Shown here piece by piece: positions 1-64,000 of a stretch of DNA of 64,000 bases; position 1 is the stretch's first letter; each line of letters opens with the position of its first letter. The translations under genes and the position numbers were made by a program. The DNA comes from Candidatus Atribacteria bacterium (GTDB lineage Bacteria; Atribacterota; JS1; SB-45; 34-128): NCBI GenBank assembly GCA_003451675.1, contig DMCY01000068.1, positions 1 through 64,000 of the forward strand, given 5' to 3'. The notes under the pieces are model-generated. The model did not search any database. It saw only the letters and a list, made by a program, of their open reading frames with translations, and was not told where the DNA came from.

Positions 1-244
1 CCTTTAGCGATTCTTTTGTATAGGCTTCCGTTACCGAAACAACATCGTCATCTGCATTAATCTGTTTTACGAGGCTGAATACCCTTTCAGGAAGTACGGT
101 CTTCCTTGTGGTCTACCTGTTTCCCTGTGTACGCTTCATCTTATTGTTACCAATTTTGATGCAACACTCGGTATGGGTGGTTGGCTAGACCTTACCCAAC
201 AGGGACTTTCACCCTGCAAGAAATATAGAGCTTTCTTGGCGCTC
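1..244 (-). mobile_element. Group II intron, 5' end (runs off the window)
   Basis: Read on the minus strand from 244 downwards, the sequence begins GAGCG and contains the blocks GTGAAAGTCCCTG and TCTAGCCAACCACC, then GTGTTGCATC and AAGCGTACACAGGGAAAC. These resemble domain I of bacterial group II introns. Translation of the host transposase gene stops making sense exactly at the GAGCG boundary. The intron-encoded reverse transcriptase and the 3' end would lie beyond base 1, so mobility cannot be judged. The assignment rests on remembered sequence patterns and not on a folded model. Confidence 0.7.
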
Positions 245-508
245 TTCGGTCTCCAGTCTTCTGGAAGAGCGGATATGATTTAAGTAACCGTAGAGGTAGA
301 GTTTGAGCAGATCTGCAGGATGATAGGGCGGTCTGCCTCTTTTTTGATCGGTAGCACGACAGAATTGCAGTGCTTTTAAGTCTAATTGATTGACGTATTC
401 ATTGATGATACGTACCGGATTATCTTTACCAATGTATTCCTCGATGCTTTCGGGAAAGAGGATGATCTGGTTTCGGTCCTCACCCTGGATATAACTCATG
501 GCATTCAC
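245..508 (-). pseudogene. IS1182-family transposase, N-terminal part, interrupted by the intron
   Basis: This is the start of an IS1182-type (DUF772) transposase. It opens with a GTG-initiated leader and MSYIQGEDRNQ, and contains GRPPYHPADLLKLYLYGYL and the IRSSRRLE motif typical of the family. After about 88 residues the reading frame runs into the group II intron at 244 and soon meets a stop. The rest of the transposase would lie on the far side of the intron, outside the window. If the intron still splices, the gene might be functional; as DNA it is disrupted. No certain terminal inverted repeat was identified upstream, although a short G+C-rich stretch near 572-620 could be the element's end. 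Confidence 0.75.
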
Positions 509-640
509 CTTTTTCTTTCTTTTGTATTATTTTCTATGGTTTTATTATATTATGTTAGGTTTTTATATGCAAATAGAAGGTGACTTTTCACACGGTCTGA
601 CGTCCCCTGTTCTTTTTACAGTCAGAAGATGGTTAAAATT

Positions 641-1816
641 TCAAGGATTGATTGTATTGATAAAGAGTTGAATTACTTTTGCTCCACCGATAAATGTCCC
701 TGCCATACTTCCCAAATTGGCAAGAGCAACTACCAGTAATGTTTTAGTAACCCGATTATGGAAAAAGTCTTTAAGGGTAGTGATGTTCCCCAGCTGTTCG
801 AAATCTTCTACCCGGGGCCGCCTGATTAGGGCTTCCACAATACCGGCAAACCACCCGGCAGCTAAAAGAGGGTTTAAAGAACTAAAAGGAGCTGCTACAA
901 AGGCAGTAAGAATAGAGAGAGGATGCGCCATAGCTATTAATGCCCCCAAAGCAGATAGGGAACCATTCCACAAAAACCATTGAGTGATTTGGTCAAAGCC
1001 GGCAGGGGGAGAATAGGTAAAAGTAGAGGCAATAATAGCAATTATTGCCAAGGGGATACCCCAGACTAATACTTTTATATAGTTGGAAGTAGAAGGTATT
1101 TTAGTGAGGGCAATTAAATCATGCTCTTTATCTATTTCTTTTTTAATTCCCGGTACATGTCCGGCACCAACAATAGCAATGACTTTATTACCCGGAGCCA
1201 GTTTTATTTTTTCAGCCAGGTATTGATCTCTTTCATCTATTAAAGTATTTTTCAATCGGGGGAATGAACGGGCTAATTCACTTAAGGCAGCGGTAAGAAT
1301 ATCTTCTGATTTTAGTCTTTCAATTTCTTTTTCCGAAATTTTTTCTTTGCCGAACATACTGAAGATTAACATAAAAAGTATACGTAATTTCCCCCAGAGA
1401 CTGAGTTTTTTCCAGATACGGGTAAAAGTGACCTGGATATCTCTATCGGCAAGAACCAGATGGGCATTGGCCTCTTTTGCTGATGAGATAGCCTGAATCA
1501 TTTCCTGACCCGGATTAATTCCTAATTGCTGAGCTAATCGTTTCTGAAAAGAAGATAAAATCAAATTAGCCAGGAGGAGTAGGGCCTTTTTTTGTTTGAT
1601 TATGGTGATAATATCCATATTTTTCCATTTGTTCCGATTGTTTATACTGTTATAGCGGGCAGGACATAATTCTACGCAGACACTATCCGGCTTTTCTTGC
1701 TCAATTAATTCTTTTACTTCCCGAGCACTATCTTTAGAGACATGGGCAGTGCCTACTAATAAAATTTCTTTTCCGTCTTTTTTTAATATGTGGATATTTT
1801 TACTATTCAGTAACAA
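641..1816 (-). CDS. TraB/PrgY-family membrane protein
   Basis: This 391-residue protein belongs to the TraB/PrgY (pheromone shutdown) family. The N-terminal half carries conserved family motifs: VGTAHVSKDS near residue 22, VELCPARY near 48, and IVGAGHVPGIKKEI near 216. The C-terminal third, from about residue 248, is a run of hydrophobic segments consistent with several membrane helices. Family members resemble Tiki/GumN-like putative metalloproteases, but the bacterial function is not settled. It stands alone between the IS remnant and the AbiEii pair, with no obvious operon partner. No unusual features were seen. Confidence 0.8.
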   Translation of the reverse strand: MLLNSKNIHILKKDGKEILLVGTAHVSKDSAREVKELIEQEKPDSVCVELCPARYNSINNRNKWKNMDIITIIKQKKALLLLANLILSSFQKRLAQQLGINPGQEMIQAISSAKEANAHLVLADRDIQVTFTRIWKKLSLWGKLRILFMLIFSMFGKEKISEKEIERLKSEDILTAALSELARSFPRLKNTLIDERDQYLAEKIKLAPGNKVIAIVGAGHVPGIKKEIDKEHDLIALTKIPSTSNYIKVLVWGIPLAIIAIIASTFTYSPPAGFDQITQWFLWNGSLSALGALIAMAHPLSILTAFVAAPFSSLNPLLAAGWFAGIVEALIRRPRVEDFEQLGNITTLKDFFHNRVTKTLLVVALANLGSMAGTFIGGAKVIQLFINTINP

Positions 1817-1940
1817 TTGTTTTTTCCTCCGGGTGAAATAATGTGAATGTGTCTATGTTTATAAAGTTGAATTAATATTATACCATAAAAAAAATTATAA
1901 AGAATAATTTTTTTGGGGATTTTGAAGGAAAAAAGTGCAT

Positions 1941-1975
1941 AAAACCTACCAGGGGACGCTTGTCTGGTAGGTTTT
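1941..1975 (-). terminator. Hairpin at the 3' end of the AbiEii gene
   Basis: A perfect 12-bp stem (AAAACCTACCAG paired with CTGGTAGGTTTT) encloses an 11-base loop directly at the end of the AbiEii-like gene. A T-run follows on the plus strand and a shorter one on the minus strand, so it may act in both directions. Confidence 0.65.
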
Positions 1976-2598
1976 TATTTATTATTAATTTTTCTAATTT
2001 CTTCTTTGAAAAAACTTTTTACTTCTTGCCAGGAAACAGGAACTGTCATCTTTGGCATTGGATTATTTTCGGCATCTTCGAAATAGGTTAAGCTTTTTAA
2101 AATATGTATCATATTATAATTTACGCTTTTGTATTTCTTTTTAAACAAGCTTAGGAGATTTTTTAGAGAGATTGCTTCTCTACAGATAAAAAATAAGTCA
2201 ATAAAATCTCTTTTTGTTCCGCGTGAGGAAATAGCATCAATTTTCATACAACCTATATCTCTAAGGTCTGCAACGTTAACTCCCGTTATTTGTTTGAGGT
2301 CAAAAAGCAGGGGATAATCATATTTTAAAAAGCTTACCCGGGTTCCGTTAAATATCCCAATTAAAGTATTCTCTGTCTCTCTTTCTATAGAAAATTTACC
2401 CCGGATTTTGATTTTTTGAATTAAGGTTTTGGTATCAATATCATTTTTAGTAAAAAAATCTAAATCAAGGGAAACGCGGTGCTTTAATTGTAAGGCTACG
2501 CCTGTTCCACCAGCTAAATAGAAATTTTTGAGCAAATCTTCTTCGGTTAGTATTTCCAAATTGGCCTTTGTTTTTTTTGAAATGATTTCCTGAGGCAT
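1975..2598 (-). CDS. AbiEii/AbiGii-type nucleotidyltransferase (toxin-like)
   Basis: This 207-residue protein has the hallmark of AbiEii toxins (PF08843 type): AGGTGVALQLKHRVSLDLDF near residues 29-48, the nucleotidyltransferase GG...HR.S.DLD core, and a later KRDFIDLFFI motif. AbiEii toxins of type IV toxin-antitoxin systems transfer nucleotides to targets such as tRNA. Its start overlaps the preceding DUF6922-like gene by 52 bases, which implies translational coupling. A hairpin closes the unit. Whether it is a true toxin or a housekeeping-like member cannot be told from sequence; many chromosomal members are uncharacterised. Confidence 0.8.
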   Translation of the reverse strand: MPQEIISKKTKANLEILTEEDLLKNFYLAGGTGVALQLKHRVSLDLDFFTKNDIDTKTLIQKIKIRGKFSIERETENTLIGIFNGTRVSFLKYDYPLLFDLKQITGVNVADLRDIGCMKIDAISSRGTKRDFIDLFFICREAISLKNLLSLFKKKYKSVNYNMIHILKSLTYFEDAENNPMPKMTVPVSWQEVKSFFKEEIRKINNK

Positions 2599-2849
2599 AA
2601 AATCTTATCTCTCTTTAGATTAAAAATTAGTTGCCAGTAATTGGCACTTCTGGGTGAAAGATTCTTAGAATTATAAAGTACATTTTTTATCTGCTCGAGA
2701 TCAAAGTTGTCTCTCATCCACCTTGCTGCTTTTTCGTCCCCTTCTTCTAAAATTCTTTCAATAATAAATGAAGGAAATATTTCTTTATCTAATTTAGAAA
2801 AATCTATATCCCAAAAATATTTTTTTAGAAATTGAGGAAGTGTTTTCAT
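2547..2849 (-). CDS. DUF6922-like putative antitoxin partner of AbiEii
   Basis: This 100-residue protein has the typical pattern of the DUF6922 group: KKYFWDIDFSKLD at the start, FIIERILEEGDEKAARW in the middle and LSPRSANYWQLIF near residue 65. Such small proteins are commonly encoded next to AbiEii-like nucleotidyltransferases, and I infer an antitoxin or specificity role from that context. The C-terminal end is basic (RKSFQKKQRP) and overlaps the start of the toxin-like gene by 52 bases. No DNA-binding fold can be recognised by eye. Confidence 0.65.
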   Translation of the reverse strand: MKTLPQFLKKYFWDIDFSKLDKEIFPSFIIERILEEGDEKAARWMRDNFDLEQIKNVLYNSKNLSPRSANYWQLIFNLKRDKILCLRKSFQKKQRPIWKY

Positions 2850-2927
2850 ATATTAATTTTACCAGATTATCAGCCAAAACAAAAGAAACTTCTGACAAAG
2901 GATCGTCCCTTGGTAGGTTTTTCTCTG

Positions 2928-3929
2928 TTATTTTATTAGCTGTTCAGCAATTTGGACAGCGTTTAAGGCAGCGCCTTTTCGCAGGTTATCGGAAACTATC
3001 CACATCACCAAGCCCTTTTCGGTAGAAATGTCCTCTCTGATTCTGCCTACAAAGACTTCATCTTTTCCTTCGGTAAATAAAGGCAGAGGATATTCTAATT
3101 TTTCCGGATTATCAATCACTTTAATCCCTGGGAAGGCACTCAATATTTCCCGAGTTTTCTGCACCGAAATTTTCTTTTTGGTCTCTATGTGGACTACTTC
3201 CGAATGAGCCCGATAGACCGGGACCCTCACTGTAGTAGCAGCAACTCGGATATTATCGTCTCCCAATATCTTTCTGGTTTCATCTAACATCTTCATCTCT
3301 TCAGTGGTATATCCGTTTTCTTTAAAAGAACCGATATGAGGGAGTGTATTATAAGCTATCTGATAAGGATAAGCTTTGACTTCAAATTCTTCACCTTTGG
3401 CAAGAGAGGCTGCCTGATTTTTTAACTCTTCTATGGCTTCTTTCCCGGTTCCGGAAACGCTCTGATAGGTGGCTACCACAACTCTTTCTATCCCTGCTTC
3501 ATCATAGATGGGCTTTAAGGCCACTACCATCTGAATAGTAGAACAGTTGGGATTGGCGATTAAACCCTTATGCCATTTTAGATCATCGGGATTTACTTCC
3601 GGAACTATTAGGGGAACATTAGGGTCCATTCGGAAATATTTACCATTATCTATTACTATGGTCCCCTGCTGAACAGCAAGGGGAGCAAAATGCTTGCTTA
3701 CTTCGTCTCCTCCGGAAAAAAGGGCGATATCGATTCCGCTAAAAGAATTATCTTTTAATTCCCGGACTACGACTTTTTCTTCCTTATATTTATATACTTT
3801 GCCTGCTGAACGGACAGAGGCGAGGAGGCTTAATTTTTCCACCGGAAATTTTCTCTCTTCTAAAACCAGCCTCATCTCTTCCCCTACCGCTCCGGTAGCT
3901 CCCACGACGGCTACATTATATTTTTTCAT
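2928..3929 (-). CDS. asd: Aspartate-semialdehyde dehydrogenase
   Basis: Asd reduces aspartyl phosphate to aspartate semialdehyde, the branch point to lysine/diaminopimelate and to threonine/methionine. The 333-residue protein begins with the NADP-binding VVGATGAVGEEM motif. It has the catalytic cysteine in NPNCSTIQM (C129) and the acid-base histidine in YRAHSEVVH (H242). Length is normal for the Gram-positive/archaeal type. One oddity is IDNGKYFRMD at residues 93-102, where the family usually has DNSSAFRMD or similar. Its ATG overlaps the lysC stop (ATGA), so the two are translationally coupled. Confidence 0.95.
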   Translation of the reverse strand: MKKYNVAVVGATGAVGEEMRLVLEERKFPVEKLSLLASVRSAGKVYKYKEEKVVVRELKDNSFSGIDIALFSGGDEVSKHFAPLAVQQGTIVIDNGKYFRMDPNVPLIVPEVNPDDLKWHKGLIANPNCSTIQMVVALKPIYDEAGIERVVVATYQSVSGTGKEAIEELKNQAASLAKGEEFEVKAYPYQIAYNTLPHIGSFKENGYTTEEMKMLDETRKILGDDNIRVAATTVRVPVYRAHSEVVHIETKKKISVQKTREILSAFPGIKVIDNPEKLEYPLPLFTEGKDEVFVGRIREDISTEKGLVMWIVSDNLRKGAALNAVQIAEQLIK

Positions 3930-5158
3930 TTTTCTTCACCTGCTTTATCTAAATTAAATTCTTTATGGACTGTCCTCACCGCATCTTCTATGCGGGAAGC
4001 GCTGATCAGACATGATATTCTAATTCCGGAAGTGCTGATCATGTCTATATTTATCCCTTCTCTGGCCAGGGCACCGAACATCCGGGCGGCTATAGCCGGG
4101 TCGCTGGTGATACCCGCCCCCACAATGGAAACTTTGGCTACTCCCGGTTCCGATATTACTCCTTTGGCCCCAATCTTCTCTGCAACTTGCTTGGTAATTC
4201 GAATAGACTTATTAAAATCGTTTGAGGCAACGGTAAAGGCTATGTCGTTGATCTCGTTACGATGAGAACTTTGTATAATCATATCTACAATTATCTCTTC
4301 TTCGGCTAAGGCTTTAAATAATTTATAAGCTACACCGGGAACATCCGGAACCCCCTGGACTACAATTTTACCTACATTGGTCTCCTGGGTTACTCCTCTT
4401 ACGATTACTTTTTCTAACATTGAGTCTACCTCCTTTATAAGCGTACCTTCTCCTGGAACAAAAGATGATTTAACTATAATCTTTACTTTATAATTTCTGG
4501 CCAGATCTATAGCTCTATAGTGCATTACCTTGGCCCCTAAACTGGCCATCTCGGCCATTTCATCATAGGAGATTACCGGAATTCGACGGGCCAAAGAGAC
4601 GATTCGGGGATCAGCAGTGTAAACTCCATCTACATCAGTATAGATTTCACATTCGTCTGCCTCCAGCTGGGCGGCCAGGGCGATAGCGGTAGTATCTGAC
4701 CCTCCTCTACCCAAAGTAGTGATATCACCATTAGCATCAATGCCTTGAAAGCCAGCCACAATAATTATTTTACCTTTCTCTAAAGCTGATTTTATCTTTT
4801 TATGGTTTACGGCAGTAACCTTAGCCCTGGTATGAACTGCATTGGTAACAATCCCTGCCTGCATTCCGGTAAAAGAAATGGCATCCCAACCCAGGGAGTG
4901 AATAGCCATAGTTAGTAAGGCTATAGAAACCTGTTCGCCGGTAGAAATTAACATATCTAATTCTCGTTCATCGGGGGAGGAGGTAATTTTACCAGCCATC
5001 TTGATTAATTCATCGGTAGTCTTCCCCATCGCCGAGACTACTACCACCACTCTGTCCCCCTCTTTTGCTCTTTCTACTATTTTTTCGGCTACTTTTTTTA
5101 TCCGCTCGATATTTGCTACCGAGCTTCCTCCGTATTTTTGCACTATAATTTTATTCAT
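3926..5158 (-). CDS. lysC: Aspartate kinase
   Basis: Aspartokinase phosphorylates aspartate in the first step of the lysine/threonine/methionine pathway. From the ATG at 5158 the protein is 410 residues, the usual length. It starts IIVQKYGGSSVANIERI and carries GFQGID and TTLGRGGSDTTAIALA in the kinase domain, followed by two C-terminal ACT domains (about residues 260-400) that normally bind lysine or threonine. The reading frame is open further upstream, but the conserved N-terminus and a GAGGAG motif 14 bases before 5158 favour this start. It forms an operon with asd. No T-box or lysine riboswitch was recognised upstream. Confidence 0.95.
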   Translation of the reverse strand: MNKIIVQKYGGSSVANIERIKKVAEKIVERAKEGDRVVVVVSAMGKTTDELIKMAGKITSSPDERELDMLISTGEQVSIALLTMAIHSLGWDAISFTGMQAGIVTNAVHTRAKVTAVNHKKIKSALEKGKIIIVAGFQGIDANGDITTLGRGGSDTTAIALAAQLEADECEIYTDVDGVYTADPRIVSLARRIPVISYDEMAEMASLGAKVMHYRAIDLARNYKVKIIVKSSFVPGEGTLIKEVDSMLEKVIVRGVTQETNVGKIVVQGVPDVPGVAYKLFKALAEEEIIVDMIIQSSHRNEINDIAFTVASNDFNKSIRITKQVAEKIGAKGVISEPGVAKVSIVGAGITSDPAIAARMFGALAREGINIDMISTSGIRISCLISASRIEDAVRTVHKEFNLDKAGEEK

Positions 5159-5209
5159 CAGTAAAAAATTCACTCCTCTAAAAAATTGACCGATTGCCCT
5201 ATTTACCAA

Positions 5210-5631
5210 TTTTCCAATTAGTACCCATTCACCAATTCGTAGGACAAGCGTCTCGCCTGTCTATTCCTATTTATTATTTACTTGACTACCCAAACCTAAA
5301 TTGTCTTCTACTAATCTGTCATTGCGAGCGAACGAAGTGAGCGTGGCAATCCCGGATGGAGATTTCTTCGATCCAGCCACGCATTGCTCGTGGCTAAAGG
5401 CTCACCCACTCCCTCGCAATTACAAAATATATTGTATTTTTTGTAGGGGGCGGAATTTATCCGCCCCGGGTTATTTGATAATTTCTTTTAACGGGTTCGA
5501 TGAATCGAACCCCTACCTTAATTCAGAGATGGGCGAGACACCTGTCCTACAGTTTTATCTGTATCTTAATTTTATAACCAGCTAACCAGGTGACTAACTA
5601 ACCAATTAACTAATCCTATACGAGATACGAT
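5210..5631. repeat. Intergenic cluster of dispersed palindromic repeats
   Basis: No gene is seen here. The spacer is packed with repeats that recur in the window: a GTCATTGCGAGCGAACGAAG block (5318-5420), GGGCGGAATTTATCCGCCCC (5448-5467), the perfect palindrome core GGGTTCGATGAATCGAACCC (5493-5512), and a GGCGAGACACCTGTCCTAC end (about 5531-5550). Similar pieces occur in the same or inverted orientation at 10790-10812, 29410-29478 and 31260-31445. The stretch ends in rewordings of the phrases ACTAACTAACC and CGAGATACG found in other spacers. Confidence 0.8.
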
Positions 5632-6549
5632 TCACGATTCACGAGATACGCATTTGGTTCCGTCTAAATCGACTTCTAATACCAGGATACGACAATTTAT
5701 TCCTGTATTTAAAAAAGCATCTTTCATTACCTTGCTTATTGTTTCCTCTCTACCCTTTTTGGTTAAGGAAACTACCGAGGGTCCGGAACCACTTAAGGCA
5801 ACACCTGCTAAGCCCGTTTTTTTTATTTGGAAAAACATATCTTCAATCCCCGGGATAAAAGGAGCCCTATAAGGCTGGTGCAATCTGTCTTCCATGGCCT
5901 CGGCCAACACTTCCCAATCTGAATTTTGTAAGGCATTAACTAAAAGAGCAGACCTGCTTAAATTAAATACCGCCTTAGATAAAGCAATTTTCCGAGGTAA
6001 AACCTTTCTCATTTCTCCTGTGTTTAAAGTAAAATCCGGTATCGCCACCACAACTCGTAAATCAAGCGGGGTTTTTATCCTGGTCCACTTTATCTCCTCT
6101 TGTCCTGTTTTATAAGCCAGGGTAAGTCCTCCGATTAGAGCAGGGACAATATTGTCCATATGCCCTTCTAAAGAAAGGGCCAACTCAAGCATCTCCTGAT
6201 TAGTTAAATTAATATTATAGAGCTTGGCTGCTCCCACTATTCCCCCTATTATGGCTGCTGCACTACTGCCTAATCCCCGGGTAACCGGAATTTGATTGAA
6301 GGTTTTTATCTTTAATCCTTTTTTGTGTCTATCCCAGCCTGTTTTTTTAAACACCAGCTGTGTGGCTTTCCAGATTAAATTATCTTCTGCCTTATTAAAT
6401 TCTTCTGCACCTTCTCCCTGGTATTCAATAACCAAACCTTTTTCTATCTCTTCTATCTCCAGGTTTAAATACAGTTTTAAGGCCAAACCCAGACAATCAA
6501 AACCCGGACCTAAGTTGGCGGTAGTTGCCGGAACTCTAATTTTTATCAT
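5632..6549 (-). CDS. thrB: Homoserine kinase
   Basis: ThrB phosphorylates homoserine, the penultimate step to threonine. The 305-residue protein is a GHMP kinase: it starts IKIRVPATTANLGPGFDCLG, has the ATP-binding TRGLGSSAAAIIGG near residue 90 and the C-terminal GLAGVALSGSGPSVVSL motif near 250. It lies 12 bases downstream of hom and shares its T-box-controlled transcript. The last codons (CVSRES) are encoded by a CGTATCTCGTGAATCGT stretch that matches the intergenic repeat phrases, so the natural C-terminus may have been altered by repeat insertion. Confidence 0.94.
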   Translation of the reverse strand: MIKIRVPATTANLGPGFDCLGLALKLYLNLEIEEIEKGLVIEYQGEGAEEFNKAEDNLIWKATQLVFKKTGWDRHKKGLKIKTFNQIPVTRGLGSSAAAIIGGIVGAAKLYNINLTNQEMLELALSLEGHMDNIVPALIGGLTLAYKTGQEEIKWTRIKTPLDLRVVVAIPDFTLNTGEMRKVLPRKIALSKAVFNLSRSALLVNALQNSDWEVLAEAMEDRLHQPYRAPFIPGIEDMFFQIKKTGLAGVALSGSGPSVVSLTKKGREETISKVMKDAFLNTGINCRILVLEVDLDGTKCVSRES

Positions 6550-6561
6550 AAATTCTCTCCT

Positions 6562-7848
6562 TTATATTTCCACCACTCTGATGGCACAGCATATTTTTTC
6601 TACGCATTCTAAGCGGGCAACTTCCTTTAAAGCCTCCCGGACATTGCCTTCTTTGGCCTGATGGGTTAAAAAAACAATATCTGCCACTTCTCCGGCTTCC
6701 CCTTTTTGTATAACCGAAAGAAAGCTGACTTTTTTCCGAGCGAAAATACCGGCAATCTCTGCCAGCACCCCGGGCCTATCTTTTACCCTTATCCTCAAAT
6801 AATAAGGAGAATAAGTTTGGTTGAAATCCCTAATCTTTTTCTTTTCAAAACAATTATAGCGATTATTGTAACTATCATAATTTTTAATTATCTCTACTAC
6901 GTCACTAACAATCATGCTTCCCGCAGGTAAAGCCCCGGCTCCCAGACCGGAAAAGGTTAAGTCTCCAAACTCCCCTCCCCGAATCAGAATTCCATTGTAG
7001 GCACCGCCAATATTAGCTAAAGTATGCCTTTTAGGTATTAATGCCGGATGAACCCTTATATCTAAATCCGAACCTGTATTCCGAGCCAAAGCCAGAAGTT
7101 TAACGGTATAGCCCAACTCTCGGGCATATTCGATATCCAGCTTAGAAATATTTCTTATCCCCTCATAATAGATATTGTCCGGATCGATCTTCGCCCTGAA
7201 GGCAATGGCAGAAAGAATAAATATCTTGTTAAAGGCATCAAAAGCATCAATGTCTTTGCTGGGGTCAGCCTCAGCATACCCCTTCTCCTGAGCCTCCTTT
7301 AAGGCCTCTTCATACTCTTTGCCCTCTTCGCTCATCTTGGTGAGGATATAATTGGTAGTGCCGTTTAAAATCCCTATTATATCTTTTAATTTATAGGAAG
7401 TAAGGGAATGAGAAAGTGCCCCGATTATAGGAATAGCGCTGGCAACGCTTGCTTCAAAAAGAAAATACACTTTATTTTTCTGGGCTAAATCTAAAATTTC
7501 ATATCCTGCTTTGGCTATTACTTCTTTGTTGGCAGTAACTACGTGTTTTCCTGAGCTGAGGGCTTGTATGATAAAGCTTTTTGCCGGTTCAAAACCGCCG
7601 ATGGTCTCCACTATTATATCAATTTCCGGGTCAGCTACTACCTCTTTAGCTGAATCGGTTAAGATTTTATAATAATTTTTATCATCAAGTGCTATTTTTT
7701 TATTTTTGTCGGCTATTTTTTTTATGTTTATCTTGCAAGGGAATATTCCTTGTTCGATAAACTTTTTATTTTCACATAAAATTTTAAGTACTCCTTGTCC
7801 TACGGTACCCAGTCCTAATATGCCAATATTTATGGCTTCTTTTTTCAT
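6562..7848 (-). CDS. hom: Homoserine dehydrogenase
   Basis: Hom reduces aspartate semialdehyde to homoserine. The protein has 428 residues, the usual length for the ACT-containing form. The N-terminal NAD(P) domain has GILGLGTVGQGVLKIL; the catalytic domain has GTTNYILTKM near residue 165 and EADPSKDIDAFDAFNKI near 195. A C-terminal ACT domain begins at YYLRIRVKDRPGVLAEIAGI and probably mediates threonine feedback. hom is the first gene of the hom-thrB operon. Transcription should depend on the T-box leader at 7880-8117. Confidence 0.95.
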   Translation of the reverse strand: MKKEAINIGILGLGTVGQGVLKILCENKKFIEQGIFPCKINIKKIADKNKKIALDDKNYYKILTDSAKEVVADPEIDIIVETIGGFEPAKSFIIQALSSGKHVVTANKEVIAKAGYEILDLAQKNKVYFLFEASVASAIPIIGALSHSLTSYKLKDIIGILNGTTNYILTKMSEEGKEYEEALKEAQEKGYAEADPSKDIDAFDAFNKIFILSAIAFRAKIDPDNIYYEGIRNISKLDIEYARELGYTVKLLALARNTGSDLDIRVHPALIPKRHTLANIGGAYNGILIRGGEFGDLTFSGLGAGALPAGSMIVSDVVEIIKNYDSYNNRYNCFEKKKIRDFNQTYSPYYLRIRVKDRPGVLAEIAGIFARKKVSFLSVIQKGEAGEVADIVFLTHQAKEGNVREALKEVARLECVEKICCAIRVVEI

Positions 7849-7879
7849 AATTATCTACCAACCTTCCAGATTAGTCGTT

Positions 7880-8117
7880 AGCATATAAAAAAATCTTTCG
7901 CCTTATATACAAAGACGAAAGATTTTCGTGGTTCCACTTTATTTCCCCGAAGACAACGTGTTTTCGGGGCTCTCTTGTAAGCTGTAAGGGTCTTCTCCCG
8001 AAAGATTTACTCTTTTTGTAAGATTCATCTTAGGCCTCCGGGCTGGTCTTCGGTCGAAAAATTTTTACAGTAAACTTTTCAACCTACTCTTCCCGTCATC
8101 GGCGTATTATTAAATTT
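7880..8117 (-). promoter_or_regulatory. T-box leader upstream of hom-thrB
   Basis: The minus-strand leader has a stem I start resembling known T-boxes (GACGGGAAGAGTAGG near 8090), a middle hairpin CCCCGAAAACACGTTGTCTTCGGGG (written here in parts: CCCCGAA pairs with TTCGGGG), and the T-box motif GTGGAACCACG at 7937-7927. A terminator stem (AAAATCTTTCG with CGAAAGATTTT) and a U-run follow. Uncharged tRNA should stabilise the antiterminator. Given hom-thrB downstream, threonine is the likely amino acid. The specifier codon was not resolved by hand, so tRNA identity is inference. Confidence 0.85.
7888..7926 (-). terminator. T-box intrinsic terminator
   Basis: An 11-bp stem (AAAATCTTTCG/CGAAAGATTTT) followed by seven T residues on the minus strand lies just after the T-box motif, the arrangement expected for a transcriptional T-box switch. 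Confidence 0.8.
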
Positions 8118-8122
8118 CTATA

Positions 8123-8151
8123 ATTTTAGCACTCGGACTTAATTTTGTCAA
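8123..8151 (-). promoter_or_regulatory. Sigma-70-type promoter of the hom-thrB T-box transcript
   Basis: A perfect -35 TTGACA (8151-8146) and a -10 TAAAAT (8128-8123) are separated by 17 bases on the minus strand. Transcription would begin near 8117, right before the T-box stem I. It sits in the gap between gyrA and hom. Confidence 0.85.
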
Positions 8152-8195
8152 AATCCCCCGGGTCTTCTAGTTTGTTTTTGTTTTTCTAAACTTGT

Positions 8196-10751
8196 TTAGT
8201 TTAGGTCAATATTTTCACTTGATACCAGGGCAACGCTGGCCACCTTGTCTTCCGGAGCAAGGTTCATTATCCTAACTCCCTGCGAGTATCTCCCGGTATG
8301 ACGAATCTCTTTAGCCGGGACCCGGATAACAATCCCCTGCTGGCTTATTAATACTAGTTCGTCTTCTTCGCTCACCACTTTAACATCTACTACCAAGCCT
8401 TTTTCCTTAGTAATCCCGATAGACTTTAACCCTTGGCCGCCTCGTTTTCTAAACTCCCTAAATTCCTTTAAGGGTGTTCTTTTGGCATATCCTTTCTCGG
8501 TGACTAACAATAAGCATTTATCCGTATCCGGAGGGACCAAACTAATATTTATAAGAAAATCTTCAGGTTTTAAAATTATGCCTTTCACCCCAAAGGAAAT
8601 TCTCCCCATGGGTCTTATCGGGTCTCCTGAAAAACGAATAGACTTTCCACGCTTAGTAGTTAAAATAACATCTTCACTATCCTCGGCAAGCTTTACCCCG
8701 ATTAATTCGTCTTCAGGCAAGAGACGAAGGGCAATAATCCCGATATTTCTTAAGTTAGAAAAAAGAGAAAGAGAAACTTTTTTTATCTTCCCTTTTTTAG
8801 TGGCCATAAACAGACACTTTTCGTTATTTTCTTCTTTCGATTCTGCCAATTCATTGCTCTCTATAGGAATAAGAGTAGTGATGTGTTCATCTTTTTCAAT
8901 GCCTAACAAATTGATTACTGCAACTCCCCGGGAAGTTCTTCCTCCTTCGGGAATCTGATATGCTCTCCTTCTATAAACTATCCCTTTGCTGGTGAAAAAT
9001 AAGATATCATGAAGGTTGGTAGTGACAAACACCTGGTCTACAAGATCTTCTAATTTAGTGGTCATGCCGATTTTGCCTTTTCCTCCCCTCCTCTGTTTTC
9101 TATAAGTGCTTAAAGGAAGGCGTTTAAGGTATCCGTCCCGGGTGTAGGTTATAACAATGTCCTCAGAAGTAATGAAATCTTCAATCTCGTACTCTTCTTC
9201 ATCTTCTACTATCTCAGTCCTTCTTTCATCACCGTATTTCTCCTTCATTTCCAACAGCTCGTCTCTAATTATCAACATGAGCTTCTTTTCATTTTGTAAT
9301 ATATCTTCTAAATAGGCAATGCGTTTTATTAATTCTAAATATTCTTCCAAAATCTTTTCGGTCTCCAAAGATGTAAGACGTTGCAGCTTCATATCTAAAA
9401 TGGCCTGTGCCTGAATATCGCTCAATCCAAATCTGCTTTTCAGCTCGGCGTGCGCTGTTTTTACATTATCTGATTTTTTAATAATCTGCACTACTTCATC
9501 AATATTAGACAGAGCAATTTTCAGCCCCTCTAAGATATGGGCTCTTTCTCTGGCTTTTCTTAATTCATATCTGGTTCTTTTTTCCACCACATCTTTACGG
9601 TGGGCTAAAAAGCATTCTAACATCTCTTTTAAATTAAAGGTTTTAGGACGGCCTTCGGAAATTGCTAAAAAATTGATACCAAAAGTAGTTTTCATCTTAG
9701 TATGTTTGTACAGATTATTCAGCACTATGTCAACATTAGTGTTTTTCTTTAATTCGATAACTACCCGCATTCCTTTTCTGTCTGACTCGTCTCTTAGATT
9801 TGTAATATCAAGAATCTTTTTATCTTGAACCAGTTGGACAATATTTTCTATCAAATTTGCTTTGTTTACTTGATAAGGGAGTTCTTTAATTATTATACGG
9901 GGATTTTTCTTACCTGCATTTTTTCCATTATCTACTCCTTCAGTAAATACTGCAGCCTGCACCTTTATGATTCCCTTTCCGGTTTCATATGCTCTCCTTA
10001 TTCCTGTTTTGCCGCAAATTATACCTCCGGTGGGAAAATCGGGGCCTTTAATTGCGGTCATCAATTTTTCTACGGAAACTTGCGGGTCTTCGATTATCAT
10101 TACTACACCATCAACTACTTCTCCTAAATTATGCGGAGGGATGTTAGTAGCCATTCCTACAGCAATCCCCGAAGCGCCATTAAGTAAAAGGTGGGGAATT
10201 TTAGCAGGTAAAACTCTCGGCTCTTTAAGGGAATTATCAAAATTAGGAGCAAAATCGATTGTTTCTTTATCTATGTCAGCCAATAATTCTTGGGTAATCT
10301 TTGACATACGAATTTCCGTGTATCGCATGGCAGCTGCGGAATCACCGTCAACTGAACCGAAATTTCCCTGCCCGTCTACCAAGGGGTAGCGGTAGGAAAA
10401 ATCCTGGGCCATTCTTACAATTGTATCATATACTGCCGTATCACCATGGGGATGGTATTTGCCTATTATATCTCCTACTATTCGAGCCGATTTTTTATAA
10501 GCTTTGTCAGGTGTATTGCCCATTTTTTCCATAGAATATAATACCCGGCGATGAACCGGTTTTAATCCATCACGGACGTCAGGCAAAGCTCGCCCTACTA
10601 TTACGCTCATGGCGTAACTGAGATAGGCTTCCTTTATCTCCCCTCCTACATCAGTGAGTAAATCCCTGGTTGTTTCTGTAAATTCTTCTTCGCGCTCTCC
10701 TTTTTCTTCTTCTTTATTATTATCTAAATTATCTTTTTCTTCTTCTTTCAT
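8196..10751 (-). CDS. gyrA: DNA gyrase subunit A
   Basis: GyrA is the DNA cleavage and rejoining subunit of gyrase. From the ATG at 10751 (preceded by TTGGAGAATT) the protein is 851 residues. It shows [14 protein letters not shown], the quinolone-region motif [12 protein letters not shown], the catalytic tyrosine in [10 protein letters not shown], and the GyrA-box QRRGGKG near the start of the C-terminal beta-pinwheel, which distinguishes it from ParC. Threonine occupies the position equivalent to Ser83 of Escherichia coli GyrA. An acidic N-terminal extension of about 30 residues (EEEKDN...EREEEF) is unusual. It lies downstream of gyrB after a 236-base spacer. Confidence 0.97.
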
Positions 10752-10791
10752 AATTCTCCAATTCATTAATTGACCAATTTTTCTATTTATA

Positions 10792-10812
10792 GGACAGGCG
10801 AGACGCCTGTCT
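10792..10812. repeat. Short inverted repeat, GGACAGGCGAGACGCCTGTC type
   Basis: A near-perfect palindrome with 8-bp arms lies in the gyrA-gyrB spacer. The same GGACAGGCG...GCCTGTC words recur near 5240, 5531-5550 and 31263-31310, so it belongs to the dispersed palindrome family. Confidence 0.7.
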
Positions 10813-10987
10813 ATTCTTTTTCAACCATTAATTAGTAGAAGAAACACGGCACGTCGTGTCTTTACATAATTACGAATTAGGTTTGCAGATTTTTTGCCTT
10901 AATTTTGGGTTTTGAATTATGGTTTTGCGCTTTTCGTTTTGCGCTTTTCGTTTTTATTTTTTGCTATACGCTAAACGCTCTACGCTA

Positions 10988-12937
10988 TTAATAATCCAGA
11001 TCTTTCACTTCTAAGCCGTGTTTGTATATAAAATCTTTTCTGGGCTCAACTTTGTTCCCCATTAGAATTGTAAACATATCTTCTGCTTCTATATTGTCTT
11101 GCAGCTCTATTCTCTTTAAAACTCTGTTTTCCGGGTTCATAGTGGTCTCCCATAACTGCTCAGGATTCATTTCACCTAAACCTTTATATCTCTGAATTCG
11201 GGGATTACCTTCTATCTCTTTTAACTTATCGCTTAACTCTTGGTCACTAAACAAGTAGTGGCTCTTTTTATTATATTCAACTTTGTAAAGAGGAGGCTGG
11301 GCAATATAAATATTCCCTCTTTCGATTAATGGTTTCATATAACGGAAGAAAAAGGTTAAAAGCAGGGTTTTTATATGGGCTCCGTCGACATCTGCATCTG
11401 TCATTATAATAATTTTATAATATCTTAATTTTTCAATTTCTAAATCTTCCCCGATGTTTATACCTAAAGCGGTAACCATGGATCTTATTTCGTTATTGTC
11501 TAATATTTTGTGCAAACGTGCTTTTTCTACGTTCAGAATCTTGCCCCTTAAAGGCAGGATAGCCTGAAACCTCCTGTCTCTCCCTTGTTTAGCTGAACCT
11601 CCGGCGGAATCACCCTCTACAATAAATATTTCCCTAAAATATGGGTCTTTTTCCGAACAATCTGCTAACTTTCCAGGAAGAGTACCTAATCCTAAAAGTC
11701 CGTTCTTTTGGCGTATTAAATTTCGAGCCTTTCTAGCGGCTTCCCTGGCGCTTAAGGCAGAAACAGCTTTAGCCAGTATCTTCTTGCTTACACTTGGATT
11801 CTCATTAAGAAAATTGTTTAAGCCTTCTCCGACAACATAAGATACTACCGGTCTTACCTCATTGTTCCCCAGCTTGGTCTTGGTCTGGCCTTCGAACTGA
11901 GGGTTTAGCAGTTTTACGCTAATTACAGCGGTTAATCCCTCTCTTACGTCATTGCCCGACAGATTGTTTTCGCCTTCTTTTAAAGATAATTTTTTACCAT
12001 TAGACGATATATTGTTGCGGGTATAATCATTTATTGCTCTGGTTATAGAGGCTTTAAATGCAGCTAAATGAGTTCCGCCTTCTTCGGTATTTATATTATT
12101 GGCAAAAGAAAGGATATTTTCTAAATAGCCATCATTATATTGCAAAGCGGCTTCCACTTCTATGTCTTCCTTCTTCCCTTTAAAAAAGATGGGTTTTGAA
12201 AATAAAACGTTTTTATTCTTGTTTAAATAGTTGACAAATTCCCTTATTCCCCCATTGTATTTATAAGAAATTTCTTTGTTCTCTTCCCTTTCATCTTTTA
12301 AATTAATCTTAACCCCGGCATTTAAAAAAGCGATTTCTCTTAGCCGGTGAGCAATGTTATCAAAATTAAAGGTGGTGTCTTCAAAAATAGTCGGATCGGG
12401 CTTGAAGGTAATTTTGGTCCCGGTGCGGGAAGACCTCCCTATTTTTTTTAAGTCGGATACGGCATTCCCTCTTTCAAACCTCTGAAAAAATATTTTTTTA
12501 TCTCGGGTTACTTCTACTTCCAGCCATTCCGAAAGAGCATTTACAACTGAAATACCTACTCCATGCAGTCCGCCGGTGACCCGGTATCCGCTTCCTCCAA
12601 ACTTACCGCCGGCATGAAGTTTGGTCAACACTATGGTTACCGCCGGCAACTTGGTTTCTTTGTGAATGTCAACCGGGATTCCACGCCCGTCATCGGTTAC
12701 GGTAACACTATTATCGGGGTGGATAACCACTTCTATCTTTTTACAATAGCCGGCCATCGCTTCATCAATGCTGTTGTCTACCACCTCATCTAAAAGGTGA
12801 TGAAGTCCCCTACTTGAAGTACTCCCGATATACATACTGGGTCTTTTTCTGACTGCCTCTAACCCCTCTAAGACCTGTATCTGTTTGGCAGTGTATTGAT
12901 TGTCTATATTCTTAGTTTTCTTTTTTCCTTTTGGCAA
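10988..12937 (-). CDS. gyrB: DNA gyrase subunit B
   Basis: GyrB supplies ATP hydrolysis for negative supercoiling by gyrase. The 649-residue protein has the GHKL ATPase site ([36 protein letters not shown]), the transducer domain and the TOPRIM domain ([33 protein letters not shown]). It ends with the expected C-terminal [17 protein letters not shown] region. Length is typical. It starts at an ATG preceded by AGGAGTTTATACT. A strong promoter lies upstream at 13043-13071, so gyrB can be expressed independently of recF. Confidence 0.97.
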
Positions 12938-13042
12938 TAGTATAAACTCCTATCAAAATGAAACCGCAGCTTGCCGCTACGGTCTTTATTTTTATCTTAT
13001 AGTTTGTTTGGGGATTCAATTTACTATTTAAAAACCTACTTA

Positions 13043-13071
13043 ATTTTACTATATCTTGATACTTATGTCAA
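13043..13071 (-). promoter_or_regulatory. Promoter upstream of gyrB
   Basis: TTGACA (13071-13066) and TAAAAT (13048-13043) are separated by 17 bases on the minus strand. The roughly 100-base leader contains an imperfect GACCGTAGC/GCTGCGGT hairpin before the gyrB ribosome binding site. Confidence 0.8.
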
Positions 13072-13106
13072 AATTTCCTTTATTTTTACATCCCTTGCGC
13101 CTCTTT

Positions 13107-13424
13107 TTAACTGTCTTTAAACTGAGGCCTTCGGACCTTAAACAGGATGTTAGAAATTATTTTTTCCCCCGCCTCCAGGTTGATTTTTTCAATAAGCTCT
13201 CCTTTTCTTAAATTTAGTTCATTGGCCCAAACATTGCTTTTTACAGCTAAAAAAAGGCACTTGTCCTCTATTTTAATCGGCTGGGAAGATTGAGCAATCT
13301 CCTTACCTGCCAGATTCTCCCAATTGCTAATTATTTGATACCCTTTTATCTTTTTGCTCCACTTTTTCTCTTTTAAAAATTTTTCTAAGGCTGTTTTAAA
13401 GGGAATTATGTCTTTCTTTTTCAT
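13107..13424 (-). CDS. DUF721 (DciA-like) protein
   Basis: This 105-residue protein belongs to the DUF721/DciA-like family often found between recF and gyrB. The pattern ISNWENLAGKEIAQSSQPIKI followed by CLFLAVKSNVWANELNL (the KH-like core W..L.GKEIA...P..L..L.V.S..WA.EL) is diagnostic. DciA proteins help load the replicative helicase in many bacteria; short Firmicutes-type homologues are less well studied. Its ATG overlaps the recF stop by four bases (ATGA), which indicates coupling with recF. Confidence 0.85.
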   Translation of the reverse strand: MKKKDIIPFKTALEKFLKEKKWSKKIKGYQIISNWENLAGKEIAQSSQPIKIEDKCLFLAVKSNVWANELNLRKGELIEKINLEAGEKIISNILFKVRRPQFKDS

Positions 13425-14560
13425 AAATTAATTATCTTCCCCTCTTCAATTTTAAATATCCTGCCTTTTTCTTTGATATTACTATTAAAATAATCCAGAT
13501 TTATACTGGTAATAAAAGTCTGGACCTTTTTGTCAATAATTAATCCTAATAAGAAATGCCTTCTGTCTTCATCTAATTCTGACATAACATCATCTAAAAA
13601 AAATATAGGGTAGACCCCCTCTTTTTCCTTAATTAGTTCTAATTCGGATAATTTTAAAGATAAAACAGCTGTTCGTTGCTGGCCTTGTGAGCCGTAAGAA
13701 GCGACATTAAACCCGTTGATATATATCGAAAAATCATCCCGGTGGGGGCCGAGCAAAGTAGCCCTCTGTTCTATCTCTTTCTCTCCGTATTCTTCTAATT
13801 TATTTTTAAATTCTTTGTTTATCAAAGAAATGTTTTCTTCTTGGTCTTTCAATATATTGCTTTGGTAGGTTAGTTCTATATTTTCTTTTTCTTTGGTAAT
13901 TTTTTGATGAAATTTATGAGCCAGGCGGTTTATCTTTTTTATAAATTTAATTCTTGTTAAAATTAAAAAAGATCCCCTCTCTATCAGCCGAGGATTCCAT
14001 ATAAGGAGTTGTTCTTTCTTCTTTTTTTGATTAATTTCTTTCTTTAATATATTGTTGCGGTGTCCTAAAATTCTATAATATTCTGAAAGATATTTATAAT
14101 ACAGGGGGTAAATTTGGGATATCTGTTCATCTAAAAATTTTCTTCTTAAAGAAGGAGCGCCCTTTATTATCTGCAGGTGCTCAGGAGAAAACACTACTCC
14201 TTTAAATTCTTTATTTAAAGCAACTTTTTTCTGAATATTTTGGTTTATTTTTATTGTTTTAATCAGTTTATTTTTATAAAAATCTTCCGGTTTTTTCTCT
14301 AAAGCTAAAGCTACTTGGATATTTTCATCGTCTTTATTAATCTCTCCAAACAGATAAGCACTTTCACTATTCCAATTTATTACTTCTTTATCCTCTTTTG
14401 TTCTGTAAGAGCCTCCTTTTACTATTAAGTTTATCCCTTCTAATAAGTTAGTCTTGCCCTGGGCGTTATTTCCGATAAAAATATTAAGATTGGAATCAAA
14501 CTCTATGGATAGGTTAGAAAAATTTCTGTAGTTTTTCAATCTTACTTTTTTAAAATACAA
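13421..14560 (-). CDS. recF: DNA replication and repair protein RecF
   Basis: RecF is an SMC-like ATPase that helps load RecA on gapped DNA. The 379-residue protein starts YFKKVRLKNYRNFSNL, has the Walker A IFIGNNAQGKTNLLEGI near residue 28, the signature region SYGSQGQQRTAVLSLKL near 300 and the Walker B/D-loop FFLDDVMSELDEDRR near 335. Length is normal. It lies in the usual place after dnaN and is coupled to the DUF721 gene. Confidence 0.95.
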   Translation of the reverse strand: MYFKKVRLKNYRNFSNLSIEFDSNLNIFIGNNAQGKTNLLEGINLIVKGGSYRTKEDKEVINWNSESAYLFGEINKDDENIQVALALEKKPEDFYKNKLIKTIKINQNIQKKVALNKEFKGVVFSPEHLQIIKGAPSLRRKFLDEQISQIYPLYYKYLSEYYRILGHRNNILKKEINQKKKKEQLLIWNPRLIERGSFLILTRIKFIKKINRLAHKFHQKITKEKENIELTYQSNILKDQEENISLINKEFKNKLEEYGEKEIEQRATLLGPHRDDFSIYINGFNVASYGSQGQQRTAVLSLKLSELELIKEKEGVYPIFFLDDVMSELDEDRRHFLLGLIIDKKVQTFITSINLDYFNSNIKEKGRIFKIEEGKIINL

Positions 14561-14629
14561 ATTTCTTCCCTTCCTCTTCTGTGTTTATATATTACGTATA
14601 GTATATCGTAAAGAAGAAATATTGTATAG

Positions 14630-15796
14630 TTACTCTACCCTTACCGGCATTAAAATATAAATATAGTTTTTGTCTTCATCCGGAGTAATAATTGCCGGAT
14701 TAAGCGGATCGTTTAGTTTTATTATAGTATTTTCTTTTTTTATTATCTTTAATACATCTAAAATATAATCAGTGTTAAGGGTTATAGTAATATCTTCTCC
14801 CTTTTTTAAACAGGAAATCTTTTCAGAAGCTTCTCCGGTGCTCGGACTTTCTGCTTTCAAAATTATTTCACATCTTTCCTCTTTTTGACTATTTTCTTTG
14901 TTGGCTACTTCCACCTTTACTGTTTTTAAATCTTCCCTTACAAAAAGGGCAATTCTTTCCATTTTATCCCTAAATTCCTCAGTGTTTATTTTCATTTCGG
15001 TTTTAAAAGAATCTGGAATAATCTGGTTATAATCAGGAAATTGCCCTTCTATTAACCGAGAATATATTCTTATACTGTTCTTCTGACCATCAGGAAATAA
15101 AATAAACATTATCTGTTTTTCCCCAAATCTGATTTCCACAAATACTTCCTCATTATCTAAAAGAAGTCTGGACAATTCTGATAGAGCCCGATAAGGAATT
15201 ATAACTTCTATTTCTTCATCTGTTGTTGTTTTTTCTATATTTATTACCTTAATATTTTTAAGAGATAGTCTGTGACTATCGGTAGTAACTACCTCAATCT
15301 TATTATCTATTATTTTAAATAGGGCTCCGTTTAAAAAAGTTTTACTTTCATCGCGGGAGGTGGAAAATATAACCTGCTGAATGGTCTCTTTAAATAATTT
15401 TTGATTCAATTTAATTTTAGCTTTCATCTTTATTTCCGGAAAATTAGAAAATTCTTCTGCGGAAAAACCTAAAATTTTATAATTAGAGTTATTTTCTGTA
15501 ACGGTAGTTATGTTATTATTTGTGCATTCTATCTCTATTTTTCCTTCAGGAAACTTTTTAATTAATTCACTTATTATTCTGCTGGGGATAACTGTAGAAC
15601 CAGTCTCAATAACCTGGGCAGGAATATAACAGTCTATCCCAATTTCTAAATCGGTAGCGAATAGATGGACTTTATTGTCCTCATTCGCTTCAAAAAGTAT
15701 TCCGTTGTAGATAGGTAATCCAATTCTGCTGGATATTCCCTTTTGTACTGTTTGGATTCCGTGTAATAAACTTTCTTGGGAACAGATAATTTTCAT
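14630..15796 (-). CDS. dnaN: DNA polymerase III beta subunit (sliding clamp)
   Basis: DnaN forms the ring-shaped processivity clamp. At 388 residues, slightly longer than the usual 366-380, it has three repeated clamp domains. Recognisable parts are IPSRIISELIKKFPEG, FLNGALFKI, VTTDSHRLSL near residue 175, and the C-terminal ending AIITPDEDKNYIYILMPVRVE, which matches the conserved clamp C-terminus (P..YLIMPVRL). Extra residues lie in an acidic/serine-rich insertion near 300-325. It sits between dnaA and recF as usual. Confidence 0.95.
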   Translation of the reverse strand: MKIICSQESLLHGIQTVQKGISSRIGLPIYNGILFEANEDNKVHLFATDLEIGIDCYIPAQVIETGSTVIPSRIISELIKKFPEGKIEIECTNNNITTVTENNSNYKILGFSAEEFSNFPEIKMKAKIKLNQKLFKETIQQVIFSTSRDESKTFLNGALFKIIDNKIEVVTTDSHRLSLKNIKVINIEKTTTDEEIEVIIPYRALSELSRLLLDNEEVFVEIRFGEKQIMFILFPDGQKNSIRIYSRLIEGQFPDYNQIIPDSFKTEMKINTEEFRDKMERIALFVREDLKTVKVEVANKENSQKEERCEIILKAESPSTGEASEKISCLKKGEDITITLNTDYILDVLKIIKKENTIIKLNDPLNPAIITPDEDKNYIYILMPVRVE

Positions 15797-15908
15797 ATTT
15801 TTACTCCTTTACTCTAAATGATTAAATAAAAAGATAGTATTATTATTAATAGTATTGTTGAAACTGGGGAAAGAAAAAATAAACCCTAATATTTTATTAT
15901 AAATACCC

Positions 15909-15917
15909 TGTGGATAA
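15909..15917 (+). promoter_or_regulatory. DnaA box, perfect TGTGGATAA
   Basis: The dnaA-dnaN spacer (15797-16029) contains TGTGGATAA, the exact consensus DnaA-binding 9-mer, in a highly AT-rich stretch. With the boxes upstream of dnaA it gives the two-sided arrangement seen at the Bacillus subtilis origin. Confidence 0.75.
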
Positions 15918-16029
15918 AATTAGGGATAAAATTTTTAGATATTAACAAAATCCCCATTTTTTATTTTTAATTAAAAATAATATCTAACAACTAAAAGTTT
16001 TAAACATATTATTAAAAGGTTATTAACAA

Positions 16030-17391
16030 TTAACTTTTTTTAATATCCAAAGTTAAATTATCTATGATATTTTTAAAACCCTTATCTTTTTTAATTTTAT
16101 TCTTAATTTTAATATAAGAATGAATAATGGTGGTATGGTCTCTTCTACCAAAGACTTCCCCGATTGAAGTTAGAGATAGATCGGTTAATTCCCGGGAGAG
16201 ATAAATAGCCACCTGTCTGGCTAAAACAACATCTTTAGTCCTTTTTTTAGACAATAAAGAATTAACTTTAATATTATAATAATCTGAGACTGTTTTTTGA
16301 ATTTGATTAATAGAAACCTTTTTATTTTCTAAAGGGATAATATCTTTTAATATATTCTGGGCTAAAGAAACAGATAATTCCTTTTTAGTGAAAGTAGAAA
16401 AGGCAACTAATTTAGTTAAGGCCCCTTCTAATTGTCTGATATTAGAAGGAATCTTCTCGGCGATAAAGTCGATTACTTCAGCAGGCACATTTAAATTTTC
16501 CGACTGGGCCTTTTTTCTTAAAATGGCAATGCGGGTTTCAAAATCAGGAGGTTGGATATCAGTTATTAATCCCCATTCAAAGCGGGAGATTAAGCGATTT
16601 TCTAAAGTGGGGATATCTTTCGGGGGACGGTCACTGGTGATTACTATCTGTTTATTAGAATCATATAAAGTATTAAAAGTATGAAAAAATTCTTCCTGGG
16701 TTCTCTCTTTCCCGGCTAAAAACTGTATATCATCAATTAATAAAATATCTACACTGCGGTATTTATCACGAAAGGCGACAGTGCGGTCATCTCTTATAGA
16801 ATCAATCATCTCGTTAGTGAATTTTTCCGAAGATATATATAAAACTTTAATTTTATTGTTATGTTCCTTAATATACCTACCAATGGCTTGCATTAAATGA
16901 GTTTTACCCAGACCCACTCCCCCATATATAAATAAAGGGTTGTAAGATTTAGAGGGAGATTGAGCTACTGCAAGACAGGCAGCGTGGGCAAAGCGATTAT
17001 CATCCCCCACTACAAAATTATCGAAAGTGTATTTTGGGGTTAGAGTAAGTTTATTGTCTTTTAAAAAAGGCTCTGTTTTTTTTATGTTCTTTTTAGGATG
17101 AGGGGTAGAGCGAGCAGGCGCGGAAAAATTTTGATTAGCTGCTCTAAATTCTATTTTTAAATTGTTATCTGAGCCGAGCGTCCTTTTAAAAATATCTTTA
17201 ATAAAGCCGGTATAGTGTTTTTCCAACCAGTCTTTGCAAAAGTCGCCGGGGGCAGAAATTATCAACTCGTTTTCGCCGAACTTTACAATTTTTGTTTGGC
17301 TGAACCAACTATTATAAGCCTGGGGGCTTAATTCTTTTTTAATTACTTCTAAAATTTTATTCCACAGTTCTTCAATCTCTGCAAACTCCAT
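16030..17391 (-). CDS. dnaA: Chromosomal replication initiator DnaA
   Basis: DnaA binds origin boxes and melts DNA to start replication. The 453-residue protein has domain I (WNKILEVIKKELSPQAYNSWF), a short linker, and the AAA+ domain opening YTFDNFVVGDDNRFAHAA with Walker A GGVGLGKTHLMQAIG and Walker B VDILLIDDIQFLAGKE. Domain IV carries the DnaA signature GRRDHTTIIHSYIKI. Length is typical. The start ATG follows GGAAAGGTGTATAT. Genes to its left run left and genes to its right run right, as expected next to oriC. Confidence 0.97.
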   Translation of the reverse strand: MEFAEIEELWNKILEVIKKELSPQAYNSWFSQTKIVKFGENELIISAPGDFCKDWLEKHYTGFIKDIFKRTLGSDNNLKIEFRAANQNFSAPARSTPHPKKNIKKTEPFLKDNKLTLTPKYTFDNFVVGDDNRFAHAACLAVAQSPSKSYNPLFIYGGVGLGKTHLMQAIGRYIKEHNNKIKVLYISSEKFTNEMIDSIRDDRTVAFRDKYRSVDILLIDDIQFLAGKERTQEEFFHTFNTLYDSNKQIVITSDRPPKDIPTLENRLISRFEWGLITDIQPPDFETRIAILRKKAQSENLNVPAEVIDFIAEKIPSNIRQLEGALTKLVAFSTFTKKELSVSLAQNILKDIIPLENKKVSINQIQKTVSDYYNIKVNSLLSKKRTKDVVLARQVAIYLSRELTDLSLTSIGEVFGRRDHTTIIHSYIKIKNKIKKDKGFKNIIDNLTLDIKKS

Positions 17392-17874
17392 ATATATACA
17401 CCTTTCCGTACAATTAAATATTTTTTTGTCTGAATTTGATTATAAAAGTTTTATAGAGTGAAAAATGATTATCAAACTATAAATTATTTACGAAAACCTA
17501 TAAGTTATGAGGGTTTTATGAATTTTCCCCAAAGTTAACAGTTGGCTGTGGAAAACTCCAGGAGAATTTTTTTATTAAATTTTAACATTTTCCTCGAAAA
17601 AATAAACTTTAATACTTTATTTATAGATTACTAAATAGCCAAAAGTAAAGGACTTAAAGAAGTTATTAACAGTTTATTAACATTTGTGGACAACTCGGGT
17701 AAAAAAGCAATTTATTTTGTACTTATAATAGCAAAAATATTTTTATTAAGCAAAAATATTTTTCCACATACTCGATACTTTCCTCATAAGCTTGACATTT
17801 AGAGGGTATTAAAGATATAATTTTCATTGAATTTTAAATTATACATTTTAACAAATAAGGAGAGAACTAGTTAA
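17392..17874. other. Putative replication origin (oriC), dnaA-rpmH spacer
   Basis: This AT-rich 483-base spacer separates divergent dnaA and rpmH. It contains DnaA-box-like sites TGTGGAAAA (17547-17555), TGTGGACAA (17685-17693) and, on the minus strand, TGTGGAAAA (17760-17768), plus AT-rich runs suited to unwinding (17560-17640 and 17700-17760). Gene polarity switches here. The nearby exact box at 15909 supports a bipartite origin. Assignment rests on context and motifs, without a skew calculation. Confidence 0.75.
17792..17821 (+). promoter_or_regulatory. rpmH: Promoter for rpmH-rnpA
   Basis: TTGACA (17792-17797) and TATAAT (17816-17821) with an 18-base spacer precede rpmH by about 50 bases. 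Both hexamers are perfect. Confidence 0.85.
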
Positions 17875-18015
17875 ATGAAGCGGACTTATCAACCAAATAC
17901 CAGAAAAAAACTGAAAGTACATGGATTTCGCCAAAGAATGAGCACTAAAGCCGGCCGTTTGGTATTAAAGAGAAGGCGTTTAAAAGGGCGCAAGCGCCTT
18001 ACGGTATCCGGATAA
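17875..18015 (+). CDS. rpmH: Large ribosomal subunit protein bL34
   Basis: This 46-residue protein is bL34: [18 protein letters not shown] followed by [17 protein letters not shown] and [10 protein letters not shown]. It is very basic and essentially full length. AAGGAG lies about 12 bases upstream. It occupies the canonical position next to the origin, is driven by the strong promoter at 17792, and is followed closely by rnpA. Confidence 0.97.
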
Positions 18016-18044
18016 TTAATTTTATAAACAGAAGAGGAATTTTT

Positions 18045-18374
18045 ATAAAAAGAAAATTATCAAAAACCAGTGAATTTAGGAAGATTTTCTCGGAAGGCAG
18101 AAGAACTGAAGGTAAAAATTTAATAATATTTATTTTAAAAAACGATTACAATTTTAACAGGCCTGGGATAATAATAAAAAAAGAGACAGGCAAAGCAGTA
18201 GTTAGAAACAAGATAAAGAGACGGTTAAGAGAAGCATTCCGGCTGATAAACAAGAAATTATCTCCAGGATATGATATAATTGTACTTGCCAAAAATAATA
18301 TTAAGGAATCAGACTATTTTGAGATATGTCATGATTTGGAAAACCTTTTTTATAGAGGAAAACTGTTTTTATAA
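18045..18374 (+). CDS. rnpA: Ribonuclease P protein component, non-canonical AUA start
   Basis: RnpA binds RNase P RNA and helps mature tRNA 5' ends. The frame encodes about 109 residues beginning with KRKLSKTSEFRKIFSEGRR and containing the family signature GKAVVRNKIKRRLREAF, then LSPGYDIIVLAK and a normal C-terminus. The whole frame has no ATG, GTG or TTG at a sensible position; it contains no methionine codon. AGAGGA at 33-38 of the 18000s lies six bases before ATA at 18045, which I propose as the start; ATT at 18039 is the alternative. It sits in the usual rpmH-rnpA-yidD order. Confidence 0.88.
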   Translation: MKRKLSKTSEFRKIFSEGRRTEGKNLIIFILKNDYNFNRPGIIIKKETGKAVVRNKIKRRLREAFRLINKKLSPGYDIIVLAKNNIKESDYFEICHDLENLFYRGKLFL

Positions 18375-18477
18375 AAAAAGAGCAGCAAACAGGAGATTTA
18401 AACTAATATAAATATAAAGAAAATCTACGCTCTTTCTTAAAGAAAAGAAAAAGTAATAGAATTTCATTAGAGATTTT

Positions 18478-18717
18478 ATGAATAAAATAATTATTTTACT
18501 GATAAGTTTTTATCAAAAATACATATCCCCTTTAAAGCCTGCCACCTGTAGGTTTTATCCCACTTGTTCCGAATATGCCACACAGGCTCTGGAGAAATAT
18601 GGCCTTTTAAAAGGCCTATGGCTTTCTATGAGGAGAATATCGCGCTGCCACCCCTTTAATCCGGGCGGCTATGATCCCCTTCCCGATTTTTCAGGAGCTT
18701 GTGCACATAAAAAGTGA
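18478..18717 (+). CDS. yidD: Membrane protein insertion efficiency factor YidD
   Basis: YidD assists YidC-dependent membrane protein insertion. The 79-residue protein shows the invariant core [21 protein letters not shown] (given only in part), then [14 protein letters not shown] and the ending [17 protein letters not shown]. An N-terminal amphipathic helix is present. Length is normal. It lies between rnpA and yidC. The ribosome binding site is weak, so translation may depend on the upstream gene. Confidence 0.95.
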
Positions 18718-18805
18718 AATAAAAATAAAATACAGTACGATAACATAAATAAAATAAAAATAAAAGAAAGAAAAACAAAAACAAAAAGATAAAGGAGAAA
18801 AATAT

Positions 18806-19756
18806 TTGGGAAGTTTATGGAACTCTTTAGGCGATATTTTCGCCAGTATAATAGTATTTTTTTATAGCTTTACCCACAACTACGGTATCGCTATTATTTT
18901 GATGACCATTCTTATTAGGGTAGCCTTATATCCCTTAATGCAAAAACAGATGGTCTCTACCAGAGAGATGCAGGTAATTCAACCTTTAATGAAAGAGGTG
19001 CAGGAAAAATATAAAAATGACAAAGAAAGATTAAATCAAGAATTGATGAAATTATATAAGGAATATAAAATTAATCCTTTAAGCGGGTGTCTACCTTTAT
19101 TAATTCAAATGCCTATATTGATTTTACTCTTTCAGGCCTTGAGAAAATTTGAATATTTAGATAGTGCCGGCAAAATAGCCGGGGGATTTTTATGGATACC
19201 CAACCAGGTGGAAATTATAGTTGACGGTATCCCTAAAGTTGTTGCAGGGTTGGCTGCCCCTGAACAACTAATTCAATTGCCGGGTAATGGAATTTTTGGA
19301 ATACATTCCCTTGGCATAATGCCCCTTTTAGTAGCCGGCTCAATGTATCTACAACAGAAGATGACCTCCACTACTAGTACTGGCAAAGACGGAGGATCTG
19401 CTGAACAGACCCAGAAGATGATGACTATTATGATGCCTTTAATGATCGGTTTTATGAGTTTCAGCCTGCCTTCCGGCTTGACCCTGTACTGGTTTACCTC
19501 TACCCTTTTAGGGATCGGGCAGCAGTATCTGATTAATAAGCAAGTACCTACAACAGTTGAAGCCCCAAAAAAAGTTGTTTTGGACAAAAAAGAGGAGCCA
19601 ACTGATAAAAAACCGGAAAAACCGGTAGCCCCTAAAGAAGAATCCTGGATTCCGGGATATGAAGGAACAGACGGGGGAACCCCTTCTGGACACAAGACAA
19701 AAACCAAAAAATATAAAAAAGGCAAAAAAAAATATAAAAAAGGCAAAAGAAGATAA
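18806..19756 (+). CDS. yidC: Membrane protein insertase YidC/OxaI
   Basis: YidC inserts proteins into the cytoplasmic membrane. The 316-residue protein is the short Gram-positive type, lacking a large periplasmic domain. It has ILMTILIRVALYPLMQKQM with the conserved groove arginine, the cytoplasmic coiled hairpin, SGCLPLLIQMPIL and a late GLTLYWFTSTLLGIGQQYLI segment, giving about five membrane helices. The tail is very lysine-rich (KTKTKKYKKGKKKYKKGKRR), as in ribosome-binding YidC forms. It starts at TTG preceded by AAGGAG. Confidence 0.95.
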   Translation: MGSLWNSLGDIFASIIVFFYSFTHNYGIAIILMTILIRVALYPLMQKQMVSTREMQVIQPLMKEVQEKYKNDKERLNQELMKLYKEYKINPLSGCLPLLIQMPILILLFQALRKFEYLDSAGKIAGGFLWIPNQVEIIVDGIPKVVAGLAAPEQLIQLPGNGIFGIHSLGIMPLLVAGSMYLQQKMTSTTSTGKDGGSAEQTQKMMTIMMPLMIGFMSFSLPSGLTLYWFTSTLLGIGQQYLINKQVPTTVEAPKKVVLDKKEEPTDKKPEKPVAPKEESWIPGYEGTDGGTPSGHKTKTKKYKKGKKKYKKGKRR

Positions 19757-19868
19757 ATTAGTCGTTGGTTACAAATACAAAATGCAAGATAAGTTAGTTA
19801 AATATTTTATCTAGCTGCATTACAGCAGTGCTTTAAATCTATGATTAAATACAAAAGAGGAGATAGAT

Positions 19869-20375
19869 TTGGGGAATATTAATGACTTTGAATTAAGTTT
19901 TCAAAAAAAAGCTCAAACAATCCTGGAAAAAATAATAAATTTTATTATAGAGGACGGAGAAATACAGATAATTAATAATGAAGAGGTTGACACAATTGTT
20001 TTAGGAATAAAAACTTCTAACCCCGGAGTATTAATTGGAAGACATGGGCATACCCTTGATGCCCTTCAATATATTGTTAACATTATTGCTAATAAAGAAA
20101 TCGAAGAATCTGAACGAAAAAAAATAATAGTTGATATAGAAGGTTATAAGGAAAGAAGAGAAGATATTGTTTCCAAATATTCTCGTGAAAAAGCAGAAAT
20201 AGTGAAAAAAACAGGAAAAAAGATTGCTCTTTGTTATATGAATGCGGTGGAAAGAAGAATTGTTCATCTTGTTTTACAGGAGGAACCCCTGCTGAGCACT
20301 TATAGTGAAGGAACAGAACCTTTTAGAAGAGTTATTATAACCCCAAAAGAAAACGAAAACAATACAGAAAAATAA
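19869..20375 (+). CDS. jag: KH/R3H RNA-binding protein Jag (KhpB)
   Basis: Jag/KhpB is an RNA-binding protein linked with cell division and envelope regulation in Firmicutes. This 168-residue form has the KH domain (GVLIGRHGHTLDALQYIVN near residue 58) and the R3H domain (MNAVERRIVHLVLQ and STYSEGTEPFRRVII). The N-terminal Jag_N domain of longer homologues is missing. TTG at 19869 follows AGAGGAG and is the likely start. It follows yidC as usual, and a strong hairpin downstream probably ends the operon. Confidence 0.92.
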   Translation: MGNINDFELSFQKKAQTILEKIINFIIEDGEIQIINNEEVDTIVLGIKTSNPGVLIGRHGHTLDALQYIVNIIANKEIEESERKKIIVDIEGYKERREDIVSKYSREKAEIVKKTGKKIALCYMNAVERRIVHLVLQEEPLLSTYSEGTEPFRRVIITPKENENNTEK

Positions 20376-20387
20376 TAAAGAATTATC

Positions 20388-20447
20388 AACAAGCATAAAA
20401 AGTTAGATATTGTCCCCAGGATGAATATTAATCTTTTTATGCTTGTT
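20388..20447 (+). terminator. Long hairpin after jag
   Basis: A perfect 15-bp stem (AACAAGCATAAAAAG with CTTTTTATGCTTGTT) encloses a 30-base loop, ending in TTTTC. It is the likely terminator of the rpmH-jag operon; the large loop is unusual for a simple terminator. Confidence 0.65.
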
Positions 20448-20817
20448 TTCGTATATCGTATATCGTATATAGTGAAGAAACAAAGATGAAAGAAGCCAGG
20501 AGTCAAATTCGTATCTCGTATCTCGAGATATAGCGGATAGAAATACAGTGATAAGTAACTTGTAATGAGTAATAAGATTATATTTCTGAATTCATAAAAA
20601 CAGGTTACTTGTTACACATTACATATTACATAATTTGACCGACAGATCAATCATGCAATAAAGTTTTAGGTTGCAAATTACGAGTTAATAAGAAAAGTTA
20701 CGGTCGTATTGCATTCGCTCTCAACAACACATATAAGACTATAAACTAATTTCTTTTCTTTAATCTAAAATCTAAAAACTTGTATTTAATACTAACGACT
20801 AATTTAGGAGAATACCT
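20448..20817. repeat. Phrase-repeat spacer before mnmE
   Basis: No gene is seen. The stretch is built of words that recur in other spacers: CGTATATCGTATATCG, TCGTATCTCGTATCTCG (about 20509-20526), GAAGCCAGGAGTC, repeated GTAATGAGTAATAAG, and TACTAACGACTAATTTAGG directly before the mnmE start. The last motif recurs before parA and the beta-CASP gene. Confidence 0.65.
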
Positions 20818-22230
20818 ATGAAATTTTGGGAAAATGATACCATTGCTGCTATTTCTACCCCAATTGGGGAGAGCGGAATCGGCATTGTCAGAATAAGCGG
20901 CCCAAAAGCATTAGAAATAGCCCAGGAGGTATTTAGAGATAAAAATTTAAATAAAACAAAGATTAAAAGTTTCTTCAGCCATACCGTTCATTACGGATTT
21001 GTAATAGATCCGGAAAGCGGGGAGAAAATTGATGAGGTTATTTTAGTTTTAATGAAAAAACCCCAAACTTATACCCGGGAAGACACCGTAGAATTTAATT
21101 GTCATGGGGGGATACTCTCTCTCAGGAAAGTTCTGGAAACAGTGATTAATTGTGGGGCAAGAATGGCTGAACCGGGAGAATTTACTAAAAGAGCCTTTTT
21201 AAATGGCAGGATTGATTTAAGCCAGGCTGAAGCAGTAATTGACCTTATTCAGGCCAAAACCGAGAGGAGTTTAAGTTCTTCGTTGGCCCAATTAGGCGGG
21301 AGCCTGAGGAAGAAGATTGCAGATTTGAGGAATAGGTTGATAAGGATTTCCGCAGAGATTGAAGCCCCTATGGATTTTCCCGAACAGGACATTAAAGAGA
21401 TAAGCCCGAAAAATGTCGAAGATAATATAAGTTATATTTTAAAAGAGGTTAATTCTCTCATAGAGACTCTGGATTACGGGAAAATACTCAAAGAAGGGAT
21501 AAATACTCTGATAGTTGGCAAGGCTAATGTAGGGAAATCCAGCCTTTTCAATATTTTATTAAGAGAAAATCGGGCTATTGTTACCCATATTCCGGGAACA
21601 ACCAGAGATACTATTGAAGAGTTAATTAATATAAAAGGGATAGCTTTTAAAATTATAGATACCGCCGGGCTCAAAAATCCAGAAAATGTTATAGAAAAAA
21701 TAAGTATTAAAAAAATGATGAAACATTTAAGAGAGGCTAAACTAATTTTGGCTATGTTTGATGTAAGTGTTCCCTTATCTTCAGAAGACAAAGAAGTAAT
21801 TAAAGAGGTAAATAAAGAAAAAAATGAAAGTAAAAAGGTTATAGTAATTGAAAATAAGATAGATTTGAGTGAAAAGATTGATAGAGAGAAGTTGTTTGAT
21901 CTTTTAAATGTTAAAGATAGCATAAAGATGTCTTTAGAAGAAAAGATTGGTATAGAAGAGTTAGAAGAAAAGCTGGTAAAGGCAGTTATGGAGGGGTTAG
22001 TAATACCAGAAAACGGAGTAGTTATAAATAATGTGAGGCAGGCAAACCAATTAAACAGAGCAAAACACGCGTTAGAAAATGTATTGGCAGGATTGAAGGA
22101 TAAAAGAGCATATGATTTTTTAACTATCGACTTAAGAGATGCCCTTGATTCTTTGGGGGAAATAACCGGGGATTCTATAAGCGATGAAATAGTTAATGAT
22201 ATATTTTCTCGTTTTTGTATCGGAAAATAA
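20818..22230 (+). CDS. mnmE: tRNA modification GTPase MnmE
   Basis: MnmE, with MnmG, makes the 5-carboxymethylaminomethyl group on wobble uridine of certain tRNAs. The 470-residue protein begins with NDTIAAISTPIGESGIGIVRISG, has an N-terminal folate-binding domain, then the G domain: P-loop GKANVGKSSLFN near residue 228, G2 IPGTTRDTIEE, DTAGLK, and a modified guanine motif ENKIDLS in place of NKxD. It ends with the required FCIGK, with the catalytic cysteine. Length is typical. GGAG precedes the ATG. Confidence 0.96.
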   Translation: MKFWENDTIAAISTPIGESGIGIVRISGPKALEIAQEVFRDKNLNKTKIKSFFSHTVHYGFVIDPESGEKIDEVILVLMKKPQTYTREDTVEFNCHGGILSLRKVLETVINCGARMAEPGEFTKRAFLNGRIDLSQAEAVIDLIQAKTERSLSSSLAQLGGSLRKKIADLRNRLIRISAEIEAPMDFPEQDIKEISPKNVEDNISYILKEVNSLIETLDYGKILKEGINTLIVGKANVGKSSLFNILLRENRAIVTHIPGTTRDTIEELINIKGIAFKIIDTAGLKNPENVIEKISIKKMMKHLREAKLILAMFDVSVPLSSEDKEVIKEVNKEKNESKKVIVIENKIDLSEKIDREKLFDLLNVKDSIKMSLEEKIGIEELEEKLVKAVMEGLVIPENGVVINNVRQANQLNRAKHALENVLAGLKDKRAYDFLTIDLRDALDSLGEITGDSISDEIVNDIFSRFCIGK

Positions 22231-22831
22231 TAGATTAATTTTGCATAATACGGTAAAAAGGTTTTTCTTAAAGAGGCAATGTTCCACGTGGAACATTTTA
22301 AAAACCAAGTGTGAATAAACTGTGGAAAACTTTAAATTAGTTAGAATTAAAACTTTTACACTATTTCCTCAATTAAATTAGATATCCGCACAAAAAATAA
22401 GTCAAAAAATAAATTATGTAAAATGTTTAATTATCATATTTTTAGCAACGGATTAGGATTTTACCAATTAAAAAAAGTTTTTAATTGTAGTTTTTAATCT
22501 TTGAATTAAAATGGGTTTGAATCACAATATTTACTATTATTTCATTTATGTGGATAAATTGTGGAAAAGTTAAATTAGTTAGCTAGTTAGTTGGTTACCT
22601 GGTTAGCTAGTTAAGATAATTAGTGTACAGCATTTAGCGTATAGTTAAGAAAGAAGAAAAAATTCAGAAAACAGAAGACAGAAAGATAATTCGTATCTCG
22701 GTATTTAGTTAGCTGGTTAATTAGTTATCTGGTTGTCTAGTTAAAAAATTAATACCAGATCAGTGTAGAGGTATTGCGTGTCGTGTCTGATTGTACTAAC
22801 TAATTAACAAAACAAAAAGAGGAGAGTTTTT
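22231..22831. other. mnmE-rsmG spacer with parS and DnaA-box cluster
   Basis: This 600-base AT-rich spacer has no gene. It holds a parS site (22280-22295), DnaA-box-like 9-mers TGTGAATAA (22310-22318), TGTGGAAAA (22321-22329), exact TGTGGATAA (22549-22557) and TGTGGAAAA (22560-22568), and a long AT-rich block between them. The last 250 bases consist of the TTAGTTAGCTGGTTA and GTATCTCG phrase repeats. It looks like a second origin-type element or a DnaA titration/segregation region. Confidence 0.6.
22280..22295. promoter_or_regulatory. parS centromere site 1
   Basis: TGTTCCACGTGGAACA is a perfect 16-base palindrome and differs little from the bacterial parS consensus TGTTTCACGTGAAACA. It lies 1.9 kb upstream of parA-parB, near the origin, as parS sites do. 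Confidence 0.92.
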
Positions 22832-23563
22832 TTGTTAAAAGACGATGAAAATATTTTAATAGACGGTGCCCAAAAAATGGGAATTAGTCTCCATAAAGAG
22901 CAGATTAAAAAATTTTCCCAATTTTTAGAGTTACTGGTCCAATGGAATCAAAAAATAAATTTAACTTCTTTAAAAACACCCCGGGAAATAATTATTAAGC
23001 ACTTCATAGATTCTATTAGTTGTATAAAACTTATTAATAAATATATTGATACAGAAGAAATAAGCGTTATTGACGTGGGAACAGGAGCAGGTTTCCCAGG
23101 CATGCCGATTAAAATAATATGCCCTTCGATTAGATTATCTCTCCTGGAAGCAAGAAAGAAGAAGACCATGTTTCTGGAAAAGGCAACAGAGGAAATGAAC
23201 TTTCAGCAAGTTGAGATACTTAATGGCAGAACAGAAACTTTCGGGAAAGACACAGATCACCGGGAGAAATATGATATAGCCATATCCAGAGCAGTAGCCC
23301 GCTTAAACGTTCTTAGCGAATATTGCCTTCCTTTGGTGAGAGTGGGGGGATTGTTTATAGCTCAGAAAGGAAGGTCATATAGGGAAGAAGCAGAGAAAAG
23401 TCTTAAGGCAGTTCAGGTTTTAGGTGGAGAGTTGATTGGAGTGGAAAGCGTTCGGATTCCTTTTATAAATCAGGAAAGATATCTTCTAGTAATTAAGAAA
23501 ATAAAAGATACTCCTTCAGAATACCCTAGAAAAGTAGGTTTACCCCAAAAAAGACCTTTGTAA
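22832..23563 (+). CDS. rsmG: 16S rRNA (guanine-527-N7)-methyltransferase RsmG
   Basis: RsmG (GidB) methylates G527 of 16S rRNA using S-adenosylmethionine. The 243-residue protein has FLELLVQWNQKINLTSLK, HFIDSISCIKL, the SAM-binding VIDVGTGAGFPGMPIKI near residue 77, and SRAVARLNVLSEYCLPLV near 150. Length is normal. It starts at TTG (22832) preceded by GAGGAG with eight-base spacing. It belongs to the origin-proximal mnmE-rsmG-parAB series. Confidence 0.95.
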   Translation: MLKDDENILIDGAQKMGISLHKEQIKKFSQFLELLVQWNQKINLTSLKTPREIIIKHFIDSISCIKLINKYIDTEEISVIDVGTGAGFPGMPIKIICPSIRLSLLEARKKKTMFLEKATEEMNFQQVEILNGRTETFGKDTDHREKYDIAISRAVARLNVLSEYCLPLVRVGGLFIAQKGRSYREEAEKSLKAVQVLGGELIGVESVRIPFINQERYLLVIKKIKDTPSEYPRKVGLPQKRPL

Positions 23564-24178
23564 TTTTGAAATATTTTTGATAATATAAGTTATATATTAT
23601 AAAAAGTAAAAAAAGAAAAACTAAAAACGCAAAACTAAATTTGTATCTCGTATCTTGTGAATCGTATTTCGTTAAGAGAATAGAAGCCAGGAGCCAGGAG
23701 CCAGAATTCAGTATTCAGAATTATTTATAATTATGAGATTATATTCTTCTGACTACTGGCTCCTGAATTCTTGAATAACAATTATGGTTTTTCGCTTTTC
23801 ACTTTAACTTTTTAGTTGTATGCTGAAAACTGTAAACCTGTATTAATAGGCAAGCGTTCCACGTGGAACATTAATTATCATGAACAAATGTTCTATCTGT
23901 AATATCTGTGCAATCTGGTGTTTATATAAATAATCATAATTTAATTGTATATCTTGATTCGTTAGTCAGTTACTTGGTTAGCTGGTAATTGGGTAAGAGA
24001 ATTAGCGTTCAGCGCTTAGAGTAGAGTTTGAAAACAAAAAACAAAAAACGAAAAGCGCAAAACGTAAAACTATAACTTATTTAGTTTTAAATTTTTAGCT
24101 GCATGCTGAAAGTTGAAAAATTGTATTTAATACTAACGACTAATTTATAATCGGTGTAATCATTTTAGGAGAATATCT
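23564..24178. repeat. Phrase-repeat spacer with second parS, before parA
   Basis: No gene is seen in this 615-base spacer. It has GTATCTCGTATCTTGTGAATCG (in parts, about 23641-23667), GAGCCAGGAGCCAGAATTC (23690-23710), CAAAAAACGAAAAGCGCAAA-type words (24029-24072), GTTACTTGGTTAGCTGG (23965-23985) and TACTAACGACTAATTTA (about 24130-24148). A parS-like site is at 23855-23870. Confidence 0.65.
23855..23870. promoter_or_regulatory. parS centromere site 2
   Basis: CGTTCCACGTGGAACA matches parS site 1 except for one terminal base, with the inner 14 bases perfectly palindromic. It lies 310 bases upstream of parA, suggesting ParB loading at its own operon. Confidence 0.88.
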
Positions 24179-24940
24179 ATGACCAAAGTCCTGGCAATCA
24201 CCAACCAAAAAGGCGGAGTAGGTAAAACCACCACTGCAGTAAACCTAAGTACTTCGATGGCCTTACATAAAAGAAAAACTTTATTGATCGACATAGATCC
24301 CCAGGGGAATGCCAGCACTGGTATGGGCTTGGATAAATCAAAAGTTAAAAGATGTATTTACGATGTTTTGATTAATCAAGTCCCCATAAAAGAAATTATT
24401 TTACCGACTCAGCTGAAGAATTTAGATATTCTGCCTTCCACCATTCAATTAGCCGGGGCGGAAATAGAATTAGTAAATTATATCTCTCGGGAAAACAAAT
24501 TAAAACACGCAATTAAACCAATTAAAGATGATTACGATTATGTAATTATTGATTGCCCACCTTCTTTGGCCCTTTTAACCTTAAATTCTCTTACTGCCGC
24601 TGATGCGGTTATTATTCCCATTCAGTGTGAGTATTATGCTTTAGAAGGCATTGGGCAATTATTAAATACTATAAATCTGGTCAGAGAAAATCTAAATTCA
24701 TCTTTAGAAATTGAAGGGATTCTACTGACTATGTATGATAGCCGCACAAATCTTTCCCGCGATGTTGTTGAGGAAGTTAAAAAATATTTTGAAGGAAAGA
24801 TATTTAAAGCAGTCGTTCCGCGAAATGTCAGAGTGAGCGAAGCCCCCAGCTACGGCAAGCCCGTTGTTTTGTATGACGCAAAATCCAAAGGGGCAATGGC
24901 TTATAAAAAATTAGCCCGAGAGGTGATATCAAATGAGTAA
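24179..24940 (+). CDS. parA: Chromosome partitioning ATPase ParA (Soj)
   Basis: ParA/Soj is a Walker-type ATPase that works with ParB in origin segregation and can regulate DnaA. The 253-residue protein has the deviant Walker A KGGVGKTTTAVNLS, LLIDIDPQGNASTG and YDYVIIDCPPSLALLTLNS. It ends with SEAPSYGKPVVLYD, typical of chromosomal Soj. The ATG at 24179 follows AGGAG with good spacing. Its last eight bases overlap the start of parB. Confidence 0.96.
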   Translation: MTKVLAITNQKGGVGKTTTAVNLSTSMALHKRKTLLIDIDPQGNASTGMGLDKSKVKRCIYDVLINQVPIKEIILPTQLKNLDILPSTIQLAGAEIELVNYISRENKLKHAIKPIKDDYDYVIIDCPPSLALLTLNSLTAADAVIIPIQCEYYALEGIGQLLNTINLVRENLNSSLEIEGILLTMYDSRTNLSRDVVEEVKKYFEGKIFKAVVPRNVRVSEAPSYGKPVVLYDAKSKGAMAYKKLAREVISNE

Positions 24941-25781
24941 AAGAGGATTAGGGAAAGGGCTAGAAGCCCTTATACCTAAAGCTGAACACAAAGAAAAAGA
25001 ATTTGTAATCGAGATGGATACAGAAAGTTTAACCCCTAACCTTTTTCAACCCCGTAAAAATTTCGATAAAGAAAAAATGGAAGAACTGAAAGAGTCAATT
25101 AAAAAACACGGAATAATTCAACCAATTGTTGTAAGAAAAATGGCTAACGGATATGAAATAGTTGCCGGAGAGCGGAGGCTGAAGGCTGCCAAAGAGATAG
25201 GGTTAAAGAAGATACCGGCAATTATTAAAACCTTTAACAATGAAAAAAGTTTAGAAATTGCCCTGGTGGAAAATATTCAAAGAGAAGATCTTAATCCTAT
25301 TGAACAGGCAAATGCCTTTAAAAGATTGATAGAGGAGTTTAATCTTACCCAGCAAGAATTAGCAGAGGCAACCGGAAAGAGCAGGGCTTTGGTCGCCAAC
25401 ACTATCCGGCTGTTAAAATTGGACCTGGAGATACAAAAAAATATTTCTGAAGGGAAAATATCTTTCGGTCATGCTAAATTGTTATTAAGCATAGAAGATG
25501 AAGAAATGCAAAAAGCGGTGTGTGATAGGATAATGACTAATGATTTATCGGTAAGAGATACCGAACGCCTGATTAAAAATATCGGGAAAGTGCAAAAAAG
25601 GAAATTTGAAGTTAAGAATATCACCATTGAACGCTTCCCTGAAGTAGAGGGAAAATTAAGAGATATTTTAGGGACTAAGATAAGCATATTTTTTGACGGT
25701 AAGAAAGGGAAGATAAGTATAGAATTTTATAGCAAAGAAGATTTACGGAGAATCATTGATCTGTTATTAAAAGAAAGATAA
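24933..25781 (+). CDS. parB: Chromosome partitioning protein ParB (Spo0J)
   Basis: ParB is a CTP-dependent DNA clamp that loads at parS. The 282-residue protein starts KRGLGKGLEALIP, and has the ParB/Srx CTPase motifs NLFQPRKNFD, GIIQPIVVR, GERRLKAAKEIG and ENIQREDLNPIEQA. These are followed by the parS-binding HTH (LTQQELAEATGKSRALVANTIRLL, in part) and a C-terminal dimerisation region. Two parS sites lie upstream. Length is typical of Spo0J. Confidence 0.96.
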   Translation: MSKRGLGKGLEALIPKAEHKEKEFVIEMDTESLTPNLFQPRKNFDKEKMEELKESIKKHGIIQPIVVRKMANGYEIVAGERRLKAAKEIGLKKIPAIIKTFNNEKSLEIALVENIQREDLNPIEQANAFKRLIEEFNLTQQELAEATGKSRALVANTIRLLKLDLEIQKNISEGKISFGHAKLLLSIEDEEMQKAVCDRIMTNDLSVRDTERLIKNIGKVQKRKFEVKNITIERFPEVEGKLRDILGTKISIFFDGKKGKISIEFYSKEDLRRIIDLLLKER

Positions 25782-26108
25782 AGAAAGTCGTTAGTCGTTA
25801 GCTAAGGAAATATAGAGAAAAAACAAGAGACAAGATTATTGAATTGGCCAATTGCCCGATTAAATTTGTTGTTAATATTAAATACAGGTTTTCGGTTATC
25901 GGTTTTCGGTTCTTGGTTTTAAGTTCAAGATAAAATTAAAAAGTCAAGTTAAGAGTAAAAAATCATTATGCGAAAGTTAAAACCTTTTCTTTAATTTTGA
26001 ATTATAAGTTATAGTTTTGTGTTTTACACTTTTCATTTTTGCTTTCAAACTCTACGCTAAACCCTAATACTGTAAGGTATAGGCAAAAAAAAGAAAGGAT
26101 GGTTTAAA
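25782..26108. repeat. Phrase-repeat spacer after parB
   Basis: No gene is seen in 327 bases. It starts with GTCGTTAGTCGTTAGC, continues with GGTTTTCGGTTATCGGTTTTC and TTTTGTGTTTTACACTTTTC, and ends with ACTCTACGCTAAACCCTAAT, all variants of words found in neighbouring spacers. The amaP start follows GAAAGGATGG. Confidence 0.55.
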
Positions 26109-26663
26109 ATGAGTAAAGAAAGTTTTAATAATTTAATTTTTGTTCTGTTTTTAGTAGTTGTAGTTTTTATCTCCGGAATTTTTTTGGCTCTTTCTTTAAG
26201 ATTATTTTCCTTAGAAAGTTTTTTCTTTAAAACAAATTATTGGATTTACTCTAATTTCTTCAACCAGATCATCTTGGGTTTAGTAGGGGCTTTATTAATT
26301 TTTTTAGCTATTTATTTAATCTGGCAAAAAGCCCAAATTAATAAGGGAAATTTATCTGTAGTTCAAAAGACTTCATTTGGGGAAATTAAAATTTCTATCG
26401 GGTCTATAAAGCGTTTGGTCTTAAAAGTGGTTAAAGGGATGGAAGAGATTACGGAAACAAGGCCAGAGGTTAATATTTTAAAGTCCGGGGGAATAAATAT
26501 AGATATTCATCTTTTTGTTAAGCAAGATGTAAGTATTCCGGAACTTTCAGAGAAAATTCAACGAAAGGTAAGAGAATATATTTTAGAAACAAGCGGGATA
26601 GAAACAAAAGAAATCAAGATACACATAGATAAAATATTTTATGAAGACAAAAAAATAGTTTAA
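26109..26663 (+). CDS. amaP: AmaP-like envelope-stress membrane anchor
   Basis: AmaP anchors Asp23-type envelope-stress proteins at the membrane in Firmicutes. The 184-residue protein has two N-terminal membrane helices (residues about 8-30 and 57-77) separated by a short loop. A soluble Asp23-like region follows, with LVLKVVKGMEEI and a GINIDIHLFVKQDVSIPELSEKIQ pattern (in part). Its neighbour encodes an Asp23 protein 17 bases downstream, which supports the assignment. The family name is from recognition of architecture and context. Confidence 0.8.
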   Translation: MSKESFNNLIFVLFLVVVVFISGIFLALSLRLFSLESFFFKTNYWIYSNFFNQIILGLVGALLIFLAIYLIWQKAQINKGNLSVVQKTSFGEIKISIGSIKRLVLKVVKGMEEITETRPEVNILKSGGINIDIHLFVKQDVSIPELSEKIQRKVREYILETSGIETKEIKIHIDKIFYEDKKIV

Positions 26664-26680
26664 ATAAATTTTTTAAAAGG

Positions 26681-27130
26681 GTGGTGATTAAAATATCAGA
26701 TAATCAGGTTGTTAAAGGTAATCCCCAAGAACAGGAATTAGGGAATATAACGGTTTCCAAAGAAGTGGTAGCTATAATTGCTGCCCTGGAAACTATAAAA
26801 ACTGAAGGTGTGGTCGGTATCACCGGCGGGTATAGAAGTAAATCGACTAATGCATTGTCCAGGAAGGACCTAGCTAAAGGTGTGGAAGTGTGGATGAAAA
26901 CAGGAGAAGCAGCAATTACTATCCCTATTATTACAGCTTACGAAGTAGGGATTTTTAAAGTAGCTGAAGAGGTACAGCGTAGAGTAAAAGATGCTGTCTG
27001 TTCCATGACCGGCTTAGAAGTTCTTAAAGTTAATGTTAATGTTCAGGGAATTAAATTTAAAGAAGAAATAAAGAAACCAAGAAAGGAAAAAAAAGAAAAA
27101 GAGGAAAAGCAGAAAGAAACAGAAAAATAA
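26681..27130 (+). CDS. Asp23/Gls24-family envelope stress protein
   Basis: Asp23/Gls24 proteins are abundant envelope-associated stress proteins recruited by AmaP. This one has up to 149 residues: QELGNITVSKEVVAIIAALET, GVVGITGG, VEVWMKTGEAAITIPIIT and a long basic/acidic tail of KE repeats. The start is uncertain. GTG at 26681 lies inside what looks like the ribosome binding site (AAAGGGTGGTGAT); ATA at 26693, giving SDNQVVKGN after the start, has better spacing. It may use a non-canonical start like rnpA. Confidence 0.88.
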   Translation: MVIKISDNQVVKGNPQEQELGNITVSKEVVAIIAALETIKTEGVVGITGGYRSKSTNALSRKDLAKGVEVWMKTGEAAITIPIITAYEVGIFKVAEEVQRRVKDAVCSMTGLEVLKVNVNVQGIKFKEEIKKPRKEKKEKEEKQKETEK

Positions 27131-27161
27131 ATCACAGAAAGAATAAATTGGTGAAATAAAA

Positions 27162-28379
27162 GTGACAGAAATTATAAAATTATTAGCAGTAATTGCAGTA
27201 ATTATTCTCTTGATAAAAAAGAAATGGAATTTAGAATATGTTATGCTGTTGGCTTCCCTATTAATAGGAGTGTTTTTTAATTTAAGCCCGATTCAAATAG
27301 GGAATAATTTTGTTTTGGGCTTGATTGACCCGACTACTTTAAATTTAATCGGGATAGTTGTACTGGTTTATGTTCTAAGCGGTGTTTTAAGAAAGGTAGA
27401 AAGCTTAAGAGATTTAGCTGATTCCCTTCAGGGGCTGGTTAAAGATTATAGGCTTATATTGGCTTTTATCCCGGCTTTATTAGGTTTGATTCCTATGCCT
27501 GCCGGGGCGATGTTTTCTGCTCCTATGGTTAAAGAGGTAGGAGGCCGGGTAGGACTCACCCCCGAAGAGGAGACCTTTGTAAATTATTGGTTTCGTCACA
27601 TTTGGGAATTTGTCTGGCCTCTATTTCCGGGTATTATATTATTTACCGGCTTGTTAAAGGTAGAAATTCGAGAAGTTATCCTGGTTCAAATTCCCTTGAC
27701 CGTTACAGCGGTAATAGTAGGCTTTATTTGGGAATATAAAAACTTAAAAAAAGACAACGGCATTATAAGCAAAAAGGACATTTTTCTCAATTTAAAAAAA
27801 TTCTTTTTGGGCGTCTGGCCTATTCTGTTTATTATAATTTTAGTGCTGGGGGTTAAAATAGACCTACTACTTTCTTTAGTAATAGTGATTTTGTTATTAC
27901 TTTTTATAAATATTAAAAAATTAACCCTAAGAATAATAAAGGAAATTATTAGAGATGATATAGACTTAAGTGTGGTGATTTTAATCGCCAGTATTATGAT
28001 TTTTAAAAGAACACTCCAGGTTTCGGGAGGGGTAGAGATAATCCCGGAGGTATTTACTAAATTAGGAATTCACCCTTTTATTGTTTTATTTATTATTCCT
28101 TTTTTTATCGGGATGATGACCGGCCTAACTCCTGCAGCAGTAGGGATAGGTTTACCGGTTCTTCTACCAATAATTGTTCAAGGAGAACCAAATCTATATT
28201 ATGCTATGTTAGCCTTTACCGGTGGTTTTGTAGGAGTAATGAGTTCTCCTGTGCATCTGTGTTTAGTAGTAACCAGAAATTACTTTAAAGCAGATTTGGG
28301 GAAAATATATAAAATGTTAATCCTGCCTTTAATAATCATTTCTTTGAGCGCTCTCGCTCTGGTAATGGTTCGAGCATAG
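27162..28379 (+). CDS. DUF401-family membrane protein (putative permease)
   Basis: This 405-residue protein has about ten hydrophobic segments and belongs to the DUF401 group of permease-like proteins. Recognisable blocks are LLGLIPMPAGAMFSAPMV near residue 106, a central NYWFRHIWEFVWPLFPGIIL and a late MMTGLTPAAVGIGLPVLLPI with SPVHLCLVVTRNYF. The repeated helix-break motifs resemble ion transporter/CitM-like folds. The substrate is unknown. It starts at GTG and lies 31 bases after the Asp23 gene, probably in one operon with amaP and the HD gene. Confidence 0.8.
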   Translation: MTEIIKLLAVIAVIILLIKKKWNLEYVMLLASLLIGVFFNLSPIQIGNNFVLGLIDPTTLNLIGIVVLVYVLSGVLRKVESLRDLADSLQGLVKDYRLILAFIPALLGLIPMPAGAMFSAPMVKEVGGRVGLTPEEETFVNYWFRHIWEFVWPLFPGIILFTGLLKVEIREVILVQIPLTVTAVIVGFIWEYKNLKKDNGIISKKDIFLNLKKFFLGVWPILFIIILVLGVKIDLLLSLVIVILLLLFINIKKLTLRIIKEIIRDDIDLSVVILIASIMIFKRTLQVSGGVEIIPEVFTKLGIHPFIVLFIIPFFIGMMTGLTPAAVGIGLPVLLPIIVQGEPNLYYAMLAFTGGFVGVMSSPVHLCLVVTRNYFKADLGKIYKMLILPLIIISLSALALVMVRA

Positions 28380-28432
28380 TTAAGAAGTATCTATAAAGAT
28401 TACACAGATTATAGACGAAGGGGGGAGCGAAA

Positions 28433-29236
28433 ATGAGAAAGTCACCCAAAGAGATAGAGATAGAAAATAAAATATTGGCAATGTTGAGCGGGAAACCGGC
28501 TCTAGCTGCTTCTTTTGTTTTTAATGATCAAGAAGCACAATCCTTACAGAATTATGCCAATGTAGTTTCCATAAAAAGGTTAGGTTATAATGATCACGGA
28601 CCGGTACATATGCGAAAAACCGCCCAAAATGCTTTAATCATGTTTGATATTTTAAGTAAAGCAGGAATTAAATTTAGTATAGAAGAAGAAAAGATTGGCA
28701 CTGCAGAAGACAGTAAAGTGGCGGTATTGATATCATCTTTGTTACACGATGTTGGTATGTCGGTAAACCGAGACAATCATGAAGTTTTAGGGGTTATTCT
28801 GGCTATGCCGATTATTGAAAGGACATTAAGCAAGGTTTTTGCTGAGGACATAGAAAAGAAGACCATAATTCGTTCATTAATTGTTGAAGGTATTGCAGGA
28901 CATATGGCTACACAGGCTATCCATTCCTTGGAAGCCGGGTTGGTATCAATCGGAGACGGGTGTGATATGGAAAAAGGTAGGGCACGGATAATTTTTCTCT
29001 TATCACGCACTCCTAAAGTAGGAGATATTCACAAGTATTCGGCTAATTCCATCCAAAACGTAGAAATTGTGAAAGGGGAAGAGAAGCCGATTAGAATAAT
29101 TGTAGAGATGACTGAGTCGGTCGGTTTTTTCCAGATAGAAGAAGTCCTCTTTCCTAAGATTTTATCTAATCCGGTAAAACCCTACATAGAGCTTTATGGC
29201 AGAGTAATAGGAGAAGAAATGCGACGCTATCTGTAA
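28433..29236 (+). CDS. HD-domain phosphohydrolase
   Basis: This 267-residue HD-superfamily protein shows NDHGPVHMRKTAQNAL near residue 53, the HD pair in SSLLHDVGMSVNRDNHE near 102 and EGIAGHMATQAIHSLEA near 152. The spaced histidines and aspartates match metal-dependent phosphohydrolases such as nucleotidases. No receiver, PAS or other sensory domain is fused, and the GYP motif of cyclic-di-GMP phosphodiesterases is absent. The substrate is unknown. GGGGGAG precedes the ATG, and the gene follows the DUF401 gene by 53 bases. Confidence 0.82.
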   Translation: MRKSPKEIEIENKILAMLSGKPALAASFVFNDQEAQSLQNYANVVSIKRLGYNDHGPVHMRKTAQNALIMFDILSKAGIKFSIEEEKIGTAEDSKVAVLISSLLHDVGMSVNRDNHEVLGVILAMPIIERTLSKVFAEDIEKKTIIRSLIVEGIAGHMATQAIHSLEAGLVSIGDGCDMEKGRARIIFLLSRTPKVGDIHKYSANSIQNVEIVKGEEKPIRIIVEMTESVGFFQIEEVLFPKILSNPVKPYIELYGRVIGEEMRRYL

Positions 29237-29677
29237 GGAATAGCATAGAGCGTATAGCGTTTAGCGTGTAGAAAAATTAGTAAATAGTATGTAGATATAG
29301 CTTATAGCAAGTACGTATCTCGTTTAGGATTGGTTAATTGGTTAGCTAGTTACAAGATTAAGATACGAGATAAAACTTTGGAATACGTTCTCGGATGTCT
29401 TTTAGTTAAGGTTCGATTCATCGAACCCGCCTTAAAAATTACCAAATAACCCGGGGCGGATAAATTCTGCCCCCTACAAAAAACTTAAAAATATATACAG
29501 AATTTTTATCATAATATGGTTTTGCGTTTTTTGAATTCTAATTTTTTTCGCACGATCTGCAATACGATATACTGATCACTATTCAATAATGACTAATTTA
29601 ATTAGTAAATTGGGCAATTGGCTAATCGGTGAATTAATAAACCAGTTAACTAACTAACTAATTATTATGGTGAGAAT
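29237..29677. repeat. Repeat-rich spacer before thrC
   Basis: No gene is seen in 441 bases. It contains GCGTATAGCGTTTAGCG (29247-29265), a GTATCTCG word, GGTTAATTGGTTAGCTAG (29331-29348), then an inverted copy of the 5210-5631 palindromes: GGTTCGATTCATCGAACCC (29410-29428) and CCGGGGCGGATAAATTCTGC (29451-29470). The last part is ACTAACTAACTAATTATT before the thrC ribosome binding site. Confidence 0.7.
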
Positions 29678-31171
29678 ATGGAAGAAAAAAACCTTTATTA
29701 CCAGAGTACCCGAGGGGACAAGAAGAGAGTCTTATCCACAGAGGCAATTATTAAAGGTATTGCCAATGATGGAGGATTATTTGTCCCCGAGAGCATTCCT
29801 CAGGCAGACAAGTATATATATAAATTAAAAAGTATTGATTATAAAGAATTAGCCTTTTTGATAATGAAGGGATTTTTTACTGATTATTATCAAGACGAGC
29901 TAAAAGATTGTATAAACAAAGCCTATGATAATAAATTTGATACCGAGATTATTGCTCCCTTAAGCAAAAAGATGGGAGTATATTTTTTAGAGCTTTATCA
30001 TGGCCCAACCCTGGCTTTTAAGGATATGGCTTTGTCCCTGCTCCCGCATCTTTTAAAAAAAGCTGCCCAGAAATTAAATCTTAGCCAGGAAATAGTTATT
30101 TTAACCGCTACTTCCGGTGATACTGGGAAAGCTGCCCTTCAAGGTTTTGCTAATGTAGAAGGGACCAAAATAATAGTATTTTTCCCTTATAAAGGGGTCA
30201 GCAAGATACAAGAAAGACAGATGCTCACCCAGGAAGGGGCGAACACTTACGTGGTAGACGTAAAAGGAAATTTTGATGATGCCCAGAGAGGGGTAAAGGA
30301 AATATTTGAAGACCCGGTCTTTAATAAAAAGATAAAAGAGAAGAACTATATCTTTTCTTCGGCAAATTCTATAAACATAGGTCGCCTAATTCCCCAAATA
30401 GTATATTACTTTTATGCTTATTTGAATATGTTAGGCGAAGGCGAAATCAAGAACAGTGAAAAGATAAATGTTGCTGTTCCTACCGGTAACTTCGGAGATA
30501 TTTTAGCCGCCTATTATGCCAAAGAGATGGGATTGCCGGTGAATAAATTAATCTGTGCTTCCAATGAAAATAAGGTATTAGCAGATTTTTTTAATACCGG
30601 AGTCTACGATAAACGGAGAAAATTAGTAATGACCATTTCTCCTTCGATGGATATCCTGGTATCCAGTAATCTGGAAAGATTGCTATGGGCGATAAGCGAA
30701 AGGGATGCTAAACAGGTAAAAAGGTTATTAAACTCTTTAAGGGAGAAGGGCTTTTATCGGATAAAACCCGCAATGAAGAAAAAATTAAAGGATTTTTATG
30801 GCGGATTTGCCCCCCAGGAGGAATCTCGTCAATGCATAAAAGAGATATTCGAGAAGTCAAAATATTTGATCGATCCCCATACCGCAGTAGCTTACGCAGT
30901 ATATAAAAAATATATCAAAGAAACCGGGGATAAGACCAAGACAGTTATTGTGGCCACGGCCAGTCCTTTTAAATTTACTAAAAGCGTGATGGAGTCAATA
31001 GATAGCCGGTACAGAAAATCTGACGATTTTGAATTAATAGAGAAGATGTCTGATTTAGCCCAAATTTCCATTCCGCCGGGGATTAGGGATATTAGGGAAA
31101 GGCCTATTCGGCATAAAATGGTTTGCGGAAAAGAGGAAATGAGGGTAAAGATAGCAGAGATTCTAGATTAG
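29678..31171 (+). CDS. thrC: Threonine synthase
   Basis: ThrC is a PLP enzyme converting phosphohomoserine to threonine. At 497 residues it is the long fold-type II form (like Escherichia coli/yeast ThrC). It starts YYQSTRGDKKRVLSTEAI, has the PLP lysine in HGPTLAFKDMALSL near residue 113, the phosphate-binding TATSGDTGKAALQGF, FPYKGVSKIQERQM and PTGNFGDILAAYYAK near 265. It lies 22 kb from hom-thrB, so threonine genes are split on either side of the origin. No T-box was recognised upstream. Confidence 0.95.
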   Translation: MEEKNLYYQSTRGDKKRVLSTEAIIKGIANDGGLFVPESIPQADKYIYKLKSIDYKELAFLIMKGFFTDYYQDELKDCINKAYDNKFDTEIIAPLSKKMGVYFLELYHGPTLAFKDMALSLLPHLLKKAAQKLNLSQEIVILTATSGDTGKAALQGFANVEGTKIIVFFPYKGVSKIQERQMLTQEGANTYVVDVKGNFDDAQRGVKEIFEDPVFNKKIKEKNYIFSSANSINIGRLIPQIVYYFYAYLNMLGEGEIKNSEKINVAVPTGNFGDILAAYYAKEMGLPVNKLICASNENKVLADFFNTGVYDKRRKLVMTISPSMDILVSSNLERLLWAISERDAKQVKRLLNSLREKGFYRIKPAMKKKLKDFYGGFAPQEESRQCIKEIFEKSKYLIDPHTAVAYAVYKKYIKETGDKTKTVIVATASPFKFTKSVMESIDSRYRKSDDFELIEKMSDLAQISIPPGIRDIRERPIRHKMVCGKEEMRVKIAEILD

Positions 31172-31542
31172 TTAATTAGTTAATTGGTTAGCTGGTTAAG
31201 AAATACAAGAGAGAAAAAGTAGAGGCGTATTGTATACGCTCCTAACGATATGCATAAAACTGTAGGACAGGCGTCCCCCCGTTTTCACGAGGGCAGGCCC
31301 GCCTGTCTCTGAATTAAGGTAGGGGTTCGATTCATCGAACCCGCTAATAAATACTAATTTTTGTCATTGCGAGGAGCTTTAGCGACGAAGCAATCTCAAA
31401 TGGGGATTGCCGCGCTCTGATAAATCAGAGCTCGCAATGACATAGAATAAAACAGACTGATAACCGAAAACTGTCACTGAAAACTTGTATTTAATACTAA
31501 CAACTATCCACTAACAACTAATTCATAGAAAGGAAAATTAAG
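31172..31542. repeat. Repeat-rich spacer after thrC
   Basis: No gene is seen in 371 bases. It holds GTTAATTAGTTAATTGGTTAG, GGACAGGCG...CGCCTGTC (31264-31308), GGGGTTCGATTCATCGAACC (31322-31341) and GTCATTGCGAGGAGCTTTAG through GCTCGCAATGACA (31372-31442), a long inverted repeat with TGACATTGCGAG-like ends. ATACTAACAACTATCCAC precedes the next gene. Confidence 0.75.
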
Positions 31543-33201
31543 ATGAAAATATCTTTTTTAGGTGCTACCAAAATAGTTACCGGTTCTAACTTTTTAGTTA
31601 AAACTAAAAATACTAAATTTTTAATAGATTGCGGACTCTTTCAAGGAAGTAAATCAATTAACAGGATGAATTACGAACCTTTCAGCTTTAACACTGAAGA
31701 GATTGATTTTATGGTTCTGTCTCATGCTCATATGGATCACAGCGGAAGAATACCCAAACTAATAAAGGAAGGTTTCAAGGGGAACATATACACTACTAAG
31801 GCAACTGCTGATCTATGTTCTATTATGCTTCCCGACAGTGGACACATTCAAGAGATGGAGAATGAATGGGACAATCGGAAGAGAAGAAGGTCAGGAGGAA
31901 AGTTAAGGGAACCTCTTTATACCGTGAAAGAGGCGGAAGAAAGTTTAAGATATTTTACACCGGTTTTATATGACCAAAAAATAGAACTAAACGAAAAAGT
32001 TACTTTAAGATTTAGAGATGCAGGTCATATATTAGGGTCCTCCATAATTGAGTTGTGGATAAAAGAAGATAATAAGGAGACTAAGTTAGTATTTTCGGGA
32101 GATTTAGGAAGGCGAGATAGACCAATTTTAAGAGACCCTTCTCTTATCGATGAAGCAGATTATCTGATTGTAGAATCGACTTATGGGAATAAACTGCATC
32201 ACCCTTCAGAAGATGATGCTAAAGAACTAATCTCTATTATAAATACTACTGTAAAAAGAGGCGGGAATGTAGTAATTCCTTCTTTTGCCATAGAAAGAGC
32301 CCAGGATATAATCTATGAGTTGAATAAATATTATACAGAATATATTAAAACTGAAGACCAGAATTTTTTAAGTGTCCCGGTCTATGTAGATAGCCCGCTA
32401 ACTGTATCGGCGACAGAGATATTTTTGAGAAATCCGGACTGTTTTGATGAAGATACCTTAAAACTTATAAATATAGGGAATAACCCTTTGGATTTTCGTA
32501 ATTTAAAGTTTACTCGTACTGCAGAAGAATCTAAGCAGATAAATTTTTCCAAAGAAAGTAAAGTGATAATTTCAGCCAGCGGGATGTGTACTGCCGGAAG
32601 AATAAAACATCATCTAAAACATAATCTATGGAGAAAAGAATCCAGCATCGTATTTGTCGGCTATCAAGCTAATGGTACTTTAGGCAGAAGGATAAAAGAA
32701 GGCGAGAAAGTGGTCAAAATTTTTGGGGAAGAAATCCAGGTAAATGCTAAAATATGCTCTTTGGAGGGTTTTTCGGGACATGCCGACAGAGAAGGAATAA
32801 TACGGTGGATAAAAAGTTTTAAAAATAGACCCAAAAAAATATTTGTGGTTCATGGAGAAGAGGAAGCAACTGAAGAAATTTCCAGAAAAATTGAAGAGGA
32901 ATTAAAAATTAAGACTCATATCCCAGAATTAGGAGAGACTTTATCTATTGAAGGAGAAAGCGTTTTACCTGGAGGAAGATTAGAGATAGATAGAAGAAGC
33001 AAAGAACTCAGAGAGATAGAGGAGAATATAGAAAAATTGAAATCAATATTCTGGCCAACATTTCAGAGATTAGGATACATGGATAATGGTAGTGCTGATA
33101 GCGAGAAATTAAACAATATTAAAAATAAATTAATTGAGGTACAAAAAAATATATTGGATTTAAATATGCTGCTTGCTGAGAGCAAAAAAATAAAAAGTTA
33201 A
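31543..33201 (+). CDS. Beta-CASP metallo-beta-lactamase nuclease
   Basis: This 552-residue protein is a CPSF73/Ysh1-like beta-CASP nuclease, probably acting on RNA. Zinc ligands lie in LSHAHMDHSGRIP near residue 66 (HxHxDH), DAGHILGSS near 161 and FSGDLGRRDRPIL near 184. The beta-CASP part has IPSFAIERAQDI and SASGMCTAGRIKHHL, and the C-terminal RMMBL has GFSGHADREGIIRWI. About 80 extra C-terminal residues are helical and charged. It has no KH domain, unlike archaeal aCPSF1. The ATG follows GAAAGGA. Confidence 0.92.
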   Translation: MKISFLGATKIVTGSNFLVKTKNTKFLIDCGLFQGSKSINRMNYEPFSFNTEEIDFMVLSHAHMDHSGRIPKLIKEGFKGNIYTTKATADLCSIMLPDSGHIQEMENEWDNRKRRRSGGKLREPLYTVKEAEESLRYFTPVLYDQKIELNEKVTLRFRDAGHILGSSIIELWIKEDNKETKLVFSGDLGRRDRPILRDPSLIDEADYLIVESTYGNKLHHPSEDDAKELISIINTTVKRGGNVVIPSFAIERAQDIIYELNKYYTEYIKTEDQNFLSVPVYVDSPLTVSATEIFLRNPDCFDEDTLKLINIGNNPLDFRNLKFTRTAEESKQINFSKESKVIISASGMCTAGRIKHHLKHNLWRKESSIVFVGYQANGTLGRRIKEGEKVVKIFGEEIQVNAKICSLEGFSGHADREGIIRWIKSFKNRPKKIFVVHGEEEATEEISRKIEEELKIKTHIPELGETLSIEGESVLPGGRLEIDRRSKELREIEENIEKLKSIFWPTFQRLGYMDNGSADSEKLNNIKNKLIEVQKNILDLNMLLAESKKIKS

Positions 33202-33212
33202 ATTTAAATCAG

Positions 33213-33252
33213 AAAGTGGGCTCTAACTAAATCTAAGTTTAGAGCCCACTTT
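33213..33252. terminator. Bidirectional terminator
   Basis: A perfect 14-bp stem (AAAGTGGGCTCTAA with TTAGAGCCCACTTT) and 12-base loop sit between the convergent beta-CASP gene and hsp20, with T-rich flanks on both strands. Confidence 0.88.
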
Positions 33253-33292
33253 TATGTTAAAGTTAAGGGAGTGAATTAGTTGTAATTTCTCA

Positions 33293-33745
33293 CTATTCTG
33301 GTTTAATTTCTATCTCTTTTGGCTTAACTTCTTCAACTTTAGGGAGAACAATCTCTAATACCCCGTTTTTGTAAGAAGCCTTTGCTTTGGTTTTATCCAC
33401 TTCTACTGGGAGGGCAATAGTTCTGGAATAACTTCCAAAAGCCCTTTCACAGCAATAATAGTCTTCTTTTTTAGTTTCTTTCTCTTCTTTTCTTTCTCCC
33501 CGGATAGTTAGAGTATTTTCACTTATAGTGATCTTTACGTCTTTTTTGTCTACTCCTGGAAGTTCAGCCTTGACCACGATGTTGTCTTTTTTGTCGATTA
33601 CGTCAACCGACGGAGACCATTCCCCTCCTTCTAACCACCTTTTTCTTAAACGCCGGCTCTGAGGCATGATCTCAAAATCAAAGAATTCATCAAAAAGATT
33701 TCTTAAGTGTCTTGTTTCTTTTGGTTCCCATGGTACTAACGCCAT
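33293..33745 (-). CDS. Small heat shock protein, Hsp20 family
   Basis: Hsp20 proteins are ATP-independent holdases. The protein has 150 residues from the ATG at 33745, preceded by an excellent GGAGGTGAT. It starts ALVPWEPKETRHLRNLFDEFF, and its alpha-crystallin domain runs from about residue 45: WSPSVDVIDKKDNIVVKAEL, LPGVDKKDVKITIS and ASYKNGVLEIVLPK. A short IEIKP tail may act as the usual IxI motif. It is 76 bases downstream of thioredoxin copy A and likely co-transcribed with marR-trx. Confidence 0.95.
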   Translation of the reverse strand: MALVPWEPKETRHLRNLFDEFFDFEIMPQSRRLRKRWLEGGEWSPSVDVIDKKDNIVVKAELPGVDKKDVKITISENTLTIRGERKEEKETKKEDYYCCERAFGSYSRTIALPVEVDKTKAKASYKNGVLEIVLPKVEEVKPKEIEIKPE

Positions 33746-33821
33746 AATATCACCTCCCAAAATTTAATTTTAATTTTTTATTCTTGGTTTTTACCACTCC
33801 CTTAACCGGGTTGAGCTAAAG

Positions 33822-34157
33822 TTAAAGAATAGGATTGAGTTTTTCTTGTAACTTTTCTTTGGGCATTACTCCTACGGTACGGCCAACTTCCCTGCCTTCC
33901 TTAAAGACGATTAAAGTAGGTATCCCCTGGATGCCATATTGAGCTGCAATATTCTGGTTCTCATCGGTATTTAGTTTACATATTTTAAGTTTACCTGCAT
34001 TCTCTTCCGCTAATTTTTCAATAATCGGTGCTAACATCCGGCAAGGCATACACCAGGGTGCCCAAAAATCTACCAATACCGGGATGGTAGATTCCAAAAC
34101 CTCCTGCTTGAAATTATTTCCATTTACCTCTACTTCTAGCGATTGCTTATTTTCCAT
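33822..34157 (-). CDS. trx: Thioredoxin, copy A
   Basis: This is a 111-residue thioredoxin with VDFWAPWCMPCRMLAPIIE (active site WCMPC) and YGIQGIPTLIVF with the cis-proline. It lacks other domains. The gene follows marR copy A by 20 bases in an operon and is followed by hsp20. Copy B (39543-39878) is about 75 percent identical by eye but has WCMSC, so the two probably differ in redox properties. The N-terminal LEVEVNGNNFKQEVLES resembles anaerobe thioredoxins. Confidence 0.94.
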   Translation of the reverse strand: MENKQSLEVEVNGNNFKQEVLESTIPVLVDFWAPWCMPCRMLAPIIEKLAEENAGKLKICKLNTDENQNIAAQYGIQGIPTLIVFKEGREVGRTVGVMPKEKLQEKLNPIL

Positions 34158-34177
34158 CGATTCTTTCCTCCTTTATT

Positions 34178-34597
34178 TTATTCTTGATGAAAAATTTTAA
34201 TAACTAATTCTAAGCTTTCTTTTATTGCATCAAATTCTTTTGTTGATAATTTTTCTCTGATTCTTTTTTCGCAATTATTCCTTTCCCTCTCGATATCATC
34301 TTTAATTTTCGCTCCTTTGGAGGAAAGAGATAAAACGAAAGATCTTCTATCTTCAGGATTCTCCATTCTTAGCAAGTATCCTTTTCTGACTAAGCTATCT
34401 ATTATTCTACTTCCCCTGGAAACAGATAAACCCATTTTTTCAGATAAAACATTACAGGTTAGCCTTTCTGTTGTCTTAATTTCCATAACTGCCCTGTATT
34501 CTGCTAAAGAGATATTGCATAGAGTCCGAATTTGTTCTTCATCTATCAGGCAACCCTTTTTTAATTCGATTATCAGGTCTACTAGTTTTTTCTCCAT
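34178..34597 (-). CDS. MarR-family transcriptional regulator, copy A
   Basis: This 139-residue MarR-type winged-helix regulator has the recognition region NVLSEKMGLSVSRGSRIID and the wing KGYLLRMENPEDRRSF, typical of MarR proteins. ATG at 34597, preceded by AGAGG, is chosen because the upstream in-frame ATG at 34642 would lie upstream of the predicted transcription start. It controls an operon with thioredoxin and hsp20. The palindromes near the promoter suggest autorepression. It has a close paralogue at 39921-40340. Confidence 0.9.
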   Translation of the reverse strand: MEKKLVDLIIELKKGCLIDEEQIRTLCNISLAEYRAVMEIKTTERLTCNVLSEKMGLSVSRGSRIIDSLVRKGYLLRMENPEDRRSFVLSLSSKGAKIKDDIERERNNCEKRIREKLSTKEFDAIKESLELVIKIFHQE

Positions 34598-34621
34598 CTT
34601 ATTATCAACCTCTGTGCTATT

Positions 34622-34670
34622 AGCAATATTTGCTATAAGCAATTATATATGATGAAATTTTATCTGTCAA
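34622..34670 (-). promoter_or_regulatory. Promoter and MarR operator of the marR-trx-hsp20 operon
   Basis: Minus-strand TTGACA (34670-34665) and TATAAT (34647-34642) have a 17-base spacer: both perfect. Two overlapping palindromes cover the start site: TTGCTTATAGCAA (34642-34630) and AGCAAATATTGCT (34634-34622). The same arrangement occurs in the paralogous operon at 40365-40413, so the shared half-sites are likely the MarR operator. Confidence 0.82.
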
Positions 34671-35084
34671 GTACTTTTTTAAAAATTTTTTAAATTTTTT
34701 TAAAAAAAGATTAGCCTTAAAAAAGGGGTGATATTAAAGGAGGTAAACACCAAAGATTTATCTTTGGTATGGCATTATATGCAGCAAGCATGATGTGGTA
34801 AAATAAATAACAGCAATCAATATCGAGTATAAAATACGGTAACAAGTAATATATAATGAGTAATAAGATTAAATTACAGAAATTATAAAAACAGATACTT
34901 ATCACAGGTTATACATTGCATCACATCCTTTGTTGGTTAGTAGTTGCCTGATTAGCTAGTTTAGAAAAAATAATAAGGGTAATTATTTTTTCTAATTACC
35001 CTACCAAAGTTTTCACTAACACATTAATATACTTAAATATTATATCTGAAAATATAGCGAAATTAATATTCTCGGGAGGATAAA
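34671..35084. other. Spacer between marR copy A and the methyltransferase pseudogene
   Basis: No gene is seen. The left part is a run of A and T. The middle has GTAATATATAATGAGTAATAAG and GGTTAGTAGTTGCCTG phrases. The right part has two mutually exclusive perfect hairpins: TAGAAAAAATAAT with ATTATTTTTTCTA (34962-34994) and AGGGTAATTA with TAATTACCCT (34976-35002). Confidence 0.6.
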
Positions 35085-36448
35085 ATGAACGATAAGCCAG
35101 TGCAGTTAGAAGAAAATTATAAGCTTATTATAAATAGCTATTCTCATCAGGGTGAAGGTATAGGCAGGATTGATAATTTTGCCGTCTTTGTGCCCGGGGC
35201 AATTCCTGGGGAAAGAGTAAAGATAAAAATTAAGGAAGTAAAAAAGAGTTTTGCCCGCGGTCGATTAGAAGAAGTTATTTCATCTTCTCCCTATAGAACA
35301 GAGCCCCTCTGCCCCGTTTATTACCTCTGCGGAGGTTGTCATTTGCAGCATATAGCTTATGAAAAACAGTTAGAAATGAAAAAGGAAATAGTAGAGAATG
35401 CTTTGAGCAGGATAGGCAATCAAAATATCAAAGCTTCGCCCACCATAGGAATGAAAGGTCCTTGGCGTTATCGCAATAAAGGCTATTTTCAGGTGAGCCA
35501 GGAAAAAGGGAGGGTGCGATTAGGATTTTATAAAGCAGGCAGTTATGATTTTGTACCGGCCGGCGGATGTGTTCTATTCAGTTTGCAAATTAATAAATTG
35601 GTTGGCTATTTAGAAGACCAATTGAGTTCACAAAAAGTTACCGTTTATAATAGCAAGGCCGGGGAGGGAAATTTAAGGAATGTCTTAATAAGGGAGAGCA
35701 GGAGTACGGCAGAAATAATGATAGTTTTTTTTACTAAAGAATATAATCTTGGTTTTGAGCAAAAGGTTTTAAATGATTTAGTCAGAACATTCCCTCAGGT
35801 GGCCTCTATTTATCAAAATATTAATAGGAGCCCTAAAGCGATTTTGCTGGGAAAAGATTTTAGGCTTTTAAAAGGGGAACCTGACTTGGAAGATGCCATC
35901 GGCCCATTTAAATTTAGAATATCGCCCCGGTCTTTTTTCCAGGTTAATGCGGAGCAGGCGGAAATATTAAATGAAAAAGTATTAGAGTATGCAAATTTAA
36001 GCGGAAAAGAGACGGTTATCGATTCTTATTGCGGAACAGCGGCTATTTCTATCTATGCGGCCAAGCAGGCCAAAAAGGTGTATGGTATCGAAGTAGAAAA
36101 AAGCGCTGTCAGGGATGCTAAAATTAATTGTGAATTAAACGGTATTCCTAATTTAAAATTATTTAGCGGAAAAGAAGAAGAGTGGCTCTATAGATGGAGG
36201 AGAAGCGGCGAAGAAGTTCATCTTATTATAGTGGACCGCCCCGCAAGGGTTGTTCTTTAAAAGTTTTAAAAGGGATTATAAAGGTTAAACCAAAAAAAAT
36301 TATATATATATCCTGTAATCCGGCAACTTTGGCCCGTGATTTAAAATATCTCACCAAAGATAATGATTATAAATTGAAAAAAGTTTTGCCCCTAGATATG
36401 TTTCCTCAGACGGGTCACATAGAATGCATAGCATCCTTAGAAAGGTGA
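35085..36448 (+). pseudogene. RNA uracil-5-methyltransferase (TrmA/RlmD family), frameshifted copy
   Basis: This gene would encode an RlmD/RumA-type enzyme of about 454 residues with an N-terminal TRAM domain and iron-sulfur cysteines in LCPVYYLCGGCHLQ. One base is missing near 36234: GTGGACCGCCCCGCAAGG reads D-R-P-A-R, while the intact copy reads D-P-P-R-K-G. The first frame ends at 36260. The remainder (to 36448), in another frame, holds the nucleophile motif SCNPAT and the MFPQTGHIE base, so the upstream product lacks both. Sequencing error cannot be excluded. The intact paralogue is at 46303-47667. Confidence 0.85.
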
Positions 36449-36877
36449 CTAATAAAAAAGCAGCAAAGTTAAACGAACTATAATGGAAACGATTGCCAGA
36501 GAATAAAGGGTGGGGAAGATGCCCTGTCTTCTCATTTCGTTGGCTATCAAACCCGGAATTATATAACCTATGCTCCGGAGCTCGATACCGGAAATAGGGA
36601 TTGTAATTATAATCTCTTCGATTAACCATTTTAATAGGAAACCGATAAGTATCATAGCTAAAAATCTACGCCGCCCGTATAGAATGATATAATTAGAAAG
36701 TATTTTTACTAAAAAATAAGTTAAAAAAGCTGCCAGTAAAGTTACTAATATTCTGATTGGCTGATCTAGGAATAAGGCGATATAACCGGGAACCACTATC
36801 CCCCCGGGGGAGAGTCCTACTATTTCATAGAAGGCAAAACTTACCACTATCCCTATTCCAATAGCTTGATATATCAT
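36449..36877 (-). CDS. pgsC: Poly-gamma-glutamate synthesis protein PgsC/CapC
   Basis: PgsC is the membrane partner of the PgsB ligase in poly-gamma-glutamate (PGA) synthesis. The 142-residue protein is nearly all hydrophobic, with four to five helices, and shows the typical FAFYEIVGLSPGGIVVPGYIAL at the N-terminus and a RSIGYIIPGLIANEMRRQG segment near residue 100. Length matches Bacillus PgsC (149). Its start overlaps the pgsB stop by four bases, so the two are coupled. Unlike Bacillus, no pgsA/capA follows. Confidence 0.92.
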   Translation of the reverse strand: MIYQAIGIGIVVSFAFYEIVGLSPGGIVVPGYIALFLDQPIRILVTLLAAFLTYFLVKILSNYIILYGRRRFLAMILIGFLLKWLIEEIIITIPISGIELRSIGYIIPGLIANEMRRQGIFPTLYSLAIVSIIVRLTLLLFY

Positions 36878-38049
36878 TTAATTTCTCCAAACTTGTTAAA
36901 ATATTCTATAAGATTTTGACCTATTCCTTTAGTGTTTCCAAAACCGACTAATAGCACTTTATTATTGGTAAGCTGTATAGCCACCTCTATTACCTCTTCT
37001 GCATCGGTTAATCTTCCCAAATTTATTATCTTATCCGTAGAGACCTTTAATTTTAAAAGAGCTCTTTCAGTTAATTTACTCAAAGCCCCTACCAAAATTA
37101 TTTTAGAAAGCATAATGTCTGTTGCTAATATGCGGGAAAATTCGATAGAGCGGAGGACCCGGTCTTCCCGGCTATTAATTATTCCTATTACTGGTAAATT
37201 ATTTAAATCAAATATTTTCTTTATATTTTCCCAGATTAATAAAGTAGAGTGTCGGTCGTTGGCTGCAAAGGCATTGATAAAAAATATAATTTTGCCTTCT
37301 TTGATTAATTTATACACCTTTAAAGCTCCGGGGTCCGGCCTTGCTTTTAACATCCCTCTCAAAGCTACCCCTTCTTTTACCCCCAGGAGTTTATTGACCC
37401 GGAGAGCGATGGAAACATTCTCTTTAAAATTCATATAATCAAATTTATCAATTATTTTATCGGATACATCATCCGGGTCAGCCCAAATAATTTTAGTCTT
37501 TAGTTTATCGACCTGCTCTTTAAAGAGAGAGAAGTAATCTTTTTCTGCGGTCACCAGCACCCCCTTCTGTGGAATAGTAAGTTTTAACGATTCAGCCATA
37601 CTATTAAGCCCCGGTCCAACATCTTCCAAGTGGTCTTCACGCACATTAGTTATTACACCGATGGTTGATTTCACCATCTTGTGTTCGGAAACCCATTGTA
37701 GCTCCGGGCTAATGGCCATACATTCCAGCACCAAAACGTTAACCTTTCTTTTAGCTGCTTCTTTAAAAATCTTTAGTTGTTCTATAATATTGGGACTACC
37801 TCTTCGTTTGAGAGGGGTTTCCATCCCATCTTCAAAGATTAATTGAGGCAAAGTGCCGGTGGTTTTGGCGAGCACTTTAAAACCGGCCTCTCTCAGACCG
37901 GCTGCTATTAAGCGGGTAGTTGTTGACTTACCCCTTGTCCCGTTAATATGTATACGAATAGGAATACTATTCACTCTTTTTTGGTGATGAATTTGCTCGG
38001 TAATTCCCCAGATTAGAAATATTGCACTGAATACAAAAATAATAAACAT
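36874..38049 (-). CDS. pgsB: Poly-gamma-glutamate synthase PgsB/CapB
   Basis: PgsB is the ATP-dependent amide ligase that polymerises glutamate through gamma-carboxyl groups. The 391-residue protein, close to Bacillus PgsB (393), starts with one membrane helix (FIIFVFSAIFLIWGI), then the P-loop INGTRGKSTTTRLIAAG near residue 36, CMAISPELQWVSEH, VITNVREDHLEDVGP near 152 and NAFAANDRHST near 262. It is a Mur-ligase relative. pgsB-pgsC run divergently from pgsW. Product localisation is presumably extracellular. Confidence 0.94.
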   Translation of the reverse strand: MFIIFVFSAIFLIWGITEQIHHQKRVNSIPIRIHINGTRGKSTTTRLIAAGLREAGFKVLAKTTGTLPQLIFEDGMETPLKRRGSPNIIEQLKIFKEAAKRKVNVLVLECMAISPELQWVSEHKMVKSTIGVITNVREDHLEDVGPGLNSMAESLKLTIPQKGVLVTAEKDYFSLFKEQVDKLKTKIIWADPDDVSDKIIDKFDYMNFKENVSIALRVNKLLGVKEGVALRGMLKARPDPGALKVYKLIKEGKIIFFINAFAANDRHSTLLIWENIKKIFDLNNLPVIGIINSREDRVLRSIEFSRILATDIMLSKIILVGALSKLTERALLKLKVSTDKIINLGRLTDAEEVIEVAIQLTNNKVLLVGFGNTKGIGQNLIEYFNKFGEIK

Positions 38050-38262
38050 ACTATCCCTTCTTTTTCAAGTAAATTCTATCATTTAGTTTTAATATTTTCA
38101 AAATAATAATCTATCACCATGATAAATTTGCAAAAAATTGCCCCGAAAGAGTTAACGCAGGCAAAACTTATTATAATTTTGACAAAAGATAATATTTGCT
38201 TAGAATAAATATAGCAGTTTTCATTAAAGTATTTATTTTTTATAATCGAAGGAAGAATATTA

Positions 38263-39348
38263 ATGAATAGTTGGATAAAGGGAAAGTTACCACTAATTTA
38301 CCTTTTTTGGGCGTTAATTATCTTATTTGCGGGGTTGCTAATAATAGAGCAAACTAAATCTACAACAGGAACTCCTTATTATACTGAGCAAATTCAAGCT
38401 GCACAGCTTATGAAAAACTCTTTGGAAACAATTAAAGAAGAACGATTAAAAAGAGATATACCGTTAGATATAGGATTAGATCCTAACCAAACTGGCATTA
38501 TCGGCAAAGAATATACCCAGCTTACTACTACTTTGGGGAACCTCGAGGCTAAAAGAACCAGCACCAATCCTGCTTTTGCTGCTCTATTGGTTAAATATTT
38601 TAAAGAAGCAAATTTAAAAAAAGGGGATGTAATTTCCATTGGCGCCAGTGGTTCTTTCCCGGCATTAATTGTGGCTGCTCTTTCTGCGGCCAGAGTGTTG
38701 GAATTAGAACCACTAATCATCTATTCTGTCGGTTCATCAGAATATGGAGCTAATCTGCCTGAATTTACTTTTGTGGAGATGTTAGATAGTTTAAATAAAA
38801 AAAATATCCTACCCTATAAATTATTAGCCATTTCTATGGGGGGCTACTTGGACCAGGCCGAGGGAATGTTTTATCCTGATTCTCGCGAAATTATTGAGAA
38901 AATAGTTCAAAATTCGGGTACTTTTGTTATAGAGGCAGATAGCATAGAAGAAAATATTCTGCAAAGAATGCAGCTTTACAAAAAAAGTGTCAGAGGGCAG
39001 CCCATTAAAGCCTTTGTAAATATCGGTGGCGCTACACCAAATTACGGTAATACCAATGCTTCAATAACTTATCCTAATGGATTAGTTGTTGATGGTCCAA
39101 AAATCCCCGATCATCCTGAACGAGGATTAATATTTGAATATCAAAATTTGGGAATCCCTATTATACATCTGCTAAACATCAGAGACTTAGCCCTAAAAAA
39201 TGGTTTACCGATTGACCCTATGCCATTGCCTCAAATAGGAGAAGGGGGAGTATATCGTCAAATTGTGTATAGCAAACTCATGATTATTCTGGTAATTGGA
39301 GTAGAATTTTTATACTTGTTTGGGGCTTTAAAAATAAGACATAGATAA
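38263..39348 (+). CDS. pgsW: Poly-gamma-glutamate system protein PgsW
   Basis: PgsW is a protein of unknown biochemical role that accompanies pgsB-pgsC in many non-Bacillus PGA loci. The 361-residue protein has an N-terminal membrane helix (about residues 9-28), an extracytoplasmic-looking domain with GDVISIGASGSFPALIVAAL, and KAFVNIGGATPNYGNT near 245. A C-terminal helix (LMIILVIGVEFLYLFGAL) is followed by a short basic tail. It is transcribed away from pgsB after a 213-base shared upstream region. The name rests on recognition of the family. Confidence 0.88.
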   Translation: MNSWIKGKLPLIYLFWALIILFAGLLIIEQTKSTTGTPYYTEQIQAAQLMKNSLETIKEERLKRDIPLDIGLDPNQTGIIGKEYTQLTTTLGNLEAKRTSTNPAFAALLVKYFKEANLKKGDVISIGASGSFPALIVAALSAARVLELEPLIIYSVGSSEYGANLPEFTFVEMLDSLNKKNILPYKLLAISMGGYLDQAEGMFYPDSREIIEKIVQNSGTFVIEADSIEENILQRMQLYKKSVRGQPIKAFVNIGGATPNYGNTNASITYPNGLVVDGPKIPDHPERGLIFEYQNLGIPIIHLLNIRDLALKNGLPIDPMPLPQIGEGGVYRQIVYSKLMIILVIGVEFLYLFGALKIRHR

Positions 39349-39351
39349 AAG

Positions 39352-39498
39352 TTATTTTTTCTCCCAGGAAGCTATTTCTTTGAGGCGTTCTATTATGGGT
39401 AGATGCTGGGTGCAAAGCTCTTCACATTTTCCGCACTCGATACATTCATTTGCTCTTGCCCCATGGCTTTCTGTTATGCCCCACAAATAACTTTTCTT
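39352..39498 (-). pseudogene. C-terminal fragment of a 4Fe-4S aldo/keto reductase
   Basis: Forty-eight codons up to a stop at 39352 read YLWGITESHGARANECIECG (first part) and KCEELCTQHLPIIERLKEIA. This matches the C-terminal ferredoxin-like end of iron-sulfur aldo/keto reductases (COG1453 type). The frame has a stop just upstream, so only the tail remains. It ends three bases from pgsW, convergently, and its truncation point coincides with the left border of the duplicated trx-marR block. It looks like a gene cut off when the block inserted. Confidence 0.75.
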
Positions 39499-39542
39499 TT
39501 ATTATTGGTTTTTATCACTCCCTTAACCGGATTAAGCTAAAG

Positions 39543-39878
39543 CTAAAGAATAGCATCAAGTTTCTGTTGTATTATTGGCTTTGGTGTGACGCCTACGATA
39601 CGATCGACCTCTTGGCCATCTTTAAAAAATAAAAGGGTAGGTATCCCTTGAATTCCGTAGCGAGCTGCAATATTCTGATTTTCATCGGTATTTAACTTAC
39701 AAACCTTCAATTTACCCTGGTTCTCATTACTTAATTCTTCGACAATTGGGGATATCATTCGGCAAGACATACACCAGGGAGCCCAAAGGTCTACCAATAC
39801 AGGGATGGAAGATTCTAAAACTTCCTGTTGAAAGTTATTTCCATTTAATTCTACTTCTAATGATTTGCTATTTTCCAT
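39543..39878 (-). CDS. trx: Thioredoxin, copy B (WCMSC active site)
   Basis: This 111-residue thioredoxin is the same length as copy A and about 75 percent identical by eye. The active site is WAPWCMSCRM rather than the more usual WC[GPM]PC, replacing the proline between the redox cysteines by serine. In thioredoxins that position strongly affects redox potential. The rest (IQGIPTLLFFKDGQEVDRIVG) is normal, including the cis-proline. It follows marR copy B by 42 bases. No hsp20 follows; instead there is the reductase remnant. Confidence 0.93.
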   Translation of the reverse strand: MENSKSLEVELNGNNFQQEVLESSIPVLVDLWAPWCMSCRMISPIVEELSNENQGKLKVCKLNTDENQNIAARYGIQGIPTLLFFKDGQEVDRIVGVTPKPIIQQKLDAIL

Positions 39879-39920
39879 CGATTCTTTCCTCCTTTCTTAT
39901 TTAAATTTACGTTATTGTTA

Positions 39921-40340
39921 TTATTGTTGGTTAAAAACTTTAGCAATTAATTCCAGTCCTTCTTTTATTAATTTTACTTCTCTTGCAGAGAGGTTTTTTC
40001 TAAGTCTATATTCACAATTATTTCTTTCCTGTTCGATCTGTTTTTTAATTTCAGCTCCTTTGGAGGAAAGAGATAGAATAGAAGATCTCCTGTCTTCGGG
40101 ATTCTCTGTTCTTAATAAATATCCTTTTTTGACTAAGCTATCTATTATTCTACTTCCCCTGGAAACAGACAAACCCATTTTTTCAGATAAAACATTACAG
40201 GTTATTCTTTCTGTTGTCTCAATTTCCAGAACCGCTTTGTATTCTGCCAAAGAAACATTGCATAGGGTTCGAATTTGCTTTTCGTCTTCCATGCAGCCTT
40301 TCTTCAATTCAATTATCAGGTCTACTAAATTCTTTTCCAT
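39921..40340 (-). CDS. MarR-family transcriptional regulator, copy B
   Basis: This 139-residue MarR regulator is paralogous to copy A. The recognition region (NVLSEKMGLSVSRGSRIIDS) is the same protein sequence as in copy A, and its DNA is nearly identical across about 75 bases (40131-40205 against 34387-34461), far more than the rest of the gene. The start at 40340 is chosen as for copy A. It forms an operon with thioredoxin copy B. The identical reading head implies the two repressors bind each other's operators. Confidence 0.9.
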   Translation of the reverse strand: MEKNLVDLIIELKKGCMEDEKQIRTLCNVSLAEYKAVLEIETTERITCNVLSEKMGLSVSRGSRIIDSLVKKGYLLRTENPEDRRSSILSLSSKGAEIKKQIEQERNNCEYRLRKNLSAREVKLIKEGLELIAKVFNQQ

Positions 40341-40364
40341 CTTATGATCAACCTCTGTGCCGTT

Positions 40365-40413
40365 GGCAATATTTGCTATTAGCAAGTATAAAGGATAAAA
40401 AATTATTTGTCAA
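40365..40413 (-). promoter_or_regulatory. Promoter and operator of marR-trx copy B
   Basis: Minus-strand TTGACA (40413-40408) and TATACT (40390-40385) have a 17-base spacer. Overlapping palindromes TTGCTAATAGCAA (40385-40373) and AGCAAATATTGCC (40377-40365) repeat the half-site pattern of the copy A operon. Confidence 0.82.
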
Positions 40414-40695
40414 GCTTTTTTTAACAGCTTTTTTTAAAAAAAATTTAAATTTTTTTGAATATTTTCTGATTTTATCAAGAAATCAGATAAATAGTAATGG
40501 AAACATATATAAAAAGATGATATTATTAATGAAATCAGTATAATGCCGCAAAGAGAAATATAGATTAAATTTTATGGTATAAGCATTTACGCTGAAAAAA
40601 CAAAGTAAAGAACCGGAGGTGATGGCCAGGGAGAGAACTATTAAAATGTGTGTAAAGAAAAATTAATTTTTAAATTCGAAAGTGAGGTAATTTTA
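40414..40695. other. Spacer before ggt
   Basis: The spacer has AT-rich runs but no gene I can support. A possible 14-codon reading frame starts at ATG 40621 (after GGAGGTG) and ends just before the ggt ribosome binding site; it is too short and poorly spaced to call. No clear promoter for ggt was found. Confidence 0.4.
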
Positions 40696-42396
40696 ATGAG
40701 AAAGTTCACCAAGAAAGCTATTAGTTTTGTACTGATTTCTTTAATATTATTCTGTTTAGTATTTATAGCAGAAGGAGCAGACAGGCATACCCCCATTGAT
40801 ACAGTAGCAGAAAATGGTATGGTAGCCGCTGCCCATCCTTTAGCCGCTCAGGCAGGAGTGGAAATTCTTAAAAAAGGCGGTAATGCCATTGACGCGGCAG
40901 TGGCCACAGCATTTGCCTTAAACGCAGCAGAACCCAATGCCTCCGGTATTGGTGGTGGTGGATTTATGCTGATCCGTTTTGCTAAAACAGGGGAGGTTGT
41001 GGTTATAGATTATCGTGAACATGCTCCGGCAGCAGCCACCAAGGATATGTTTGCTTCTGAACAGGCTAAAAAAGAGTATTGGTCTAAGGTGGGAGGCAAG
41101 GCAGTTGCCGTGCCTGGAACCCTAATGGGGCTAACCACCGCTTTAGAAACATATGGGACTATGACCTTGGCTGAGGTAACAGCACCGGCAATTTCTATTA
41201 TGGAAAATGGATTTGAGGTAACCGAAACCTTAAGCGGCATGATTAAAAGCAACTTTGAAAAAATTGCTGCCTGCAGTGACCCGGAAAAAATTGCCTACTT
41301 TAGCGGTGGGCTTCCTTTGGAAACAGGCGATATTTTAGTTCAACCTGATTTAGCCAAGACCTACCGAGAGATTTTAGATAAAGGAATTGAGCACTTTTAT
41401 GGCGGCGAACTGGGACAGAAGGTTGTAGATGCAGTTCAAGCCCAGGGCGGCATAATGACCATTGATGATTTAAAAGCATATAAACCTTATATTCGTAAAC
41501 CGGTTGTAGGTAATTACCGGGGGTACGATATCTATTCTATGCCTCCTCCCAGCTCAGGAGGGACCCATTTAATCCAGATTCTTAATATAATGGAAAATTT
41601 TAATATTGCTAATATGAATTATCATGGGCCAACCCACGTTTCCATTATGGCAGAAGCGATGAAGATGGCCTTTGCTGATAGAGCAAAATATATGGGTGAC
41701 CCGGGGTTTGCCAAAGATATTCCTATCAAAGGGCTAACTTCCAAAGAGTACGCTAAATTTCTTGCAGACCAAATAAATATCAAACATCCAAAACAGGTAA
41801 TCCCTGCAGGCGAACCGGCAAAATTTGAACACGAGAGCACCAGTCATATATCTGTAGTTGATGCAGCTGGCAATGTTGTAGCCTTAACCCAGACCATTAA
41901 TTATTTCTTTGGTTCCGGTGTAATTGTTCCTGAGGTAGGGATTATTATGAACAATGAAATGGATGATTTCTCTTCTAATCCTGATTCTCCTAATGCCCCC
42001 GAACCGGGTAAGATTCCATTATCAAGCATGTCACCTTCTATTATAGAAAAAGACGGTAAACCTTTCATGATACTCGGCACACCCGGAGGAACCCGTATCT
42101 TTACAGCAATGGTACAAATTATTTCTAATGTGGTTGATTTTGGCATGAGTATGGATGAAGCCATTGAGGCTCCCCGAATGCATTGCTATACTTCAGGAGG
42201 GAAAGCCAAGTCAATTCGCATAGAAAGCCGTATTCCAGCTATTACCGCCAAGACTCTTCGAATTTTAGGTAACGAAGTAGACGTAAAAGGTGATTATGAT
42301 CTTTACTTTGGTGGAGCACAAGGCATTATGGTTATAGATGGCGTAATGTACGGCGGAGGAGACTCACGTCGTGATGGCGTAGCCATTGGCTATTAG
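40696..42396 (+). CDS. ggt: Gamma-glutamyltransferase (GGT/CapD-like)
   Basis: GGT enzymes hydrolyse or transfer gamma-glutamyl groups; CapD relatives cleave or anchor PGA. From ATG 40696 (after GTGAGG) the proenzyme is 566 residues with a signal peptide (KKAISFVLISLILFCLVFIAEG, in part). It has GGNAIDAAVATAFALN, ASGIGGGGFMLIRF and PPPSSGGTHLIQIL, and the self-cleavage nucleophile is the threonine in STSHISVVDAAGNVV (T382). It ends SRRDGVAIGY as expected. Location between PGA synthesis and a transporter suggests PGA trimming or gamma-glutamyl recycling outside the cell. Confidence 0.95.
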   Translation: MRKFTKKAISFVLISLILFCLVFIAEGADRHTPIDTVAENGMVAAAHPLAAQAGVEILKKGGNAIDAAVATAFALNAAEPNASGIGGGGFMLIRFAKTGEVVVIDYREHAPAAATKDMFASEQAKKEYWSKVGGKAVAVPGTLMGLTTALETYGTMTLAEVTAPAISIMENGFEVTETLSGMIKSNFEKIAACSDPEKIAYFSGGLPLETGDILVQPDLAKTYREILDKGIEHFYGGELGQKVVDAVQAQGGIMTIDDLKAYKPYIRKPVVGNYRGYDIYSMPPPSSGGTHLIQILNIMENFNIANMNYHGPTHVSIMAEAMKMAFADRAKYMGDPGFAKDIPIKGLTSKEYAKFLADQINIKHPKQVIPAGEPAKFEHESTSHISVVDAAGNVVALTQTINYFFGSGVIVPEVGIIMNNEMDDFSSNPDSPNAPEPGKIPLSSMSPSIIEKDGKPFMILGTPGGTRIFTAMVQIISNVVDFGMSMDEAIEAPRMHCYTSGGKAKSIRIESRIPAITAKTLRILGNEVDVKGDYDLYFGGAQGIMVIDGVMYGGGDSRRDGVAIGY

Positions 42397-42490
42397 GAAA
42401 TAGTAATTGCTAATAACAAACAAAAATATATAAATTTTTAAAATTTAAAAATTTATATTAAAAGTACTTTACAGTTTAATTAATGTGAAA

Positions 42491-42550
42491 ATGTCGTAAC
42501 CCTATCAAAGGCGTATCAAAATGCCCATTGACGGGGTTACGACATCTATC
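42491..42550. repeat. Long inverted repeat in the ggt-permease spacer
   Basis: ATGTCGTAACCC at about 42491 pairs with GGGTTACGACAT ending near 42547 (12 bp, about 31-base loop). The loop has ATCAAAGGCGTATCAAAATG. A long stem with such loop could be a terminator or the remains of a small mobile element. No similar copy was seen elsewhere in the window. Confidence 0.6.
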
Positions 42551-42682
42551 TTTTCAGGTGATACTTGTTTTTTGGGTAATTAAACCACCCTGTTTTTGGG
42601 TCATAAATATTTTAAAAAACTTATATTTTTTTAGATTTTATAAAAAAGGTAAATCAAGTTACTATGAAAGGAGAATGATTTA

Positions 42683-43960
42683 TTGGCCAGCATTGAATTA
42701 GTTTATTTTTTAGTAATGGTAGGAGTATTTGCTTTTTCTACCTTTAAGTTTAAATTACCAGTCGGAGTGTCAATGGTTTTAGCGGCAGTTTCAGGGACAT
42801 TAATATCCGGATTTGGCATTCCAATTCGCCATCTGGTAGAAGGTGGATTTAATTATATAAATACCATTTTAGTTATTGCTACTGCAATGATTTTTATGGA
42901 AGTAATTCAAAATAGTGGAATGATGGATACGGTTACCCGGTGGATAATTGAACGTTTTTATCGTTACCCTTCACTTTTATTGATCGGTCTTTCTTTTGTT
43001 GTAGTCTTTCCGGGAATGATTACCGGCTCATCTACCGCAGCAGTATTAACTTCTGGTGTGTTAGTAGCCCCAATTTTAATTTATATGGGTTTTCCCAAAG
43101 TGGTTGCAGCAGCATTAGTAGCCATGGCTGCAGTGTATGGAGAGGCAGCCCCCCCGATTAATATAAATGCTTTAATTATTGGAGGAGGCATTGACCTGCC
43201 TTATATCGGTTTTGGTTTGCCGCTTATTATAATTACTGTACCTTTAATCATTATAGTCAGTCTTTGGTTGGGAAGGAAATATTTAGCTAAATTTAATTAT
43301 GAAAAGATAAAAGATAATCTTCCTACTTCTTATATTAAAGAATATGGAATAAAACTATTTTTTCCTATTATATTTTTAATCATTTTGATGACCGGGGAAA
43401 AATTATTTCCTAAAATATTCCCCAGCTTGGGAATGCCGATTGATTTCTTGTTAGCCAGTTTTGTAGGTTTATTCTCTGGTAAAAAGTTTAATTTTTTTAA
43501 AATTTCTAAAAAAGCGATCCATAACGCTTTGCCAGTATTGGGTATCTTGGTGGGGGTTGGGATGTTTATTCAGGTTATGACCTTAACCGGGGTAAGAGGT
43601 TATCTGGTAATTAATTCTCTTAGTTTACCAAAAATACTTCTTTATTTAGGAATTTCGGTTAGCATGCCTCTTTTTGGAGCAGTATCAGCTTATGGCTCTG
43701 CATCAGTATTAGGGGTGCCTTTTGCTTTAGCGTTATTAGAGAAGAGTACAATTATTACTGTCGCAGCTCTTTCTCAATTAGCAGCCCTGGGCGACTTAAT
43801 GCCACCCACCGCTTTGGCAGGAATATTTGCGGCTCAAATAGTTGGAGAAAAAAATTATTTCAAAGTTTTAAAATATTGCATCTTACCTGCCATTGTAACT
43901 GCTGCTTGGTGTATATTTATAATCATAATTGCTAATAGCTTAGCAAAAATAATACTATAA
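42683..43960 (+). CDS. TRAP/DctM-like large permease subunit
   Basis: This 425-residue polytopic protein resembles the large membrane subunit of TRAP dicarboxylate transporters, with about twelve hydrophobic segments: FALVMVGVFAF-like start, GMITGSSTAAVLTSGVLVAP, VYGEAAPPININALIIGGG near residue 160 and GAVSAYGSASVLGVPFALALL. No DctQ small subunit or DctP binding protein is nearby. TTG 42683 after AAGGAG is the start. By location it could import glutamate or gamma-glutamyl peptides from PGA turnover; that is inference. Confidence 0.75.
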   Translation: MASIELVYFLVMVGVFAFSTFKFKLPVGVSMVLAAVSGTLISGFGIPIRHLVEGGFNYINTILVIATAMIFMEVIQNSGMMDTVTRWIIERFYRYPSLLLIGLSFVVVFPGMITGSSTAAVLTSGVLVAPILIYMGFPKVVAAALVAMAAVYGEAAPPININALIIGGGIDLPYIGFGLPLIIITVPLIIIVSLWLGRKYLAKFNYEKIKDNLPTSYIKEYGIKLFFPIIFLIILMTGEKLFPKIFPSLGMPIDFLLASFVGLFSGKKFNFFKISKKAIHNALPVLGILVGVGMFIQVMTLTGVRGYLVINSLSLPKILLYLGISVSMPLFGAVSAYGSASVLGVPFALALLEKSTIITVAALSQLAALGDLMPPTALAGIFAAQIVGEKNYFKVLKYCILPAIVTAAWCIFIIIIANSLAKIIL

Positions 43961-43970
43961 GGGGCAAGTG

Positions 43971-44117
43971 ATGTTAACTATAATTTATCGAATCATAATT
44001 GTTTGTTTAACTGTTTTAATTATCCTTGATATTTGGGATGAAATTGATTATTGGAAGCAGCTTACAGGAGTAATGGTAATCATTCCCTTTATATTAAGAA
44101 TATTAATGATTAAATAA
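43971..44117 (+). CDS. Small membrane protein (48 residues), CapE-like by position
   Basis: A frame of 49 codons starts at ATG 43971 after AAGGGG, ten bases past the permease stop. It encodes MLTIIYRIIIVCLTVLIILD (first part), a WDEIDYWKQLTG turn and a second hydrophobic stretch VMVIIPFILRILMI. It therefore has two membrane-spanning segments. Bacillus CapE/PgsE peptides are similarly tiny (47-55 residues) and needed for PGA synthesis. No sequence homology is claimed; the analogy rests on size, hydrophobicity and locus. It could also be a transporter accessory subunit. Confidence 0.65.
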   Translation: MLTIIYRIIIVCLTVLIILDIWDEIDYWKQLTGVMVIIPFILRILMIK

Positions 44118-44151
44118 GAATTTTGTAAAAAATCAGAAGAAGAGGTATAAG

Positions 44152-45276
44152 ATGAAAAAGAATCATATAACTGCACTTGTTTTTATATTTATAGCTTTTT
44201 TGATAATAATAATTTCCGGAAAATCCTTTATAGATAAATGGAAACCGGATACAATTGTTAAAGGTCCTGGCGTAACCAAAGTCGTAGCTTTGAGTGATTA
44301 TTTTCCTCAACTAAAAGGAAAGTACAGCGATAGCCCGGTCTATTTTTTAGAGGGGAAAGAACCTGGCGGAACTATTTTTATTTTAGGCGGGACTCATCCC
44401 AACGAACCTGCTTCAATGCTTACCGCAGTGCTGTGGATTGAAAATGCTACAGTCGAAAAAGGAAGAGTTATTGTTTTGCCTCAAGCAAATCTCAGCGGTT
44501 TTTCCCACAATGACCCTCAGGAAGGTTCTCCCCAGTATATTCATTTTACCACCCCTTCGGGTATAAGAGAATTTAGATACGGTTCCCGAGCCACCAATCC
44601 CATTCATCAATGGCCCGACCCGGATATTTACATTAATCAACATGATCAACCTCTTTCGGGTAGTGATAATCGAAATTTAAATCGAGGTTATCCCGGGAAC
44701 CCTAATGGCAGCTACACCGAGCAAATTTGTTATGGGATTATGGAGTTAATACGTAAGGAGAAATGTGATCTATCCTTCGATTTACATGAAGCATCCCCGG
44801 AATACCCGGTTATTAATGCGATTGTAGCCCCGGATAGGAGTTTAGATATTGCCAGCATGGCAGTGATGGACTTACAAATGGAAGAAATTGAAATGAATTT
44901 AGAGCTTTCCCCTCCTGATTTTCACGGTTTGTCCCACCGGGAGTGGGGAGATTATAGTGATACCATGCCCATCCTTATGGAAACTGCTAATGCTTCCCAG
45001 GGAAGACTAAGGGGCAGAACAGATGAAAATTTGGTTCTTACGGGGAAAGATAAAATGTATGTTCAGGCCGCTAAACTAGGCAGACTTTATGTCCCTTACG
45101 ATGAAAATGGTCATCCCATTGAAGAACGGATAGGTCGGCATGCATTTGCCATAGAAACTTTTATTAGTAATTTTAATATGCTTTTTCCGGATAAGACAGT
45201 GGAATTCAGCGGAATTCCTTCTTATCAGGATATATTAAAAAATGGATATGGTTATTACTTAAAAGAAGTAAAATAA
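44152..45276 (+). CDS. Zinc carboxypeptidase/AstE-like metallohydrolase
   Basis: This 374-residue protein belongs to the M14/AstE-AspA superfamily. After a membrane anchor (ITALVFIFIAFLIIIISG) the metal site is recognisable: GGTHPNEPASM near residue 84 (H..E) and SFDLHEASPEYP near 207. The LNRGYPGN motif and an ETANASQG glutamate near 295 complete the fold. It would hydrolyse an amide bond outside the membrane. PGA hydrolases such as PghP are also zinc enzymes of this type, so depolymerisation of PGA is a sensible hypothesis. Start ATG follows AGAGG. Confidence 0.75.
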   Translation: MKKNHITALVFIFIAFLIIIISGKSFIDKWKPDTIVKGPGVTKVVALSDYFPQLKGKYSDSPVYFLEGKEPGGTIFILGGTHPNEPASMLTAVLWIENATVEKGRVIVLPQANLSGFSHNDPQEGSPQYIHFTTPSGIREFRYGSRATNPIHQWPDPDIYINQHDQPLSGSDNRNLNRGYPGNPNGSYTEQICYGIMELIRKEKCDLSFDLHEASPEYPVINAIVAPDRSLDIASMAVMDLQMEEIEMNLELSPPDFHGLSHREWGDYSDTMPILMETANASQGRLRGRTDENLVLTGKDKMYVQAAKLGRLYVPYDENGHPIEERIGRHAFAIETFISNFNMLFPDKTVEFSGIPSYQDILKNGYGYYLKEVK

Positions 45277-45359
45277 ATTATTCAAGGCAACCAATTCGCT
45301 ATAATCGTTAAAAGGCGATAAAAATAATAATAGTTCTTAAGCATCTATCTGATAAGAAT

Positions 45360-45390
45360 ATCCCCTTTCCCGGTTTCCGGGAAAGGGGAT
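45360..45390. terminator. Strong bidirectional hairpin
   Basis: A perfect 14-bp stem (ATCCCCTTTCCCGG with CCGGGAAAGGGGAT) and TTT loop lie between the convergent metallohydrolase and DUF6305-like genes. The U-run is modest (TTAATTCT). Confidence 0.85.
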
Positions 45391-45461
45391 TAATTCTATA
45401 GGATGTTTATCCTTAAAATTTTTTGAAAGACTCATTTTAAGAAAAAAAATAGGGATAAATA

Positions 45462-46043
45462 TTACTTCTGTAAAATTTTATCAAAATAACCCTTCATTAA
45501 TTCGCCGGTTGCTAAAATTTTAGTTACGATTTCTAAGGGAATTTCTTTTTCTTTGCTGATTTGGGTAAAATACCCGTCTTTGTTTCCATTTTCCACTATG
45601 ATTAGATGATTAGCATAAGGAACAGCTTCATCAAGGAAGGCGTCTGATAATGCTCCCCTTCTTGCTTCTCCTCCCACATGCATAACTAAGATTTTAACAC
45701 CTCTCACTTTTGCTTCCTTTATCAGTTTTTGAGCACGAACAATCTCCTGCTCTTTATCAATTCCGGCTGCTCCCAGGCCTTTTGAGCTTCCGCCGACGAC
45801 TATTACCAAAATTTTGTAGTTTTTTATTATGTCCGGTTTAGCAAGCTGTTCAAAATTACAAGCAAGCTGCAGTTTGTCGGCTACTACTTTAATCATGCGG
45901 GCATCTGCGCTCTGGCCGACAGAGGTGATTAAGATATCCGAACTTTTTTCTCCGGTACCTGAATCCGCGCTTATCCCGGTGCTAAGTGAAAGTAAAGCAA
46001 TTAATAAAACCGCCATAAAAATATAATATTTTTTTATTTCCAT
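45462..46043 (-). CDS. Exported DUF6305-like protein
   Basis: This 193-residue protein has an N-terminal signal sequence (YYIFMAVLLIALLSLSTGIS) and probably lies outside the membrane. The mature part starts ILITSVGQSADARMIKVVAD and has VIVVGGSSKGLGAAGID and VKILVMHVGGEARRG. These read like a Rossmann-type fold with glycine-rich loops. I place it near the DUF6305 group that accompanies DctM-like permeases; this is moderately certain. It may be the extracytoplasmic partner of the permease at 42683. Divergent from the methyltransferase gene. Confidence 0.6.
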   Translation of the reverse strand: MEIKKYYIFMAVLLIALLSLSTGISADSGTGEKSSDILITSVGQSADARMIKVVADKLQLACNFEQLAKPDIIKNYKILVIVVGGSSKGLGAAGIDKEQEIVRAQKLIKEAKVRGVKILVMHVGGEARRGALSDAFLDEAVPYANHLIIVENGNKDGYFTQISKEKEIPLEIVTKILATGELMKGYFDKILQK

Positions 46044-46302
46044 TTATAATTCCCCTTCCTTTTAGAAAAATTTATTTTTGTTTATTAAATATATCATTTT
46101 ACATTAGGAATGTAAATAAAAATACAGGATACCAAAAAACAAAAATGAAATTAAAAAATATTTTATTGTATAATAGAGCAAGACGAGATAAGATTTAATA
46201 GACAGAATAAAGTTTAATTTTGGCCGGAAGATACAAAAAAATGAAAAGGCGTTAGTTTGTTAGTTAGCCGCTAAATATTTAATAAGAAAAATGGGAGATA
46301 AA

Positions 46303-47667
46303 ATGAACGATAAGCCAGTGCAGTTAGAAGAAAATTATAAGCTTATTATAAATAGCTATTCTCATCAGGGTGAAGGTATAGGCAGGATTAATAATTTTAC
46401 CGTTTTTGTACCCGGAGCAATTCTCGAAGAAAAGGTAAGGGTAAGGATTATCGAAGTAAAAAAGAATTTTGCCCGCGGCCGATTAGAAGAGATTATTTCA
46501 TCTTCTCCCCATAGAATAAAGCCTCTCTGTCCTATTTATCATCTCTGCGGAGGCTGTCACTTGCAGTATATAGATTATGAAGAACAGTTAGAAATAAAAA
46601 AAGTAATAGTAGAAAATGCTTTGGGAAGGATAGGCAATCAAAATATCAAAGCTTCGCCTACTATAGGGATGAAAAATCCCTGGTATTATCGCAATAAAGG
46701 GCATTTTCATCTTGCTCAGAAAAACGGGAAAATACAATTAGGATTTTATAAGTCAAAAAGCCATACTCTCGTCCCTGCTTGCCAGTGCCACTTGTTTAGC
46801 GCCGAAATTAATCGCCTGGTTAAATACCTGGAAGAGCAGTTAACCCGAGGGGAGATTAGCATCTATGATAGTGAAACAGACCAGGGGAATTTAAGGGGAA
46901 TAATATTAAAAGAAAGTAAAAGTACCGGAGAGATAATGGTAATTTTTATAACCAAAGAAGAAAAGTTAAAGATAGATGAAATATTTTTAAATAATCTTAT
47001 CAAAGATTTTTCTCAAATAGTTTCTGTTTATCAAAATATCAACAAAAGTTCAAAAATGGTATTATTAGGGAAAGATTTTAAGCTTTTAAAGGGAAAAACA
47101 AACATAAAGGATGCAATTGGTTCTTTTAAATTTAGAATATCACCTTCATCCTTTTTTCAGGTCAATGTTTCTCAGGCTCAGGCATTATTTGAAAAAATAG
47201 TAGAATATGCAAATTTAAGCGGAGAAGAGACAGTTATCGATTCTTATTGCGGAACGGGGGCTATCTCCATCTATCTGGCCGGTAAAGCCAAAAGAGTTTA
47301 TGGTTTAGAATTAGAAAAAGAAGCAGTCAGGGATTCCTGGGAAAATTGTAAGCTTAACAACCTTTCTAATTTGAAATTTTTTACTGGTAAAGCGGAGAAA
47401 TGGCTTTACGGATGGATTAAAAATCGAGAAAAAGTTCAAGTTATGGTAATAGATCCACCTCGCAAGGGATGTTCCCGGGAGATGTTAAAGGATATAATAA
47501 AAATTAAACCCGAACAAATTTTATACGTATCCTGTAATTTACCCACCCTGGCCCGAGATATCAAGTACCTTACCCAAAATGGGTATAACCTGGAAAAGAT
47601 GCAACCCGTAGATATGTTTCCCCAGACGAGCCATATAGAATGCCTGGCTCATCTAAAAAGGTTTTAA
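46303..47667 (+). CDS. RNA uracil-5-methyltransferase, TrmA/RlmD family, intact copy
   Basis: This enzyme adds a methyl group to uracil-5 in 23S rRNA or tRNA using SAM. From ATG 46303 (after GGGAG) it has 454 residues: TRAM domain (SYSHQGEGIGRINNF), iron-sulfur cysteines in LCPIYHLCGGCHLQ, SAM motif VIDSYCGTGAISI, DPPRKGCS, the nucleophile in YVSCNLPTLARD and the MFPQTSHIE base. The first 88 bases are identical to the frameshifted copy at 35085, although the rest differs by about a fifth or more. The next gene follows after one base. Confidence 0.93.
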   Translation: MNDKPVQLEENYKLIINSYSHQGEGIGRINNFTVFVPGAILEEKVRVRIIEVKKNFARGRLEEIISSSPHRIKPLCPIYHLCGGCHLQYIDYEEQLEIKKVIVENALGRIGNQNIKASPTIGMKNPWYYRNKGHFHLAQKNGKIQLGFYKSKSHTLVPACQCHLFSAEINRLVKYLEEQLTRGEISIYDSETDQGNLRGIILKESKSTGEIMVIFITKEEKLKIDEIFLNNLIKDFSQIVSVYQNINKSSKMVLLGKDFKLLKGKTNIKDAIGSFKFRISPSSFFQVNVSQAQALFEKIVEYANLSGEETVIDSYCGTGAISIYLAGKAKRVYGLELEKEAVRDSWENCKLNNLSNLKFFTGKAEKWLYGWIKNREKVQVMVIDPPRKGCSREMLKDIIKIKPEQILYVSCNLPTLARDIKYLTQNGYNLEKMQPVDMFPQTSHIECLAHLKRF

Positions 47668-47668
47668 A

Positions 47669-48979
47669 ATGGAAAAAGAAAAAAACCGTAAATTCAATTT
47701 AAAAATTAAATTAAAAGATATAGACCCGGGAGCCCTGTCTATAATAAAGAGACTAAATGGTTCAGGATATGAGGCTTTAGTGGTAGGAGGGTGTATTCGC
47801 AATCTGATAATGGGAGAAGAAGCCCGTGATTGGGATATAACTACCAATGCTGCGCCGGAGGAAATTTCCCGAGTCTTTAAAGAATTTAAAGTGATTCCGG
47901 TGGGAAAAAAATTTGGGACGGTTACCGTAGTTGTAAATCATATTAATTATGAAGTAAGCACTTTTAAAAAGGCTAGATTGGTTAGCACGCTCAATTTATT
48001 TGAAGATTTAAGACATAGGGATTTTACCATTAATGCCTTAGCCTGGAGAGAAGGGGAAGGGGTAATCGATTACTTTAATGGGTTAGGGGACATCAAACAA
48101 AAGACAATAAAGGGGGTAGAAGATCCTGTAGAAAGAATAAAAGAGGATCCGTTGAGAATGCTAAGGGCAATTAGGTTGGCCTGTGAACTCGATTTTAAAA
48201 TAGATAAAGTTACTCTCCAGGCGATAGAAAAAAATAGCTCAGTGATTGAAAAAGTCAGCCCGGAGAGGATTAGAGATGAATTTACCAAAATATTGCTGAG
48301 TAATTATCCCCGAAGAGGATTTAAATTATTGTATCGGCTGGGGCTGTTAAGATTTATTATGCCTGAACTGCAAAAGTGCGCGGGAATTAGTAGAGAAAAC
48401 TTTCGCGAGGGTGAAGATTTATTGGAACATACTTTAGATATGGCAGCCAGTCTGCCACCAGATTTAAATTTGCGGTTATCGGTTCTATTGCATAATATAA
48501 AGAGCATGCCCTACTTAGATGAAAAAAAAGAGATTATTGTTAAAATATTGCAGCGGATAAGATTTAAAAATGCGGTGATTAAAAAAGTAACTGTTCTAAC
48601 TAAGGAAAATTGGCAAGTTCTTAATTTTTCTAAAAAAATAAATATAAGACAGCTTGCTTCCAGAATTGGTATTGATAATTTAGAAGACCTCTGGGAATTA
48701 AAGAAAGCCCTTATAAAGGAATGCCGAAGCTCTGAAGAATTTAAATCAGCTGAAATCGAAAGAGCAGAAAATAATATAAGAGAAATCTTGCAGGAAAAAC
48801 CACCTGTATCCCTTAAAGATTTAGCCGTAAACGGTAAAGATATAATTAATTTATTAGGGTATCAAGAAGGAAAGGGAATAGGAGAAATTTTAAAAAAACT
48901 TCTCAAGATAGTTATTGAAAAGCCAGAATTAAATAAAAAAAAGATACTGCTTGAACTGGCCAAAAACCAGAAAAAGTAA
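47669..48979 (+). CDS. cca: CCA-adding tRNA nucleotidyltransferase
   Basis: This adds or repairs the tRNA 3' CCA end. The 436-residue class II enzyme has YEALVVGGCIRNLIMGEEARDWD (in part; the GG and D-x-D motif), the RHRDFTINALAW motif (family RRDFT) and VERIKEDPLRMLRAIRLAC. The stretch between the YEVSTF strand and LFEDLRHRDFT is about 12 residues shorter than usual, removing the YxDxRRP part. The HD domain (LEHTLDMAASLPPDLNLRLSVLLHNI, in part) is degenerate. It probably shares a transcript with the methyltransferase. Confidence 0.88.
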   Translation: MEKEKNRKFNLKIKLKDIDPGALSIIKRLNGSGYEALVVGGCIRNLIMGEEARDWDITTNAAPEEISRVFKEFKVIPVGKKFGTVTVVVNHINYEVSTFKKARLVSTLNLFEDLRHRDFTINALAWREGEGVIDYFNGLGDIKQKTIKGVEDPVERIKEDPLRMLRAIRLACELDFKIDKVTLQAIEKNSSVIEKVSPERIRDEFTKILLSNYPRRGFKLLYRLGLLRFIMPELQKCAGISRENFREGEDLLEHTLDMAASLPPDLNLRLSVLLHNIKSMPYLDEKKEIIVKILQRIRFKNAVIKKVTVLTKENWQVLNFSKKINIRQLASRIGIDNLEDLWELKKALIKECRSSEEFKSAEIERAENNIREILQEKPPVSLKDLAVNGKDIINLLGYQEGKGIGEILKKLLKIVIEKPELNKKKILLELAKNQKK

Positions 48980-49328
48980 TTTTGTAAAAATTCATTTAAA
49001 ATAATAGTTTTTTTGGTGATCTTTAACATCGATTTCTTAATTCTTTAGTTGCGGCCTTTTTCTGCCTCATAGTTACTAACATTCCTTTTTGCCTCCTCAT
49101 ATATTTAAAGAGATAATTTCTTATTTTAAATATAAAGGAGATTCAGTTGTAATTAAAATAATTTGTAGTACTTTTTTAGTGAGGCAATTCGATGCATTTA
49201 CATATAATGATAAAAAGATTATAATACTGAGATACTGAAAATATTAATAAAATAGTTAAAGGGTAATCTATTGGTTTGTTTTTACCATATCATAAATTTT
49301 ATTTATGATGGGAAAACGGGGGGTTAGT
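48980..49328. other. Spacer before the sensor kinase gene
   Basis: AT-rich, no gene supported. No clear sigma-54 or sigma-70 promoter could be fixed. GGGGGG at 49316-49321 lies before the kinase start. Confidence 0.4.
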
Positions 49329-51113
49329 ATGGTTTTATCACAACATTTAATAATGTCAAAATCAAATACTGTTTTAATGGAAGAAAAAGCAAGTAAATTG
49401 TTTGGTGCAGCGAAAATGTTGTCATCTTATCTCAAAGAGGATTTTAACGATCTTCTTTCTTTTAATGAGATACACGACTTAAGTCGAAAAGAGAAAATAT
49501 TAGTACTTAATAGAAGATTGAGAGATTTTACTAAATTAGTAGCCCAGAGTTTCCCCTTTATTGGGGTTGGTTACTATTCTAAAGAATTAGATGCCATTAT
49601 AACTTATGAGCCAAGTAAAAATAGTAATAAAGTAGGAAAATCGGTACCCGATAATCACTTAGGTAGGCAAGTAATGGCCAAGGGGAAGAAAATGGTGGTA
49701 ACAGGAGATATGGTGCGGGGAAATTGTATGGCTTGTTTTGTACCTCTTATAAGAAAAAATAAAGTAATAGGTTATGTTTGGGCAACTGAACCTATAAAAG
49801 AAATCTATAAACAAATTAGAGAGACAAAACGAAAAAAATCAGTATTTACAGATATGAAAATCGTGATAGATACTTTACCCTTAGTATTTTTATCTAATAA
49901 AATATTTTCCGATTTAGCTATTTCTAAACATGAAGAAATAGTAGATATTTTAAAAAACGTCTCATTTTCTGTAAATGATAAAATAAATAGAGATGTTTGT
50001 CAATTTATTAAGCAAATTATATCTTTTTTAGAAATGGCAAAGGATTATGGTGAAAATATTTTGGAAAATATAAGTGCTGCTCTTATTATTGTTGATCCAA
50101 AAGGAAAAGTTTTTTTCTTTAATGAATCTGCTCAATGGTTATTTAAAGAGAAAGATAAAGAAAAAATATTAGGGAGGCCTTACTATCACTCTCTTTTGAG
50201 GTTTAAAGAACTTGGATTAGACGAGATTATTAAAGAGGTTTTCGATACTGGAAAGACTTACCTTGCTCAAGAAATAAATTACCCTGGGCAAAAAGATAAA
50301 ATTATAAATTTGGGAGTATGTTTAATAAAAGATATTAATAAACAAAAAATAGGGGCAATGATTATTGTTGAAGATATTAGTGCTGAAAAAGCATTAGAAC
50401 AAAAAAAGAAGTGGGAGAAAAAATTGGCTACCTTTGGTGAGTTAGCTACTAATTTAGTTCACGAGATTGGTAATCCTTTAACTGCTATAAAGGCACTTAG
50501 TCAACTGCTTCCGGAAAGGATTAATGATAAAAAGTTTGTTGATCGTTTTAGTAGAGAGATTGAAAAAGAAGTTGAAAGGGTAGATAAAATATTTAAGAAT
50601 CTTTTTTGTTTGATCCGCTCTTCTAGTCTTCGTTTTGAAAGTACCAATATTAATGCGATACTTAATGAGGTTTTATTTTCTGTGGAGGGGATGGTTAAAA
50701 AACAACAAGTTAATATAGTTAGAAAATTTAGTAAGAACCTGCCAGAATTAATAGTTGATAAAAGCCAGATTAAACAAGTTTTTCTAAATTTAATTCTTAA
50801 TGCTTTCCATGCTATGCCTGAAGGCGGAGTTTTAGAAATTTTTACTATCTATGAACGAAAAAAAAGTTGTTTGAAAATTAAATTTAAAGATAATGGTTGT
50901 GGAATTGCACATGATTTTTTAGATAAAGTTTTTGAACCATTTTATACTACTAGAGAGGATGGAACAGGCATTGGTCTTGCTATCTCATGTAATATAATTG
51001 AACAACATGGGGGATATATCAATGTAGAAAGCGAAGAGGGAAAAAGCTCTATCTTTACCATTATTTTGCCAGTCAATTCAATTATGGGGGAAGGGGATTG
51101 TTCTGAAAAATAA
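49329..51113 (+). CDS. Soluble sensor histidine kinase
   Basis: This 594-residue kinase has no membrane segment, so it senses an internal signal. Residues about 1-230 form an unclassified sensor with GNCMACFVPLIRKNKVIG, which has two cysteines and could bind a metal or redox cofactor. A PAS domain follows (IIVDPKGKVFFFNESAQWLF), then HisKA with phospho-histidine in NLVHEIGNPLTA (H378), and HATPase (LNAFHAMPEGG, DNGCGI, GTGIGLAIS). ATG 49329 is chosen for its GGGGGG site. Its stop overlaps the next gene; together they form a two-component pair. Confidence 0.92.
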   Translation: MVLSQHLIMSKSNTVLMEEKASKLFGAAKMLSSYLKEDFNDLLSFNEIHDLSRKEKILVLNRRLRDFTKLVAQSFPFIGVGYYSKELDAIITYEPSKNSNKVGKSVPDNHLGRQVMAKGKKMVVTGDMVRGNCMACFVPLIRKNKVIGYVWATEPIKEIYKQIRETKRKKSVFTDMKIVIDTLPLVFLSNKIFSDLAISKHEEIVDILKNVSFSVNDKINRDVCQFIKQIISFLEMAKDYGENILENISAALIIVDPKGKVFFFNESAQWLFKEKDKEKILGRPYYHSLLRFKELGLDEIIKEVFDTGKTYLAQEINYPGQKDKIINLGVCLIKDINKQKIGAMIIVEDISAEKALEQKKKWEKKLATFGELATNLVHEIGNPLTAIKALSQLLPERINDKKFVDRFSREIEKEVERVDKIFKNLFCLIRSSSLRFESTNINAILNEVLFSVEGMVKKQQVNIVRKFSKNLPELIVDKSQIKQVFLNLILNAFHAMPEGGVLEIFTIYERKKSCLKIKFKDNGCGIAHDFLDKVFEPFYTTREDGTGIGLAISCNIIEQHGGYINVESEEGKSSIFTIILPVNSIMGEGDCSEK

Positions 51114-52494
51114 AATATTAATAATAGATGACGAACCGAATATAAGATGGACTTTAACTGAGTTACTTAAGAATTCTTATGATGTTTTAAGTTCAGATGG
51201 CTCCGAAAAAATTATGGATGTAATTAATCGGGAAGCACCTGATTTAATTTTTTTAGATTTAAAACTAAAAAGAAAGAACGGTATGGATATTCTTAGTTTG
51301 ATTAAAAAGGAAAAAATAGATGCAGCTGTGATTATTATAACTGCTTATGGTAGTATTGAAACGGCTGTTGAGGCACTAAAATTAGGTGCCTATGATTATA
51401 TTACTAAACCTTTTGATCTTGCTAGAGTTAAAGTAACAACTCAAAAAGCTTTAGAGAAGACACATTTATCTAAGGAAGTAGTTCGTTTACAGTCTCAGCT
51501 AGAGGAAAAACATAGTATTGAAGGCATTATTGGTAAGAGCCCTAAAATACAGAAAATATTTACTGCTATTAAAAAATTGGCCGAAGTTGATTCAACCGTA
51601 TTATTACACGGTGAAACTGGGACGGGAAAAGGAATTACAGCCTATGCTATTCATTTCAAGAGCTTTCGAAGAAAGAAGCCCTTTATAATTGTCAATTGTG
51701 CTGCTCTCCCTGAATCTCTACTGGAAAGCGAGTTATTCGGGTATGAACGCGGGGCTTTTACTGGAGCTATAACGAAAAAACCAGGAAAATTTATGCTTGC
51801 CAACAAGGGAACTTTATTCTTAGATGAAATAGAATCTTTAAATTTAAATGCTCAAGCAAAACTGCTTAGGGCTATAGAGAATAAACAGATTGATCTTTTA
51901 GGTGGGAATAAAAGTATTGAAGTGGATGTTAGAATTATTGCTGCCACTAAAGATAATTTAAAGGAAAGAGTAAAGCAAGGTACTTTTAGGGAGGACTTGT
52001 TTTATAGATTAAATGTTGTACAAATTTGTTTGCCTCCTTTACGTGAGCGGAAAGAGGATATACCGTTATTAGCGAATCATTTTTTAAAGATATTTAATAA
52101 AAAATATTCTCAAGTAAGTCCAAAATCTATTTCTAAAGAATTTTTATCATTATTAATGGAACATGCTTGGCCGGGAAATGTTAGAGAATTGTCAAATGTC
52201 ATAGAAAAAGCTGTAATAATGAGTGAAGGAAGCGTACTAAAACCGGAAAATTTACCTTACAATATACAGTATACTCAGCATAAAAAAATTTTTCTATCTG
52301 ATGAATTTTTTAAAGATCGAAAAATATCTTTTAAAGACGCTAAAATTGCTGCAATAAAAGATTATGAAATTGAAACTATAACTAAGATATTAAAAGAAAC
52401 AAATTGGAATAAGAGCAAAGCAGCAGAGAGGTTAGGAATTTCTAGGAGATCGCTTCTTTATAAGGTAGAGAAATACGAGATTAAAAAGAGATAA
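51103..52494 (+). CDS. NtrC-family sigma-54 response regulator
   Basis: This activates sigma-54 RNA polymerase after phosphorylation. Its receiver begins KNKILIIDDEPNIRW with phosphoacceptor D52 in LIFLDLKL. The frame has no ATG before 51214, which would cut the receiver; CTG at 51103 after AAGGGG is the best start (463 residues). The AAA+ part has GETGTGKGITAYAIH, the sigma-54 contact GAFTGA (YERGAFTGAITKK) and LNVVQICLPPLRERKEDIP. A Fis-type HTH ends it (AAERLGISRRSLLYKV). It overlaps the kinase gene by 11 bases. A sigma-54 promoter is 152 bases downstream. Confidence 0.93.
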   Translation: MKNKILIIDDEPNIRWTLTELLKNSYDVLSSDGSEKIMDVINREAPDLIFLDLKLKRKNGMDILSLIKKEKIDAAVIIITAYGSIETAVEALKLGAYDYITKPFDLARVKVTTQKALEKTHLSKEVVRLQSQLEEKHSIEGIIGKSPKIQKIFTAIKKLAEVDSTVLLHGETGTGKGITAYAIHFKSFRRKKPFIIVNCAALPESLLESELFGYERGAFTGAITKKPGKFMLANKGTLFLDEIESLNLNAQAKLLRAIENKQIDLLGGNKSIEVDVRIIAATKDNLKERVKQGTFREDLFYRLNVVQICLPPLRERKEDIPLLANHFLKIFNKKYSQVSPKSISKEFLSLLMEHAWPGNVRELSNVIEKAVIMSEGSVLKPENLPYNIQYTQHKKIFLSDEFFKDRKISFKDAKIAAIKDYEIETITKILKETNWNKSKAAERLGISRRSLLYKVEKYEIKKR

Positions 52495-52576
52495 TTGTAT
52501 ACATTATTTCACAGTATGCGAAATATATTGCGCAATAATTATTAATTTTTAATAGCGAATAATTTGAAAAACAGTT

Positions 52577-52628
52577 ACCGAAAAAGGCTATATTTATTAT
52601 ATGATATGGCCTTTTTCGGTATTTTTAT
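52577..52628 (+). terminator. Terminator of the kinase-NtrC operon
   Basis: ACCGAAAAAGGC pairs perfectly with GCCTTTTTCGGT around a 20-base loop, and ATTTTTATT follows. Confidence 0.85.
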
Positions 52629-52646
52629 TAGTAACAAAAAATATAC

Positions 52647-52662
52647 TTGGCATAAATATTGC
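52647..52662 (+). promoter_or_regulatory. Sigma-54 (-24/-12) promoter
   Basis: TTGGCATAAATATTGC has the invariant GG and GC with exact ten-base spacing (consensus TTGGCACG-N4-TTGC). It lies between the NtrC-type gene and the receiver gene, with transcription predicted near 52674. The next downstream genes are the receiver and the catabolic cluster. Confidence 0.88.
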
Positions 52663-52735
52663 TTATCTTATTAAGTACAGAAAGATAAAAGTGTTATTTG
52701 TGCTAATTTTAATTCTAAGGAGTTAATAATAAAAG

Positions 52736-53098
52736 TTGAAATATAAAATATTAGTAGTTGATGATGAAGAAAATATTAGGTGGGTACTGAAAGAATCTTT
52801 AGGGGATATTTACAATATTCAAATTGCGAAAAACGGGGAAGACGCACTAGTTAAAATTAATAAAGAAATCTTTGATTTAGTTTTATTAGATCTTAAACTT
52901 CCCAAAATAAGTGGATTAGAGATTTTAAGAAAGATCAAGAAGGAAAAAAGGAATAGTATAGTTGTAATTCTTACTGCTTATGGTAATAAGGAAAATATTA
53001 AGATGGCAAAAGAATTAGGTGTTTATTGTTATTTGACCAAACCCTTTGATCTTTTAGAATTAAAGTCAATTATAAAAAAAGCTTTAGACAAGAAATGA
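52736..53098 (+). CDS. Single-domain response regulator
   Basis: This 120-residue stand-alone receiver has the acidic pocket in VVDDEENIRW, phosphoacceptor D52 in LVLLDLKLP, the threonine in ILTAYGN and the lysine in YLTKPFDLL. It resembles the receiver of the neighbouring NtrC-type protein (shared NIRW, TAYG, TKPFDL) and so likely takes phosphate from the same kinase or acts as a phosphate sink. It has no output domain. TTG 52736 after AAGGAG is the start. It is first behind the sigma-54 promoter. Confidence 0.92.
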   Translation: MKYKILVVDDEENIRWVLKESLGDIYNIQIAKNGEDALVKINKEIFDLVLLDLKLPKISGLEILRKIKKEKRNSIVVILTAYGNKENIKMAKELGVYCYLTKPFDLLELKSIIKKALDKK

Positions 53099-53188
53099 AG
53101 TCCTAAAATATTAGATGATCGATATTCACATATTAATATAATTTTAAAGAACTTTTAACTAAAATAGTTATTGTATAGGAGGATATAA

Positions 53189-54349
53189 ATGCGAGATGTT
53201 TCTATCATAGGAGCAGCGGAAACTAATTTTGGAATATTAGAAGGGAAAACTATTCGAGATATTATGGCAGAGGCAGGAACAAAAGCTATAGAGGATTCTG
53301 GCCTGAATTCCAAAGATATTCAAGCCTTTTATTTAGGTAATTTTGCCGGAAGTAATTTTGTAGGTCAAAATCATCTAGCTCCTTATACTGCTTCTGCATT
53401 AGGATTAAACCATATTCCGTGCACTAGACTAGAAGATGCATGTGCTTCTGGTGGTGTAGCATTAAGAGAAGGGGTTATGGCGGTTGCATCAGGAATGTAC
53501 GATTTTGTGTTGGTTGGCGGAGTAGAAAAGATGACCTCTGTTACTACGGAACGGTGTACCGAAATACTATCAGGAGCAGCAGATGAGGAATTTGAAGCGA
53601 GAGTAGGAATTACTTTTCCTGGTCTTTTTGCCCTAATGGCAAGGAGACATATGTTTGAATATGGAACAACAAAGAAGCAACTTTCTATGGTAGCAGTTAA
53701 AAATCACAAAAATGGTGCTAAAAATCCCTATGCCCAGATGAGGAAGGAGATAACTTTAGAAAAAGCTTTAAATTCTGTAGTAATTGCAGACCCCTTAAAT
53801 CTTTATGATTGTTCTTTGGTTTCAGATGGGGCAGCTGCAATTGTATTATGTCCTGCAGATTATGCTCATGAATATTCAAATATACCTATAGATGTAATTG
53901 GTTTTGGGCAATCATCTGATGTGATTTCTGTAAGCGAAAGGCCAAGTATTACTGTTTTACAATCTACAGTAAAAGCAAGTATGGAAGCGTATAAAATGGC
54001 GAATTTAAAGCCTCAAGATATAGATGTATGCGAAGTGCATGACTGTTTTACAATTTCAGAGATTATTGCCACAGAAGATTTAGGGTTTGTGGAGAAAGGA
54101 AAGGGAGGAAAAGCAGTTGAGGAAGGAATGACAGAAATAGACGGGGTTATTCCTATAAATCCTAGCGGTGGACTGAAAGCCAAAGGACATCCTGTAGGAG
54201 CAACTGGAGCAAGCCAAGCTGTAGAAACAGTTTTTCAACTTAGAGGAGTGGCTGGTGAAAGGCAAGTTAAAAATGCTGAAATTGGACTTATGCATAATTT
54301 AGGTGGGTCAGGTTCTACTTGCGTAGTTCATATATTAAAAAGGAGGTAG
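53189..54349 (+). CDS. Thiolase-family acyl-CoA C-acyltransferase
   Basis: Thiolases cleave or form beta-ketoacyl-CoA. The 386-residue protein is an SCP-x-like thiolase: nucleophile cysteine in LEDACASGGVALREG (C85), HDCF (VCEVHDCFTISEI), GGLKAKGHPVGATG and a late HNLGGSGSTCVVHIL. Members of this group often pair with a DUF35 zinc-ribbon/OB protein, and one follows here (six bases gap). Likely the last CoA-cleaving step of a degradation route. RBS AGGAGG, ATG 53189. Confidence 0.92.
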   Translation: MRDVSIIGAAETNFGILEGKTIRDIMAEAGTKAIEDSGLNSKDIQAFYLGNFAGSNFVGQNHLAPYTASALGLNHIPCTRLEDACASGGVALREGVMAVASGMYDFVLVGGVEKMTSVTTERCTEILSGAADEEFEARVGITFPGLFALMARRHMFEYGTTKKQLSMVAVKNHKNGAKNPYAQMRKEITLEKALNSVVIADPLNLYDCSLVSDGAAAIVLCPADYAHEYSNIPIDVIGFGQSSDVISVSERPSITVLQSTVKASMEAYKMANLKPQDIDVCEVHDCFTISEIIATEDLGFVEKGKGGKAVEEGMTEIDGVIPINPSGGLKAKGHPVGATGASQAVETVFQLRGVAGERQVKNAEIGLMHNLGGSGSTCVVHILKRR

Positions 54350-54354
54350 TATCA

Positions 54355-54696
54355 GTGGAAGAAAATAGAATATTTGGTAATGTATGTTGTAATTGCGGAG
54401 AATTGTTTTTATATAATGTTAAATATTGTTCAGTTTGTGGATTTAAAAATTTTAAAGAGAAATCTTTTATAGGAGATGGCGAAATTTATTCTTATACTAA
54501 AATATATTATACTGCAGAACCTTATAAAAAAGATGCACCCTATATAATTGCTATAGTAAAGTTAAATGAAGGTTTAAAGGTAATGGGAAGGTTATTGGGT
54601 AAGATTAAAGAAAAGCAACTTGGTATTGGTGTGCCTGTTAAATTTGTAGCAAAAGACAAGGAAGGGTTTAAATTTAAACTAGCTGAAGTTAGATAG
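54355..54696 (+). CDS. DUF35 zinc-ribbon/OB-fold acyl-CoA partner protein
   Basis: This 113-residue protein has an N-terminal rubredoxin-like zinc ribbon (VCCNCGELFL and YCSVCGFKNF, CxxC twice) and a C-terminal OB-fold (DGEIYSYTKIYYTAEPYK, YIIAIVKLNEG). DUF35 proteins bind acyl-CoA and partner with thiolases of the SCP-x type. GTG at 54355, preceded by AGGAGG, is the start; the upstream in-frame ATG overlaps thiolase and lacks a site. It follows the thiolase by five bases and should form a complex with it. Confidence 0.9.
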   Translation: MEENRIFGNVCCNCGELFLYNVKYCSVCGFKNFKEKSFIGDGEIYSYTKIYYTAEPYKKDAPYIIAIVKLNEGLKVMGRLLGKIKEKQLGIGVPVKFVAKDKEGFKFKLAEVR

Positions 54697-54744
54697 TAGA
54701 AAATAACTTTAAAAGGATAACAAAAAGGAGAGATATTAAAAAAA

Positions 54745-55761
54745 GTGAATAGTTTAGAATTAGGAAATGGCGAGTTGTTCTCTAAAACAACTCCTGAAGA
54801 GGCAAGGAAATGGTTTAAAGAAAAGAAGAGTAGGGCTCTAAAGAGCAAAGTTATGGGTATAAGTGAGGCAATAAAGAAATATGTACATAACGGAGATTAT
54901 TTAAGTACGGGAGGGTTTGGCCATATTAGAATTCCTATGGCTGCTCTTTATGAAATAGTAAAACAAGAGATAAATAATCTCTCTGTCTCAGCCCATACTG
55001 CAATTCATGATGTGGATATTTTATTAGCCGGGAATTGTGTTAAGAATGTTGATGTATCTTACTTTACAGGCTATGAGTTACGGCCTTTGTACTCTAAGTT
55101 AGGTAGCAGATTAGTTAAAGAAGGAGCCATTAACGTTGTTGATTGGAGTAATGCAGCTTTAGCATGGAGATTTAAAGCTGCATCAATGGGCATATCCTTT
55201 ATGCCCACTAAAACTATGTTAGGGACAGATACATTTAAGGTAAGTGGTGCAAAATTAGTAGAATGCCCTTTTACAGGAGAAAAGTATTGTGCGGTTCCTG
55301 CATTGTTTCCAGATGTCGCAATAATCCATGTACATCGTTGTGATATGTATGGAAATTCTCAAATTGATGGGATTACTGTTTCAGATTACGATTTAGCTCG
55401 AGCTGCAAAACGATTAATAATAAGCACTGAAAAATTAATAGATACTGAAGAAATTAGAAATAATCCAGAGAGAACTATTATCCCATATTTTTTAGTAGAT
55501 GCAGTAGTCGAAGCACCGTATGGCTCTCATCCCGGAGAGATGCCTTATTTGTATTATTTTGATGAAGAACATATAGCTGAGTACCTTAAGGCTACACAAG
55601 ACGAAACAGGAGAAAAATTAAAAACATATTTAAAAAAATACGTTTTTGGAGTTAATAATTTTACAGAATATTTTGAACTGATAGGCGGGGAAAATAAAAT
55701 GAAATTATTAGAAGAGATTGAAAAACAAGAAATAAAACCATCATATTTATGGGAGAAATAA
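54745..55761 (+). CDS. CoA-transferase, alpha subunit (glutaconate/IpdA-like)
   Basis: This 338-residue protein matches family I CoA-transferase alpha subunits: GFGHIRIPMAALYEIV, a central HVHRCDMYGNSQIDG and LVDAVVEAPYGSHPGEMPYLY. Such two-subunit enzymes move CoA between acids, but close relatives (IpdAB) hydrolyse ring intermediates of steroid breakdown, so the exact reaction is open. The start (GTG 54745) follows AAGGAG with a rather long 14-base spacer. It overlaps the first bases of an alternative beta start but the real beta ATG is 3 bases after its stop. Confidence 0.88.
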   Translation: MNSLELGNGELFSKTTPEEARKWFKEKKSRALKSKVMGISEAIKKYVHNGDYLSTGGFGHIRIPMAALYEIVKQEINNLSVSAHTAIHDVDILLAGNCVKNVDVSYFTGYELRPLYSKLGSRLVKEGAINVVDWSNAALAWRFKAASMGISFMPTKTMLGTDTFKVSGAKLVECPFTGEKYCAVPALFPDVAIIHVHRCDMYGNSQIDGITVSDYDLARAAKRLIISTEKLIDTEEIRNNPERTIIPYFLVDAVVEAPYGSHPGEMPYLYYFDEEHIAEYLKATQDETGEKLKTYLKKYVFGVNNFTEYFELIGGENKMKLLEEIEKQEIKPSYLWEK

Positions 55762-55763
55762 AA

Positions 55764-56549
55764 ATGATAGAAGAATATAATTTAATAGAATTAATGGTAA
55801 TTATGGCATCAAGACAACTAAAAGATAATAAGACAATTTTTGTAGGAACTGGACTTCCAATGGCTGCTGCTATATTGGCTCAAAAGTTATATACTCCAAA
55901 TTTGGTTTTAATTTTTGAAGCTGGAAGTATAGGGCCTATTATTCCTCGAATCCCTATATCTGTAGGTGAATGTTTAACATTTCATAAAGCTGTTTCAGCA
56001 AGTAGCATGTCCGAAGTAATGGAAATGGCGGGCCGAGGAATGGTTGATTATGCTTTCTTGGGAGGAGCTCAAATAGATCCTTTTGGCAATTTAAATTCAA
56101 CGGTTATAGGAAATTACTATAGTCCTAAAGTAAGATTCCCTGGGAGCGGAGGTGCAAATGATCTAGGTTCTTTATGTTGGCAAACATTGTTAATTATGAA
56201 TCATTCAAAAAGAAGATTTGTAGAAAAATGTGATTTTATAACTACTCCTGGGTATTTAGATGGACCTGGTGCGCGGGAAAGAGAAGGGCTGCCAAAAGAA
56301 AGCGGTCCTTACAGAGTAATAACTGATTTGGCAATATTGGACTTTGAAGATAGAAGTAAAAGGATGAGATTGTTGGCATTATATCCTGGGGTTACGGTCG
56401 AAAAGGTTAAAGAAAATACTGGTTTTGAGCTTTTGTTAGCACCGGAAATATTAAATCTTAAGCCACCTGCTCATGAAGAATTGAAGGTTTTAAGAGAAGA
56501 AGTTGACCCGTTAGGAATGCTAACAATGAAGGTTAGTAAAGCAAAATAA
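55764..56549 (+). CDS. CoA-transferase, beta subunit (glutaconate/IpdB-like)
   Basis: This 261-residue beta subunit carries FVGTGLPMAAAILAQKLY and the catalytic-glutamate region LIFEAGSIGPIIPR near residue 50, where classic CoA-transferases have SENG or similar. FLGGAQIDPFGNLNST and GSGGANDLGSL follow. ATG 55764 after GGGAG is chosen because it starts two bases after the alpha stop. The EAG variant occurs in IpdB-like proteins and unassigned CoA-transferases. Substrate unknown; context suggests a mid- or late-pathway acid. Confidence 0.87.
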   Translation: MIEEYNLIELMVIMASRQLKDNKTIFVGTGLPMAAAILAQKLYTPNLVLIFEAGSIGPIIPRIPISVGECLTFHKAVSASSMSEVMEMAGRGMVDYAFLGGAQIDPFGNLNSTVIGNYYSPKVRFPGSGGANDLGSLCWQTLLIMNHSKRRFVEKCDFITTPGYLDGPGAREREGLPKESGPYRVITDLAILDFEDRSKRMRLLALYPGVTVEKVKENTGFELLLAPEILNLKPPAHEELKVLREEVDPLGMLTMKVSKAK

Positions 56550-56866
56550 TTTTTTGTTTCAAGTTATACAAAGAAATAAATTTTCTACGGTGCAACATTG
56601 TATTTTAGGTTGAAAGCAAATAACACAGAAGGGGGTGAAAATGAAGAACAAACAAAGCAATCGGTTTAAGGATAATAATTAAACCAAGTATTTATCATTT
56701 TAATCCTAAGTTAATGTAATGTCTGTAAACAGTATTAAAAAAATTAAAAAAGTAGATAGGCTTTTAGAGAATTTTAAAACAAAACGGAGGCGTTATAAAA
56801 TCCTTATAAGATAAAGGTTTTAGAGTTTTTTGAAAGGCACTATTACAAACCTTAAGGAGGTTAAAA
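56550..56866. promoter_or_regulatory. Spacer with possible leader peptide before the cyclase gene
   Basis: No full gene is seen. A 13-residue frame, MKNKQSNRFKDNN, runs from ATG 56641 behind a very strong AAGGGGGTG site and could be a leader peptide. No obvious attenuator hairpin or sigma-54 site follows. A further GGAGG near 56786 has no good frame. The spacer could hold a secondary promoter for the cyclase-symporter-aldolase genes. Confidence 0.35.
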
Positions 56867-57658
56867 ATGAGTGAATTTAAATTAATTGATTTAAGCGTGC
56901 CAATCGAACATGATTCTTCATCTGAACCATGGCCAGCGAAGTTTAGTTACTTAGATCATAGAACAGGTGCTAATGAGATGGGAAGTAAACTTGGAATAGC
57001 ACAAGAAGATTTTGTTTTTTCCAATGGCTTGGGTTGGTCATATGAAGAGGTTACTATGATTACACATTGTGGGACCCATTTAGATGCGCCATGGCATTTT
57101 CATCCCATGGCAGAAGGAAAACTTGCGAAAACAATTGACGAAGTCCCTCTGGAATGGTGTTATTCAAATGGTGTTGTTTTGGATTTACGGCATAAGAAAC
57201 CAAGAGAAGAAATTTCTGTTGAAGATATAAAAATAGCTTTAGAAAAAATTAATTATAAACTTAAACCTTTAGATATTGTTCTTATTATGACTGGATGTGA
57301 TAAGAAATTAGGAACTCCAGAATACTTTGAGCAACCTGGAATGGGAAGAGAATCTACTTTGTGGATAGTTGAACAAGGAGTAAAAGTTATAGGTGTGGAT
57401 ATGTACGGTTATGACAGGGCGTTTAAAGATATGGGTGAAGATTACAAGAAAACTGGAGACGGTAAAAAAATTTGGCCTGCACATTTTGCGGGAATAGAAA
57501 AAGAATATTGTCATATTGAAAAATTAGCTAATCTTGATAAAATTACGAAACCTTTTGGTTTTAAAATAGCAATTTTTCCGATAAAGCTGGTTAAAGCGAG
57601 TGCGGCTTGGATTAGACCAGTAGCTATTATTGAAAACCAAGGAAGAGAGGAGAGATAA
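56867..57658 (+). CDS. Cyclase/kynurenine formamidase-like metallohydrolase
   Basis: This 263-residue protein belongs to the putative cyclase family (PF04199), which includes kynurenine formamidase, isatin hydrolase and other metal-dependent hydrolases. It starts FKLIDLSVPIEHDSSSEPW and has the signature HCGTHLDAPWHFHPM near residue 67 (HxGTHxDxPxHF). VIGVDMYGYDRAF is near 175, which may shape substrate choice. It probably opens a ring or hydrolyses an amide. RBS AAGGAGG, two bases upstream of the symporter start. Confidence 0.88.
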   Translation: MSEFKLIDLSVPIEHDSSSEPWPAKFSYLDHRTGANEMGSKLGIAQEDFVFSNGLGWSYEEVTMITHCGTHLDAPWHFHPMAEGKLAKTIDEVPLEWCYSNGVVLDLRHKKPREEISVEDIKIALEKINYKLKPLDIVLIMTGCDKKLGTPEYFEQPGMGRESTLWIVEQGVKVIGVDMYGYDRAFKDMGEDYKKTGDGKKIWPAHFAGIEKEYCHIEKLANLDKITKPFGFKIAIFPIKLVKASAAWIRPVAIIENQGREER

Positions 57659-57660
57659 TT

Positions 57661-59631
57661 ATGTCTGGTATGGGTATTTTTGCGATTTTCTTTATAATCT
57701 TTGGGATTATAATGCTCAGAGTAGGGCTTGTTACAAGAAAATGGATTGAGAGAAGTAGTGATTTTATGCTCGCAGGTCGTGAAGTAAATTTAATAGTAAA
57801 TGTTCTTGGTGTTGCTTCCATAGGATATGCTGGAACTACATTGGCTTTATCTCCAGCTTTTTCCCTTATGGGAGGACTTGTTAAAGGCGTATTTATGTTG
57901 GGTGTTTGTTATGCACTCGTGGGGATAGTATCTTATGGGTTGCTTGTAGCGCCAATTGCAAGAAGAAGTGGGGCTCATACACTTCCTGAATGGATGGAAA
58001 TAAGATACGATAATAAGGTCCGTACAGTTATTGCCTTAACGTCAATTGTAGCTATGATAGGTATTACTGCTAATAATATCGTATCTATGGCTTATATACT
58101 CGCTGGATTTACTGGGTGGAACTTACTTTTAATGATTACAGTTTGTTTTATTGTACTTTTATCTTTTACATATCTTGGAGGATTATGGGCAATTACTTTG
58201 ACAGATTTTCTTCAAGGAGTAATTTGTATTTTTGCAATTCCTTTGTTAGTTATTGTTTTGCTAATGAAATTTGGAGGTTGGGATTTCGTTTCAGCTGGTT
58301 GGCCTGGCGGAAATCCTCTATATACTGGAATTGCAGGAACCACATTTCCGTGGTTTTCTTTAAGATATCCTAGTGTGTTTGTTGCTTTATTTTTATATGG
58401 AATGGCTTTAGTATGGGGTTCAAACCATTACTGGCTCAGAGCAAGTTCAGTAAGAACCGATAAAGTAGCAAGAGATTCTTTTCTTTGGGCAGCCCTAATT
58501 CTTTTTATAGCAAATGGAATATTATATCCAATACTTGGTTCATATTTAGGTTCTGCTTTTCCAACTACATTTGCTCCTATAGGGAAAGTTCCCCCTGCAG
58601 CAAGTTTTGGAATATTTTTGAAAAGTATTAATCCTGCTGCTGCAGCTTATTTACTTTTAACCACAGTAGCAGCGTCTATTTCAACAGCAACAGCAACTCA
58701 TATTGCTGGTACTTCTATGATATTTCGTGATGTTTACCAAAGAGTATTTAGACCAAAGGCCAAGCCAGAAGAATTGGTAGTACCATCTCGTGTTATATCT
58801 TTAATTTTTGGTATTGTATGCTTGGCATTATGTTTCTTCCCAGGTGGTCCTGTATATCTCTTTGCTTTTGGTTGTGCATGGCTTGCTCCAAGTGCAGTAA
58901 TTGTTATATTGGGAATGTACTGGAAGAAAATTACTACTGCAGGGGCATTTGTAGGAGGATTGGGTGGAATTATATTCTTGAGTGTTTGGACAATTCTTGA
59001 TCTTACTAAGCTTTACCCGATGACTGCAAAATTTGGCCATATGGTACTTCCTGGAGTTGTAATCACCTTTTTATTAACGGTTATTGTTAGTCTCTTTACT
59101 AAGTCTAAATATTTTGGAAAATCCGAAGGGACAGAAAAAATAAAGTTAACTGATACAGATATCAAAGTTTTAGGCTACATAAGAAAAGGTTATACTCAAA
59201 TGGCTGAAATTACTGATATGTTAGATGCTGATTCTTCAGTAAGTAGCAAGATTATAGAGAAATTGGAAAGCGCAGATTATCTAAGAAGATTAGCGGGTGG
59301 TGGACTTGGGTTTTACACATTTGAGTTAACAGAAAAGGGTAAAACAATACTTCCTCCACTTTCTTCTAAAGAGGAAAAACTTATTAAGGATAACTTAGAT
59401 ATCTTAAGACTCAAAGTATTGAAATATATTTCTACTAATCCAAATTTATTAGCGAGTAAATTAGCGAAAATAACCGGCGTAAACCAAATGGGAAATTCAG
59501 TAATAATTAGTTCATTAATTAGAGGCAATTTCCTTAAAGAAAGCGGAATATGGAGAAGGATAGTGGAAATAACCACTAAAGGAAAAGAAGCGCTTGAAAA
59601 TAATAAGGCGTTATTAGAAGGAGAGAATTAA
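57661..59631 (+). CDS. Sodium:solute symporter fused to two winged-helix domains
   Basis: The 656-residue protein starts with a symporter of the sodium:solute (SSS) family of about thirteen helices: ASIGYAGTTLALSPAFSLMG, RSGAHTLPEWMEIRYDN, WGSNHYWLRASSVRT and STATATHIAGTSMIFRD. After the last helix (about 475) come two MarR-like winged helices: residues 496-565 (LTDTDIKVLGYIRKG, FELTEKGKTIL) and 577-650 (KVLKYISTNPNLLASKLAKI, VEITTKGKEAL). The DNA-binding-like part should face the cytoplasm. It imports the pathway substrate, presumably with regulatory function. The frame is continuous, so it is no annotation error. Confidence 0.9.
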   Translation: MSGMGIFAIFFIIFGIIMLRVGLVTRKWIERSSDFMLAGREVNLIVNVLGVASIGYAGTTLALSPAFSLMGGLVKGVFMLGVCYALVGIVSYGLLVAPIARRSGAHTLPEWMEIRYDNKVRTVIALTSIVAMIGITANNIVSMAYILAGFTGWNLLLMITVCFIVLLSFTYLGGLWAITLTDFLQGVICIFAIPLLVIVLLMKFGGWDFVSAGWPGGNPLYTGIAGTTFPWFSLRYPSVFVALFLYGMALVWGSNHYWLRASSVRTDKVARDSFLWAALILFIANGILYPILGSYLGSAFPTTFAPIGKVPPAASFGIFLKSINPAAAAYLLLTTVAASISTATATHIAGTSMIFRDVYQRVFRPKAKPEELVVPSRVISLIFGIVCLALCFFPGGPVYLFAFGCAWLAPSAVIVILGMYWKKITTAGAFVGGLGGIIFLSVWTILDLTKLYPMTAKFGHMVLPGVVITFLLTVIVSLFTKSKYFGKSEGTEKIKLTDTDIKVLGYIRKGYTQMAEITDMLDADSSVSSKIIEKLESADYLRRLAGGGLGFYTFELTEKGKTILPPLSSKEEKLIKDNLDILRLKVLKYISTNPNLLASKLAKITGVNQMGNSVIISSLIRGNFLKESGIWRRIVEITTKGKEALENNKALLEGEN

Positions 59632-59634
59632 AAA

Positions 59635-60903
59635 ATGGAAAAAATCAATATAGAAACTTTAGAAGGTTGTAATTTGATTCCTCCGTATTTTACAGAGGAA
59701 AAATGGGTTCCTAGTCTCAATTTTACTGAAGAAATTCGCTCTCAAATGGTTATCCCAAAAAATATTATTATTCATGATGTAACTCTTAGAGACGGTGAGC
59801 AAACAGCAGGAATTGTTTTTACTGAAGACGAGAAAGTATTTATCGCCAAGGAATTTGATAGAATTGGGATCCCATTAATAGAAGTGGGGACTCCCGCAGT
59901 TTCAGATAGTGATAAGAGGGCTTTTAAAAGACTTTCTGAAATGAACCTTAAGGCTAAAACTATTGCTCTTTCAAGAATAAAAAGGAAAGATGTGGAATTA
60001 GCGATTGAAAATAAAGCTGGAGGCATCTTTTTAGAAACGAGTATAAATCCATATTTTCTTAAGCACGTAGTAGGTTGGGATGTTAGTGAATTAATTAAAA
60101 GAGCAGTAGATTGCACAAAATTTGCAAAGGATGCTGGATTATTTGTCGAGTTTTGTGGGTGGGAAACCTTCAGAGTTAGTAATTTAGATGTAATTAAAAG
60201 AATTTATTCTGAAATTGTAGATAAAGTAGAAGTTGACCAAATAGGAATTTCTGATACATTTGGTCAAGCGCACCCGCTAGCCATACAGTTTTTAGTAAGA
60301 AAGATGAAAGAATGGATTCCTGATGTCCCTCTATCTTTTCATATCCACAATGATTTTGGTTTAGCGACTGGCTCAGCTTTGATGGCTGCAACTTCAGGAG
60401 CTGAGGCAGTAGAATGTGCTTTTAATGGTCTTGGAGAAAGAGCAGGAAATCTTGCCACTGAAGAAATAGTTGCTTCGTTTGAATTGCTTATGGGTATGAA
60501 TACCGGGGTAAATTTAAAAGAAATATATAGAATTTCTAAAGTGGTGGAAGAGATTTCTAAATTAAAAATTGCAAGAACAAAGCCTATTGTTGGAGATGCA
60601 GTTTTTGATTGTGAATCTGGGATTGTTGTAGATGCTAATATTAAACTTGAAGAAAAATTAGGGTTAAAAGATAGCTTTTTCCCATATTCACCTTCAGTCT
60701 TTAATAGAGAATCTAAATTTGTAGGCGGAAAAAAGAGTGGCAGAGCTTTTGTAAGAAATATTCTTCAAAAAAAAGGAATTAGTGCTACAGAAGAACAGAT
60801 AATAAAAATTCTAGAGAGAGTTAAAGAGACAGGCATAATTCTTAAGAATGTTCTTACTGATCAAGAGATTGACATGATTATAAGAGAAGAGCTAAACAGA
60901 TAG
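59635..60903 (+). CDS. DRE-TIM metallolyase (HMGL-like aldolase/synthase)
   Basis: This 422-residue protein is an HMG-CoA lyase/isopropylmalate synthase-type TIM barrel. It has the DRE motif HDVTLRDGEQTAGI near residue 42, EVGTPAVSDSD, FHIHNDFGLATGSALMAA near 237 and GLGERAGNLATEEI near 266; the HxH and N/D residues bind the metal. There is no C-terminal LeuA allosteric domain. An N-terminal extension of about 40 residues precedes the barrel. It may cleave or condense an acyl-CoA or 2-oxo acid in the pathway. It follows the symporter by three bases. Confidence 0.9.
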   Translation: MEKINIETLEGCNLIPPYFTEEKWVPSLNFTEEIRSQMVIPKNIIIHDVTLRDGEQTAGIVFTEDEKVFIAKEFDRIGIPLIEVGTPAVSDSDKRAFKRLSEMNLKAKTIALSRIKRKDVELAIENKAGGIFLETSINPYFLKHVVGWDVSELIKRAVDCTKFAKDAGLFVEFCGWETFRVSNLDVIKRIYSEIVDKVEVDQIGISDTFGQAHPLAIQFLVRKMKEWIPDVPLSFHIHNDFGLATGSALMAATSGAEAVECAFNGLGERAGNLATEEIVASFELLMGMNTGVNLKEIYRISKVVEEISKLKIARTKPIVGDAVFDCESGIVVDANIKLEEKLGLKDSFFPYSPSVFNRESKFVGGKKSGRAFVRNILQKKGISATEEQIIKILERVKETGIILKNVLTDQEIDMIIREELNR

Positions 60904-60912
60904 AGAAATAAA

Positions 60913-60950
60913 TAAAAGGCTGATTTAATTTTTATTGAATCAGCCTTTTA
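60913..60950 (+). terminator. Terminator of the catabolic cluster
   Basis: A perfect 13-bp stem (TAAAAGGCTGATT with AATCAGCCTTTTA) and a TTTATT tail follow the aldolase gene by ten bases. Confidence 0.9.
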
Positions 60951-61586
60951 TTTATTGTGCCTTAGAGCTGGCAGCTCAATTATATTAACATCTTTTCTGT
61001 ATTGTCGGGGTGAACTAGGCTTTTTTTAAGATATATTGCTAGTCAATATGAAAATGCAAAAAATAATACTAATAATGTATAATGTAAATACACATGGTCC
61101 TAGATCTCTTTGTAAAACTTATTAGCCAAATAAAGTAAAAATATTGTGGGACAGATTTAAATTTGCATATACCTCAAAGAATGAAAGTATGTTGAACATA
61201 ACTGAGATGGAACTAAATGTTATCATGATTAACCGAAAGATAAATAGATAATGTTAATAAAGAGATGCTGGTATGACGACAATATAAGCGCAAAAGTTTT
61301 AACTAATAATTCACTACAGAAGCTGCTATAATAAAATTATACAAGCTCTATCCGATACCGGTCAGTTGACATGATGACCAGTTACTCTACGAATATAATT
61401 TCGGCTATAGCAGATGTTCATCTTTTATTCACGCACTTACTGAATGGCTTAGAAATAGAGCAGGTAATACATCTACAGAGGAAGCATCAATGATATTAGA
61501 ATTGTTTTTGAAATGCAAGATTATATAATACTTTAGGGATTTTGATTAATTAGATGTATCTTATGAAAGGAGGGGAAATAAAGGGT
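60951..61586. other. Gene-poor spacer after the catabolic cluster
   Basis: A 636-base AT-rich spacer with no supported intact gene. A possible decayed coding fragment lies at 61310-61528. No phrase repeats like those of the left arm are seen. Confidence 0.5.
61310..61528 (+). pseudogene. Possible decayed coding fragment
   Basis: One frame reads FTTEAAIIKLYKLYPIPVS, a stop, then LLYEYNFGYSRCSSFIHALT and EWLRNRAGNTSTEEASMILE to a final stop. The composition looks protein-like on both sides of the single in-frame stop. I do not recognise the family; it may be chance. It is listed because the surrounding 600 bases are otherwise empty. Confidence 0.3.
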
Positions 61587-61847
61587 ATGATGAGTATTTT
61601 TGAAGCAATTATGATAGCTTGTTTTGGTGCTGCATGGCCGTTTTCCATTTATAAGTCATATACTTCAAGAAGTAATGAAGGCAAAAGTTTATTTTTTTTA
61701 TTAGTTATATTAATAGGATATTTATCAGGGATACTACATAAATTAATTTATAATTTTGATTCTATCATTTATTTATATATTCTAAATTTTTGTTTGGTAT
61801 TTACTGATACAATTTTATATTTCAGAAACAAAAGAATAAATAGTTAA
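61587..61847 (+). CDS. PQ-loop/SWEET-like small membrane protein
   Basis: This 86-residue protein has three hydrophobic segments: FEAIMIACFGAAWPFSIY, LFFLLVILIGYLSGILHKL and IIYLYILNFCLVFTDTILYF. The WPFSIYKSYTSRSNEGKSL part matches PQ-loop/SemiSWEET-type proteins that move sugars or amino acids. ATG 61587 after GGAGGGG is the likely start; an ATG further upstream overlaps the ribosome binding site. It is convergent with the BshC-like gene and has no partner. Confidence 0.75.
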   Translation: MMSIFEAIMIACFGAAWPFSIYKSYTSRSNEGKSLFFLLVILIGYLSGILHKLIYNFDSIIYLYILNFCLVFTDTILYFRNKRINS

Positions 61848-61852
61848 TTAGA

Positions 61853-63505
61853 CTATAATTTTGATTCCAATAAATTTTTTAAGGTTTTTGCTGAGAAGAA
61901 ACAGTAAGGAAATTCTCTAAAAGTATAAACTTTAGATTGTTTCATCTTTTCTTCCTCTTCTGCTAACTTTTTACTCAGCTCACATTTTAAAGGCCTTACT
62001 TTTTCTCCCATAAAATTATTTATTGCTTTGATCTCTTCAGAAATTTTTTGTTTTTCTGCCGATGTGAGAGCCCCTCTAATTTTTTTAATTAATTCAGTTT
62101 TTTTCTCAGCCAACTCCGCAATTTGATTTTTCTCTTTTTTGGTTAAAGGCAGTTCATTAATATATCTTTCCGGATTAAATCCCAAATCTCTTATTTTATT
62201 CTTTAGGGTAGATATTTTAGCATCAGATGATTCAAAGGAAGATTTGAAATCGAGATACAAAGTGCAGGAGATAACTAAAAAATGAGGAGGCTTAACTTTG
62301 AAAAATTCTTTGATGATTTCATCGGTTACCAGGTCATATTTTGCCCCTCCTAACCCGTGGATAAAAAGGTCAGAAATAAATAGACGATTGTATAAAGTTA
62401 ACAAAAGAGCTTTAGGTCTTATCTTTAATTTTTTTTCTTTGAGGATGGTTTTTAAGGAAAACAAAGATTTCAAACCGTCGTTTTCTATGAGAAATATTTT
62501 GCCATAAGAATTACTATAGAGATAATTTTTTTCTTTCTCTCTTAGAATAAAAATTTTTCCCCTTTGGTCTCCTTCTCTCCAAATCCAGAAGGGAATCTCG
62601 ATAAGATTTTCCTTAATAATTAAATTGGGTGAGGGGTGTGCCCGATTTCTGATTTTAAATAACTTTCTGTATTCATCCAATTTATTATTATAAATTTTAT
62701 AAAAGGTTTCAATGTTTTTAGTAATTTCTAAAAAGAAGGAGAGAAATTCATCACTGCTGCAAATTTGAGAAAAAGGAATTTCCAGGTAAGTTGGTTCAAT
62801 CTCTTTTTCGTAAATGCGGCGAGCTAAACTGAGGAATTCTCCCAGATTAGCTTTTTTATGATTTTGGCTGCAAAGGCGGGAAGAATCTTCTAGACACCGG
62901 GCAAAAATTTTAAAATTATTTAAGATGCCTTTATTTTCTAATTCCAGGGGCTTGAGTCTATGAATGATATCTCGAGTAAATTTATTTATCAGTGCCCCAG
63001 AAGGGTAAGAGTATTCTTCAAAGGGGAGATTTGTAGAAAGAGCAGGGGATAAAAAATTAATCCCTTCCAATCTCAAATTCCCGGTTGAAGAAAGAACGGG
63101 AAGAGAGAAGTTAAGGTCTTTACAGATATCATTATCCAGGATAATATTTAATCCCAAAGACTTATCCAGAAGAGGAGATTTTAAGAGTTCGTTTAAAAAG
63201 ATGTTTTTAATCCATATCCCGGGATGAAAGAATGCCGGTTGATGGCCGGTCTGAATAATGTATTGGGGAGTGGAACAAATTTTTTCTTCAATATTGGGGT
63301 CAAATTTAGAACTAAATTTTAAAGCCCTCTGAATAACTTCTTTTCGGCAATTTTCTCTTACTTCCCTAAAAGGTTGATTAAGAATTGTAAAAGAATACTG
63401 GCCGAAAATTTTCTTATTCTCTTCCAAAAGAGAACTAATCTTATCCGCCGAGGAAGAGAAGAAAATCTGCTTATTTTGGGGAGCTTTAATATTTATTATT
63501 TTCAT
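61853..63505 (-). CDS. BshC-like protein (remote bacillithiol synthase homologue)
   Basis: This 550-residue protein is of the length and layout of BshC, which joins cysteine to GlcN-malate in bacillithiol synthesis. The N-terminal part has IIQTGHQPAFFHPGIWIKN where BshC proteins have a TGQQ...GLFGGP motif. A central FILREKEKNYLYSNSYG and a long charged coiled-coil (KKTELIKKIRGALTSAEKQK) near the C-terminus follow. The changed motif means a different substrate is possible. BshA and BshB are not in the window. Assignment is at superfamily level only. Confidence 0.55.
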   Translation of the reverse strand: MKIINIKAPQNKQIFFSSSADKISSLLEENKKIFGQYSFTILNQPFREVRENCRKEVIQRALKFSSKFDPNIEEKICSTPQYIIQTGHQPAFFHPGIWIKNIFLNELLKSPLLDKSLGLNIILDNDICKDLNFSLPVLSSTGNLRLEGINFLSPALSTNLPFEEYSYPSGALINKFTRDIIHRLKPLELENKGILNNFKIFARCLEDSSRLCSQNHKKANLGEFLSLARRIYEKEIEPTYLEIPFSQICSSDEFLSFFLEITKNIETFYKIYNNKLDEYRKLFKIRNRAHPSPNLIIKENLIEIPFWIWREGDQRGKIFILREKEKNYLYSNSYGKIFLIENDGLKSLFSLKTILKEKKLKIRPKALLLTLYNRLFISDLFIHGLGGAKYDLVTDEIIKEFFKVKPPHFLVISCTLYLDFKSSFESSDAKISTLKNKIRDLGFNPERYINELPLTKKEKNQIAELAEKKTELIKKIRGALTSAEKQKISEEIKAINNFMGEKVRPLKCELSKKLAEEEEKMKQSKVYTFREFPYCFFSAKTLKNLLESKL

Positions 63506-63528
63506 TTATACAACAATACCTCAATATC

Positions 63529-63936
63529 CTAAATATCTATTTCTTTCTTTTTGCCCCACAATCTCGCTCTCTCCAAAACTTTTTGTACGCCCCCTGGGCT
63601 GATTACTTTTTTGTTATTGTTTTCTTTTACAATGACCGAAGCAATAGTCCTGCGTCCCCAACTAGGATTTTTCTTCTTTAGTTCGATTGCCCTACAGGCA
63701 TATTTTTCTGGAACTCTCCCCAGATTCTTTCGTATATGTTTTTTTGGCTCTCTTATCCCTTCCATCCCTTGTTCTAAGTAGCGAGGATACCATCTACGAA
63801 AAGTATTTATAGATAATTCTACTTTTCTACAAGAGAAACTTATATTATGTGTTTCTTGATAAGTTTCTATCATTAGTTTTCGCTGGGTAAAAGTGGTGGA
63901 CCTAATATGTTTTTCGACTTTTCTTTCTTCTTTCAT
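63529..63936 (-). pseudogene. Orphan transposase HTH region (IS481/IS3-like)
   Basis: This 135-residue frame has a helix-turn-helix of the integrase-associated type (FSCRKVELSINTFRRWYPRY) and a second region NPSWGRRTIASVIVKENN that normally leads into a DDE/integrase core. It stops at KKKEIDI before any catalytic aspartate, so the transposase is cut off. The next gene on the same strand starts 23 bases further on without any of the core. It may be a stand-alone HTH protein, but an IS remnant is likelier. Confidence 0.65.
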
Positions 63937-64000
63937 TTTTGACCTCTTGTTTTTTTATTTTAAGCTTTATAGCACCAGTAGTCAATATCTGCATGACCAG
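63937..64000. other. Right edge
   Basis: The last 64 bases hold no recognised gene; a T-run lies upstream of the HTH fragment's start. Confidence 0.4.

What the first reader, a model, noticed from the sequence alone, without database searches (positions are those of the whole stretch)
57661..59631. Symporter with two cytoplasmic winged-helix domains
The single frame joins a full SSS transporter (to about residue 475) to two MarR-like winged helices. A membrane transporter with DNA-binding-type modules could report substrate flux directly to a promoter, acting as transporter and regulator. The domains could alternatively bind the receiver or nucleotides.
Basis: partly seen in the sequence, partly recalled or inferred. 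Interest (0 to 1): 0.75.

Follow-up and report, generated by a model that had tools for sequence, protein, structure and literature searches.

The report
Sodium symporter with regulator-like tail
This is a bacterial nutrient importer that carries, inside the cell, two small domains of the kind normally used to bind DNA; the pairing is conserved in many relatives, but what the domains do is not yet known.

Summary
The 656-residue frame at 57661-59631 is a complete SSS/SLC5 symporter (about 1-480) followed by two predicted winged helices (498-564, 581-647) of MarR-like fold. It belongs to a conserved family: 41 of the 80 genome loci kept by the scan carry it (Atribacterota, Thermotogota, Bacillota, Binatota), one clade in a transmembrane-only tree. 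In two lineages (Papillibacter, Brevibacillus) the pair is the next gene, with its own ribosome-binding site. A PF04199 'cyclase' adjoins the symporter gene in 30 of 41 testable loci, window included. Direct reporting to a promoter is not supported as stated: a separate transcription factor of one of four families lies nearby in 33 of 42 loci, its type changing at least 5 times on the tree, and 19 of 20 sigma-54-linked units tested have a -24/-12 promoter with at most one mismatch (52648 here). Most likely the tail is a regulatory or docking domain of the transporter; direct DNA binding remains possible. Six searches of the held library aimed at it showed no report of this architecture in the rows listed. 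New variant of the SLC5 'transceptor' kind (CbrA).

The parts
57661..59100 (+). SSS/SLC5 symporter domain, residues about 1-480
59152..59352 (+). winged helix 1, residues 498-564
   Evidence: D519, L535, R543 invariant in 35 of 35
59401..59601 (+). winged helix 2, residues 581-647
   Evidence: basic wing: position 632 K/R in 32 of 35, R633 in 34 of 35, G629 35 of 35
56867..57658 (+). PF04199 cyclase-family protein, 2 bp upstream of the symporter
   Evidence: adjacent in 30 of 41 testable loci
59635..60903 (+). HMGL-like/isopropylmalate-synthase-like enzyme, 3 bp downstream
54745..56549 (+). CoA-transferase subunits A and B
53189..54696 (+). thiolase and an OB-fold protein (ChsH2/BbsA-like)
52736..53098 (+). 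stand-alone receiver domain
52648..52662 (+). candidate sigma-54 -24/-12 promoter TGGCATAAATATTGC, 88 bp before 52736
   Evidence: sites with at most one mismatch also in 18 other sigma-54-linked loci
52576..52621 (+). terminator-like hairpin between the activator gene and the promoter
   Evidence: 19-pair stem and T run; the number of such sites in the region is at chance
51214..52494 (+). sigma-54 activator with receiver domain (AtoC-like); the frame is open further upstream and the receiver probably starts near 51097-51105
49305..51113 (+). PAS histidine kinase

Best explanation
P0001 is a working SSS importer for a substrate of a CoA-dependent, probably beta-keto-acid type catabolic pathway, and its tandem winged helices are a cytoplasmic regulatory/docking tail. 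Shown by computation: one conserved transporter-plus-module family; the module under purifying selection, in a catabolic gene cluster, and kept as a separate gene in two lineages; a separate transcription factor nearby in 33 of 42 loci and, in the sigma-54 group, a matching promoter. Inferred: that it transports; that the tail reads a cytosolic state (metabolite or partner protein) and sets transporter activity or placement, or passes the transporter's state to a protein partner, rather than controlling the unit's promoter itself.
For: Module constant while the neighbouring regulator differs: sigma-54 21 loci, TrmB 7, GntR 3, MalT/LuxR 2, of 42, at least 5 changes among 32 labelled tree rows. 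Sigma-54 promoter with at most one mismatch in 19 of 20 such units tested. In the genome draws every module hit at E <= 1e-8 follows an SSS domain: 14 of 14 genomes (in G200 the module is cut by a contig end; several of these genomes are those of my loci). The split copies L023 and L030 lie directly downstream of their SSS gene, as a partner protein would. DxR absent from both wings in 35 of 35 rows; present in 11 of 12 usable MarR controls (by eye). Module net charge -7 to +10, negative in 13 of 35, window +4; acidic residues at 516, 519, 524, 533 in 35, 35, 34 and 32 of 35. The top Foldseek row is ScpB (3w6j_E, E 4.1e-04, but TM only 0.33), a protein-binding tandem winged helix (recalled). 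Precedent: CbrA, where transport and signalling can be separated (PMC7096432, PMC7918813, passages read).
Against: MarR-type domains nearly always bind DNA (recalled), and the closest solved relatives of the module by sequence are MarR regulators (5eri 2.2e-05). Wing 2 carries a conserved basic pair, and the number of basic residues in recognition helix 1 is like that of the controls (1.63 against 1.47). Acidic residues at 524- and 533-like positions are common in MarR proteins too (recalled). A soluble two-winged-helix protein, as in the split lineages, looks like a transcription factor. No ligand site or contact with the transporter was shown; PAE was not available. Neighbouring regulators do not exclude a further one. 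BKACE, the beta-keto acid enzyme, is in 14 of 42 loci and not in the window.
Confidence: 0.45

Rival explanations
1. Transporter-transcription factor: the winged helices bind DNA from the membrane (as in ToxR/CadC-type regulators) and transport state changes that binding; in the split lineages the same regulator is soluble.
For: MarR fold and sequence relationship; conserved basic wing 2; separate gene in two lineages; in 9 of 42 loci none of the four regulator types was found nearby (L033-L036, L039, L042, L009, L038, and L032 on a short contig; other regulator types were not sought); membrane transcription regulators with up to 22 TM regions have been counted (PMC10269533, passage read).
Against: Regulators of four families near 33 of 42 units; sigma-54 promoters go with the activator; no DxR wing; module net charge negative in 13 of 35; no shared palindrome found in the spacer of two relatives.
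Confidence: 0.35
2. The module is a structural or assembly domain (oligomerisation, stability, membrane placement) with no signalling role.
For: Module dN is higher than that of the membrane part in 11 of 11 pairs, and the covalent link is dispensable.
Against: Invariant or nearly invariant polar residues D519, R543 (35 of 35) and R633 (34 of 35), purifying selection, and survival as separate genes.
Confidence: 0.15
3. Sequencing, assembly or annotation artefact.
For: Some metagenome rows show duplicated or broken tails that look like assembly errors (P0027, P0031).
Against: 40 of 42 loci in separate genomes, including a complete chromosome (Geosporobacter, L029).
Confidence: 0.01

Closest known systems
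CbrA / CrbS (SLC5-STAC-histidine kinase 'transceptors')
   Same: A full SLC5 domain covalently joined to a cytoplasmic signalling part, linked to carbon-source use; in CbrA each part can work apart (PMC7096432, PMC7918813, PMC13022988, passages read).
   Different: No kinase domain found here; two winged helices follow instead. [quoted passage not shown] the aligned pair S341/T342 is invariant here (its Na2 role recalled).
ToxR/CadC and other transmembrane transcription regulators
   Same: Winged helix on a membrane protein, on the cytoplasmic side (here by inference).
   Different: Most are single-pass (PMC10269533, outline and passages read); here the membrane part is a complete importer, and the winged helices are C-terminal, paired and MarR-like.
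MarR-family regulators (3k0l, 5eri, 2eth)
   Same: Winged-helix fold and weak sequence relationship.
   Different: Below the MarR Pfam cut-offs, no DxR wing, joined to a transporter; the structural match covers only part of the MarR chain (3k0l_B 30-122 of 140 residues).
Anaerobic phloroglucinol cluster (DPGC cyclase plus BKACE-family lyase)
   Same: A 'cyclase'-family enzyme with a BKACE lyase and a thiolase, conserved in Eubacterium ramulus and Flavonifractor plautii (PMC10470551, one section and passages read).
   Different: The E. ramulus cyclase beside a BKACE (L127; that this is the paper's cluster is inferred) is only 29-32% identical to the cyclase of this system (L029 as query) and lies on another contig.

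Membership tests
SSS/SLC5 transporter (PF00474) | Pfam SSF model over the whole domain, SLC5 fold | tested here: met
   111.9 bits against cut-off 22.8, profile 1-406 of 406; SLC5 structures rank first
SSS/SLC5 transporter (PF00474) | Transport activity | not testable with these tools
   Only conservation of S341/T342, 42 of 42 rows
SLC5-STAC histidine kinase (CbrA type) | STAC and kinase domains after the SLC5 domain | tested here: not met
   no kinase or STAC family in P0001 at E <= 1; two winged helices fill the tail
MarR-family regulator | Winged-helix fold | tested here: met
MarR-family regulator | MarR/MarR_2 Pfam model above its cut-off | tested here: not met
   window protein: MarR_2 19.9 bits against 27, MarR 15.3 against 24.6; some homologues are listed with MarR domains (precomputed)
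MarR-family regulator | DxR wing motif (recalled as a family feature) | tested here: not met
   0 of 35 rows in either wing; controls, 11 of 12 usable by eye
Transmembrane transcription regulator (ToxR/CadC type) | DNA-binding domain joined to a membrane domain | tested here: inconclusive
   Winged helices shown by prediction; DNA binding not shown
Transmembrane transcription regulator (ToxR/CadC type) | Controls transcription | not testable with these tools
   Needs EMSA/ChIP and deletion

The most novel reading that the evidence does not exclude
A nutrient importer that is itself a transcription factor: transport-cycle conformations of an SLC5 symporter directly gate a tandem winged-helix DNA-binding module, a one-protein transceptor without kinase or receiver, which two lineages have cut into transporter plus soluble regulator.
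Probability: 0.28. Interest if true: 0.85.

Novelty: new variant of a known kind. Interest (0 to 1): 0.6.

Why it matters
Whether transporters signal by their own conformation is an open question; among SLC5 proteins the papers seen here treat CbrA and its kinase relatives. This family offers a simpler architecture, cultured hosts (such as Sporosarcina, Brevibacillus, Papillibacter) and natural split versions, so that transport and regulation can be tested apart. It also marks an unassigned uptake system tied to PF04199 proteins and CoA-dependent cleavage enzymes, found among others in the flavonoid degraders Eubacterium ramulus and Flavonifractor plautii.

Tried and rejected
Stand-alone module: the window's own module found nothing at E <= 0.001. 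The 35-row profile found 10 short proteins: P0122, P0123, P0125 and P0127-P0129 begin with transmembrane residues of the fusion, P0130 is a fragment, P0131 an ordinary MarR; P0124 and P0126 (171 and 163 aa) could be stand-alone or cut copies and were not resolved.

Phloroglucinol uptake: considered because of cyclase plus BKACE; not supported, since the E. ramulus cyclase beside a BKACE is 29-32% identical and on another contig.

A shared operator: inverted repeats and a two-sequence alignment of the spacer gave no common palindrome; two species are a weak test. Rfam: no match above gathering score in 49000-62000. The sigma-54 pattern over the whole window at up to 2 mismatches is at chance (17 against 15.9), so the window site rests on its place and on the relatives.

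Limits of the counts. Regulators were sought in four families only, with one or two queries each, and 'nearby' reaches about 5 kb (L018, L030). Sigma-54 test: unit starts chosen by hand, 450 bp upstream, GG and GC required, mononucleotide shuffles; 20 of 21 sigma-54-linked units tested (L030 left out; L008 gave no site), and 8 of 21 other loci (L002, L003, L005, L011, L013-L016). MarR control: crude; from 30 loci 15 regex hits, 3 dropped as wrong frames (L098_211, L109_163, L113_167); the regex fitted 27 of 35 rows for winged helix 1 and none for winged helix 2, so one search used alignment columns. In some searches at most 8 candidates per genome were scored.

Trees: one search included some module columns (78 rows); one search used transmembrane columns alone, 69 rows, quick search, SH-aLRT only, with 9 of the 27 module-free rows left out. 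P0053 was counted as fused although its tail is broken off. L021 is in neither tree. Long branches (L038, module-free rows) are unsure.

Full report

The family. 146 proteins were found; the 42 rows aligned (query included) share 36-93% identity with the query. Of these, 41 (L001-L040, L042) match the query into the module; the other 39 match the symporter part only, at 24-28% identity and to residue 521 at most. Two of the 41, L023 (Brevibacillus massiliensis) and L030 (Papillibacter cinnamivorans), have the pair as the next gene, with a ribosome-binding site read by eye: AAGGAGG before the L030 start, GGAGGTGA before an L023 start at 11496 that overlaps the symporter's stop. P0047, 501 aa, is a TM-only relative of L023 whose downstream sequence was not seen. 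L033 bears a Desulfurellaceae label but sits among the Binatota rows.

The tree. Fused and split copies form one clade (51 rows; 100/99, SH-aLRT 99 on transmembrane columns only), with split copies in two places, so one fusion and two fissions is the simplest reading. Papillibacter has three modules: the split one and two in frames of 665-666 aa, one of which was checked as an SSS fusion beside a cyclase (L126).

The module elsewhere. Genome searches with the module profile at E <= 1e-8 hit 6 of 103 genomes in the phylum of G003 (from L003, Thermotogota), 1 of 50 in that of G004 (from L001, Atribacterota), and 6 of 398 in each of two largely overlapping Bacillota draws. All 14 distinct genomes show the symporter domain in front of the module; in G200 the module is cut by a contig end. 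Some of these genomes are those of loci above. In these draws the module was not seen as a free regulator at that threshold; in the large draws at most 8 candidates per genome were scored.

The neighbourhood. By tblastn, a PF04199 cyclase lies beside the symporter gene in 30 of 41 testable loci (upstream, except L009; L032 has no upstream sequence). Further partners in some loci are BKACE (14 of 42, not the window), thiolases, CoA transferases or CoA hydrolases, HMGL-like enzymes, FAH and metallo-beta-lactamase-fold proteins. This suggests ring or ester hydrolysis followed by CoA-dependent cleavage of a keto acid; the substrate is unknown. The cyclase is not an orthologue of the one beside a BKACE in E. 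ramulus (29-32% identity, separate contig), which I take to be the phloroglucinol cluster of PMC10470551.

Who controls the operon. A regulator of one of four families lies near the unit in 33 of 42 loci: sigma-54 activator 21, TrmB 7, GntR 3, MalT/LuxR 2 (only these families were sought). On the tree the type changes at least 5 times among 32 labelled rows. A -24/-12 promoter with at most one mismatch lies upstream of 19 of 20 sigma-54-linked units tested and of 0 of 8 others tested, which stand beside TrmB or GntR. In the window it lies at 52648-52662, after a terminator-like hairpin at 52576-52621 and 88 bp before the first gene at 52736. The genes run to 60903; a 317-bp gap before the cyclase may hold a second promoter.

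Can the module bind DNA? Unresolved. For: MarR relationship, basic second wing at 632/633, and as many basic residues in recognition helix 1 as in MarR controls (1.63 against 1.47). Against: no DxR in either wing in 35 of 35 rows (11 of 12 usable MarR controls have it, by eye), lower helix-1 net charge than controls (-0.74 against 0.47, where the control means include 3 wrong frames), module net charge between -7 and +10 and negative in 13 of 35, and conserved acidic positions 516, 519, 524 and 533 in the first winged helix. Selection on the module is purifying (dN/dS 0.018-0.275 in 10 of 11 pairs with finite dS, many with dS above 1), weaker than on the membrane part in 9 of those 10.

Comparison with the known. 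CbrA and CrbS join an SLC5 domain to STAC and a kinase; CbrA is called a transceptor (PMC7096432, PMC7918813, PMC13022988; passages read). A survey of transmembrane transcription regulators reports some with up to 22 TM regions, and the word symporter does not occur in its main text (PMC10269533; outline and passages read). The SSS review has no occurrence of 'DNA-binding' in its main text (PMC7918813). Six paper searches aimed at the architecture or its kind (listings seen: 20 of 39, 1 of 1, 1 of 1, 20 of 89, 15 of 15, 8 of 5,910 papers) showed no description of an SSS protein with winged helices; most subscription papers are not held. Two further searches concerned the pathway and Papillibacter.

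Verdict. Real, conserved and unusual architecture; new variant of the SLC5 transceptor kind. The promoter-reporting mechanism is possible but not favoured.

Noticed in passing
window 51061-51214: The sigma-54 activator's receiver domain is complete but has no ATG, GTG or TTG start; its frame runs upstream, overlapping the kinase's end, and starts probably at ATT or CTG near 51097-51105, with the same residues in L001.
   Followed up: partly
window 52736-53098: A lone receiver domain without output is the first gene after the sigma-54 promoter; it clusters with a 204-aa protein in two Thermotogota loci (cluster 23: L002, L003).
   Followed up: no
window 56550-56866: A 317-bp gap conserved in parts with L001 precedes the cyclase; it holds a short frame with a good ribosome site (read by eye) whose ATG is absent in L001, and no shared palindrome was found.
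   Followed up: partly
L010:12027-14804, L017:7369-10236: In Halanaerobiaceae a MalT/LuxR-type regulator follows the symporter gene (Pfam for L010); it clustered only in these two loci.
   Followed up: no
L025, L026, L031 (cluster 30): A protein of about 665-676 residues near the unit in two Clostridia loci (one Fusibacter) and Eubacterium ramulus has the size of an enoate reductase (recalled); it might tie the system to flavonoid breakdown. Not annotated.
   Followed up: no
P0027, P0031, P0043, P0052, P0054: Metagenome versions with duplicated, deleted or foreign tails on nearly identical sequence look like assembly errors rather than new architectures.
   Followed up: partly
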